From IMG/VR virus record IMGVR_UViG_3300039191_000362, positions 1-38,324 of that record: DNA of 38,324 nucleotides, one strand, 5' to 3'. The number at the start of each line of letters is the position of its first letter. Position 1 is the first letter of the stretch. The notes below the pieces were generated by a model. The model searched no databases, had not been told where the DNA came from, and was given only the letters and a program-made list of their open reading frames with translations. Position numbers and translations under genes: made by a program. Shown piece by piece: positions 1-38,324 of the stretch. The stretch is from a virus.

Positions 1-174
1 TTCAAGAACATCACCGTTCACTCCTCCTGGTCCTGGATCTGCCACGATAGTAGGTACTGGCGCTCCATTTGCTGCGCTTCTTATTGGAAATATTGGTCCT
101 TCAAAATCTTCTAATAATTGCGCAAACCCTAAGGAGGTAAAAAGGATGCATATTATAAATGTAATTTTGCTCAT
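1..174 (-). CDS. Secreted protein, N-terminal part (host gene, runs off the window)
   Basis: The frame is open from an ATG at 174 to the window edge, giving 58 residues. It starts with a typical Sec signal peptide: MSK, then a hydrophobic stretch (ITFIICILFTSLGFA) ending in an AQ-type cleavage site, followed by an acidic, Pro/Gly-rich mature part. Export to the periplasm or outer surface is inferred from that signal. The family cannot be recognised from this fragment; Gly/Pro-rich starts of this kind are common in large surface or adhesin proteins of Bacteroidetes. It lies just outside the left prophage end and is taken to be host. Confidence 0.7.
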   Translation of the reverse strand, partial: MSKITFIICILFTSLGFAQLLEDFEGPIFPIRSAANGAPVPTIVADPGPGGVNGDVLE

Positions 175-379
175 AATTTTTTATCAATTTGGTAATTAGA
201 GATCAATGTATAAATTATTCTGCAATTAAAACCTAAATGCCACCTTTTTCTTTACCTCTTTAAAAACACCTAATAGACCTTATTAAACAGTTCATCTAAA
301 TAATACCGAAGCCCCAAAAGGAAGTTATTGCTGTAAAAACGTTTTAAAGAAAGAATTCTGCACTACTAGTATAATCGGA

Positions 380-397
380 AAATAGAATTGTACACAA
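380..397 (+). repeat. Terminal transposase-binding repeat R1 (AAATAGAATTGTACACAA)
   Basis: This 18-bp sequence recurs exactly at 402-419, and in inverted orientation at 35780-35797 (one mismatch) and 35677-35694 (three mismatches). It is the outermost copy at the late end. By analogy with Mu att sites it is inferred to be a MuA-type binding site. Confidence 0.8.
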
Positions 398-401
398 ATG
401 C

Positions 402-419
402 AAATAGAATTGTACACAA
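402..419 (+). repeat. Terminal transposase-binding repeat R2
   Basis: Exact copy of the repeat at 380-397, starting 22 bp inside it, which is about two helical turns, the same period as Mu R1 and R2. The remaining sequence between 175 and 449 contains no gene that I can see: roughly 175-373 is AT-rich host intergenic DNA upstream of the secreted-protein gene, and 420-449 is phage DNA before the last late gene. Confidence 0.8.
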
Positions 420-449
420 TTTTTCATTTAAACTGGATTCAAATGTAGT

Positions 450-1085
450 TTAAACATTAAGATTAAACCTTACTTCTTTCCCTTTTAGCAGCTTCTTAGT
501 TCCCTTAAGGTTGTTTTGATATATGTGTACGTTGCCTAGAAACAAGGTGATTGACTTTATCGGCACATCTATCTGCCTACTTATCAAATACAAATGATAT
601 ATATCTGCTGGAAGGCCTAGACTAGCATCTGAGCTTCTTTGATAAGCTGTAAGTACCAACTTACCATCCACTATCTGAAACTGGATAAGACTTAGGCATG
701 GTTGCTGGCTGCTCTCAGCATTGTTTGCACCTAAGAATAGCACATAGTTCTTACTATTGCGTTTCTCTTTATTGATTTTAGATATCAATGGTGGCAATTG
801 TTCTAGATATGTAGGATAGGAATTTATTAATATAGGACCACAATAGTCCCACCATGTTATACCTGACTCTCTATAGCTCTCTGTGAGACGTTCACCAGCC
901 ATAAATAGATCTAACTCATCCTTGAGCTTCTTACGCGGCATTTGTCGTCCTTCAAACAATTCAAGTAAATCAACTGGCTTGAGAATCAATTTCTCATTAG
1001 TCAAATAGGTAATGTCACCTTTTTTATTGTTCTGTACTCTTCCTTTGTCTAGGATCTTCTTTAGTGTGGAATGATACTTATTCAT
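450..1085 (-). CDS. Thymidylate synthase-fold protein, probable pyrimidine (dCMP) hydroxymethylase/methylase
   Basis: This 211-residue protein aligns by eye with thymidylate synthase (TS) along most of its length. The N-terminus MNKYHSTLKKILDKG resembles the TS start, which is why I chose the ATG at 1085 over upstream ATGs. Glu57 in DELDLF, Trp78-Trp79-Asp80, the nucleophile Cys130 in QQPCLS, the phosphate-binding QRSSD (149-153), GLP and the HIY motif (187-189) are all present. After LGLPA the TS Asn that pairs with uracil (E. coli Asn177) is Asp161; Asp at this site is the hallmark of T4 dCMP hydroxymethylase and MilA. The protein is shorter than E. coli TS (264), mainly at the C-terminus, and the Arg-Arg pair of the neighbouring subunit is not conserved. 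It is the last late gene next to the R end, the position of Mu mom. Inference: it makes modified pyrimidine nucleotides for phage DNA. A diverged TS is the alternative. Confidence 0.75.
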   Translation of the reverse strand: MNKYHSTLKKILDKGRVQNNKKGDITYLTNEKLILKPVDLLELFEGRQMPRKKLKDELDLFMAGERLTESYRESGITWWDYCGPILINSYPTYLEQLPPLISKINKEKRNSKNYVLFLGANNAESSQQPCLSLIQFQIVDGKLVLTAYQRSSDASLGLPADIYHLYLISRQIDVPIKSITLFLGNVHIYQNNLKGTKKLLKGKEVRFNLNV

Positions 1086-1095
1086 AGTCGTCATA

Positions 1096-1221
1096 ATTGT
1101 ATATTTGTGATGCCAAACAAAACGAATGCACACGTGTTACTAAAGACATTACTGTCCTCAGTGTGCGTGTGCATTTATCTAAGTTTTGTTTGGCGACGAA
1201 CTATGAGCTGAGGACTTTTAT
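1096..1221 (-). promoter_or_regulatory. Structured leader of the TS-like gene with nested inverted repeats
   Basis: Between the last tail gene and the TS-like gene lie a perfect 12-bp inverted repeat (1112-1123 with 1183-1194) and, inside it, a perfect 10-bp inverted repeat (1125-1134 with 1166-1175). In the inner loop GTCCTCAG (1154-1161) is complementary to CTGAGGAC at 1208-1215, outside the hairpin, so a pseudoknot could form. Read on the minus strand this is the 5' leader of the TS-like mRNA. It has no U-run typical of an intrinsic terminator. A regulatory role is inferred only. Confidence 0.55.
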
Positions 1222-1572
1222 CTAACTTTGATATGCCGTCTTCAAAGCGTCAAAATCTTCCTGTAAAGCACTTACCTTAGCACTCTCAGACAATCTAGTA
1301 TAAAGATCAATATCAGAGCTTAGAGCTCTTAATTCATCTAATTGAATTTGCTTCAAGCCAGAGGCTAAAGCTGCATCAATAGTAGTTTGATCTGTTGAGA
1401 AGGTTCTTGCAGTACTATCCCATAAAATAAGTTTATCTTTTTTTTGCGCGGCAAGTCCTAGATCGTACTCAGGCTGTGTAAGTGTAATATATCCTGAAGG
1501 AGTTTCTTGTGTATCATTAAGGGCTATAATAGCTTTAACCTTTGTGTCTACTGATTTAAGTAAATATTTCAT
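1222..1572 (-). CDS. Small tail-fibre-associated protein (hypothetical)
   Basis: 116 residues, no signal peptide or membrane segment. The N-terminal half (LLKSVDTKVKAIIALND) is beta-like and contains a tryptophan-aromatic strand; the C-terminal half is helical with regular leucines (LDELRALSSDIDLYTRLSE). It overlaps the stop of the preceding tail gene by one base (TAATG), implying coupled translation. A small protein at the end of the tail cluster, just after a fibre-like gene, is often a fibre assembly factor or tip protein, but I do not recognise this family. Confidence 0.55.
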   Translation of the reverse strand: MKYLLKSVDTKVKAIIALNDTQETPSGYITLTQPEYDLGLAAQKKDKLILWDSTARTFSTDQTTIDAALASGLKQIQLDELRALSSDIDLYTRLSESAKVSALQEDFDALKTAYQS

Positions 1573-2261
1573 TATTCAATTATATTTAGTTCCCATTCTT
1601 TTCTGAAATGCTCATCAACATCTTTCGTTACTAAAATGTCAAACTGGTTATTCATTATATTATTAACTTCAACAGGATAAACACCAGCGTAAGTAGCTGT
1701 GTTTATACCTAAAACTATAGGAATATACTTTTTTGTTCTATTAGGTATAGTAACTCTTATAATTGATCTGTTTTGATTCTCAACTATACGTGTAACATCT
1801 ATTATCTGTCCAGTCCAAACAATATTAGCACCAGTTGCTACTCCAGCACCTTTAACAACAAAAAAAGTTCCTAAAGTTTTAATACTAACAGTATTATGAA
1901 GCTTATTTATTCTTTTGAAGTCTTCAAGAAGATAAGAGCCTCCAGCTGCTGGCCTTGCAAAACGCTTTTTATATATAGGCAGCTCTACTGTTGTATTATT
2001 ATCATAGAAAGCCTCAGTGATGATTTCTATTATCTCCACATTGGTTTGTGTAGCAGCACCTTCAAATGGAAGTAACTCATTATCTATTATAACGTAGCCG
2101 TCAGTAATATTTGTACCATCATCTACCACACCACTTATGATGGTAAGATCACCCATAGCTAGTGCAAGTGCTTCTGTTGGTTGTTTAGCCATCTCATTGA
2201 TTCTATCAAATGTTTCTGTAGTACCAGGAAAGCCTGTGTCTGATGTCATTAATTTATCCAT
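1572..2261 (-). CDS. Probable tail fibre/appendage protein
   Basis: 229 residues with a beta-rich, Gly/Thr-rich composition. The segment with GDLTIISG and DGYVIIDNELLPF resembles the N-terminal domain that I associate with Bacteroidetes Mu-like phage fibre proteins, which present a value followed by measured attributes. No transmembrane segment. It overlaps the preceding gene by 13 bases and ends one base into the next. Position after the baseplate genes supports a role in host contact. The assignment is from composition, a half-remembered family and position. Confidence 0.5.
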   Translation of the reverse strand: MDKLMTSDTGFPGTTETFDRINEMAKQPTEALALAMGDLTIISGVVDDGTNITDGYVIIDNELLPFEGAATQTNVEIIEIITEAFYDNNTTVELPIYKKRFARPAAGGSYLLEDFKRINKLHNTVSIKTLGTFFVVKGAGVATGANIVWTGQIIDVTRIVENQNRSIIRVTIPNRTKKYIPIVLGINTATYAGVYPVEVNNIMNNQFDILVTKDVDEHFRKEWELNIIE

Positions 2262-2752
2262 AATAGTTTATGTGTTTTTGAAGCTACCTTGTAACGGTCT
2301 ACTTGTGTATTAATTTTGATCTCTAATTTTACCAGCTCACTTTGCTGACTCGGCTGGATCGCAAGTGGTAGATTTACTATAAAATTGACATTACTTACAT
2401 CTATAGAAGAAGTTTGATAATAATGCACCGGTTGATCATCAAAGGTATCATAGTGAAAAACTGGTCGGTCTTCTCCAGCATTGTAAAAGAATAAAATACC
2501 CTCTGGAACTACGTTATCTATAAAAATTCTACGAGATACATTATCAAATTTGTCATTAAGAACTTTTTCAATGTGGATCTTTCTACTATCATGCAGTTGT
2601 ATATAATCTATACTCTGGCGAAATATAAAAAAACGACTATTTAAGAAGTTTAAAGGTCCCGTTAAATACTTAACGACACCACGCTGGTTGGTTTCCCTAT
2701 GCTTAGGGCGCAAGATTTGTAAACCTATCTTAAAATAGTCATTGTTAAACAT
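2249..2752 (-). CDS. Hypothetical baseplate/tail protein
   Basis: 167 residues, rich in aromatic and basic residues (NNDYFKIGLQILRPKHRET near the start). No signal peptide or membrane helix is apparent. It overlaps both neighbours (8 bases upstream, 13 downstream), so it belongs to the tail operon. It sits between the J-like protein and the fibre-like protein, where Mu has the gp48-type tail tip protein; that equivalence is positional only. Confidence 0.5.
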   Translation of the reverse strand: MFNNDYFKIGLQILRPKHRETNQRGVVKYLTGPLNFLNSRFFIFRQSIDYIQLHDSRKIHIEKVLNDKFDNVSRRIFIDNVVPEGILFFYNAGEDRPVFHYDTFDDQPVHYYQTSSIDVSNVNFIVNLPLAIQPSQQSELVKLEIKINTQVDRYKVASKTHKLLWIN

Positions 2753-3653
2753 TGCTCTCTGGTATATAAGTGATAGATAAAACGGCGTTGTCTACTATAA
2801 AGTAACCACTATCAGCTACTCTTACTTGTTTAATTTCTCCAGCGTTTGAAATGTTAGCAGTGGTATAATCGTACTGCGCATACTTTGTTGCCGCTTTAGT
2901 TATTTCAGCAATACGTATTCCTTCTACAGCTCTCAAGGCAGCTTCGTGATCCCCTTTTACATAAGAATCATTGAGCTCCTTAAGTCTTAAATATTGATTA
3001 GTTGCATCCATTACCGGAGTATCATTTTCACCGTCCAGTCTTTTTCCATCACTGTCTAATATTGTAGGATCAAAATAGATATCCATCTCTAACAATAAGT
3101 CGTCACCTTCTCCAGTGGTGATCGTTGTGAGCGTACCAGCATCTGCTTGATCAGAAAAGTAAACTTTAGCAGCGATTACTTGAGCAGCTGTAGCAGGAGT
3201 AAAACTACCATTAACCTCACCAGCTACTTTAGCGCGCAATAGAACTGCATTATTATTTATAGTTCTAGTAATAGCAGCATGTTTAAATACCTTCATAGTA
3301 TCTACCTGTGCGTCTGTTAGAGCAGTATTATCATAATTACCTAAGGAATCATAAACAGCACCGTGTTGGTATTTTAGAACAAGATCTTGATACCATAAAA
3401 TCGTATGGACACGCTGCTCGTCTACTACCTTATAAACACGCCTTTCATATTCGTCCATAAGTACTTCAAAAAAGAAGATCGTTAAAGCAATCATGTACAA
3501 AAAACGTCTCCATATAGACACACGGCTATCACTTGTTAAGTTGACTAATGAAGATTGCTCATCATCAGTTAAAACTTCAAGTGCATTGAGTTCTGGATCT
3601 TGGTTTTTTATCTCCAGCATGGATAGCTGTATTTCTTTTAATGTCCTTGCCAT
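2745..3653 (-). CDS. Baseplate J-like (Mu gp47-type) protein
   Basis: 302 residues. The N-terminal region contains a hydrophobic helix with conserved-looking surroundings: SRVSIWRRFLYMIALTIFFF, followed by EVLMDEYERRV and HTILWYQDLVLKYQHG. This pattern matches my memory of J-type baseplate proteins of Bacteroidetes Mu-like phages, which diverge strongly from proteobacterial gpJ. The middle and C-terminal parts are alternating strands and helices. J proteins form the baseplate wedge around the hub. The gene lies farther from the gpW-like gene (6862-7146) than in Mu, with seven genes inserted between. Confidence is moderate because no invariant motif defines the family. Confidence 0.5.
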   Translation of the reverse strand: MARTLKEIQLSMLEIKNQDPELNALEVLTDDEQSSLVNLTSDSRVSIWRRFLYMIALTIFFFEVLMDEYERRVYKVVDEQRVHTILWYQDLVLKYQHGAVYDSLGNYDNTALTDAQVDTMKVFKHAAITRTINNNAVLLRAKVAGEVNGSFTPATAAQVIAAKVYFSDQADAGTLTTITTGEGDDLLLEMDIYFDPTILDSDGKRLDGENDTPVMDATNQYLRLKELNDSYVKGDHEAALRAVEGIRIAEITKAATKYAQYDYTTANISNAGEIKQVRVADSGYFIVDNAVLSITYIPESNV

Positions 3654-3676
3654 GACTTATTATTTATTTTTATTAT

Positions 3677-3690
3677 GCTTTCGCGAAAGC
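3677..3690. repeat. Iterated palindrome GCTTTCGCGAAAGC, copy 1
   Basis: Perfect 14-bp palindrome in the 41-base gap between two tail genes; the only one of the five copies outside a coding region. Confidence 0.9.
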
Positions 3691-3694
3691 GGAT

Positions 3695-4330
3695 TTAAAA
3701 CAGTTTTATAACCATCCATAACAGTGGATGCGATAGAATGATGGCAAGTAATACAACTGCTATTGCACCATATTTATACAGCGGTAAATAGCTAATGACA
3801 TGCCCATAGGCATAAGAATCTATCTGTATAATAGTAGCAAGACGCGGCCTCTCGCTTGATATTCTTCTTTCTTTGGACCATAAATATCTTAATGGCCTTA
3901 CTATTCTTAATAAACTCACTCGCTTGTCATGATGCAATCTGGGGTCGCCTAGTTGCATCATCACTTTAGAAAGTAATACATCAGCCGACTTTAAATTTTT
4001 CAAGGTGTAGGTGTAATTTATCGCGTCCAAATAGTCGTGCAATACACCAGAGATATCATAGAAAAAATCACCCACTTTATGCAGCTCTACGTCCCCGCTC
4101 ACGCCGTCGTATTGCTCCGGGTGTTTACTAAAATATATAAAGGCATCATTCATTAACTTGATGATAAAGCCTTCCATTCCAGCAGTAAGCATTTTATCTA
4201 TAAGAAGTTTTTTATGGTTCTCCAGTGTACCATAATCGAGATGTGCAAACGGCTGCTTTCTCCAGGCATCTTTATTGGTAAAACCGCCGATAGAAATCCT
4301 GGACGCTATGTATTTTAGGACCGATATCAT
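3695..4330 (-). CDS. Hypothetical tail-cluster protein with C-terminal membrane helix
   Basis: 211 residues. The first 160 or so are soluble and helical, with many His and Tyr residues. A hydrophobic segment near the end (YGAIAVVLLAIILSHPLLWM) should span the membrane. It overlaps the upstream gene by four bases (ATGA type), so it is translated with the tail genes. I do not recognise the family. A membrane-anchored protein in this place could act in lysis, superinfection exclusion or as an injected protein; nothing in the sequence decides. Confidence 0.5.
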   Translation of the reverse strand: MISVLKYIASRISIGGFTNKDAWRKQPFAHLDYGTLENHKKLLIDKMLTAGMEGFIIKLMNDAFIYFSKHPEQYDGVSGDVELHKVGDFFYDISGVLHDYLDAINYTYTLKNLKSADVLLSKVMMQLGDPRLHHDKRVSLLRIVRPLRYLWSKERRISSERPRLATIIQIDSYAYGHVISYLPLYKYGAIAVVLLAIILSHPLLWMVIKLF

Positions 4331-4830
4331 AACTCTATTATTAATTTGCCAGACCCTAGATTAAAAGTGTTGTGGCTTTCTGCATTTGCAATAGAAATGA
4401 TTCCTATGCAATAAATAAGCCTATCAAAAAATCCAGTAATCTCTACAGGTACACTAGGCATCGCAGCACCTATTAAAGCGTTCATTTGAGAGGCACTCAT
4501 TGCCATGTTATACTTTACCATTTGATGCGATTTGATCACCTCTTTTTCATAAGGCTCCCCTATCGGTGTGATCATGTCATCATCGTAGTCTTGTGTCGTT
4601 TCAATGACTGCATAATGCTGTCGGTAAGTGATTACCCCGCGAAAACCATCTTCTAAAGGTTTGTCCCAAGAGATCTCGATAGTCGCAAAACGGTCGTCGT
4701 TTGTATCTGCTACCTTTATAGGCATAGGGTTATTCACAAAGCTTTCTCCGGGTTTATTAAAGCGTCCCGCCTGTGCGATCCACTGGCTGTAACTTATTGG
4801 TTCTGTAGTTTTTATTTTAATTTGTGCCAT
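4327..4830 (-). CDS. Hypothetical tail-cluster protein
   Basis: 167 residues, soluble, beta-rich start (MAQIKIKTTEPISYSQWIAQ) and a C-terminal half with a helical, Met/Ala-rich stretch. No signal peptide. It is followed by a four-base overlap with the next gene and preceded by a five-base gap after the LamG-domain gene. Probably a structural protein of the distal tail, judged by position only. Confidence 0.45.
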   Translation of the reverse strand: MAQIKIKTTEPISYSQWIAQAGRFNKPGESFVNNPMPIKVADTNDDRFATIEISWDKPLEDGFRGVITYRQHYAVIETTQDYDDDMITPIGEPYEKEVIKSHQMVKYNMAMSASQMNALIGAAMPSVPVEITGFFDRLIYCIGIISIANAESHNTFNLGSGKLIIEL

Positions 4831-4835
4831 GATTT

Positions 4836-5552
4836 TTATATTAAATGTTCGTTAGCTGTTAAATATCTATCTACCGCATACGCTACTTGCCCCTCGCTTA
4901 GCTTTACATTTAAAAAAGAAAGAGCGTTAATTTGACCATCTAAATTATTTACAAACGCGCTTCTACCATCTTTTCCAATAACCAAAGGAGCGGTAGTATT
5001 TATCATAGATGTATAAGCTCCTTGATTTAAATTGACATTATTAATTGCTGTGTTTTGATAAGTTTTTAATGTCTTAGTGCTTGCCTCGTATGTCTGTGTT
5101 ATTACTATCCATTCAGATAAAGGAATAACTACGTCATTTTCTGTTCTTATCTGTTTATTGTTGTCAGTATCATAATTTATAAAATTAAACTTTCCGTTAA
5201 CAGGTAAAGCTATATATTCAAACTGAAAAGCGTCCGCTTTTATTTTTGTAAAAAGTCTAGGATTATTGCTTAAATCATCAAATTTTATTAATGTGATTGT
5301 AGAAAAATCCACATCGCTTGTGCCATTTCCGAAGCTTAAATCATTTGCATCTGGAACGACCACATTTGATGTCGTACCGTTAAAGTCGGCAGCTTGTCCG
5401 ATTAAACCACTAGGGTAAGTTATAGAGGTAGGCGTTCCATTGTTGCTCCCAACACTGTCATTTGAGTTTCCATCAAATTTCCAATAACTAATAAAATTAT
5501 CTAAAGGAATAATGTTAGCACTCGCTGCACTTGCAGGCATGCAACTAAACAT
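4836..5552 (-). CDS. LamG/concanavalin A-like jelly-roll tail protein
   Basis: 238 residues. The region from about residue 19 to 235 has the pattern of a LamG-like jelly roll: ISYWKFDGNSNDSVGSNNGT near the start, GLIGQAADFNGT, a middle strand set, then PLVIGKDGR and DGQINALSFLNVKLSEGQV at the end. This family binds carbohydrates or cell-surface polymers, so the protein is a good candidate for the phage receptor-binding or adhesion component. The ATG at 5552 overlaps the stop of the upstream gene by 8 bases. No signal peptide, as expected for a virion protein. Confidence 0.7.
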   Translation of the reverse strand: MFSCMPASAASANIIPLDNFISYWKFDGNSNDSVGSNNGTPTSITYPSGLIGQAADFNGTTSNVVVPDANDLSFGNGTSDVDFSTITLIKFDDLSNNPRLFTKIKADAFQFEYIALPVNGKFNFINYDTDNNKQIRTENDVVIPLSEWIVITQTYEASTKTLKTYQNTAINNVNLNQGAYTSMINTTAPLVIGKDGRSAFVNNLDGQINALSFLNVKLSEGQVAYAVDRYLTANEHLI

Positions 5553-5985
5553 AATCTATCGCTCCAAAAATTCTATACACCATTCTCAATGTACCTATGT
5601 CAAAACCTATATAACGCACCACACAGCCACCCTTTGAGGGCTCGTCGCTTGCTTTTCTTAATGTGATGACACCGTCTGCAGTGACGTGATTTTTAACCGT
5701 CACCTTTGTATCATCGTAAGCAAAAGTTACCGCACAGCTGCCGTCAATAAAATGATCGCTGGTAAAGCCGCTTTTCATTAAATTAGGATCATCTTGTAGC
5801 GTTACTACAATAGCGTTACTACCCGTGTAAGAAATAGCCGCAAGGTGCAAGCTTTCTTGTAAGGTGTAAGAAGCTCCTATGGTGCTGTTTAGGATGCGGG
5901 GTTTTAAAACAAAAGCATCCACATTCTCATCATGTTCTACCGCTGTTAGTGGTCTCCCTTTGGGTATTCTCTTATGTACTGCCAT
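5545..5985 (-). CDS. Hypothetical tail-cluster protein
   Basis: 146 residues, beta-rich, no membrane segment. The start (MAVHKRIPKGRPLTAVEHDE) is reminiscent of short N-terminal linkers that attach phage fibre parts, followed by an apparent beta domain with SYTLQESLHLAAISYTGSNA. It shares one base with the neighbour upstream (TAATG) and eight with the LamG gene downstream, so the two may be partners in one appendage. No family recognised. Confidence 0.45.
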   Translation of the reverse strand: MAVHKRIPKGRPLTAVEHDENVDAFVLKPRILNSTIGASYTLQESLHLAAISYTGSNAIVVTLQDDPNLMKSGFTSDHFIDGSCAVTFAYDDTKVTVKNHVTADGVITLRKASDEPSKGGCVVRYIGFDIGTLRMVYRIFGAIDYV

Positions 5986-6479
5986 TATTGATATACATTT
6001 TGTTCATATACTCCAGTTTCATATACTCCAGTTAATATGGTCGCTATATTTATAGTTTTACCAGTAGAAGGAATAACACCGTTACGCTCAAAGTTTTTAA
6101 TTATTGATCTGCTAAATACAGGTACTTCAGTATGATCTATAGATTTTTCAACTAATAAATCATCAGATAGTGAAATCCCATTCTTAATAGCTATTTGAAT
6201 AGCTGCGAGCGCACTTCCTTTATATTGAATCGCTGTATCAAATAAACTTTGATTGTGATAAAGACTATAAACTTCCTGATCGTTTTTGATTATATTTTTT
6301 GATATATCTAAAACATTTACGCTATAAACTAAATCAACTTCAATAAATTCCCTACCATTAATTAAATCATCTGAAAGGTTCAAACCATTCTCAATAGCAA
6401 TCAACACAGCAGCATGAGCACTTCCATACTCTTGAATCGCGATGTCCAATAAAGACTGATTATGTTGAACTGTGATCAT
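5985..6479 (-). CDS. Tail protein with two LysM-like repeats
   Basis: 164 residues made mainly of two related units of about 34 residues, starting HNQSLLDIAIQEYGSA (about residue 6) and HNQSLFDTAIQYKGSA (about residue 75), each ending in a SDDL motif. The unit resembles the LysM-like tail proteins (gpX family and relatives), in which a short alpha/beta domain binds peptidoglycan or joins the hub. The C-terminal tail contains a short internal repeat (TGVYETGVYEQNVYQ). Overlaps both neighbours by one base. Confidence 0.55.
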   Translation of the reverse strand: MITVQHNQSLLDIAIQEYGSAHAAVLIAIENGLNLSDDLINGREFIEVDLVYSVNVLDISKNIIKNDQEVYSLYHNQSLFDTAIQYKGSALAAIQIAIKNGISLSDDLLVEKSIDHTEVPVFSRSIIKNFERNGVIPSTGKTINIATILTGVYETGVYEQNVYQ

Positions 6480-6868
6480 TACTGGTGTTTTATTTTATAG
6501 GTATTAAAATCACTTTTAAGCTTATCATACTTTCGCGAAAGCGAAGTATAACGCTGGTCGTTAGTTTCATTTATAAATTTGATCCTGCGCTCGTAATCCT
6601 CTTTTAAATCTGCTATTCTTCTTAAATAATCTTTTTCTAAATAAGTGTGTTTCTTTTCATATCTCATCTCAAGATCATCTAGAGCCTTTTGATACTGCTC
6701 CATTATCTGATTGCTATTATTGATTTTTAACTTTTCGATCTCAACATCTTTAGACACTAATTCTTTTGCAGCGGCTTTACGGCCAGTTCTATTTGTTAAA
6801 TAAGCAATAATACCACCAACCAGTGCCACAAGGATTTCACCTATGTAATCTTTAAATAACTCTACCAT
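6479..6868 (-). CDS. Membrane-anchored coiled-coil protein
   Basis: 129 residues. Residues about 8-24 (YIGEILVALVGGIIAYL) form one membrane helix; almost all the rest is charged and shows heptad-like spacing, so a long coiled coil is expected. N-terminal anchor plus coiled coil resembles an inner-membrane spanin (Rz) or a holin accessory, but the gene lies among baseplate genes rather than next to the endolysin. Overlaps neighbours by one and seven bases. The iterated palindrome lies in its 3' part at 6530-6541. Confidence 0.5.
   Translation of the reverse strand: MVELFKDYIGEILVALVGGIIAYLTNRTGRKAAAKELVSKDVEIEKLKINNSNQIMEQYQKALDDLEMRYEKKHTYLEKDYLRRIADLKEDYERRIKFINETNDQRYTSLSRKYDKLKSDFNTYKIKHQ
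6530..6541. repeat. Iterated palindrome CTTTCGCGAAAG, copy 2
   Basis: Perfect 12-bp palindrome extended by CG on the right, inside the coiled-coil gene. Confidence 0.9.
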
Positions 6869-7146
6869 ATTTCACTTATTCTCAAATTGATAAACTCCTT
6901 GTAATCTTCATAATCCTTACCATCTCTTGCAAGTTGTTTTTTAATTTCACTACTCATACGGCCAGCATCATACTTCGTCTTAATCATTCTAGTAAGTGCG
7001 GCTCCTATAATGGGATCTTCTTTCCATTCACCGGGATGCGACTCTAGTATCTCAGCAACCTCTTGCTGTTCACTATCACCTATCACAAAATCACCATTCT
7101 TAATAAGAAGGTTGCCATCATTATCTGTTAAGAAGTCCTTAGCCAT
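6862..7146 (-). CDS. Baseplate wedge protein, gpW/gp25-like (Mu gp46 equivalent)
   Basis: 94 residues. The opening, LTDNDGNLLIKNGDFVIGDS followed by QQEVAEILESHPGEWKEDP and a Gly-rich turn, is the usual layout of small gp25/gpW-type baseplate proteins: a value strand, a query to the hub, and a helix. Neighbours fit: the spike gene (gpV-like) is immediately upstream with an 8-base overlap. It is expected to link the central hub to the sheath during baseplate assembly. Confidence 0.65.
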   Translation of the reverse strand: MAKDFLTDNDGNLLIKNGDFVIGDSEQQEVAEILESHPGEWKEDPIIGAALTRMIKTKYDAGRMSSEIKKQLARDGKDYEDYKEFINLRISEIW

Positions 7147-7705
7147 GCTTGATCACTTGATTTTCTATATTACTCAAGTCGGCACGCTGCAAACTTGTAA
7201 ACTGATTCACTAGAGATTTTAAAGCACCACCACCATCTTCTGGTATCGGTGTCCAGCTATTAAATACTTGTTGTATCAATTCGAGTATTTTAGTATTCTT
7301 ATCAATTTGTTCTTTCAGTTCTGGTGCTTTTACTATTCCCGAGAAAGAGTCGCCATTGACCGTCATTTGACCTGCGTTTAAATCAACTTTAAATCCCGTT
7401 TGATCTGTTAATTCTATTTGCTCGAGAACATCACAATCTATCATTATGGTGTCTACATCTTCTTTACCTATAATCGCTATCAGAGCTAGACTTTCTATCG
7501 CTGGTCTTCTAATTACCGATCCCATTCCTAATCGCACTTCTAAATGTTCCAGATTATCCAACAAATCAATTGCTGTCATAGTCTTCTCTTCCCAGTTCAC
7601 CTCAGTAACTTTAACACGTCGCAATATCATAGGGATTGCCTCGTCAGTGTTTTTATAAAGCAGCTCTTTAAAAGCTTCTATGTTACTTCCTTTATTTCCC
7701 TTCAT
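7139..7705 (-). CDS. Baseplate assembly/spike protein, gpV-like (Mu gp45 equivalent)
   Basis: 188 residues. The N-terminal half shows the OB-fold pattern of tail spike proteins (VTEVNWEEKTMTAIDL, then a long strand series ending SLALIAIIGKEDVDTIMI). The middle part has short beta repeats (TGFKVDLNAGQMTVNGDSFS), as in the spike shaft, and the C-terminus is helical. Order D-like, V-like, W-like is conserved with Mu gp44-gp46. It forms the membrane-piercing tip. Confidence 0.65.
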   Translation of the reverse strand: MKGNKGSNIEAFKELLYKNTDEAIPMILRRVKVTEVNWEEKTMTAIDLLDNLEHLEVRLGMGSVIRRPAIESLALIAIIGKEDVDTIMIDCDVLEQIELTDQTGFKVDLNAGQMTVNGDSFSGIVKAPELKEQIDKNTKILELIQQVFNSWTPIPEDGGGALKSLVNQFTSLQRADLSNIENQVIKHG

Positions 7706-8673
7706 CTTACTAATTCATCTAGTCCTACCTTTACTCTGTACTTCGGAGAACTGTCAAAGTCTATGATTACCTTATCCACGTAGTAAGTGCCGCTTATCTC
7801 CTGTTCATAAATAGTACTCTTTAGTGTTACTTTACTGCCGTGATCTGCTTCAAAATCTCCATAAGTTTCAAAAGAACCTACATACCGGCTTACATTAAAT
7901 TTTCTTAAATCTTCCTCAGCCAGCTTTTTAAGCAGCTCCTTAGAAGTAATGTTATAATGAGCGGTGCGTTGCTCTATACCTTCAGGATCTCCTACACTAA
8001 CTTCTATCTTACTTCCATCTTTTAAAGTGCTTACCGCGATAATCTTTACTGGTGATTTTTCACGATCTTCAAACGACAGGTTATTACCTCCATCTGTTGC
8101 AAGATCTAGATCAAATTCTAAAGCATCCTTTTCATTATCATCAGCATATATTTCCCCTACTACCAGTTTACCATTGTCAAAGTAACTATACAAATTCAAC
8201 TTCTTTTGAAGGTTCTCCAGCACTTTTGCCGTAGTCGTTTTTGCATATCTAAAAGCACCAAGCTCGTAAGGTGCTATTACCTTGATAACCGCCTTAGTAA
8301 TACTGGCTATAAAATCAGGTAAGTAAGTGCTTTTAGTTACCACATTTACCGCTTCACTTTTCAATTTCCACATCTCATCTTCACAAGAAATAGTTAAAGG
8401 GATCTCATCACTTACTGCTGTGATGTAACCTTTGAACTTAGAAACATAGTTCATATTTGTTCCCAGCTCTATGTCGATAGTTGATCCTGTTGGAAAAACA
8501 TCTCTAACCTTTTTACCTTCAAATAACGTAAGAGCTCTAGGCATAGTAATTACTGCTGTATCAGTAAGGTTGCGCCAGCTCTTTTCTATATGAACACTAT
8601 CAAGCTTCCTTAAAACTAGTGGCTCAGCATTTGGAGCAATAATTGTAATACGTGCGTTCATCGCTTTAACCAT
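7702..8673 (-). CDS. Tail hub protein, gpD/gp27-like (Mu gp44 equivalent)
   Basis: 323 residues with the ATG at 8673. I chose it because it overlaps the upstream stop by 8 bases (ATGGTTAA), the same coupling seen at other junctions here; the open frame continues upstream to 8754 but that would overlap the neighbour more. Hub features: an N-terminal LDSVHIEKSWRNLTDTAVIT strand set, a central segment FKGYITAVSDEIPLTISCED, and the VSVGDPEGIEQRTAHYNI and YYVDKVIIDFDSSPKYRVKV strands towards the end. It forms the trimeric hub on which the spike sits. Confidence 0.65.
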   Translation of the reverse strand: MVKAMNARITIIAPNAEPLVLRKLDSVHIEKSWRNLTDTAVITMPRALTLFEGKKVRDVFPTGSTIDIELGTNMNYVSKFKGYITAVSDEIPLTISCEDEMWKLKSEAVNVVTKSTYLPDFIASITKAVIKVIAPYELGAFRYAKTTTAKVLENLQKKLNLYSYFDNGKLVVGEIYADDNEKDALEFDLDLATDGGNNLSFEDREKSPVKIIAVSTLKDGSKIEVSVGDPEGIEQRTAHYNITSKELLKKLAEEDLRKFNVSRYVGSFETYGDFEADHGSKVTLKSTIYEQEISGTYYVDKVIIDFDSSPKYRVKVGLDELVR

Positions 8674-9202
8674 TTCCTGTACCTGATTGCACCTCGTAAG
8701 GTATGTGTGACTCAGCGCGTATGGAAAAAGGTATGGTGTTTTCCTTACCAACATACTGACCTATATTTATATATGTAATCTCAATTTCACTTATGTCTAG
8801 TTCTTCAAATCCTTTACCGCTTATTAGAATGGTGTCAGCAATATTATCCCACAGCATAAGCTGTCTTTTTTGCTCATCAGCTCTACTATTCTCTGTTCTA
8901 GACTCATCATTAAACATCACCCCTTGAATATCTATCACCCATGAAGTAGGAAGATATTGCTCTGTGGTTTCTAAAACACGAGTTCTACGAGTAGATCTTC
9001 TAAATGACGTGACAGCAGTAAGTGGTATTAAAAAGGAGTTATAACGCTTTCTTAAAAGCTTCCCTTGACTATCATAAACAAGATAATTACCACCTTCAAA
9101 TGTGATAGCAAACTTTACTGGAGCACCATATCGAGAATAACGAGATTCCTCATTTGTATTAAATTGATCGCTCCTAGCGGTTGTAAATTTAAATCCTGAC
9201 AT
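8666..9202 (-). CDS. Tail protein between tape measure and hub (DUF6046-like)
   Basis: 178 residues, soluble and beta-rich. It contains a basic motif (AVTSFRRSTRRTRVLETTEQ), then WVIDIQGVMFNDESR, and ends in a strand set with IPFSIRAESHIPYEV. I believe that this corresponds to the DUF6046 family found between the tape measure and hub genes in Bacteroidetes Mu-like phages, but I cannot verify it. Position corresponds to Mu gp43, a DNA-circularisation/tail protein. One-base overlap with the tape measure gene. Confidence 0.5.
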   Translation of the reverse strand: MSGFKFTTARSDQFNTNEESRYSRYGAPVKFAITFEGGNYLVYDSQGKLLRKRYNSFLIPLTAVTSFRRSTRRTRVLETTEQYLPTSWVIDIQGVMFNDESRTENSRADEQKRQLMLWDNIADTILISGKGFEELDISEIEITYINIGQYVGKENTIPFSIRAESHIPYEVQSGTGNG

Positions 9203-11028
9203 TATCCTGTTGCTATCGCACTATCTCTTAATTTATCTACTACTATACCTATAATACTATCTGCCATACGTTCCAAATCGGCAAGCTTGCCATCTGCTAC
9301 GTTGAAGATATTTTTTATCTCTAAATTCATGTTAATTACACGACCGTTGCCACCGTTTTGAGAACCACCCAGATCTAAACTTGCTCCTGCATTTCCATTA
9401 CCCGCATTTCCCTTACCAGCCTCAGGTGATTGAATAAATGGATTTGCCTCGTTATAATCTAATACCGCTTGATCTTGCCTGGCACCCTCTTTATTGTAGC
9501 CGTTTAATGTTCCTTCAGCAAATACGCCCATGATCTCAGTTGCGCTTTCTTTTGCCGTATTTTTAATATCATCAAACTGAGAGTGAACACCTTTGCCCCA
9601 TTCTTTAGCGGCATCTATCGCACCGCTTACATCTCCATTCTTTATAGCGTCCCAGATAGATCCCACGCTCAATACAGAGTCTACCAGTCCCGTGAACTGA
9701 TTTTTAATATCGATAATGTTACCTATTGTGAGATCATAAAAATTATCTACTAAAGCTTCTATGCCAGAAAATATTCCTTTAAATATCTTGAGAGAATCTG
9801 AATAACTATCTTGAACAAATGCTAGTGTGTTGTACCATCCTAGCTGTATTTGTTTCCACGTTAGATCCAGCTCTTGAGCAAACACCTTATAGCTATCACT
9901 TTCTAGCGCGTTAGCTTGTGCAGTTTCTAAAAGCAAGTTTTGTTTTGCCACATTAGAAAGTTGTTGTTCTATTGCAGAGAGTGGATCTTGTTGATCATTT
10001 AATGATTGATTAGTGATTTTAATAATCTCATTAAACCCAGAAGCATCTTCACCAGCCCCTCTAAATAGATCTGCTGTTAGTTGTGCTTGTTGCTGCTGGT
10101 TAAGATTTGTAGTTCTAGATTCCTCAGACACCATACGTAGTGCTTCACGCACCGTTATAGATCCATCTTTAATGTTATTATAGAGGTTGTTAGTAAATTT
10201 AGCACCAAACGCATTCTCTAACGCCTCTCTTGAAGCGGTAGTTTGCTCTGTAACTGACAATCCAAATTCCTTAATGGCATCAGGCATTTTATCTGACCAT
10301 ACACCTGCATCAGCACTGTTGTTGATGATATTGATAAAGTCTTTTGCAGCAAATCCATATTTTTCAAAAAGCTTAGGATATTCTCGTATGCTGTCTCTAA
10401 ATTCATCATTTGCACGACCACCTCTGAGCATTCCAGAATTATACTCCTCGTAAGCTTCTTTACTTGATATTTTAAAACCTTTCTGTAAGGAGTTGATTTG
10501 TCTTAAATGTTCTACCCAGTCACCACCGTAAGTCTTTTCTAGAGCCATACCCATAACTCTTAAACCGCTAAGTTGAGAGTCATTTTCATTGGTAATAGCC
10601 TTTACCAGCTTATTAGCTTCGATTGCTTCTATGTTAAACTGAGCCCATTCTTTTGTGGCTATTCCTATTCCAGCAAGTATAGCAAGGCTGGCACCTATAG
10701 GCGTCGCGATAAACGCCCAGCTGGCACTCATCAAGCCTTTTACATTACTTGTTAAACCTTGAATAGCTGTACTGGCTCCTTGTACATCACCTGTTTGTAA
10801 GGCAGTATAAAAATCTGTAGCACTCTTACGAGCACCTGAAAGTACTTCATCGTTTTCAGATACTGTTTTCTTTAAGTCATTAAGACCTTCTGTATCTGTT
10901 CCTTTTAACTGTGAATTAAGCTCATCATGGCTTTTTTTAACATCATCAAATTCAGAATCGATCATGCCTAGCTTCTTGGACATGTTGTCCTGAAGTTCTA
11001 GTATCCATTCTGTTTTTTGTGATGCCAT
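9202..11028 (-). CDS. Tail tape measure protein
   Basis: 608 residues, the longest late gene of this strand. The first 80 residues are charged and helical. Two hydrophobic segments follow (about residues 95-125: SASWAFIATPIGASLAILAG), then a long helical region and a Gly/Asn-rich tail (GNGNAGASLDLGGSQNGGNG). Helical length with embedded hydrophobic patches is typical of tape measures, which set tail length and enter the host membrane. It directly follows the tail chaperone frameshift pair, the universal order. Confidence 0.85.
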   Translation of the reverse strand: MASQKTEWILELQDNMSKKLGMIDSEFDDVKKSHDELNSQLKGTDTEGLNDLKKTVSENDEVLSGARKSATDFYTALQTGDVQGASTAIQGLTSNVKGLMSASWAFIATPIGASLAILAGIGIATKEWAQFNIEAIEANKLVKAITNENDSQLSGLRVMGMALEKTYGGDWVEHLRQINSLQKGFKISSKEAYEEYNSGMLRGGRANDEFRDSIREYPKLFEKYGFAAKDFINIINNSADAGVWSDKMPDAIKEFGLSVTEQTTASREALENAFGAKFTNNLYNNIKDGSITVREALRMVSEESRTTNLNQQQQAQLTADLFRGAGEDASGFNEIIKITNQSLNDQQDPLSAIEQQLSNVAKQNLLLETAQANALESDSYKVFAQELDLTWKQIQLGWYNTLAFVQDSYSDSLKIFKGIFSGIEALVDNFYDLTIGNIIDIKNQFTGLVDSVLSVGSIWDAIKNGDVSGAIDAAKEWGKGVHSQFDDIKNTAKESATEIMGVFAEGTLNGYNKEGARQDQAVLDYNEANPFIQSPEAGKGNAGNGNAGASLDLGGSQNGGNGRVINMNLEIKNIFNVADGKLADLERMADSIIGIVVDKLRDSAIATG

Positions 11029-11259
11029 TTATGTGGTGCGCAATGCGACTATTGTTTTAAGAATTTCTTTGATCCTGCGCTCTTCTATATACTCCGCTTC
11101 ATTCCATAAAGTGGCATATCTATGAGTGTCTTCAATATCTTCTGGGATTATAAAAGGAAACGCGCTTCTTATGAGCGCGTTTCCTTTACGTAATTCGACT
11201 CCAAGACCAGACCCAGATAGCTTGGTCTTGGCTAGACTTCCTTTAAGGTAGCGGTCACT
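11029..11259 (-). CDS. Tail assembly chaperone, -1 frame extension (G-T type)
   Basis: In the -1 frame relative to the chaperone gene, 76 codons are open from an AAAAAA run (11264-11259) to a TAA at 11029, directly before the tape measure ATG. There is no ATG for independent translation. The product would be a 179-residue fusion, joining 103 residues of the chaperone to this extension (SDRYLKGSLAKTKLSGSG...). Overlapping frameshift pairs at exactly this site are known from lambda G/GT and Mu gp41/gp42. The extension contains a 13-bp perfect inverted repeat at 11153-11187. Confidence 0.6.
   Translation of the reverse strand, partial: SDRYLKGSLAKTKLSGSGLGVELRKGNALIRSAFPFIIPEDIEDTHRYATLWNEAEYIEERRIKEILKTIVALRTT
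11153..11187 (-). terminator. Terminator-like hairpin inside the frameshift extension
   Basis: AAAGGAAACGCGC (11153-11165) is the perfect reverse complement of 11175-11187, with a 9-base loop. On the minus strand it is followed by UUUUAUAAU-like sequence. It could terminate part of the tail transcription before the tape measure, or stimulate frameshifting, although 70 bases is far for that. Confidence 0.5.
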
Positions 11260-11567
11260 TTTTTGAATAGACCAGGCATAAGGGAAGAAACTCCTAATTT
11301 GAGTTCTTCATTTTCCATCACCTTTTCAGAGCCACCTAGATGGCAATCATTGAGCAATGTAATTCCTGTCTTGATCATATCATCCTCAGCAACATTTATA
11401 GCTCTTTGAATTTGAGTAAGATTAGGCTTCTTTACATATGTCACATGTAATGTGTTCTCATCCTTTGCATCGATTTGCTCAAAGACAAATACTTGACCAT
11501 GTTTTGCTTTCCATGCGGTGAGCTGCTTATCATCAGCCTGACCTATATAATTGATTTCTTGTTTCAT
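11232..11567 (-). CDS. Tail assembly chaperone (Mu gp41-like)
   Basis: 111 residues, small and acidic-basic mixed, rich in helices (LTQIQRAINVAEDDMIKTGI). It stands between the tail tube gene and the tape measure, the invariant place of the tail assembly chaperone, and its 3' end overlaps an open -1 frame. The A6 stretch at 11264-11259 is the likely slip site. The chaperone coats the tape measure during tail assembly; it is not found in virions. Confidence 0.65.
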   Translation of the reverse strand: MKQEINYIGQADDKQLTAWKAKHGQVFVFEQIDAKDENTLHVTYVKKPNLTQIQRAINVAEDDMIKTGITLLNDCHLGGSEKVMENEELKLGVSSLMPGLFKKVTATLKEV

Positions 11568-11569
11568 CT

Positions 11570-12001
11570 CTATATATTTTCTTGTATGCGTAGCACATTA
11601 AGAGCAAAGGATTTTACTATACCTTTTGAACCCTGACCTATATCTTTTCCAGAGCCTTTAAATTTACAGCCTCTTATAATGTCAGTAATCGTTCTATCCT
11701 TATAACCAAAGGAGACAATAATATCAAACGCATCAATGTCTCTCAATTTCTTACCTGGTGGTAATGCATCGATCAACTCATTTACCTCTTCTTGATATAA
11801 ATCAATAGATGCAGTAGGAAGACTGTTACCTTCAGAATATCCTACAGGCTCATCTTGCGCGCCCATTAAATATTCATCTTCAAAACTGTCTGCATAAGCA
11901 ATTTTTACTATTCCTACTAGATCACGACCTAATGCTCTTACGGTTACATTTTTCCAGCCAGCAATCTGACCGAGCCTATTAACTACAGTTATATCTGCCA
12001 T
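11570..12001 (-). CDS. Tail tube protein (Mu gp40-like)
   Basis: 143 residues beginning MADITVVNRLGQIAGWKNVT. The fold pattern is beta strands with one short helix and a loop rich in Gly/Asp (MGAQDEPVGYSEGNSLP), ending in RGCKFKGSGKDIGQGSKGIV. Small size and position between sheath and chaperone identify the tube of a contractile tail. It polymerises into the inner tube through which DNA passes. Confidence 0.65.
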   Translation of the reverse strand: MADITVVNRLGQIAGWKNVTVRALGRDLVGIVKIAYADSFEDEYLMGAQDEPVGYSEGNSLPTASIDLYQEEVNELIDALPPGKKLRDIDAFDIIVSFGYKDRTITDIIRGCKFKGSGKDIGQGSKGIVKSFALNVLRIQENI

Positions 12002-12004
12002 TTT

Positions 12005-13234
12005 TTAGTTACTTATTGATTGAGCACCGCCTAGATCAAAGTCGAAGGCAAATACAATTCCATTATAAACAATTTCACCTGTGACTTTCAAAGGTGTCTC
12101 ACTAATCAATGCCTGCTCAGGATTCACATAAACATCAAAGCCTGATATCTCACCAGCAGTTACCATCTCACGCAATGGCTTTTCTGCAAGCACTTCTAAT
12201 TCCTTAGCCTCAGTGGCTTTTATAAAACCGGTTGTAGGGTCTTTTAGAATGTTACTTTTAACTCGTGGCAATAATGCATTGCGTACACCTCGAGCTGCTT
12301 TATTCCACACGCGGTTATTTTCTATATAAGCATAGTCACTTGTCGCAGCTGTAGCCGTGAGGGAGTTGCTGAAATAGAATCCATTATACCCTGCGTAGTT
12401 TGCTACAAAATTGTAGCCCATTTCATTTAAAGAAGATCGCTCAGCACTAGTAAGTGAAGCGATGGTCTTTCCTGATTGTAACGAAGCATTCATCCACAAC
12501 TCACGACCTACATCAGTAAGTGAGAAGTAGTCCAGGCCTTTTGCATAAGTAGGCTTATTATTGATGTCTACAGATCCTAAATTTTCATTGACACCTCTAC
12601 GAGTAAGCGCACCTAGTGCGGTACCTATAGCTGCATAATTTGCATATGCAGATTTTATAGATGCGATCTTAGGATCTTGAGCAATTATTACAGATACATT
12701 TTCTGAATCAAGTGTTCTTAAACTAGGGTAGTCTGCTGGCGCAGTAGTTGGTAATATGACATCACCTGCTATCAAACAGGTATCGATCAATATTTTATCG
12801 GTTAAAAGCTCTGCAACAATAGCTGTCTGGAAACTTGCAACCTCTGTAGCAATTGCCGTTGGGTTTGCAATAATCGTTGCTGCAAAAGCAATGATCTTGA
12901 TATCTGGAAAGGTTCTCACCGCTTCTAGAATATTATCTTCACGGGATGTACCATTAGAAAGCATTACATAAAGATCTGCATCTGGATTGATGCGGAAGAC
13001 CTCGCTTATGTGATGGTGTGCTAGTACATCATTAGTGTCGTCATAGCTGGCGTCTATTCCTAGACCTTCAGCTGCTGTGAGGTCTAAAACCTTTTTTGCA
13101 ACATTAACTGCAAGAGAAGATGCTGCTACGCTAGATGCAATTACTAGAAGTGCTACGCTGTCTTTATTTGCTGCTTTACGACCTAGGCCGCCTTCCAGCT
13201 TATTTACTTGTGTTCCTTTAAATGGATCTGACAT
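12005..13234 (-). CDS. Contractile tail sheath protein (DUF2586-like)
   Basis: 409 residues. The start (MSDPFKGTQVNKLEGGLGRK), the stretch LFRINPDAD-like (VFRINPDADLYVML), the Ala/Thr-rich middle and the C-terminal domain with YVNPEQALISETPL fit the sheath family of Bacteroidetes Mu-like phages (DUF2586 by memory). Size and position before the tube gene support this. The presence of a sheath shows that the phage is a myovirus, as Mu is. Confidence 0.75.
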   Translation of the reverse strand: MSDPFKGTQVNKLEGGLGRKAANKDSVALLVIASSVAASSLAVNVAKKVLDLTAAEGLGIDASYDDTNDVLAHHHISEVFRINPDADLYVMLSNGTSREDNILEAVRTFPDIKIIAFAATIIANPTAIATEVASFQTAIVAELLTDKILIDTCLIAGDVILPTTAPADYPSLRTLDSENVSVIIAQDPKIASIKSAYANYAAIGTALGALTRRGVNENLGSVDINNKPTYAKGLDYFSLTDVGRELWMNASLQSGKTIASLTSAERSSLNEMGYNFVANYAGYNGFYFSNSLTATAATSDYAYIENNRVWNKAARGVRNALLPRVKSNILKDPTTGFIKATEAKELEVLAEKPLREMVTAGEISGFDVYVNPEQALISETPLKVTGEIVYNGIVFAFDFDLGGAQSISN

Positions 13235-13236
13235 GA

Positions 13237-13578
13237 TTAGGCTTCTTTAGTTAGGTCTTCGGTTTTTGCATCGATCGTTTCCAGTACTGTTTTACGAGGT
13301 TTTGGCAATGCTTTCTCAGCTGCAGCATACTTTTCTACCACTTGAAGATCTGTAGTGTCTTCAAGTAATGCAATGATTTCTTTTGAGTTTGTTAAGAGAT
13401 CTTGCTCTTTTACTGCTGTTACCGTTTCATAGGTCTGCTTTCCTTTTTTCAAAGAACGTGCATGAAGACTGGCATAATTCTTAGAAGTAAACACCTGACT
13501 ATCTACAGTCACATACACTTCTTTTACGTCTTTATTTTTGGCTAGATAATCCTGCCCTATTTTTTTAAGATCACTCAT
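13237..13578 (-). CDS. Hypothetical late protein
   Basis: 113 residues from the ATG at 13578, chosen because it forms a TAATG junction with the upstream gene; the open frame extends to 13683 but the extra residues have no strength. The N-terminal half is mixed strand and helix (DYLAKNKDVKEVYVTVDSQV), the C-terminal half is helical and charged (EKYAAAEKALPKPRKTVLET). No family recognised. It lies between the lysis pair and the sheath gene. Confidence 0.55.
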   Translation of the reverse strand: MSDLKKIGQDYLAKNKDVKEVYVTVDSQVFTSKNYASLHARSLKKGKQTYETVTAVKEQDLLTNSKEIIALLEDTTDLQVVEKYAAAEKALPKPRKTVLETIDAKTEDLTKEA

Positions 13579-14072
13579 TAGAATGGTAGTTTTAAATTTG
13601 ATTTGATGAATAAGATCACCACTGCAATGAGTAAGATCAAATTCAATAATAGTGAGGTGCCTATTCCTAATTTCCAGTACCAAGGCACAAATGGCACGTC
13701 TATTTTTTGAGTAATAGTAAGTTTCTCAATACGTTCTCTTTGTGTATCTATCAACTCCCGTTGCAAGGTTATTTCTTGCTCCATCTGCTCGCAATTGCTT
13801 TGAGCTGTAATGTTGTTTCCCTTTCGCGAAAGCGAAACACTTGATCTACCATTGCTGCTTCTAACAACAACCGGCACTTCTTTAAGATCTTCTAATCTTG
13901 CCGTAAGAGTAGAACTGTCTGAAGGGATTTGAATCGTATCTAAATAGGTTTCAAATGTCCTGGTAACGATCACACTATCTTTTACCTGTCTATCCATACC
14001 TATTATAGTAGGCTTCTTTGCGCCACAACTGGCAAGCAAAGCGATAAGGATAAAGGCAATTAGTGTTCTCAT
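13578..14072 (-). CDS. Lipoprotein with C-terminal membrane helix, candidate unimolecular spanin
   Basis: 164 residues from the ATG at 14072, which overlaps the endolysin stop (ATGA). The N-terminus is a lipoprotein signal: MRTLIAFILIALLASC, with lipobox LASC and Cys16 as the lipidation site. The middle is polar and contains a helical stretch rich in Gln/Glu/Arg (EQEITLQRELIDTQRERIEK). The C-terminal part has one strong membrane helix at about 135-157 (LGIGTSLLLNLILLIAVVIL). An outer-membrane lipid anchor plus inner-membrane helix in one protein is the definition of a u-spanin such as T1 gp11. Next to the endolysin this fits a role in the last step of lysis. The palindrome copy 3 lies within it. 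Confidence 0.6.
   Translation of the reverse strand: MRTLIAFILIALLASCGAKKPTIIGMDRQVKDSVIVTRTFETYLDTIQIPSDSSTLTARLEDLKEVPVVVRSSNGRSSVSLSRKGNNITAQSNCEQMEQEITLQRELIDTQRERIEKLTITQKIDVPFVPWYWKLGIGTSLLLNLILLIAVVILFIKSNLKLPF
13821..13832. repeat. Iterated palindrome CTTTCGCGAAAG, copy 3
   Basis: Perfect 12-bp palindrome followed by CG, inside the candidate spanin gene. Confidence 0.9.
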
Positions 14073-14500
14073 ATATTTTTTAATTGGAAATGCATTCCGT
14101 CTTTTCTTTTCCACTTGCCACCCCAATCAAAGCCAGCGTCTGTAAAACATTTTACCAGCTCTGGAGTCATCTGAGGCTCTTTGCCTAGACCGTTCCAAGC
14201 GGCATTTATGTCAACCGCTATTGCCCAGCTGTGTAATGACCAGGAGTTAAGACCTCGCTTTTTACGTATGTTAAAGCATCCATCCCAAGTTTTCAACTCT
14301 TCCTGAAGGCATCTACCTATAATGTTTAGAAATGCATCTTGTAATGCATTTGCTACATCTTTGTTGCAGTAAATGGTATTAGGTATATTGGGAAGATCCC
14401 GATTGATATCATCTGGTACATCCCATAACATCATGTGCTTGCGCTCCATGTGAATGTCTGGTAGGCCGTATTTATCGATGCAATCTTGACTAGTTACCAT
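14069..14500 (-). CDS. Endolysin, peptidase family M15 (L-Ala-D-Glu or D,D-carboxypeptidase type)
   Basis: 143 residues. The zinc-binding pattern of M15 peptidases is clear: SLHSWAIAVDINAAWNG with His90 and Asp97, then DAGFDWGGKWKRKDGMHFQL with His137 as third ligand; an aromatic-rich region lies between. The enzyme cleaves peptidoglycan cross-bridge or stem peptides. It has no signal peptide, so it needs a holin, which I cannot identify with certainty. Four-base overlap with the downstream candidate spanin. Confidence 0.85.
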   Translation of the reverse strand: MVTSQDCIDKYGLPDIHMERKHMMLWDVPDDINRDLPNIPNTIYCNKDVANALQDAFLNIIGRCLQEELKTWDGCFNIRKKRGLNSWSLHSWAIAVDINAAWNGLGKEPQMTPELVKCFTDAGFDWGGKWKRKDGMHFQLKNI

Positions 14501-14532
14501 GATACTATAGCTGCTATTTGTTTATTTATTTC

Positions 14533-14572
14533 CCCCATAGGGGAGCAGGCTGCTTGCGGTAAGCTAGCCTGC
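14533..14572 (-). promoter_or_regulatory. Double hairpin between capsid and lysis genes
   Basis: GCAGGCT (14545-14551) and AGCCTGC (14566-14572) form a 7-bp stem, with GCTT/AAGC stacked inside. A second short CCCC-ATA-GGGG hairpin follows at 14533-14543. On the minus strand this is between the capsid stop and the endolysin start and is followed by an AT-rich stretch. It may act as a leaky terminator or mRNA end that lowers lysis gene expression compared with capsid. Confidence 0.5.
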
Positions 14573-14589
14573 CTCTCAACTAACGTTGT

Positions 14590-15612
14590 TTATACTGCTG
14601 CGCTTAGAATAGCGGCCTGTCCTTTTGCTCGTGTAGGAATCATTATTGCCCACATACGTGCTCCCATTACAGATTCCCGATTCTCTGGATCAATCTTGCT
14701 ATCTCTGGAATATACTTTTACACTTCCCATTGCTTTAGAAGCTGCGGCAGCATGAAACACTACTGATGCCTCACGACCAGCGGTAGCTGCTCCATAAGCA
14801 ATCTTAGTTTCTACGGTAGCAACCGGCGCATATTTAGGATTCTCGATGTCTGAGTAAAGATCAAAGCCAGCGTAGTTGCTCGCTATCATACCGTTACTAT
14901 GATTGTGCATTTGATTTTGAAGACCTTTATCTTCCAGCAATAAATCAGATTTATGATCAGAAGTTAATACGATACATCTCCCTGCTCTAGGCACTTTTAA
15001 TTTATCTAGCAACGTTCCACCTTTTACAAGGTCTGCATAAACAAGTCTCTTACGACTTCCAATTGTAGGTCCGGTAGTTTCAAGGATAGGAGTGTTATCA
15101 GTATTTGCTTGAGGAGCTAGGGAGTGAAGTCCGTGAACTCTTATTGTTTCTTCTAGAGTAAGACGGTGCTGCTGTTGCACACTACCATTCTTATCATAAG
15201 GAAGTGCATAAATCTCATCATCAGTTACGACTGTATTTTCTGTATCGTATTTGAAAAGGGAGATTACAGTGCTTGCGTCTGTCCTTGAATCTACAGGAAT
15301 AGGATAAGTGTTGTTATTGATCAACACAGCTGGATCTGCTCCCATCTGGTTGAGTCTGATTGCGTCTTGATTTACCCAGTTTGATTTATTAGATATCCTA
15401 CCTGTCCAGTTCTCGTCCCATCTAAAGTTTGCGATCAACATGCGCTCGCGCAGTTCGTTCTTTGCTACAGCAGCTGTAATAGTCATTGTAGACACTTCTG
15501 TCTGATTATCACTTACTGCATTTGCAACTAGATCACCGCCCGGAGAGGCTACTGCAAATATGGCTACTAAGGCTATCATGAAGCCTAAGAAAATTTTGAA
15601 TGATTTTTTCAT
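14590..15612 (-). CDS. Major capsid protein (Mu gpT position) with N-terminal hydrophobic segment
   Basis: 340 residues, following the protease/scaffold gene as in Mu. The body contains HK97-type features only in general terms (alternating strands, long helix near LTLEETIRVHGLHSL, Ala-rich C-terminal part KIAYGAATAGREASVVFHAA). Unusual: the first 35 residues look like a signal peptide or membrane anchor (MKKSFKIFLGFMIALVAIFA), which capsid proteins normally lack. It could be a part removed by the prohead protease. The call is by position and size. Confidence 0.65.
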   Translation of the reverse strand: MKKSFKIFLGFMIALVAIFAVASPGGDLVANAVSDNQTEVSTMTITAAVAKNELRERMLIANFRWDENWTGRISNKSNWVNQDAIRLNQMGADPAVLINNNTYPIPVDSRTDASTVISLFKYDTENTVVTDDEIYALPYDKNGSVQQQHRLTLEETIRVHGLHSLAPQANTDNTPILETTGPTIGSRKRLVYADLVKGGTLLDKLKVPRAGRCIVLTSDHKSDLLLEDKGLQNQMHNHSNGMIASNYAGFDLYSDIENPKYAPVATVETKIAYGAATAGREASVVFHAAAASKAMGSVKVYSRDSKIDPENRESVMGARMWAIMIPTRAKGQAAILSAAV

Positions 15613-15642
15613 CTCTTTTTTATTGAATTAAATTGTAATGGA

Positions 15643-16827
15643 TTAGTCTTTTTTGAATTGAGCTTCAAACATAGCATTTGCCTTTTCAGGTTCTGCAATT
15701 TCCAAAGCTGCCCATGCTTCTTGATCACCAGCTTCAGCACATTCTTCATAAGACTTATATGGAAAGTCAGATGTAGGTGCTGCGCCTGGTACTGTTTTAC
15801 CATCGGCACCTATTTGAGCACTGATGGGAACTACAGGGGTTACAGCATCAAGGATAGCTTTAACGTTATCAAAATCGTTAGCGGCCATTTGCTCGTAATT
15901 AGCACGTACAGCAGGTGTGATTTTCTTATCAGTCTCCGCTTTATCTAACATCGCTTTGATATTAGCAGTTTTTTGAGTTTCGGCATTTGCCTCAGCTGTA
16001 ACTTTGGCAGCTTTTAACTCATTGATCTTTGCCGTGATTTGTGCTTCAGTAGCATCGGCTGGCAAGTCTAAACTTACCGCTAGGATCTTTGAATCCATAT
16101 CGTTTGGGTATTTATTAGTATTAGTTGTTGTGGGCGCATCGCTTGCGCGTTTCTTTGCAGTAGCTGATACCTTATAAGGTGATCCCATTGCGGCAATAGC
16201 TTTAGCATCTTCCTCAGTGATTGCCCCTTCACCGTCTATAGCGTCTGCAAATCCAGACTCTTTTGCTTCTTTAGCATTCATCCAGTGATCACCATCATTC
16301 CATAAATCGCTTACCGCTTCATTAGAAAGTCCCGTCTTACCGGCATAAATAGCGATGTATTGATCTTCTAGGTCCTTGAGAAGTTTTAATTGCTTCATAA
16401 TGTTCTTATGAGTACCGCTGTAATAACCTCGAGGCTCATGAATCATTACCTGACTATTCTTACTTAAAGAATTAGGAAAAGAACAAAAAATGAAGCTTGC
16501 AGCACTTGCTACTATGGCGCCCCCTATTACTTTAATAGAATCAAAGTTCTCTTGTAAAATGTTTACGATCTCGTTTGCTTCAATGCAACTGCCGCCTTCA
16601 CTATTTACATATACTTCACAAGTTTTAAACTTCTTTCCTAAAGCAATAATGTCACGTCTTACCGTGCCACTGTTTGCATTAGACCAATTAGAAATCTGAC
16701 CTATAATAGAGATCTGGGCAACATTATCTCCAGCACGTGCCTCTATTTCTAGAGGTCGATTTGCGTTACCTGTTGCCCAAATGTCTAATGAGTTATTCAA
16801 TGTATAAATGATTTTGAGTGATGACAT
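15643..16827 (-). CDS. Prohead protease (ClpP/S14-like) fused to scaffold
   Basis: 394 residues from the ATG at 16827; the frame is open to 16887 but the upstream part lacks family similarity. Residues 30-190 have the ClpP-type protease pattern: VNSEGGSCIEANEI, catalytic Ser108 in AIVASAASFIF and His130 in QVMIHEPRG. From about 200 on the protein is a charged, Ala/Lys/Thr-rich helical region typical of scaffolds, ending in an acidic part. Mu uses one gene for protease and scaffold (gpI/gpZ) in the same order. It cuts scaffold and capsid during maturation. Confidence 0.8.
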   Translation of the reverse strand: MSSLKIIYTLNNSLDIWATGNANRPLEIEARAGDNVAQISIIGQISNWSNANSGTVRRDIIALGKKFKTCEVYVNSEGGSCIEANEIVNILQENFDSIKVIGGAIVASAASFIFCSFPNSLSKNSQVMIHEPRGYYSGTHKNIMKQLKLLKDLEDQYIAIYAGKTGLSNEAVSDLWNDGDHWMNAKEAKESGFADAIDGEGAITEEDAKAIAAMGSPYKVSATAKKRASDAPTTTNTNKYPNDMDSKILAVSLDLPADATEAQITAKINELKAAKVTAEANAETQKTANIKAMLDKAETDKKITPAVRANYEQMAANDFDNVKAILDAVTPVVPISAQIGADGKTVPGAAPTSDFPYKSYEECAEAGDQEAWAALEIAEPEKANAMFEAQFKKD

Positions 16828-16994
16828 TTTAATGCCGTTCTTGGTTACAAATATGAGTGTGTTTTGTGAGCGAATAAAATGGAACATCCACAGTGTGGCT
16901 AGAGAACAACGCCATGTAGTGTATAGGCTACAGGCTGGATGGTATGTTTTCTGTAAAGGTTAATTAAGGTCAAATTTGTATCTAAATAATAACA
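16828..16994. promoter_or_regulatory. Divergent late promoter region
   Basis: This gap separates leftward capsid/tail genes from rightward packaging genes, so both late promoters should be here. Leftward, CATATTTG (minus strand, 16855-16848) is one base from the Bacteroidetes TAnnTTTG element. Rightward, CAAATTTG (16971-16978) lies before the terminase small gene. A short dyad, TGTAG and CTACA (16915-16919, 16928-16932), sits between and could be an activator site. No strong consensus is present, as expected if an activator is needed. Confidence 0.45.
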
Positions 16995-17489
16995 ATGGCC
17001 AAGACCACAGAACGCAAAGCGGCTAAGGAATTTTACATCAAAGGCAAGGAACAAAAGGAGATTGCTAGACTGGTAGGTGTGGCCGAAAAGACCATATCTC
17101 AATGGGTGATCAAATATGGCTGGAAGTCAGAAAGGGATGCACGTCTTAATGGTAGCAAGAATAGAATTAACGCTATTAAAGAGGTGATTGGTAAACTGAC
17201 TGATCAAAGACTCTCTTTATTTGATCAAGCAAAGAAAGCTGAAGACAGTGGTGATAAGGAACAAAGCCTTGCCCTATCAAAACAAGCTGCATCCATTGCA
17301 GATGAGATCTCAAAGTATAATAAAACGCTGGAAAACTTAGACGATAAGAATCGCATGTCCTTGAGTACCTACTTAGAAGTGCTGGACGATATTTTTAACG
17401 CCATGCACCGTAAGCATCCAAAGATATATATAGAGCTTTTAGAATTCCAAGAGGAGCATTTATCACACATTTCAAGTAAATACAACTAA
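16995..17489 (+). CDS. Terminase small subunit
   Basis: 164 residues. An N-terminal helix-turn-helix (KGKEQKEIARLVGVAEKTIS, about 17-36, then QWVIKYGWKSERDARL) is the typical start of phage terminase small subunits. The rest is helical and charged, suited to ring assembly. It is the first gene of the rightward head operon, one base into the next gene. It recognises phage DNA to start packaging; in Mu-type phages packaging starts near the repressor end and takes flanking host DNA. Confidence 0.75.
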   Translation: MAKTTERKAAKEFYIKGKEQKEIARLVGVAEKTISQWVIKYGWKSERDARLNGSKNRINAIKEVIGKLTDQRLSLFDQAKKAEDSGDKEQSLALSKQAASIADEISKYNKTLENLDDKNRMSLSTYLEVLDDIFNAMHRKHPKIYIELLEFQEEHLSHISSKYN

Positions 17490-17848
17490 TGAAAAACAGA
17501 TTTTTCAAAATACTGCGCATTATAGGTCAAATCATCACAGTACCTTTTTATCTATTCTATGGTCTAGGATGGTCTATAATGTTGCTTATTAAAATGTGGA
17601 GCGTTTTAATGAGTCTCGCTTATTATCGGGCAAACATTCCACAATGGCAACTGGAGATAGGACGTGTTTTTCTTATTCATGGTGCTAATTTACAAGTAGG
17701 ACAGCCTGTGCGTTTTAAAATACGAGATAAGGTCGTTACCAGATGGGTGAAGAATTTATACTTTGATTTTAAAAATAGCCGCTTAAACACTAGCTACAGC
17801 GAGACACCTATCAAGGGATTAAGCGAGCGTTTTAATAAGACTAAATAA
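17489..17848 (+). CDS. Hypothetical membrane protein between terminase subunits
   Basis: 119 residues. A hydrophobic region at about 9-45 (ILRIIGQIITVPFYLFYG, then GWSIMLLIKMWSVLMSLAYY) gives one or two membrane helices; the C-terminal half is soluble and basic. It overlaps TerS and TerL by one base each, so it is translated with them. I do not recognise it. A small membrane protein with a late gene could be a holin for the distant endolysin, but the topology is not typical. Confidence 0.5.
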   Translation: MKNRFFKILRIIGQIITVPFYLFYGLGWSIMLLIKMWSVLMSLAYYRANIPQWQLEIGRVFLIHGANLQVGQPVRFKIRDKVVTRWVKNLYFDFKNSRLNTSYSETPIKGLSERFNKTK

Positions 17849-19359
17849 TGCGTAGGCAGGACAAAATATCATTAGAACGCTATAGAGAAAAACTAAGACT
17901 AGCCGCCAGTTCTAAAGGACTGATAAATCTAGATGAAGGCAAAGAAGAAAAAGCAAAAAGAATAGCCTCTTTTAAAAAGGACTATGCAAAATGCACTTCT
18001 CACTATTTTCCTCATTATGCTACCAGCGCTATTCCTGACTTTCACATTGCATTTGCAAAGATGGTCCTTAAAGATCCCACAGGTAAATTCTTTGCAGAGT
18101 GGGGTAGAGCTCTTGCAAAATCAGTGCTATGTGATGTCACGGTGCTCTTCTGGCTATGGATCAATGACGAGGTAAACTATGCCGTTATCATAGGTAACTC
18201 AAAAGATAAAGCAAAGCAACTGCTAGAAGATTTACAAGCAGAGTTTGAAGGCAATCCAAGGATCATAAATGATTATGGAGAACAGAAACTTGAAGGACAA
18301 TGGGAAGCTGGTGACTTTAGAACTAGAAGTGGCTTTATAGGAAAAGCTTTAGGAATGGGACAAAGTGTGCGTGGACTGCGAGTGCAATCACAAAGACCTG
18401 ATTGTGTTATTCTTGATGATATTGAAACTAAGGATCTGGTAAAGAACCCAAGAAGACAGGATGAGATGGTGCGATGGATAGAGCGTGATCTACTTCCTAC
18501 TATGGATGGACCACGACGTAGAATGCTATATGCAAATAACCGTTTCTCTCCTAGAATGATACAGACAGAGTTGCAAAAACGCCATCCTAAATGGAAGGTG
18601 CATCACGTCAAGGCTTATGATCCGGTCACTCATAAACCTACATGGAACAAATACCCAGATGATTACTTTAAGAAACTTGAGGAAGAAATAGGCATACTAG
18701 CAGCGAGAGCTGAGTACTTAAACGAGCCACATATAGAAGGTAAGATATTTACTCAAGAACAAATACAATGGGGCAAACGTCCTAACCTTAATCACATGAA
18801 TGTTATTGTAGGTCATTGGGATATCGCCTATGCTGGAACTCCTACAGCCGATTTTAACTCGGTTAAAGTATGGGGTCTTTATGGTTCTAATTTTTGGAAC
18901 ATTAATAATTACTTGAAGCGTTCTAAAATGCGGCAAGCACTAGAATGGATGGTGCATGTTCAAATGAATTTACCGCCTAGTGTAATCATAAACTGGCGTT
19001 ATGAATCACAGTTTTGGAATGAGGAAGTAGAGCGCACCATCAGAGAGGTTGAGAAACAATACAATATCAATCTAGCACTTATAAAAGTGGACACGCCCAA
19101 AACTAAGAAGTACGACCGCATGATGCGACAGCAAGTCTATTATCAAAATGGACGTGTGTTTTATGATGAGAAGTTAAAAGCTCATAATGATACTCAAGTG
19201 GGAATTGCACAGCTGCTATCTCTCGAGCCTGGTTATTATTCCAATGATGATGGCCCTGACAGTGATGAGCAATGTTTTGGATTTTTGAGCCATCACATAA
19301 ATGGCAGTAATGAGAGGCCTATAATGATGGCTAGTTATGAAATTAAACACAGATTTTAA
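17848..19359 (+). CDS. Terminase large subunit
   Basis: 503 residues. ATPase: a deviant P-loop GRALAKSV at about 87-94 and Walker B CVILDDIE at about 186-193, with the C-motif following. Nuclease: the RNase H-like domain begins at GHWDIAYAG (Asp near 325), with further acids at the end (DGPDSDEQ). This size and order are those of Mu gp28-type terminases. It pumps DNA into proheads and cuts it at headful length. Confidence 0.85.
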   Translation: MRRQDKISLERYREKLRLAASSKGLINLDEGKEEKAKRIASFKKDYAKCTSHYFPHYATSAIPDFHIAFAKMVLKDPTGKFFAEWGRALAKSVLCDVTVLFWLWINDEVNYAVIIGNSKDKAKQLLEDLQAEFEGNPRIINDYGEQKLEGQWEAGDFRTRSGFIGKALGMGQSVRGLRVQSQRPDCVILDDIETKDLVKNPRRQDEMVRWIERDLLPTMDGPRRRMLYANNRFSPRMIQTELQKRHPKWKVHHVKAYDPVTHKPTWNKYPDDYFKKLEEEIGILAARAEYLNEPHIEGKIFTQEQIQWGKRPNLNHMNVIVGHWDIAYAGTPTADFNSVKVWGLYGSNFWNINNYLKRSKMRQALEWMVHVQMNLPPSVIINWRYESQFWNEEVERTIREVEKQYNINLALIKVDTPKTKKYDRMMRQQVYYQNGRVFYDEKLKAHNDTQVGIAQLLSLEPGYYSNDDGPDSDEQCFGFLSHHINGSNERPIMMASYEIKHRF

Positions 19360-19362
19360 ATT

Positions 19363-19791
19363 ATGGCATACGCATATTTAACCATTGCTGATCTAAAAGT
19401 AGGGATGATCGATAAGTTTATCACCGAGCGCAGTGAAGAAAACATAGAAGAGATTATTGAAGGGATAGAACTTCAAAACATTGCCCTTATAAGAGGCAAA
19501 CTCTCTGGGCGCTATGATGTAGACGCCATCTTTGCAGCAACAGGAACTGATCGTGATTATTTGATCATTAAAATCCTTACTAAGCTCACGCTTTACGACT
19601 TTATACGACGTAATGCAGCTCGCAAAGTACCAGAAGATTATGTAGAAGACTGGAAATGGGCAAACAAACAGCTGGACATGCTAGCAGCTGGGACACTTGC
19701 GCCTGATGATCTTCCTACGGTAGCAAGCACAACGGCTGGCCAGAGTGGCGAGTTTTATGGTAACAATTATAATCAAGATTGGAATATATGA
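19363..19791 (+). CDS. Mu gp36-like head-tail protein (DUF1320)
   Basis: 142 residues, helical: AYLTIADLKVGMIDKFITER at the start, IDVDAIFAATG-like region (RYDVDAIFAATGTDRDYLII) and RNAARKVPEDYVEDWKWANK, which match the DUF1320/gp36 layout in Mu-like phages. Probably a head-completion or connector component. It lies between terminase and portal here and overlaps the portal by four bases. Confidence 0.65.
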   Translation: MAYAYLTIADLKVGMIDKFITERSEENIEEIIEGIELQNIALIRGKLSGRYDVDAIFAATGTDRDYLIIKILTKLTLYDFIRRNAARKVPEDYVEDWKWANKQLDMLAAGTLAPDDLPTVASTTAGQSGEFYGNNYNQDWNI

Positions 19792-21911
19792 GTTTAATTG
19801 ATAGAATTTTTTATCCAGACCGCTTTCGCGAAAGCGTAAAAAGCAACCTCACAGATACGGAGTTAAGACTGGAGAATGTGAGAAGAGAAAGTGCCGCAGC
19901 TGGAAAAAGTATGAACGTGGCGAGTGGACAGATCAAAGGCAATGCCCTATTGTTTACTCCTAAGACTATATCTGACTGGAATAGTGCGCTAGTTGCTGCT
20001 ACAGATCCTGATAATCCTAATCTCGTTTTTCTAGCAGAGCTGTATGATAATTTATTGTTAGATGCTCACACACGTTCTATTATAGAAACACGTGTGATGC
20101 GTGTAACTCGTGCAAAGTTTAAGTTAGTGAATGATGCTGGTGAAGAAAATGAAGAACTTACGGAGCTGCTGCAAAGGCCTTGGTTTATGGAATTTATAAA
20201 GGCAGCTGTCTGGAGCATATTTTCAGGAGTGCGAGTGGTGGAGCTTTATGAAACTGATGAGCTAGGTGAGCTTATTTGTGTGCGCAATATGCCTATGGCT
20301 CATTTACTTCCTAAAAAAGGGCAAATAGCAAAAGAAGCTGGTGATGAGAATGGCATTCCATATAGAGAAGGTGGCTTATCACGTTACTATCTTCAAATAG
20401 GTACTAATGAACAGCTAGGGGAGTTGAGCAAGATGGCACCTTTGATACTAGCAAAAAAATTAAGCTTTGGGAGTTGGTTAAATTATGTGGAAAAATACGG
20501 TATTGATCCACGTGTTGTTTACACTAATAATTATACTCCTACCCGTGAGAAGCAACTTATGGCAATGCTACTAAATCTTAAAAGTGCAGACGTTGCTGTA
20601 TTGCAAGAAGGAGAAAAGATAGAATCTATAGGATCTACAGATCGTGATGCCTATCAGATTTTTAAAGAGTTGCTTTCCACCCTTAATGATGAGTTGAGTA
20701 AATCAGTTCTAGGACAAGCTGGTACGGTAGATGCCAAAGAGAAAACAGGCACTTACGGCAGCATGCAAGTCATGCAAGAAGTAAGTGAAGATAGACACGA
20801 GAGTGATCGCATGTTTGTAAAACATTTGATAAACAAAGATTTACTGCCTAAAATCATAGGCTTAAGCTCTTTTTATAGCGGCTTTGCAAATCACCATCTA
20901 GAATGGGATGATAGTGAAGAAATGAGCGTAGATCAAGTGGCAAATCTCGTTGTAAATCTTACTAATGCAGGTTATGAAATAGACCTAGAAGAAATCAACG
21001 AGCGTTTACCTATTACTTTAACGGGATATAGAAACATGCAACCTGGTATCGTGCCGGGAAAGAATAAGCCCAATGCCGTAGCTGCGCAAATCGCTGCCTA
21101 TTATGAAGCGCAAGGTATTGGGCAAGATCAAGAATTTACACCTCAAGCTGCTAGTATGAAGCTCTGGCGTGATACTATTATGGCTATCGCAAAGCAATTG
21201 CACGAGGGCAAGATATCTGTAAATGATCTTAGTGATGAGTTGATAAAGCTTATATATGATGAGCTAGAGAGTGGCGCTGTAGAAGGTTTAGGAAATGATT
21301 ATGATGAAGATGATAAAGAAGTTACTAAGGACAAGAAGGCAACAGCTCGCAAAGTAAAAGGAAACGTGTACCGATTTGCAGCTGCAAAGAATTATACCGA
21401 GAATGTAGAGCTGAGCAATGCACTGCTGGATGAAGATGGCAAGCTGCGCACATGGAGCGAATTCAAAATACAAGTAGATCAAATTCATGAAACTTATAAC
21501 CGCAACTATTTACAAGCTGAATTTCAAACAGCACGTAGATCAGGTCAAGCCATAAGACAGTGGGAAGAATATCAAGAAAATGCAGATCTATTTCCTAATT
21601 TAGAATATAGAACTGTAGGTGATGACAGAGTGAGAGATGATCACCGTGATCTAGATGGAGTTATAAAACCACTTAATGATCCTTTCTGGGATCAATGGTT
21701 CCCGCCTAACGGGTTTAGGTGTCGTTGTGGCACTCGTCAGACAGATAATGGCGTAAGCAAAGGAACGCCTAAAGGAAGTCCTGACAAAGGATTTAAACAA
21801 CACGTAGGCAAGACACTTGAGATCTATAGTGATGAGCATCCAGCGTTTACAGGAATGCCTAAAGAAGTATGGAAGGATATTGATAACCGACTTAAAAAAA
21901 GAGATGAGTAA
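19788..21911 (+). CDS. Portal protein (DUF935, Mu gp29) fused to a MuF-like head morphogenesis domain (gp30)
   Basis: 707 residues. The start at 19788 gives an ATGA overlap with the upstream gene; the ATG at 19779 is the alternative. Residues to about 460 are portal-like (LLDAHTRSIIETRVMRVTRA, SGVRVVELYE, DRHESDRMFVKHLINKDLLP). The C-terminal part has the MuF/SPP1 gp7 motif at about 610-650: TVGDDRVRDDHRDLDG, PFWDQWFPPNGFRCRCGTRQ. In Mu these are two genes. The portal forms the DNA entry ring; MuF proteins enter or lie in the head. Confidence 0.85.
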   Translation: MSLIDRIFYPDRFRESVKSNLTDTELRLENVRRESAAAGKSMNVASGQIKGNALLFTPKTISDWNSALVAATDPDNPNLVFLAELYDNLLLDAHTRSIIETRVMRVTRAKFKLVNDAGEENEELTELLQRPWFMEFIKAAVWSIFSGVRVVELYETDELGELICVRNMPMAHLLPKKGQIAKEAGDENGIPYREGGLSRYYLQIGTNEQLGELSKMAPLILAKKLSFGSWLNYVEKYGIDPRVVYTNNYTPTREKQLMAMLLNLKSADVAVLQEGEKIESIGSTDRDAYQIFKELLSTLNDELSKSVLGQAGTVDAKEKTGTYGSMQVMQEVSEDRHESDRMFVKHLINKDLLPKIIGLSSFYSGFANHHLEWDDSEEMSVDQVANLVVNLTNAGYEIDLEEINERLPITLTGYRNMQPGIVPGKNKPNAVAAQIAAYYEAQGIGQDQEFTPQAASMKLWRDTIMAIAKQLHEGKISVNDLSDELIKLIYDELESGAVEGLGNDYDEDDKEVTKDKKATARKVKGNVYRFAAAKNYTENVELSNALLDEDGKLRTWSEFKIQVDQIHETYNRNYLQAEFQTARRSGQAIRQWEEYQENADLFPNLEYRTVGDDRVRDDHRDLDGVIKPLNDPFWDQWFPPNGFRCRCGTRQTDNGVSKGTPKGSPDKGFKQHVGKTLEIYSDEHPAFTGMPKEVWKDIDNRLKKRDE
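19821..19836. repeat. Iterated palindrome CGCTTTCGCGAAAGCG, copy 4
   Basis: Perfect 16-bp palindrome, the longest of the five copies, near the start of the portal gene (encodes RFRESVK). Confidence 0.9.
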
Positions 21912-22416
21912 TGACGTTCCAGACTTTAAAAAAATCGGTGCTAAGCTTATTGCAGATGTGCCTCGTTATGCTAGCGTTACCGCTCTTAACTTTTTTAAGG
22001 ATAGCTTTAGAAAACAAGGATGGGAAGATGTCTCCTTTGAACCATGGAAAGGAAGGAAGAACGCCAGCGACAGTGGCCGTGCTATTCTTACCAACACCAG
22101 TTACCTTCAAAACGAGCTGCGTAGATCAAGTGCCACATCAAAGTCCATCAGGATCGTTAATGATGCACCCTATGCTGCCATTCACAATGAGGGAGGAAGA
22201 ATTACCATTCGTATCACTCCCAAAATGCGCAAATACTTCTGGTATATGTATTACAAGACTAAACAGGATAAGTACAAAGCCATGGCTCTCACAAAGAAGA
22301 CAGCATTCTTAATGAATATCCCTCAACGTCAATTTATGGGACATAGCAAAGTAATGATGAACCAAATGGATGTCTGGTTTTTAAAGCAGATTCAAACTAG
22401 ATTTAAACAAGCTTAA
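21904..22416 (+). CDS. Virion morphogenesis protein, Mu gpG-like
   Basis: 170 residues with the start at 21904 (ATGAGTAA overlap with portal stop); the frame is open upstream to 21817 inside the portal gene. The pattern FKDSFRKQGWEDVSFEPWKG, then ILTNTSYLQNELRRS, PYAAIHNEGGRI and PQRQFMGHS is that of the Mu gpG/P2 S family (tail completion or virion morphogenesis). Expected to act at the head-tail joint. Confidence 0.75.
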   Translation: MSNDVPDFKKIGAKLIADVPRYASVTALNFFKDSFRKQGWEDVSFEPWKGRKNASDSGRAILTNTSYLQNELRRSSATSKSIRIVNDAPYAAIHNEGGRITIRITPKMRKYFWYMYYKTKQDKYKAMALTKKTAFLMNIPQRQFMGHSKVMMNQMDVWFLKQIQTRFKQA

Positions 22417-22420
22417 AATT

Positions 22421-22963
22421 ATGGCAAACATACAGTCATTTGAAGAAATATATGTGGAACTGTGCGAGCATATCGCTATTAACATGCCACACATTAACCA
22501 TCAAGACCTATGGCATGAACAGATAGGATTTCTTGATGAAGAACATCCCTGGGAAGGTCCTGCTATTTTTTATGAGTTTAGAGGAGTAGATGTAGATGAG
22601 CTGGGCGACCTTGCACAGCATGTAGATCTACAAATAGATATTTATCTGTACTATGAAACTTTTCTAGACACCAACCATGGAAGCTACAACCAAAGCGATG
22701 CTCTTGCCTATTTAAAGGATCTATCAAATTTGAATAAGTATTTACACGGCTATGCTGGTACATCTATAGATGATATAGGAAGGATAGGTTTTTCTAGGGT
22801 GCAAACTGGTGGTTCTGGAAATTTATACCGCTCTACATTTGTGGGAAGAACAAGGGATCATAGCGCGGTTAAAGAATTTGATACTGCCATACCTAATGAA
22901 GTAGATGTAGAATCTGGATTAATTCCACACGTTGCTCCATCAAGTAATAAATTTAAAATCTAG
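22421..22963 (+). CDS. Mu gp37-like tail terminator/joining protein
   Basis: 180 residues. Features: ELCEHIAINMPHINHQDLWH, PAIFYEFRGVDVDE, HVDLQIDIYLYYET, RVQTGGSGNLYRSTFVGRTR. An alternating helix-strand pattern with a long amphipathic strand pair is as in Mu gp37-type proteins that follow gpG-like genes. It is the last gene of the rightward head operon and overlaps the convergent gene by four bases. Equivalence is positional plus pattern. Confidence 0.5.
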   Translation: MANIQSFEEIYVELCEHIAINMPHINHQDLWHEQIGFLDEEHPWEGPAIFYEFRGVDVDELGDLAQHVDLQIDIYLYYETFLDTNHGSYNQSDALAYLKDLSNLNKYLHGYAGTSIDDIGRIGFSRVQTGGSGNLYRSTFVGRTRDHSAVKEFDTAIPNEVDVESGLIPHVAPSSNKFKI

Positions 22964-23166
22964 TCATAGCCGTTGCGGTAAAAGACTATATTTTCTATAG
23001 TCCCAGGAGCAAGCCAGTAACGCTTTGCAATGTTGTTGTAAATCCACTCTGAGGTGTATTTTTTAACTCCATGCTCCCGTACACTAGTAAGCTCTGTATG
23101 CCTCTTGCGTATTTCTTCACTGCGCATTTGCTTGCGAGTCTTAGTAGTAAGTTGAGCATATTCCAT
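22960..23166 (-). CDS. Small HTH protein, candidate late-gene regulator
   Basis: 68 residues, basic. SEEIRKRHTELTSVREHGVK is followed by a helix-turn-helix-like segment, WIYNNIAKRYWLAPGTIENI. The layout recalls the C-terminal HTH of Mu Mor/C late activators, but the protein is half their length, so this is tentative. It is the last leftward gene and starts directly after a terminator hairpin; CATCTTTG with an upstream TTG could be its own promoter. It is convergent with the head operon. Confidence 0.5.
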   Translation of the reverse strand: MEYAQLTTKTRKQMRSEEIRKRHTELTSVREHGVKKYTSEWIYNNIAKRYWLAPGTIENIVFYRNGYD

Positions 23167-23167
23167 A

Positions 23168-23203
23168 AAAAAACCGTGTTACTCAAAGGTAGCACGGTTT
23201 TTA
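23168..23203 (-). terminator. Intrinsic terminator
   Basis: AAACCGTG (23171-23178) and CACGGTTT (23193-23200) form an 8-bp stem with a 14-base loop. A-run on one side and T-run on the other make it work in both directions. It closes the early operon before the HTH gene at 22960-23166. Confidence 0.7.
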
Positions 23204-23255
23204 TAATAATACAAAGATGTTAGTCTAAGTGGTTTTTAACAAGTTGTTAAGGTTT

Positions 23256-23438
23256 TTAACCATCTGTACTTGACTGAGAATGATGCGTTCCATTCATTTT
23301 CTTGATCTCACTTATAAGAATCTTTTGATTGCTAATGATATCATTAATACGCAACATCCATGCGCCCAGTAACCGCATAATGAAAACGAATAATACTAAT
23401 AAAATAAGACCTGCGAATAATCCGAATAATCCTTCCAT
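23256..23438 (-). CDS. Small membrane protein (hypothetical)
   Basis: 60 residues with one N-terminal membrane helix (GLFGLFAGLILLVLFVFIMR) and a polar helical tail (INDIISNQKILISEIKKMNG) that could form a coiled coil. It is at the end of the early operon. Its role is unknown; small helical membrane proteins in this position may be accessory lysis or exclusion factors. Confidence 0.5.
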   Translation of the reverse strand: MEGLFGLFAGLILLVLFVFIMRLLGAWMLRINDIISNQKILISEIKKMNGTHHSQSSTDG

Positions 23439-23461
23439 AAAAATTGATTTTAAAGTTATAA

Positions 23462-23680
23462 TTAATTGTGAATATAAGATTTAACTTGCTCTTTAGTAGG
23501 TAATAGCTCCTCTAGCATTTCTAGTGCGGTATTTGTATGACATTGATCAAAGCAGTCAGGGTCTTGATGTCTAACAAGACCTATAAGCGCATGCATGCGA
23601 TCTACCACGTTTGCATCTGGATCAAATGGAGCATAATCACTGTTTGTAATTATATTACCTTTTTTATCTAACTGAATCAT
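23462..23680 (-). CDS. Hypothetical early protein
   Basis: 72 residues, acidic, with two Cys and two His residues in DPDCFDQCHTNTALEMLEEL. The start overlaps the end of the antirepressor-like frame by four bases (ATGA). This coupling suggests that the antirepressor frame was once translated to its end. Family unknown. Confidence 0.5.
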   Translation of the reverse strand: MIQLDKKGNIITNSDYAPFDPDANVVDRMHALIGLVRHQDPDCFDQCHTNTALEMLEELLPTKEQVKSYIHN

Positions 23681-24411
23681 AAAGACATTCTTAATTGATT
23701 TATATTGAATAATCCAGCACTCGAGAGCAATAGATTAAGACCTACCTCATTAATAAACCAAGATGTTTGATTGCCAAATAGATTTAATTTAACAGCGTTA
23801 GAAGTCTTAATATTAAGTCGTTTTGAGATCTTACTATTGTTAGAATTAATCGTTAGGGATTTTCTTACATCAGTTAATGAAAATAGTTTAATCCCTTCTA
23901 GAGTGACACGCTTTACCTTACTGCCGTTAACTAGTTGCGATTCCTAAGGCATATCACGAGCATCTATTACATGGTTTTCATCGATTAATAATATGAGATT
24001 TGTTACATTTCCCTGAGTAATTATTGCCTTATCCATGCGAGCGTGAAAAACTTCACGATATACATTAAAAACGGCTTTTACTTTACGAGCGATCAAGTAT
24101 TCCATAACTTCTACGGTAATAAATACATGGACTTTTACTCCATTTTGTAACTCATTGAACTATACGACCTTTCCATTTTGGAAAGCCTGATACTCGTTTC
24201 CTTCAATAAACTCTTTCTGAAGTACTCGCATGGCATCTTTCTTCTGGCTATAAGCCAAAGGCCAGACGTGATCCAATTCTATTGGAAAGGCTTCACCGCT
24301 ATTTTTAAGATCAAATACTTTTGTAAAATACTGGCGCACCTCGTTTGAAGTTGCCTTTTTATTTAGTTGCTGGTTTTGAGTCGCAGCTTGACTTTGTTTG
24401 TTGACAGTCAT
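23677..24411 (-). pseudogene. Antirepressor-like gene with two in-frame TAG codons
   Basis: The frame from the ATG at 24411 to the TGA at 23679-23677 has 245 codons with no frameshift but with TAG at codon 84 (24162-24160) and codon 156 (23946-23944). Reading through, the first part contains FPIELDHVWPLAYSQKKDAM and FIEGNEYQ, the middle VFITVEVMEYLIARKVKAVF, NVYREVFHAR, and the end TSWFINEVGLNLLLSSAG. These are the features of phage antirepressors (Rha/Ant-type: sequences with a YLIARK and a YREVFH element, and a final INEVGL motif). Other genes here stop at TAG, so general recoding is unlikely. Either two nonsense mutations have inactivated the gene or the 83-residue N-terminal part is functional alone. 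Its start codon lies in a 14-bp inverted repeat. Confidence 0.65.
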
Positions 24412-24424
24412 ATCAATAAATTAA

Positions 24425-24516
24425 AAATTAAAAAAGGCCCAGAGCTGACTGTCAACAAATTTTGCGATGCAAAGGAAGTCCGCACATTCTCACGAGTAGT
24501 GCGCTCTGGGTTTTTT
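24425..24516 (-). ncRNA. Structured RNA upstream of the antirepressor, c4-like antisense candidate
   Basis: On the minus strand CCCAGAGC (24510-24503) pairs with GCTCTGGG (24445-24438), enclosing small hairpins (GCAC...GTGC, TTTGC-ATC-GCAAA), and is followed by CCUUUUUUAAUUUUU, an intrinsic terminator. Just before the closing strand is TTTGTTGACAGTCA (24459-24446), the perfect 14-nt complement of the antirepressor mRNA start region (24410-24397), including two bases of its ATG. An RNA of the same transcript that pairs with the ribosome entry of an antirepressor is the c4 scheme of phages P1/P7. Function is inferred. Confidence 0.65.
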
Positions 24517-24638
24517 AGTGATTTCATTTTGAAATGCATCTAGGTTAATTTATTAACAGTCGATGTAAATATATAAAATTATTTCCATATCTGTTTTTTT
24601 TTAAATTAAAATGACTAAAAAGGTGTCTTTAATCTTTT

Positions 24639-24872
24639 TTATGGTTCATACTCGATAAAATATCTGGCACATGGAGGATGCTCTTTTACTTTTGATCTTT
24701 TTATAGATTTGATCTTATCAATTCCCAGCTTATCAACCTGTAGGTTATTTTCTATCATAAAGTTACGTGTGCGATTGTATGATATCCCTAGTTGAGCTGC
24801 TATATCTACCATAGACATGACAAGCCTATTGCTTGTGATGTATTGCCGCTGTTCTTCCGTTATTTTATTCAT
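24639..24872 (-). CDS. Small HTH protein
   Basis: 77 residues. A clear helix-turn-helix, SMVDIAAQLGISYNRTRNFM (about 20-39), then a basic linker (KSIKRSKVKEHPPCARYF). It might regulate early genes, perhaps the adjacent RNA/antirepressor unit downstream. It starts at TAATG with the upstream gene. Confidence 0.55.
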   Translation of the reverse strand: MNKITEEQRQYITSNRLVMSMVDIAAQLGISYNRTRNFMIENNLQVDKLGIDKIKSIKRSKVKEHPPCARYFIEYEP

Positions 24873-25120
24873 TATTTCTTATTATTGAAAAACCTTCTTA
24901 TAATATAACCTCTTGCTATACTTATGGCGGTAAAGAAAAGTGTAATGATCACGTTCTTTGTGCTAGTGCTATTTATACCTACTAGCGGGAATATAACAAA
25001 GGTGGCCGCTAGTGATATGGTGAAGCCTACAGCTGTGTTTGTTAGTGATTCTATAAAAGATTGTTTCTTGGATTGCCTATGATCTCTTTGATTCATGGCT
25101 TTGTAGTCTCTTTGATCCAT
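24872..25120 (-). CDS. DUF7220-like small membrane protein
   Basis: 82 residues. Polar start rich in Arg/Asp/Gln (MDQRDYKAMNQRDHRQSKKQ), then SFIESLTNTAVGFTISLAAT, FVIFPLVGINSTSTKN, a second helix and a SIARGYIIRRFFN end. This layout, with two helices, an F-L/P-L-G turn and a final SIARxYxxRRxF, matches the DUF7220 family as I remember it from many phages. Function unknown. Confidence 0.65.
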   Translation of the reverse strand: MDQRDYKAMNQRDHRQSKKQSFIESLTNTAVGFTISLAATFVIFPLVGINSTSTKNVIITLFFTAISIARGYIIRRFFNNKK

Positions 25121-25189
25121 TGTTTTTGATTTGATTTATCGTTTTACTGACGTTAGGCAAATGATCCTTGTGGAGTGTTGTGGTTAACT

Positions 25190-25227
25190 GCGCATATAAG
25201 CCATTGAAAAAACGGCTCATATACCGC
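25190..25227 (-). other. Long hairpin in the gap between two early genes
   Basis: On the minus strand GCGGTATATGAGCC and GGCTTATATGCGC pair over 13 positions with two G-U pairs and one bulge, with an 11-base loop. It lies in the 127-base gap 25121-25247, which holds no convincing gene. It may separate or stabilise mRNA parts. Confidence 0.55.
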
Positions 25228-25247
25228 GAGGCGTTAGTAACAATAGA

Positions 25248-25427
25248 TTAATGTTTATGTTTGGTACAGATGTCTTGATCTTGAGGTGGTGTGCCGTACT
25301 TTTTAAAGTCGGCTTTGCATATATCATCCCACTCTTCATTAGTGTACGGTTCGCCTCTTGTAGTTATAAAAACTAAGAATACTACTATTGCAGTTATGGT
25401 GCTGGTGACGGTTATAATGATCCACAT
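25248..25427 (-). CDS. Small membrane protein, 59 residues
   Basis: ATG at 25427, TAA at 25248-25250. An N-terminal membrane helix (MWIIITVTSTITAIVVFLVF) is followed by a polar tail with two Cys and two His (DDICKADFKKYG, then DICTKHKH). It starts one base after the upstream gene stop, fitting the pattern of the operon. It is shorter than most gene-finders accept. Function unknown. Confidence 0.6.
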   Translation of the reverse strand: MWIIITVTSTITAIVVFLVFITTRGEPYTNEEWDDICKADFKKYGTPPQDQDICTKHKH

Positions 25428-25428
25428 A

Positions 25429-25983
25429 TTAATGACCTTTTATTTGTTCCCAACCTCTTACGGAGATGTCTTTTACCCTTTTTTCAAAATCCTTCTCTAT
25501 AGCGACTACTGTGCCATCTGGTGTCTGTATTATTGGTTCAGATTCCCCACAGTACCTAAAATCTGTGAAGTGTATTAATGCCATGTTGTCCTGACCTTCT
25601 TTAAACCATGAATCAAAATCCTGCCTCATAAGTCCATCATTCAAAGCTATTAGTGATTTACTTGCATAACCTTTTACTACCTCACACCAATTGCCTTGCT
25701 TCAATACCGAAGTCCTTTCAATCCCTAATTTTTTAAACTCACAAATAGTCTCTTGAGGTGTTCTATAGGGTTTGCCTGTCCATGATCTAACAGATAGAAT
25801 CGCATCACCAGCATTTACTTCATTTACTTTCTTTTCCCAGTTCTCAAAGCTGCCTCTTATGGTGTGGATCTTCTCACCGTTTAAAATCTTCTTTGCAAAG
25901 TCTGTTGGTTCCCCAGCTCTAGGATGTCCTTTTAGAAAGCTCTTAGCGACCATGAGCACATGTGTCTTTATTTTCTTAGACAT
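25429..25983 (-). CDS. ASCH-like domain protein
   Basis: 184 residues from the ATG at 25983, which overlaps the upstream stop by 8 bases; an ATG at 26025 is also in frame. The segment KIHTIRGSFENWEKKVNEV, followed by GDAILSVRSWTGKPYRTPQ and ETICEF, has the look of ASCH/PUA-fold domains, which bind RNA or modified nucleotides (the family includes N4-acetylcytidine amidohydrolase). Its C-terminal half is mixed (GQDNMALIHFTDFRY). A role in nucleic acid modification or RNA binding is possible; no catalytic residues are clearly assigned. Confidence 0.5.
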   Translation of the reverse strand: MSKKIKTHVLMVAKSFLKGHPRAGEPTDFAKKILNGEKIHTIRGSFENWEKKVNEVNAGDAILSVRSWTGKPYRTPQETICEFKKLGIERTSVLKQGNWCEVVKGYASKSLIALNDGLMRQDFDSWFKEGQDNMALIHFTDFRYCGESEPIIQTPDGTVVAIEKDFEKRVKDISVRGWEQIKGH

Positions 25984-26284
25984 TGCTCTGAGTTTTAGCT
26001 TTACCAGTAATATATCTTTCTTCAATGCAATTTAAAAGATGCAATGCCTCACCTAGAATACGGCTGGGCTCTTTAATATCCTCACATTCTATATGGAGAT
26101 TTAGATACTGTTTGATGATCTCGTGCTTCTCATTGAGATCGTTTGTTATTTCTATGATATTCTCGTCTGCAACTATTTTGAAAACTTGGTAGATACAGTC
26201 GTCTAGTGCGTCATCTGATTGGTAAATTTGTTCAGCTTTAAAACCTAGTTTTAGCAGCTCGTGATTTGGGATGATTTTATTCAT
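25976..26284 (-). CDS. Hypothetical early protein
   Basis: 102 residues, acidic, helical: ELLKLGFKAEQIYQSDDALD, later ECEDIKEPSRILGEALHLLN. No membrane segment or known motif. Overlaps the ASCH-like gene by 8 bases. Confidence 0.5.
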   Translation of the reverse strand: MNKIIPNHELLKLGFKAEQIYQSDDALDDCIYQVFKIVADENIIEITNDLNEKHEIIKQYLNLHIECEDIKEPSRILGEALHLLNCIEERYITGKAKTQSNV

Positions 26285-26298
26285 GGTTTAAAGGCGGT

Positions 26299-26544
26299 TT
26301 AAAGGGTTCTTTTACGATGAAGACAAGCGGTAGACATAATTGCGTCAATAACATTGAAATGATCTTCATTTAAATAGACTGCCATTTTATAGGTCTGATC
26401 AAGTCTTACATGCTTGGGTTCTAAAACTGGAGTAACTCCAAATGTTTTATGAAAATAATAATTTGACATAGTTTTGAGTTCTGGAAACTCTTCACCGTAG
26501 ACCTCATTGAGTACTTGTCTTATTGTGTTAGGCTGTGGCATCAT
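26299..26544 (-). CDS. Hypothetical early protein
   Basis: 81 residues. The start MMPQPNTIRQVLNEVYGEEF and a helical body end in CLHRKRTL. Short gaps on both sides (14 and 3 bases) make it part of the early operon. No family recognised. Confidence 0.45.
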   Translation of the reverse strand: MMPQPNTIRQVLNEVYGEEFPELKTMSNYYFHKTFGVTPVLEPKHVRLDQTYKMAVYLNEDHFNVIDAIMSTACLHRKRTL

Positions 26545-26547
26545 TTG

Positions 26548-26775
26548 TTATTTAGGGACGGCATACCCGTATAAAATTGTTTTGTTTTTTCCTTCTACTG
26601 TAATGTTGCACCAGAGGTTATAAGAGTAAGATCCTGACTTTTTTGCATATTCTTCAGCTTTTGATTTTTCTTCCATTGTAAAAACTCTTGTTAGACCAGA
26701 TTCAACCTGTTTATTTACAAGTGTACCGGTGTCGTTTTGAAATGAATGGACGGCGTATAATGGGATTTTGTTCAT
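26548..26775 (-). CDS. Hypothetical early protein
   Basis: 75 residues: KIPLYAVHSFQNDTGTLVNK, an acidic helix (MEEKSKAEEYAKKS) and a strand-rich end (YNLWCNITVEGKNKTILYGY). The strand-helix-strand pattern suggests a small ferredoxin-like domain. Nothing more can be said. Confidence 0.45.
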   Translation of the reverse strand: MNKIPLYAVHSFQNDTGTLVNKQVESGLTRVFTMEEKSKAEEYAKKSGSYSYNLWCNITVEGKNKTILYGYAVPK

Positions 26776-26785
26776 AGTGTTTGTT

Positions 26786-27382
26786 TTATTTTGATTTCAT
26801 ATTTGCTTTTACATTATCTATACTCTTTCTTGCCATACCTTGAGACATTACCTTGCGGTGCTCTTCCCGACCGCGATCAATGTTCTTATCGGTAGCAAAT
26901 GCGCTCTTATGCTGCACGTGCTTATCATAACTGTTACTTGCTGCGGTAGTGCAGCGTTCTTCAAAGTAATCTTTGAACCATTTCATGACTGTAGGAATGC
27001 TTACACGATCGTACATAATGCCGTGATCTCCATTAAGAGCTCTTGCAAAGACTAAGTTCAAGTCGGCCACGTTCAAACTGCCGTAGCCCAGTTGTATTCT
27101 AAAGGCGACATCATCTATCTGGGATTCGTTAAGCGGCTTCTTTAGATCTAGCAGGTTATTAAGATCGAGTAACCAGAGTTTTATATAAGCCTCTACTTTA
27201 TCCTCTCCTAGTGTGCGCCTCATGTGCGATAGTGATGGAGTGGTACTACAGAGGGCTAGAGCTGTAGTGTTGACCTTTGCAAGCTCTCGTTTTGCTTTTC
27301 TAGGATTGTAAATCGTCCATAACTCGTTTGAGGTAATCTGAGCTAATCCCGTTTGATCCTTTATGGCTAATTCTTTTGACAT
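26786..27382 (-). CDS. Hypothetical early protein (Bacteroidetes phage family)
   Basis: 198 residues, mostly helical: ELWTIYNPRKAKRELAKVNT, CSTTPSLSHMRRTLGEDKVE, NVADLNLVFARALNGDHGIM, YDRVSIPTVMKWFKDYFEER, then a basic tail. I have seen this layout in Mu-like and other Bacteroidetes phages but know no function; a DNA-replication accessory is conceivable. The start overlaps the upstream gene by 83 bases, unusual here; no nearer start codon fits. Confidence 0.5.
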   Translation of the reverse strand: MSKELAIKDQTGLAQITSNELWTIYNPRKAKRELAKVNTTALALCSTTPSLSHMRRTLGEDKVEAYIKLWLLDLNNLLDLKKPLNESQIDDVAFRIQLGYGSLNVADLNLVFARALNGDHGIMYDRVSIPTVMKWFKDYFEERCTTAASNSYDKHVQHKSAFATDKNIDRGREEHRKVMSQGMARKSIDNVKANMKSK

Positions 27383-27860
27383 TTTGTAGTATTTTATTGA
27401 GTTGAGAGTTGATGTATTTAATGTCTAGATTCTTCTGATGGAACTCGTCCAGCTGTAACCAGTTTGCCATAATGATTCTCCATAGCTCTATGGCTTCCCT
27501 TTCATTACCTGTTTCTTCAGTCAGGTAGTTGATAATGCTCTTGAGTGCTTTACCATCTGCGGCTGTAAACTTAGGAGAGAGATTTGTGATGCTCTCGTAT
27601 AGCTTGAAGTACTCATCACTAAAATGGGTCCAGATGTTGCGCACCTTTTCAATTTTTGTATAGGTGATTTTGGGTGATCTCGCTTTAGCAAAAGCGGTAA
27701 CCTGATCTTCTAACGGTGGTATAAGTCTGCCTATATATTCAAAGTGCTGCTCTGTCATCTTACCAGAGATCTTCTCGAGCTTCAAGAACTTGCCGTTGCG
27801 ATAAGTGATCTTAAGCTTTGCATCTGTCTCAACGATTACCGCTATATAATAACTAGTCAT
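27300..27860 (-). CDS. Hypothetical early protein
   Basis: 186 residues from the ATG at 27860, in a TAATG junction with the upstream gene; the frame is open to 27914 but the junction favours 27860. N-terminal strands (SYYIAVIVETDAKLKITYRN) are followed by a helical body, with ADGKALKSIINYLTEETGNE and a final basic helix. The degenerate palindrome CGCTTTAGCAAAAGCG lies inside it at 27681-27696. No family assigned. Confidence 0.5.
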   Translation of the reverse strand: MTSYYIAVIVETDAKLKITYRNGKFLKLEKISGKMTEQHFEYIGRLIPPLEDQVTAFAKARSPKITYTKIEKVRNIWTHFSDEYFKLYESITNLSPKFTAADGKALKSIINYLTEETGNEREAIELWRIIMANWLQLDEFHQKNLDIKYINSQLNKILQNVKRISHKGSNGISSDYLKRVMDDLQS

Positions 27861-28063
27861 TACTTCTGCTGGTCTAGCCAGATTTCTAAATTCATATACA
27901 CAAGAATGATCCAACCGAAGAAAATCATTATTATGTAACTAAAAAGCGCATGCCACCAATTTTGATTGTCGTAAGAATTTGTGAAATCTTCATAAATGAA
28001 TCTAGAGGTGAGTATAAGGTTGATCATAAAGTGAATGATCATTAGAATGATTAAGAATTCCAT
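27860..28063 (-). CDS. Small membrane protein
   Basis: 67 residues with two membrane helices (FLIILMIIHFMINLIL and ALFSYIIMIFFGWIILVY) separated by a polar loop rich in Asn/Asp. Starts 11 bases after the zinc-ribbon gene. Function unknown; may be a superinfection exclusion or holin-type protein. Confidence 0.55.
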   Translation of the reverse strand: MEFLIILMIIHFMINLILTSRFIYEDFTNSYDNQNWWHALFSYIIMIFFGWIILVYMNLEIWLDQQK

Positions 28064-28074
28064 GTTGTTGTTTT

Positions 28075-28215
28075 TTAAGAGTTAGCTTGAGGTTTTGAAA
28101 TCGCTGTATTGCACTTATTACAATACAACACAGTAGTTTCTACGCATACTACTGCGCTTATTACTTTTATGACTACTGCGTCTTCTGGATGGTCACAGTT
28201 GTGTGGCTGCTGCAT
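28075..28215 (-). CDS. Small zinc-ribbon-like protein, 46 residues
   Basis: ATG at 28215 (TAATG with the upstream stop), TAA at 28075. Cys7-x-His9 near the start and CNKC (Cys32, Cys35) near the end make a likely zinc site on a beta hairpin (VVCVETTVLYCNKCN). Small zinc ribbons like this are frequent in phage early operons. Role unknown. Confidence 0.6.
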   Translation of the reverse strand: MQQPHNCDHPEDAVVIKVISAVVCVETTVLYCNKCNTAISKPQANS

Positions 28216-28640
28216 TATTTATATCTTTTTGCAACCATGCCGGTCATGGCATTAATGGTTGTGGTTAATTGTTGCGTGGTCATTTTCTTGAGTGGAAGAG
28301 ATACAGGAGCTTTGGTACTTTGTAACCAGTTTCCCAGCCTGTCCATGTCTGCCACTCTACCATATTTCTCATTCTTTAATTCCCATCCTAGTTGACGTGT
28401 TAAGGAAACAATGGCCATGTGCTGCTGGTTTTTTTTATCAAACAAGCCGTAGTAATTGCGTTTTGCCTTATGAGGTTTTTGCCCTAATTTCTCCAGAATC
28501 AAATTAGCCTGGTCAAAGCTTAAGTCATTGCAAGAAATCTTATCATTATCATCTGTTGCCCATTGCACAAATTCTTCTTTTTGATCGCGGTCGTGGGCGT
28601 TTAAGTGAATGAGTTGTTTTTGTTGTGGTGTTGCTTTCAT
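28215..28640 (-). CDS. GemA-like regulatory protein (Mu gp16 family)
   Basis: 141 residues. A start rich in Gln/Lys (ATPQQKQLIHLNAHDRDQKE), SCNDLSFDQANLILEKLGQK in the middle, then MAIVSLTRQLGWELKNEKYG, DRLGNWLQSTKAPVSLPLKK and MTTQQLTTTINAMTG. The order (a lead helix, a 'sxxxLtxxqa' helix, a linker, then a second set of helices) fits the GemA/DUF1018 family of Mu, which modulates host gene expression. Early operon position supports this. Confidence 0.6.
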   Translation of the reverse strand: MKATPQQKQLIHLNAHDRDQKEEFVQWATDDNDKISCNDLSFDQANLILEKLGQKPHKAKRNYYGLFDKKNQQHMAIVSLTRQLGWELKNEKYGRVADMDRLGNWLQSTKAPVSLPLKKMTTQQLTTTINAMTGMVAKRYK

Positions 28641-28688
28641 TGTTATTAATTAAAGGTTAAAGATTCCCGCCTATGCGGTAAATATTGT

Positions 28689-28754
28689 GACCAGAGTAGG
28701 AGTCGAACCTACCGCCGTGGCTTCCATTCCTGTTTTACCAAGGAAGTTCTGGTC
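28689..28754 (-). ncRNA. tRNA-like RNA without a normal anticodon arm
   Basis: 66 bases. Acceptor stem GACCAGA/TCTGGTC is perfect (7 bp). T arm: GTAGG-TTCGACT-CCTAC, with a canonical loop. D arm: TTCC-TTGGTAAAACA-GGAA, with the loop GG needed for tertiary contacts to the T loop. Only 14 bases (28713-28726) replace anticodon arm and variable loop; the best fold is TGG-AAG-CCA, a 3-bp mini-hairpin, plus 5 bases. The 3' flank reads ACA. It cannot decode, so it is a tRNA-like element or a deletion form. Confidence 0.55.
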
Positions 28755-28843
28755 ATTTGCCATTTAAGCCATGGCTGGCGATCTTCTCGTGATTAGGTAT
28801 ATGATACAAAGGCTCTACCTTTAACCATGCTGTCGCGTTTTTA

Positions 28844-28921
28844 CTAAAAGTTAGGGGAGCGCAATAAGCTAGACATCACAAGCGCATCTACTGGATCAAC
28901 AGCATTCTGTAACCGAGCCAT
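28844..28921 (-). CDS. Possible 25-residue peptide
   Basis: A short frame, MARLQNAVDPVDALVMSSLL and five more residues, preceded by GAGGGGA, an unusual SD-like sequence. AGGGGA (28853-28858) and TCCCCT (28922-28927) are complementary, so the whole frame lies in a hairpin. The stretch 28641-28951 otherwise contains only the tRNA-like element. Real coding is uncertain. Confidence 0.25.
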   Translation of the reverse strand: MARLQNAVDPVDALVMSSLLRSPNF

Positions 28922-28951
28922 TCCCCTCGCCAGCAATAAATTACTACTGAC

Positions 28952-29125
28952 TTAATTTTGTACCGGTGCGACTAGTTTATGGCTGCGAGTAGTAACGTCT
29001 TTGATCCAGCGCCATCCTTTTGCCATGAGCTGCTGCTCAAGCTCTAATTGATCCACTGCGCTTAACTTTGCTTTTGCTATCAGCTTTTTAGGCTGGTTTT
29101 GAATTACCTCGTGATTATTACTCAT
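28952..29125 (-). CDS. Small early protein, 57 residues
   Basis: ATG at 29125, TAA at 28952-28954. Polar, basic: PKKLIAKAKLSAVDQLELEQ then QLMAKGWRWIKDVTTRSHKL. The start overlaps the upstream stop by 8 bases (ATGAGTAA), the same coupling found elsewhere in this element. No family recognised. Confidence 0.6.
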   Translation of the reverse strand: MSNNHEVIQNQPKKLIAKAKLSAVDQLELEQQLMAKGWRWIKDVTTRSHKLVAPVQN

Positions 29126-29279
29126 GATTTGCGATTTTTACTAAGTGATTTGAGAAAACAGTAGACTCTTCTAGAGTCAGTTCTACTTTTGCGATCCAGG
29201 CGCCATCACCATCTAATGTGATAGGCTTAGCGTTTACATGATAAGTGCGGTCGTCGATTTTTTTTATTGCTGTTGCCAT
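29118..29279 (-). CDS. Small early protein, 53 residues
   Basis: ATG at 29279, TAA at 29118-29120. Mostly strands (TAIKKIDDRTYHVNAKPITL, GDGAWIAKVELTLEES) and a short helix. TAATG junction upstream, ATGAGTAA junction downstream. Unknown function. Confidence 0.6.
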   Translation of the reverse strand: MATAIKKIDDRTYHVNAKPITLDGDGAWIAKVELTLEESTVFSNHLVKIANHE

Positions 29280-29413
29280 TAATAGTTGTTTAAGTGTTCA
29301 TCATTATCATTATCGTGGTATTCTTCGTTTTGAAATAAACTACCTATCAACATTGCAGCTACCACGACTGATGCGATGATTATGATAAAGTTTAAAGAGT
29401 TATAAGATTCCAT
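29279..29413 (-). CDS. Small membrane protein, 44 residues
   Basis: ATG at 29413, TAA at 29279-29281. One membrane helix (LNFIIIIASVVVAAMLIGSL) and an acidic, Asn/Asp-rich C-terminal tail (YHDNDNDEHLNNY). It follows the DUF3164-like gene within two bases. Function unknown. Confidence 0.55.
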   Translation of the reverse strand: MESYNSLNFIIIIASVVVAAMLIGSLFQNEEYHDNDNDEHLNNY

Positions 29414-29414
29414 T

Positions 29415-30053
29415 TTACAAGCTTGAGAATTGCAGAATAACATTCTCCCACTTTCCATCTGGAGCCTTGCGCTTGAACTCGTATCCGTAACCTTTTAAGT
29501 GGTTAGAGTAAGATTCCTTAATTAACCTCAGGCCTTCTGTCCAGCGTGTGTCTGTAAACTTATCTTCATGCTGGAGTAGATTCATCACCTCGCTGTATTC
29601 TAGATCTTGATTTTTATTGCGAGCTATAAGGGAAATTAATATTTCATACATCTTCACATCACGTTTTTTTACTACATCCCCTAAGAAATCTTTGATTAAC
29701 TCTATTGCTTTTTCACTGCGCTCATCAAATACAGGTTCTGTGTCCCTCCGTCTGGTTACTCTGAGCTGGCCATCTTCTGTAGTTATGGAAAACCCACCTT
29801 TGGAGTTAGAACGCATCTTTCCATAATCAGCAAGTTTTATAGCTTGAGTGTCCATAAGCTCATGAACCATTGCTTTAAATTCTTTAAGATCTCTATGTGC
29901 TTCTACGGCATTAGTCATCATCATGCTGATGCTTAAATCCCGATCTTTCTCGTATTGTTTTTTTTCCTTTGCTGCCTTTGCTGTTTTGGCTTTTTTTCTT
30001 GCTGCTAATTCTTGCTCTAGCTGCTCGTCTGTAAGTTCTATTTTGTGTGACAT
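29415..30053 (-). CDS. DUF3164 family protein (Mu-like early protein)
   Basis: 212 residues. N-terminal 60 residues are highly charged (ELAARKKAKTAKAAKEKKQY). The centre, DYGKMRSNSKGGFSITTEDG followed by QLRVTRRR and FDERSEKAIELIKDFL, matches DUF3164, found next to the transposition genes of many Mu-like phages. The last part holds EFKRKAPDGKWENVILQFSS. Its function is not known. Confidence 0.65.
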   Translation of the reverse strand: MSHKIELTDEQLEQELAARKKAKTAKAAKEKKQYEKDRDLSISMMMTNAVEAHRDLKEFKAMVHELMDTQAIKLADYGKMRSNSKGGFSITTEDGQLRVTRRRDTEPVFDERSEKAIELIKDFLGDVVKKRDVKMYEILISLIARNKNQDLEYSEVMNLLQHEDKFTDTRWTEGLRLIKESYSNHLKGYGYEFKRKAPDGKWENVILQFSSL

Positions 30054-30066
30054 TATTATTTAGGTA

Positions 30067-30333
30067 TTAAGTTTCTTTAGTAATTAAAATTCGGTTATCG
30101 TTGTAGTAGCATTTAGGTCTTTGGTGTGCTGCGTTTTTAAGTACGATTTCTAATAAATCAGCTGCTATTCTGTCAGACAGCTTTATTCCCTGACCTACGT
30201 ACTGATGTATGGTTATTCTATCCCCAACAGTAAACTTGTTGTGTCCATCAATATCTAATGCGTTATAGATATCTTCTTTGTGAAGAGCATCCAGCTGCTC
30301 CTTCAATCGCTCTCTAGTTACTTCTAATGTCAT
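30067..30333 (-). CDS. Hypothetical early protein
   Basis: 88 residues. Helical start (TRERLKEQLDALHKEDIYNA), then NKFTVGDRITIHQYVGQGIK and a final strand-rich part. Overlaps the upstream gene by 20 bases. No family recognised. Confidence 0.5.
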   Translation of the reverse strand: MTLEVTRERLKEQLDALHKEDIYNALDIDGHNKFTVGDRITIHQYVGQGIKLSDRIAADLLEIVLKNAAHQRPKCYYNDNRILITKET

Positions 30334-30667
30334 GCTGTTGTATGGTGTTAATTATATTTAATTTACTAGCTACATTTAAAAGCGGTACAGAATAGTAGAT
30401 AAAGATCTTCATAGTGCTTTTGTGCCATAGCTTGATCATTGCTTCACTATCTTTAAGATTCTGATAAGGCATTGCCTCATCTCTAAAGTCTACTTCTAGT
30501 CCTGTAATCTGTACCATGAACCATTTGTACATCTTCTTATTAGCTATTAACTGCTGAAGATGCTCTTGGGAATGTGCTTTTTTACCGCACCAGTCAAAGT
30601 ACTTCTGGAAGAGAATTTCATTGTATATTTTTTGATTTACTCCTAATATTTCAAATATTGCTTTCAT
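30314..30667 (-). CDS. Hypothetical early protein
   Basis: 117 residues, helical and basic (GVNQKIYNEILFQKYFDWCG, KKAHSQEHLQQLIANKKMYK). Four-base ATGA overlap with the ATPase gene upstream. No membrane helix. Function unknown; might be a partner of the ATPase. Confidence 0.5.
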   Translation of the reverse strand: MKAIFEILGVNQKIYNEILFQKYFDWCGKKAHSQEHLQQLIANKKMYKWFMVQITGLEVDFRDEAMPYQNLKDSEAMIKLWHKSTMKIFIYYSVPLLNVASKLNIINTIQQHDIRSN

Positions 30668-31296
30668 ATTATTTCAAATTTCTTTGCGCCTTCCTCCCAT
30701 ATGGTGTAGGGCTTTGTTTCTATTCCTCTTGCGTGGCGGCTGTCTGCCACTGCCACATATTGATTAACATATATCTTACAGTCACTATCATAGCGTATAG
30801 CCTCTGCTAGTGCTCCTGATGGTTCTTTTCCTTTGGCGTGTGATATCCAAATGAATAGATGATCGGGATAATCTGTTTTGAGTTTAAAATAATCTGCCTT
30901 TGACATGAAGGTGTATTGAGCAGAATCGATAAAGGTTATTTTGGCAGCACGCTTTCGCGAAAGCCTAACTCTTAACTCATCCATGCTCATAGGTTCTAGA
31001 ATCTTAAAGTATCCTTTGCGGCACTCCTGCATTCTGTTTGCTATTACGGCACTTTGCAAAGACTTTGAGAAACCTTCTTCATTTGATAGATATTCCACTT
31101 TAAAGTATCTAGAAAGCTCCTTTGCAAGTCTCAAAGCAAGGGATGTTTTTCCCTGTCCTGATTTCCCCCAAATTATCCAGCTACTCCCAAGAGAAGGCTC
31201 CCCTAAAAGGCTCTTAAACTCGTCTGATATAGGTATGTCAATGAACTTCTTTTTTGTTATCTCGTCAACTGAGATGGCTCTTTTAAGTCTAGCCAT
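30664..31296 (-). CDS. P-loop ATPase of the early region
   Basis: 210 residues. Walker A GKSGQGKT at about 44-51, in SSWIIWGKSGQGKTSLALRL. Walker B-like ITFIDSAQYT in the middle, then YPDHLFIWISHAKGKEPSGA. The RecA-like layout resembles Sak4-type single-strand annealing ATPases or an accessory transposition ATPase. It directly follows the MuB-like gene. The palindrome copy 5 is inside the gene (encodes RLSRKRA). Confidence 0.6.
   Translation of the reverse strand: MARLKRAISVDEITKKKFIDIPISDEFKSLLGEPSLGSSWIIWGKSGQGKTSLALRLAKELSRYFKVEYLSNEEGFSKSLQSAVIANRMQECRKGYFKILEPMSMDELRVRLSRKRAAKITFIDSAQYTFMSKADYFKLKTDYPDHLFIWISHAKGKEPSGALAEAIRYDSDCKIYVNQYVAVADSRHARGIETKPYTIWEEGAKKFEII
30951..30964. repeat. 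Iterated palindrome GCTTTCGCGAAAGC, copy 5
   Basis: Perfect 14-bp palindrome inside the P-loop ATPase gene. A sixth, degenerate copy (CGCTTTAGCAAAAGCG) is at 27681-27696. Confidence 0.9.
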
Positions 31297-31299
31297 TAC

Positions 31300-32169
31300 T
31301 TACTGCATGTTTAACTCCTGTTGTTGTGAAGCTTTCCTATTTATTTGCTGTCTTATCTCTACATCACGTTTTACGCGTCTAAGATCGTTTTCACAGTTAT
31401 TGAAGATAAAGTCTATTTGATCTTCGTCTGTGATGCCGTTTGCTTTGCATATGCCCGTAACATCTTTGAATGATATAGGATCTAGCTTTACGAACTTGCG
31501 ACCTATGCGGCTGTATATTTCGGCATAACCTATTTTATCACGATTCACAGATTTAAGGACCCGCTTCTCAAATGCCTTTACTCCAGATAAAACAAAACCG
31601 CAATGGCCATTGAGATCATTGTAGAAATCCATGAAGAGATCAACTTGGGGATCTTTAAGTTTATCAAATTGATCGATAATCACTATAGGACTTGCAAGGC
31701 CTTTCATGTGATTGATAAACTTTTCAATCAATTGCTCTGTAGTTCCCATTGCTTCTACTCCAGCGGTAGCTAGTAGTGTTCTCATGTAAGTTTTTTTGGT
31801 CCATGAGTTTTTGCACTCTACATAGATCACATTTGATCCCTGACGGTCGTAGGCCTTGAAAGCTTCTGATTTCCCGATACCCGGATTATCTGATATGGCT
31901 AAGGATATAGAATGTTCTTGGGCATGTAGTAGTAGGTTGTGTACGGTAGTGAAGTTTTGAGTCTCTACTGTTGTCCATGAAGGATCTATTCCTAAGGTTA
32001 CTTTAACACGGCTCCACATCTCATCAGAAATATTCTCGTGGTTACCGTTGATCATTTGGGAGATAGTTCCTGTTGACACTTGGCACATAAGAGCTAGTCT
32101 CTTTTGAGATTTGCGTCTACCCATGCGATTTAACTCGTTTGCGATCTTGTATTTTGCTTGTTGATTCAT
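31300..32169 (-). CDS. MuB-like transposition ATPase
   Basis: 289 residues. An N-terminal HTH (KRLALMCQVSTGTISQMING, about 23-42) is followed by an AAA+ ATPase with Walker A SDNPGIGKSEA (Gly97, Lys100, Ser101) and Walker B IVIIDQFDKL (Asp166). The HTH-plus-AAA+ layout is that of Mu B, which picks target DNA, activates the transposase and gives transposition immunity. It follows the transposase gene by 18 bases. Confidence 0.85.
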   Translation of the reverse strand: MNQQAKYKIANELNRMGRRKSQKRLALMCQVSTGTISQMINGNHENISDEMWSRVKVTLGIDPSWTTVETQNFTTVHNLLLHAQEHSISLAISDNPGIGKSEAFKAYDRQGSNVIYVECKNSWTKKTYMRTLLATAGVEAMGTTEQLIEKFINHMKGLASPIVIIDQFDKLKDPQVDLFMDFYNDLNGHCGFVLSGVKAFEKRVLKSVNRDKIGYAEIYSRIGRKFVKLDPISFKDVTGICKANGITDEDQIDFIFNNCENDLRRVKRDVEIRQQINRKASQQQELNMQ

Positions 32170-32187
32170 ATTAGTTGAGATTAAAAT

Positions 32188-34185
32188 TTACATTCTTAGC
32201 AGAAAACTGTCTGCCTCAGCTGCGGTACGTTGTTCTTTAGGAAGCTTGCCGCCAAACTTGTGCTCTAATTCTTGTTTATCGATTAAGCTCTCTGGTGTGA
32301 TGCCTGTACGGTTTTGTACTTTTCGAGTTTCATTCACCACTCGCTTCATTTCTACATCTCTTACTTTGCGCATCTTATTTGCGTGCTGGTGATCTTCTGT
32401 GGTCATGAGCACAGGTACTTGTTTTACTTTCTTTACCGGTTGAGCGTCTGCTATAAAGGTTTTATCTCCATTAGGTAACTGCATCAATAGTCTTACATAG
32501 CTGTCCAGCTGCTCAGGATCATATTGTACAAAGAATCGAGATTCTGTGTACTTATCTCTAAAGTCTAGATCTGGTAATCCTTCCTGATCGTATACCTCAA
32601 AGTGATATGGTGTGTTTCTTATGATAGGTTTGATACCATCTCGCTCGTAACGTCTAGGTTCTTTTGAAGTGATCCAAAACATGTCCATCATTTCAAACAT
32701 GTTGAGCGGCTCGCTTATGATCGCTTCACGGTTGTAGGTCTGTACTCTAGTTTGCTCAAATCGTGGATGCTTCATTGTATTCCACTTGTGCACTTCTAAT
32801 TTAAATATGCCAATCAACTGCTCTACAGATTGCAAACGGTGTTTGTTATCCATAATGAAGTCTATGTTCACCTTTGAGTTCAATGTCTTGCTCGATGCGA
32901 TACCTTGCTTGTCGGAGAACCATTTTTGATTCAATACTTGCATTTGGAATCTCTTAAATAGCTGTTCGGCTGGTGAGCCGTGTTCTCGTGCTCTGTGTTT
33001 GTAATGGGTACCGCCGTTTTTTGCGACCATTTGAGAGTAAAGGGTTTGCATGGTGTCTGTATTATGACCACCTTGACCATCATAATTTATTAAATAAGGG
33101 CGTGCTCCAGACTCTTGTGCTGCGGCCTTTAATGCTGTAAAGTGTTGTGTGTAGTTTTCATGCTCGGTACCTATATAGTAGCCTAGTATTTTCTCTGAAA
33201 AGACATCAAAAACAACGTCAATCTTAAGATCTGCACCCATACCAAGAGAGTTATCTTTGATATGCAACCAGTCAAGCTTAGTTCCATCAATCGCCCAATG
33301 GCAGTTAGGGAACAATTGGTCCTTATCCCTGGTAATCTTGTGACCGTAGACTCTTCTGTATTCTTCAGCTCCGTGGCGTGACAAATACCATCTTTTACGC
33401 TGTGTAGGTTGTTCTAGCCACATGCCTATAGCACGTTCTGTCAAAGATGGCCAGCTGCGTTCTTCTCTGATTTGCATATACTCTGTATGCACCATTGGAA
33501 TGTAAGGCTTGTTAGGTAGGCAGTAATTTGCCAGCAGCCAGTCTGCAATTGCTCCTTTGATCTTTACACTATTAGATTCATTTCCCAAATTGGAGTGAAT
33601 GAGAGATGCATAACCGTCAACTTGGTACTTCTTGAACTTGCGATCCATGGATCTATAGTTACTAGGAAGATGGTGTGGATAACGTGGCGACTTACCATCG
33701 TGATTCTTAATGGTTGATATATCTGTTATCACGTCAACGATGTGTGCCTTTGCATCTGTTACTTTTATTGATGCGCCTAAGCGTTTTTTTGTTTGTATTT
33801 TATTACAAAGCTTTGCGTATAGGTTTAGAATTTGCGCCTCAGCATAATATTGCTGTATTTTGCTTTGAGGTATTCCTGTATTGTTATCAAACTTGAAGTT
33901 TTCAAAGAATAGGGCGGCCTCAGTGTCTGGTTCGATTTGATTCTCAAACTCTTGTACTGAGTCCCTGTTATAAGGATCACCGTAAGCCTTTTTAATGATC
34001 TTCTTTATATCACTAGGAATGGATTGCCAGTCGATAAGACCGCACCTTCCATTACCTGCATTACGTAACCGACTTAACTTATTGCGCTGTACCCATTTCT
34101 GAAATACGTCAATTTTCAATATGTTGAGATGCTCATAGAACACGCTTTGATCAACACACATTGTATTTTGGTATGGGTGGTACAT
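32188..34185 (-). CDS. MuA-like DDE transposase
   Basis: 665 residues, as long as Mu A (663). N-terminal part is DNA binding (helical, with a winged-helix look around VFQKWVQRNKLSRLRNAGNG). Catalytic core: Asp300 in NCHWAIDGTKLDWLH, Asp369 in LINYDGQGGHN, Glu407 in EHGSPAEQLFKRF, giving a DD38E arrangement. The C-terminal 150 residues are charged and should contact the MuB-like ATPase. It acts on the 18-bp repeats at both prophage ends to integrate and to replicate the phage. Confidence 0.9.
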   Translation of the reverse strand: MYHPYQNTMCVDQSVFYEHLNILKIDVFQKWVQRNKLSRLRNAGNGRCGLIDWQSIPSDIKKIIKKAYGDPYNRDSVQEFENQIEPDTEAALFFENFKFDNNTGIPQSKIQQYYAEAQILNLYAKLCNKIQTKKRLGASIKVTDAKAHIVDVITDISTIKNHDGKSPRYPHHLPSNYRSMDRKFKKYQVDGYASLIHSNLGNESNSVKIKGAIADWLLANYCLPNKPYIPMVHTEYMQIREERSWPSLTERAIGMWLEQPTQRKRWYLSRHGAEEYRRVYGHKITRDKDQLFPNCHWAIDGTKLDWLHIKDNSLGMGADLKIDVVFDVFSEKILGYYIGTEHENYTQHFTALKAAAQESGARPYLINYDGQGGHNTDTMQTLYSQMVAKNGGTHYKHRAREHGSPAEQLFKRFQMQVLNQKWFSDKQGIASSKTLNSKVNIDFIMDNKHRLQSVEQLIGIFKLEVHKWNTMKHPRFEQTRVQTYNREAIISEPLNMFEMMDMFWITSKEPRRYERDGIKPIIRNTPYHFEVYDQEGLPDLDFRDKYTESRFFVQYDPEQLDSYVRLLMQLPNGDKTFIADAQPVKKVKQVPVLMTTEDHQHANKMRKVRDVEMKRVVNETRKVQNRTGITPESLIDKQELEHKFGGKLPKEQRTAAEADSFLLRM

Positions 34186-34431
34186 TTAGTTAGTATTTAG
34201 GTTTTCAATTCTATCCTGAAGATCTTGTGCTTTCTTTTCCATCAAAGCATTAAAAGCAGCTTCTACGTCGCCGTTTAATGTTCCTTCGTTGAACCATCTC
34301 CAAACTGTACTTAAACTAGTTCGCGATAAATCTTTGATCCTATTCAAATCACCATGTCCCAACTTCTTTTTGAGTTCCTTGCGATTAGGCTCTTGAACAA
34401 CCGTTGTATTATTTGTTGGTTTAGTTTCCAT
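34186..34431 (-). CDS. Ner-like small HTH regulator
   Basis: 81 residues from the ATG at 34431. I prefer this start over the one at 34491, because the promoter and operators lie between 34460 and 34504. The segment KKLGHGDLNRIKDLSRTSLS, then TVWRWFNEGTLNGDVEAAF is an HTH with a short following helix. First gene of the early operon, where Mu has ner. It is expected to control repressor and early promoters during lytic growth. Confidence 0.6.
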   Translation of the reverse strand: METKPTNNTTVVQEPNRKELKKKLGHGDLNRIKDLSRTSLSTVWRWFNEGTLNGDVEAAFNALMEKKAQDLQDRIENLNTN

Positions 34432-34459
34432 ATATTTGAAAAGTTGTGAATTGTTTTGA

Positions 34460-34492
34460 CAAATATATAACAACTGTTTAATTAAATCCAAA
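34460..34492 (-). promoter_or_regulatory. Early leftward promoter (Bacteroidetes type)
   Basis: On the minus strand TTTG (34492-34489) and TATATTTG (34467-34460) are separated by 21 bases, matching the Bacteroidetes consensus TTTG-N19-21-TAnnTTTG. Start point would be about 34453. It is overlapped by operators O1 and O2, so the repressor would exclude RNA polymerase. Confidence 0.65.
34465..34482. promoter_or_regulatory. Repressor operator O1
   Basis: ATATAACA-AC-TGTTTAAT; matches the consensus of the perfect dyad at 34664-34681 (ATTAAACA-AC-TGTTTAAT) in 16 of 18 positions. Covers the -7 element of the early promoter. Confidence 0.6.
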
Positions 34493-34504
34493 CAACTGTT
34501 TAAT
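34487..34504. promoter_or_regulatory. Repressor operator O2
   Basis: TCCAAACA-AC-TGTTTAAT, with the right arm intact, placed exactly 22 bp from O1 so that two dimers face the same side of DNA. Covers the -33 element. Confidence 0.6.
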
Positions 34505-34513
34505 TATTTTTTT

Positions 34514-35305
34514 ATGGATACTATAGGAGAGCGTATAAAGTCAGTGCTGGTAAGGCATTCAGTAACGCAAAAAAAATTTGCTGAAGACCTAGGAATTACA
34601 GAAGTAGCGGTAAGCAATTACATGAATAAAGATCGTGTACCCAATACTGAGGTTTTGATAAAAATTAAACAACTGTTTAATGATGTGGATCTTAATTGGC
34701 TATTAATTGGAGTAGAAACGTTAAAAGAATCACAAATTTTAAATAATATTTTTCGAGAACCTGATTTAATCTATAATAATGGGCTGCCTAAAGTTATATC
34801 TACAGACCATCAGGGAGAAGAAAATATATTATTGGTACCACATTATGCGCAAGCTGGTTACTTAGATGGATATGGCGATCCTGAGTTTTTGGAAAGCTTA
34901 CCAAGTTATAGATTACCTAAGATTGATAATGGTACTTTCAGGATTTTTGAGGTTAAAGGACACTCTATGATTCCAACGCTACATGATGGATCACTTGCGG
35001 TAGGTGAATGGTGTGAAAATTTAGAAGACATTAAAGATGACCAGATATATATTATAGTCACAAAAGTTGACGGTATAGTTATCAAGCGTGTGCTTAATAG
35101 AGTCAATAAATACAATAACTTATATTTAAAATCAGATAACCGGTCAGAGTATCCAGCTTACACCATCACTCCTGATCAAGTTCTTGAAATATGGAAATTA
35201 AAGACCGCTTTTATATATAACTTCACTAATCCTGCGGACATGTACGATCGTTTAACAGATCTGGAGGCAGAAATGATGCAGATTAAACAATCACTAAACA
35301 AATAG
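34514..35305 (+). CDS. CI/LexA-type prophage repressor (XRE HTH plus S24 peptidase)
   Basis: 263 residues. N-terminal XRE HTH (VTQKKFAEDLGITEVAVSNY, about 17-36). C-terminal S24 domain with Ser151 in VKGHSMIPTLHDGSL and Lys191 in DGIVIKRVLNR as the autoproteolysis dyad, and an Ala114-Gly115 cleavage pair in HYAQAGYLDG. These features imply RecA-stimulated self-cleavage, unlike the classical Mu repressor; so the prophage should be SOS-inducible. It is divergent from the early operon. A perfect operator dyad is within its own coding part. Confidence 0.9.
   Translation: MDTIGERIKSVLVRHSVTQKKFAEDLGITEVAVSNYMNKDRVPNTEVLIKIKQLFNDVDLNWLLIGVETLKESQILNNIFREPDLIYNNGLPKVISTDHQGEENILLVPHYAQAGYLDGYGDPEFLESLPSYRLPKIDNGTFRIFEVKGHSMIPTLHDGSLAVGEWCENLEDIKDDQIYIIVTKVDGIVIKRVLNRVNKYNNLYLKSDNRSEYPAYTITPDQVLEIWKLKTAFIYNFTNPADMYDRLTDLEAEMMQIKQSLNK
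34664..34681. promoter_or_regulatory. Operator O3 inside the repressor gene
   Basis: ATTAAACA-AC-TGTTTAAT, a perfect 8-bp dyad and the best copy of the operator, located in codons 50-56 of the repressor gene (KIKQLFND). It may give autoregulation by road-block or DNA looping with O1/O2. Confidence 0.6.
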
Positions 35306-35347
35306 TCCCGGTATTCTTACGCGTTAATTACTTTTTTTTAGTGTAAA

Positions 35348-35364
35348 TCACTGTAATACAGTGA
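35348..35364. promoter_or_regulatory. 17-bp palindromic site
   Basis: TCACTGTAATACAGTGA: perfect 8-bp arms around a single A. Too short and lacking T-run to be a terminator, so a protein-binding site is likely. It does not resemble the repressor operator. Confidence 0.5.
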
Positions 35365-35487
35365 GTAAAATGTTTTTTAAAATTAAATATCGGTACATTA
35401 ACCCCCATTTATATATTGATTTCATAGTCTTTTTAACATTTATTAGAACCCTTTAGGACTATTATACGGTTGTTTTAAACACTGTTT

Positions 35488-35523
35488 TGTCCATCCTACT
35501 GTCCATCCTACTGTCCATCCTAC
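35488..35523. repeat. Three tandem copies of TGTCCATCCTAC
   Basis: Three exact 12-bp direct repeats with no gap, about 280 bp inside the repressor end. No coding frame uses them. Could be a binding array or a recent slippage product. Confidence 0.85.
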
Positions 35524-35676
35524 TAAATTGAACCAAAATTGAGAAGTGTTTGAAAGCACTTTAAACTTAGTTCAATGAACCTTTGAATCGACTGTTATCA
35601 CTACTATATACTTAATGAACCAGAAGAACTATTGTAATTGATCTTAAACGCACCTACATTGCACAAAAACTTACTT

Positions 35677-35694
35677 TAATGTACAATTCTGTTT
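35677..35694 (-). repeat. Terminal repeat L2
   Basis: On the minus strand AAACAGAATTGTACATTA, three mismatches from the 18-bp consensus. Lies 103 bp inside L1, as Mu L2 lies about 105 bp inside L1. Confidence 0.7.
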
Positions 35695-35720
35695 TTATAG
35701 CATAGACATTACAAAGCATA

Positions 35721-35740
35721 AAAAAACGCCCGTAGGCGTT
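35721..35740 (-). terminator. Intrinsic terminator between L1 and L2
   Basis: AACGCC-CGTA-GGCGTT hairpin (35725-35740) with a U6 run on the minus strand. It would stop transcription entering from the leftward host methyltransferase gene, which would keep read-through out of the prophage. Confidence 0.75.
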
Positions 35741-35779
35741 GTATTTTATAGAAAATTGTTTTTTTCTTAGATTTCTTTT

Positions 35780-35797
35780 TTGTGTACTATTCTATTT
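35780..35797 (-). repeat. Terminal repeat L1
   Basis: On the minus strand AAATAGAATAGTACACAA, one mismatch from the copies at 380-397 and 402-419. Outermost copy at the repressor end; about six bases separate it from the proposed end. Confidence 0.8.
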
Positions 35798-35895
35798 ACC
35801 CCTTATATGTTAAAAGAAAAAATAAATATTTTATGTTTTGAACTTACACTTTTAATAATCAGTATATATTAAAATAATCTAACAAATGATTCCGA

Positions 35896-36378
35896 TTATA
35901 CTGCTTTCCCATCCAGATAAATACTGGTTCCTTTTACGCTTCTATCATACATGATGATGCTGCCCGCAACAGCTACGTTAAGGCTCTTAGGAGTATGGAA
36001 TTTAATAATATGTTGCGATTTTGCTAGCGCCTCATTAGTGAGTCCATGATCTTCTGCACCTAGTAAATAGACGCAATTACGTGGGTGCTTAAACTCTTCT
36101 AGCGGCATTGCAGTATCAGTTAATTCGATACCTACGATCATAGCGCCTTTAGGTAAATGAGTGTAAAAATCATCAAAGCTTTTGTAGTGAAAATATGGAA
36201 TAGCACCTACTGCATTATGGGTGTCGCAGGCTTGTTTTGCATAGCGCTTCCCAATCGTAAAGATAAAATTAGCTCCTAGATTTTGAGCTGTACGCCATAA
36301 AACGCCTAGATTTTCTGGAGTCTTGCCATTCATAATTCCAATACCGTAATATCCTTGCTCGAGATTATCTATTTTCAT
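35896..36378 (-). CDS. TrmH/SpoU-family RNA methyltransferase (host)
   Basis: 160 residues. SPOUT motifs: NGKTPENLGVLWRTAQNLGA (motif 1, Asn-Arg), NCVYLLGAEDHGLTNEAL (motif 2), and LNVAVAGSIIMYDR (motif 3, the knot). Such enzymes methylate ribose 2'-OH in tRNA or rRNA with S-adenosylmethionine. The exact target is unknown. Divergent from the kinase gene. Confidence 0.85.
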   Translation of the reverse strand: MKIDNLEQGYYGIGIMNGKTPENLGVLWRTAQNLGANFIFTIGKRYAKQACDTHNAVGAIPYFHYKSFDDFYTHLPKGAMIVGIELTDTAMPLEEFKHPRNCVYLLGAEDHGLTNEALAKSQHIIKFHTPKSLNVAVAGSIIMYDRSVKGTSIYLDGKAV

Positions 36379-36585
36379 ATGGCAAAGTTATTGATTTACC
36401 TTCAGACTCCATAGCCAGTTTTTATAGTCTGATAGTAGGAATTCGGGACTGCTTTTATTTTTTTTAGAGTAACTAGGAGGTGATGTTGAGCTCGATTTGA
36501 TGCAAAATCAGAATAATTTAGCAAAGGAATCTTTAAACCACCGCTTGAAGTTACAAGTGGCTTAATTATTGTTATTTTTACTTTA

Positions 36586-38040
36586 ATGAGATTGTATACA
36601 AATAGCCTTAGAAATCGCATCTTTTTTTCCATGATGGTGCTCACCATTATTGCGAGTGTCCTGATTGCCGGAATGTCCATCTATCAATTTCAAGAACAAG
36701 CCAAAGATTATCATGAAAAAAGACTGTTTCGTAAAGAACAGGCGATTAAAGAAAATATATCCTACGTCATTGAAAAAACAGATTTTGAGGTCACCACAGA
36801 CAACCTTAAAAATATTTTCAAAGATGAAATTTATGGATTAAGTGCCGTCCATGAGATGCCCATTTATATGCATGACCTTCAAGGACGTCTCAGAAAAAGT
36901 TCTAAAGCACAATTTGTAAGCGATAGCCTACACATTCAGATCTCTAACCGTATTTTAAAAAAATTAAGAGATTCTGAAGATGGCCGTTATGTAGAGAAGT
37001 TTGAAACGGATGGGCAAAGTTATCGATCCAGTTATTCCTATCTAACAGATAATCAATTTAAAAACATAGCCATTCTCAATCTTCCTTATATTGAGAACGA
37101 CGACTTTATGAGCTATGAACTTGAGGAGTTTTTAAAAAGACTCGGCTTAGTTTATGCCTTGATGTTTTTCATTTCGATTGTACTCGGTTATTTCTTAGCA
37201 AGGTATATTACCAGATCTATTAGAAGTATATCTGATAATTTAAAACAGCTGGATATATCAAAACGCAATCGCAAATTAGAAATAGATCATAAAGGGACAG
37301 AAGAAATTAATACGCTCGTCGAGTCCTATAATAAAATGGTAGATGAGCTAGAAGAGAGCGCGGTAAAACTCGCTACCAGTGAAAGGGAACAAGCATGGAG
37401 AGAAATGGCAAAACAAGTGGCACACGAGATTAAAAATCCGCTCACGCCCATGAGACTTACCGTTCAAAGCTTTCAAAGAAGATTTGATCCAACTGACCCG
37501 GAGTCCAAAGAAAAACTTAATGAATACTCCAACTCTTTAATCGAGCAAATCGATGTAATGAGCAATATAGCAAGCGCTTTTTCTACCTATGCGACTATGC
37601 CTGCACAAAAAAATGAGGAAACTGATGTGTGTATGGTTACTCAGTTGGCACTGGATATTTTTAATGAGTCTAATATTTATTACACAGAAGATGCCGATTC
37701 CTTGAAAGCGGTATTTGATAGAACCCAGTTGATACGTGTGGTGACTAACTTGGTTAAAAATGCGATCCAGGCCAGTCATCCAGATCGTGAAAATAAAATT
37801 GTAGTTTCTGTTAAACATGATGAGAAGAAGATTTATCTCACCGTATCAGATAAAGGAACTGGTGTGCTTGCAGATCATGAAAAGAAAATATTTGAACCTA
37901 AGTTCACTACAAAAAACAGCGGTATGGGATTAGGTCTTGCCATGGTGAAACAAATCGTAGAAAATTTTAAGGGTACCATTCATATGAAAACTAGTTACGG
38001 AGAAGGAACAATATTTACTGTTACTTTACCTAGAACCTAG
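36586..38040 (+). CDS. Sensor histidine kinase, NtrY-like (host)
   Basis: 484 residues. Membrane helices at about 11-31 and 184-206 enclose a periplasmic sensor region. HAMP-like segment at 207-258. Dimerisation box with His280 in VAHEIKNPLTPMRLT. ATP-binding domain with TNLVKNAIQAS (N box), VSDKGTGV (G1) and FTTKNSGMGLGLAM (F/G2). The HEIKNPLTP box and HAMP are typical for NtrY-type kinases. No response regulator gene is in the window. Ends with a four-base overlap with the convergent gene. Confidence 0.9.
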   Translation: MRLYTNSLRNRIFFSMMVLTIIASVLIAGMSIYQFQEQAKDYHEKRLFRKEQAIKENISYVIEKTDFEVTTDNLKNIFKDEIYGLSAVHEMPIYMHDLQGRLRKSSKAQFVSDSLHIQISNRILKKLRDSEDGRYVEKFETDGQSYRSSYSYLTDNQFKNIAILNLPYIENDDFMSYELEEFLKRLGLVYALMFFISIVLGYFLARYITRSIRSISDNLKQLDISKRNRKLEIDHKGTEEINTLVESYNKMVDELEESAVKLATSEREQAWREMAKQVAHEIKNPLTPMRLTVQSFQRRFDPTDPESKEKLNEYSNSLIEQIDVMSNIASAFSTYATMPAQKNEETDVCMVTQLALDIFNESNIYYTEDADSLKAVFDRTQLIRVVTNLVKNAIQASHPDRENKIVVSVKHDEKKIYLTVSDKGTGVLADHEKKIFEPKFTTKNSGMGLGLAMVKQIVENFKGTIHMKTSYGEGTIFTVTLPRT

Positions 38041-38324
38041 TTGATCCTAATATTATAATCTTTTAAATAGGTGTAAATATAAGTTTCCAGGTTGTTTACG
38101 GCTGCTTTAAAATCTACTCGTGGTATTTCTTTAAATAGCACGGATTCTTCGTCCTTTTTGATTTCATCATTTATGGCATAAAGCATCTGGACGATAAGTT
38201 CTTTAAGTGGTTTTTCTTTGCTCATCTCAGCCATTTGACCTCTTTCTATAAAATCATCACAGAGTTTTTCGTATGGTGCAATAAGTTCTTGGACTGCTGG
38301 TTCATTTTGTAGCAGCGGCTGCTC
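38037..38324 (-). CDS. Unknown host protein, C-terminal part
   Basis: The minus frame is open from the window edge to the TAA/TAG-type stop at 38037, 95 residues: EQPLLQNEPAVQELIAPYEK near the start of the fragment and SVLFKEIPRVDFKAAVNNLE towards the end. An ATG at 38234 is internal rather than the start, because the coding pattern continues upstream. Charged and helical; family not recognised. Confidence 0.5.
   Translation of the reverse strand, partial: EQPLLQNEPAVQELIAPYEKLCDDFIERGQMAEMSKEKPLKELIVQMLYAINDEIKKDEESVLFKEIPRVDFKAAVNNLETYIYTYLKDYNIRIN

Follow-up and report, generated by a model that had tools for sequence, protein, structure and literature searches.

The DNA analysed here, which we call the window, is a stretch of 38,324 nucleotides of viral DNA (IMG/VR IMGVR_UViG_3300039191_000362, positions 1 to 38,324). 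Its minus strand carries an antirepressor-like gene (23671-24411) preceded by a leader in which a promoter-like sequence, an upstream target copy (a5), a 73-nt RNA core enclosing an antisense segment (a3), a U-run and a target at the gene start (t) follow one another in this order. The promoter-like -7 element, TATATTTA (24566-24573), is of the Bacteroidota type TAnnTTTG with a deviating last base, and we saw no clear -33 box at it. Just behind it lies a5, GACTGTTAATAAATT (24547-24561). The c4-like core (24438-24510) is made up of a closing stem, two hairpins and the antisense segment. The 5' arm of the closing stem (b5), CCCAGAGC, occupies 24503-24510 and the 3' arm (b3), GCTCTGGG, 24438-24445, while the computed fold places the hairpins GCGCAC...GTGCG at 24481-24504 and TTTGC-ATC-GCAAA at 24461-24473. 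The 14-nt segment a3, TTTGTTGACAGTCA (24446-24459), stands directly before the 3' stem arm, and a terminator-like U-rich tail, CCTTTTTTAATTTTT (24423-24437), comes directly after the stem. The target, TGACTGTCAACAAA (24397-24410), runs from the second base of the ATG into codon 5 and covers two of the three bases of the start codon (24411-24409, with the A at 24411). An earlier note on this DNA had described a stem-closed minus-strand RNA ending in a U-run, a perfect 14-nt complement over part of the ATG, and the adjacency of that complement to the stem; each of these is present at the coordinates given above. The a5 element is a third related copy, lying beyond the stretch which that note covered (24397-24516).

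The single segment a3 is complementary to both a5 and t. Its duplex with t is a perfect 14-bp complement with a computed energy of -20.4 kcal/mol, and its duplex with a5 has 15 bp, two of them G-U, at -17.5 kcal/mol. When the 73-nt core is folded in isolation, the minimum-energy structure contains the closing stem and the two main hairpins and leaves a3 unpaired (mean unpaired probability 0.62). RNAfold on the 24397-24516 stretch prefers a 14-bp a3:t hairpin. Such features could arise as a chance inverted repeat beside the ordinary terminator of an upstream operon: the T-rich leader makes some repeats likely, and the core fold alone is unremarkable (z = -1.6, with 29 of 500 shuffles equally good). 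Because automatic selection of crossing helices went wrong at some loci, among them the window, we adopted a joint score of the closing stem, a5:a3 and a3:t, in which the same internal segment has to be complementary to an upstream site and to the gene start. The window scores 85; none of 2000 dinucleotide shuffles reaches this value (maximum 73), and the 52 other gene starts of the window score at most 69. Together with the recurrence of the layout in relatives and in phage P1, described below, this makes a chance origin scarcely credible.

The earlier note had placed an antirepressor gene downstream of the RNA, a description that stands for the family of the gene and for the predicted structure of its N-terminal domain; the frame itself is probably inactivated. 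It is collinear with intact relatives, and with the closest of them (locus L003, 71% identical in the first 83 residues) to the end and with no frameshift, but contains two in-frame TAG codons (24162-24160 and 23946-23944), which the earlier note had missed. Because of these the gene is probably inactive in this phage. They probably reflect a decaying gene or a mixed population, and the switch may here be guarding a dead gene. We ruled out the reading of TAG as an amino acid: 9 of the window's 42 long frames end in TAG, and a search for tRNA genes found none. Pfam and PHROGs searches with the window's own gene returned no usable match. In six relatives (L008, L041, L043, L044, L049 and L089) a KilAC/ANT antirepressor domain lies C-terminal to the shared N-terminal domain, so that the antirepressor assignment comes through the gene's family and not from the window's own frame. 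The predicted structure of the N-terminal domain (mean pLDDT 80) is closest to MSV199 and to annotated antirepressor proteins in a viral structure library, and a Foldseek search against the PDB returned nothing. On the plus strand, at 34514-35305, the window encodes a CI-type repressor with HTH and S24 peptidase domains (Pfam HTH_3, 4.7e-8; Peptidase_S24, 4.6e-9), which is the likely partner of the antirepressor.

L003 is the one close viral relative of the gene; two human-gut phage records and about 60 viral loci from a profile search extend the family. Since a protein-profile search of the phylum matched 1 of 395 genomes, the domain is rare in reference genomes, and it occurs mainly in viral contigs. 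Searches with the neighbouring genes found only the L003 phage and one further fragment (L101), which is related to the window phage by the gene at 22421-22963 and in which we saw no antirepressor at the corresponding place. Scanning with exact 20-mers for near-identical leaders yielded six matches, all in unrelated contexts resembling protein-coding sequence.

The leaders of the relatives mostly have no sequence in common with the window, and many of them repeat its topology, a5-b5-a3-b3. The joint score is at least 70 in 20 of 61 related Bacteroidota phage leaders, versus 0.75% of shuffles; most of the 61 fall below this strict threshold, and some of the automatic assignments are plainly wrong. 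The layout stands upstream of antirepressor genes in homologous loci, where the earlier note had suggested looking for it. In the relatives a TAnnTTTG element usually lies about 120-255 nt before the gene, mostly at 180-220 nt and just before a5, and four of them (L009, L033, L047 and L071) resemble the window in having a target that begins at or beside the ATG's second base. When a3 was fixed without using the gene start, its complement was still found there (Fisher p = 5e-7, 29 loci). In L003, the nearest relative, only about 7 bp of a3:t are kept. A covariance model built from 17 relatives (R1) found other loci, did not match the window, and returned nothing from eight whole genomes.

Some of these loci show further elements. 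Many relatives, for example L032, L040, L081, L086 and L088, have a conserved GGGC-TTTTTTTATG-CCC hairpin between a5 and b5, and a hairpin with a TGTAATGG loop inside the core. At L085, a c4-like element (positions 473-554; R1, 53.9 bits) precedes a Bro-N antirepressor gene (ATG at 604), which belongs to an antirepressor family other than the window's and is followed by a second antirepressor gene with its own leader. A weak R1 match downstream of the antirepressor gene at L028 (3994-4066, E 0.01) may be another c4-like element of that prophage.

Three loci (L033, L037 and L047) could be aligned, and we counted covarying pairs among them. In a5:a3, five pairs are changed on both sides, with 100% paired and none broken; in a3:t, four pairs are changed on both sides, with 93% paired; and in the closing stem, two. 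The segments a5, a3 and t therefore change together, one antisense tracking two targets, and the covariation with the gene start that the earlier note had proposed to look for is found here as well as in the chromosomal c4-2 loci described below. The same comparisons bear on the possibility that a phage repressor binds the repeats as DNA operators near the promoter, with the stem serving as an intrinsic terminator only. Repeats close to a promoter would suit such sites in a phage that encodes a CI-type repressor, and the P1 c4 promoter also carries a C1 operator, according to the P1 record. Yet the middle copy is always inverted and within the stem loop, and the repeat sequences change together from locus to locus. 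Scoring G-U and A-C alike, we counted 25 G-U against 7 A-C mismatches in a5:a3. Such an excess is what an RNA of the gene's strand would give, and not what a protein site on DNA would. The corresponding counts for a3:t (13 G-U, 13 A-C) carry no RNA-strand bias. Overall, we consider operator sites a very improbable explanation of the repeats.

The earlier note had likened the locus to the c4 system of phages P1 and P7, and a point-by-point check against the annotated P1 record bears the likeness out, down to the upstream target copy, which that note lacked. In P1, putative targets a1 and b1 are followed by the C4 RNA (77 nt), targets a2 and b2, icd and ant. The a1 and a2 sequences are identical (TTGACAG), their complement lies inside C4, and C4 also contains a complement of b2. 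The P1 c4 fold has a long closing stem, two hairpins and an unpaired antisense stretch, the same shape as the computed fold of the window's core, though that fold is equalled by many shuffles. Like P1/P7 C4, the window has a promoter-like element, an upstream target, a predicted three-stem RNA of about 75 nt, a downstream target and an antirepressor-like gene in identical order on one strand; its antisense covers the translation start region, its two targets are copies of each other, and a5 is the counterpart of a1/b1. The two also differ. The window has one continuous antisense of 14-15 nt where P1 C4 has two short segments, a' and b', its target overlaps the start codon, its U-run comes right after the closing stem, no icd intervenes, and its core measures 73 nt against 77 nt for P1 c4.

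The comparison with Rfam, also proposed by the earlier note, went against family membership. P1, our positive control, matched Rfam C4 (RF01695) at 68.8 bits and also the upstream-target model c4-a1b1 (RF03163), whereas a scan of the whole window with Rfam returned nothing, with no match to C4, c4-a1b1 or c4-2 (RF02944). At permissive settings the leader drew nothing but chance matches, microRNAs among them, which respond to the a3:t hairpin. As no covariance model recognises it and its antisense is uninterrupted, we class the window's RNA as a variant resembling c4, outside both RF01695 and RF02944, that has diverged too far for present RNA models to pick it up. Two of the relatives, L044 (53.9 bits) and L066 (43.3 bits), score above the c4-2 threshold. 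We also noted that the P1 a1/b1 leader (L096, 2231-2312) resembles Rfam isrK at 35.1 bits, under the cut-off of 50.

Taken together, our analysis of these sequences suggests, with a probability of roughly 0.8, that the window's leader is a c4-type antisense switch. By this reading, a single promoter would give a transcript containing a5, the three-stem RNA presenting a3, and the antirepressor gene with t, and termination or cleavage would limit most transcripts to the 73-nt core. The U-run may generate the 3' end of this RNA. While attached, a5 may hold a3, and a cut before the core would free it; in P1, RNase P makes such a cut. The a3 of the core would then pair with the start region of the antirepressor mRNA and block its translation, both in the lysogen and on the mRNA of an incoming sibling phage, and with antirepressor translation blocked the CI-type repressor would remain active.

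Antisense control of ant is also found in phage P22, where sar is read from the DNA strand opposite to that of ant, unlike in the window, where the RNA and the gene share one strand. The sar asRNA pairs with ant mRNA, an antisense control of ant translation that keeps lysogeny (PMC12197685). A different comparison is with attenuators that combine an intrinsic terminator with an antiterminator helix, since these share with the window a GC stem, a U-run and a competing upstream segment. In the window, however, the segment in the loop is a match to the gene start, with a target copy upstream, and attenuation needs neither. The leader might nonetheless act only in cis and need no small RNA working in trans: as a pseudoknot or an attenuator, it would control termination and translation of the downstream gene through competition between a5:a3, a3:t and the closing stem of a single transcript. 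The helices cross (a5-b5-a3-b3) and could coexist as a pseudoknot or compete, folding of the whole leader favours a3:t in cis, and the U-run behind the window's closing stem has a counterpart in an enrichment of T at this place in the tested relatives (0.50 versus 0.32), among which a clear U-run is not universal. The c4 RNAs of P1 and P7 share this layout and act in trans (PMC5320573; PMC12197685), and locus-specific antisense sequences suit phage-specific immunity. We thus regard action in cis only as unlikely, with some share of cis action remaining compatible with the sequence.

A c4-type switch in the window would carry the immunity logic of P1 and P7 into Bacteroidota phages, including gut and flavobacterial ones, in which the control of lysogeny is poorly known. 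Most RNAs of this kind escape current Rfam models, their sequences diverging and their layout being kept, and the layout offers a direct way to read the phage-specific immunity codes, an antisense and two targets, from genomes. The earlier note had taken this logic in a Mu-like flavobacterial phage to be new. The kind is not new to Bacteroidota, as 9 of 395 genomes of this phylum have c4-2 (RF02944, C4 clan CL00128) above its cut-off, often in several copies each. A 2017 paper, reportedly, is probably the one that described c4-2. Most of the 20 c4-2 loci that we inspected have an upstream and downstream repeat of 9-21 nt, an internal antisense and a T-rich tail. These chromosomal loci share the layout with locus-specific sequences, and the complement changes along with the gene start. 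The window resembles c4-2, whose core is about 78 nt, in its flanking target repeats, internal antisense and T-rich tail, and differs from it in the missing model match and in its internal hairpins and sequences. The name c4-2 also appears in a list of Rfam structure updates (PMC11701678).

A more far-reaching proposal, which is possible but doubtful, is that these leaders form a widespread c4-like class in Bacteroidota, in which an intrinsic terminator makes the RNA 3' end. The antisense would also be contested by a5, in a helix that crosses the terminator stem, and a single transcript would in this way sense target that is free. In such a class, an occupied antisense would alter termination and processing, and the leader would be a self-adjusting immunity switch with fast-changing, phage-specific codes.

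The gene behind most chromosomal copies of c4-2 encodes about 77 aa, belongs to no Pfam family and is not an antirepressor. A further match (L114, G149:C21), sub-threshold for c4-2 at 36 bits, precedes a gene with a Shine-Dalgarno-like AAGGAG; its closing stem, AGCTCTGAGA/TCTCAGAGCT, resembles that of the window in sequence. In Bacteroidota chromosomes (L105-L113 and L115-L124), c4-2 is present in several copies per genome, which stand mostly before paralogous 77-aa genes and make up a multi-copy antisense-coded family. Many of these copies come with a matching set of their own, made up of a repeat upstream, an antisense and a repeat at the gene start.
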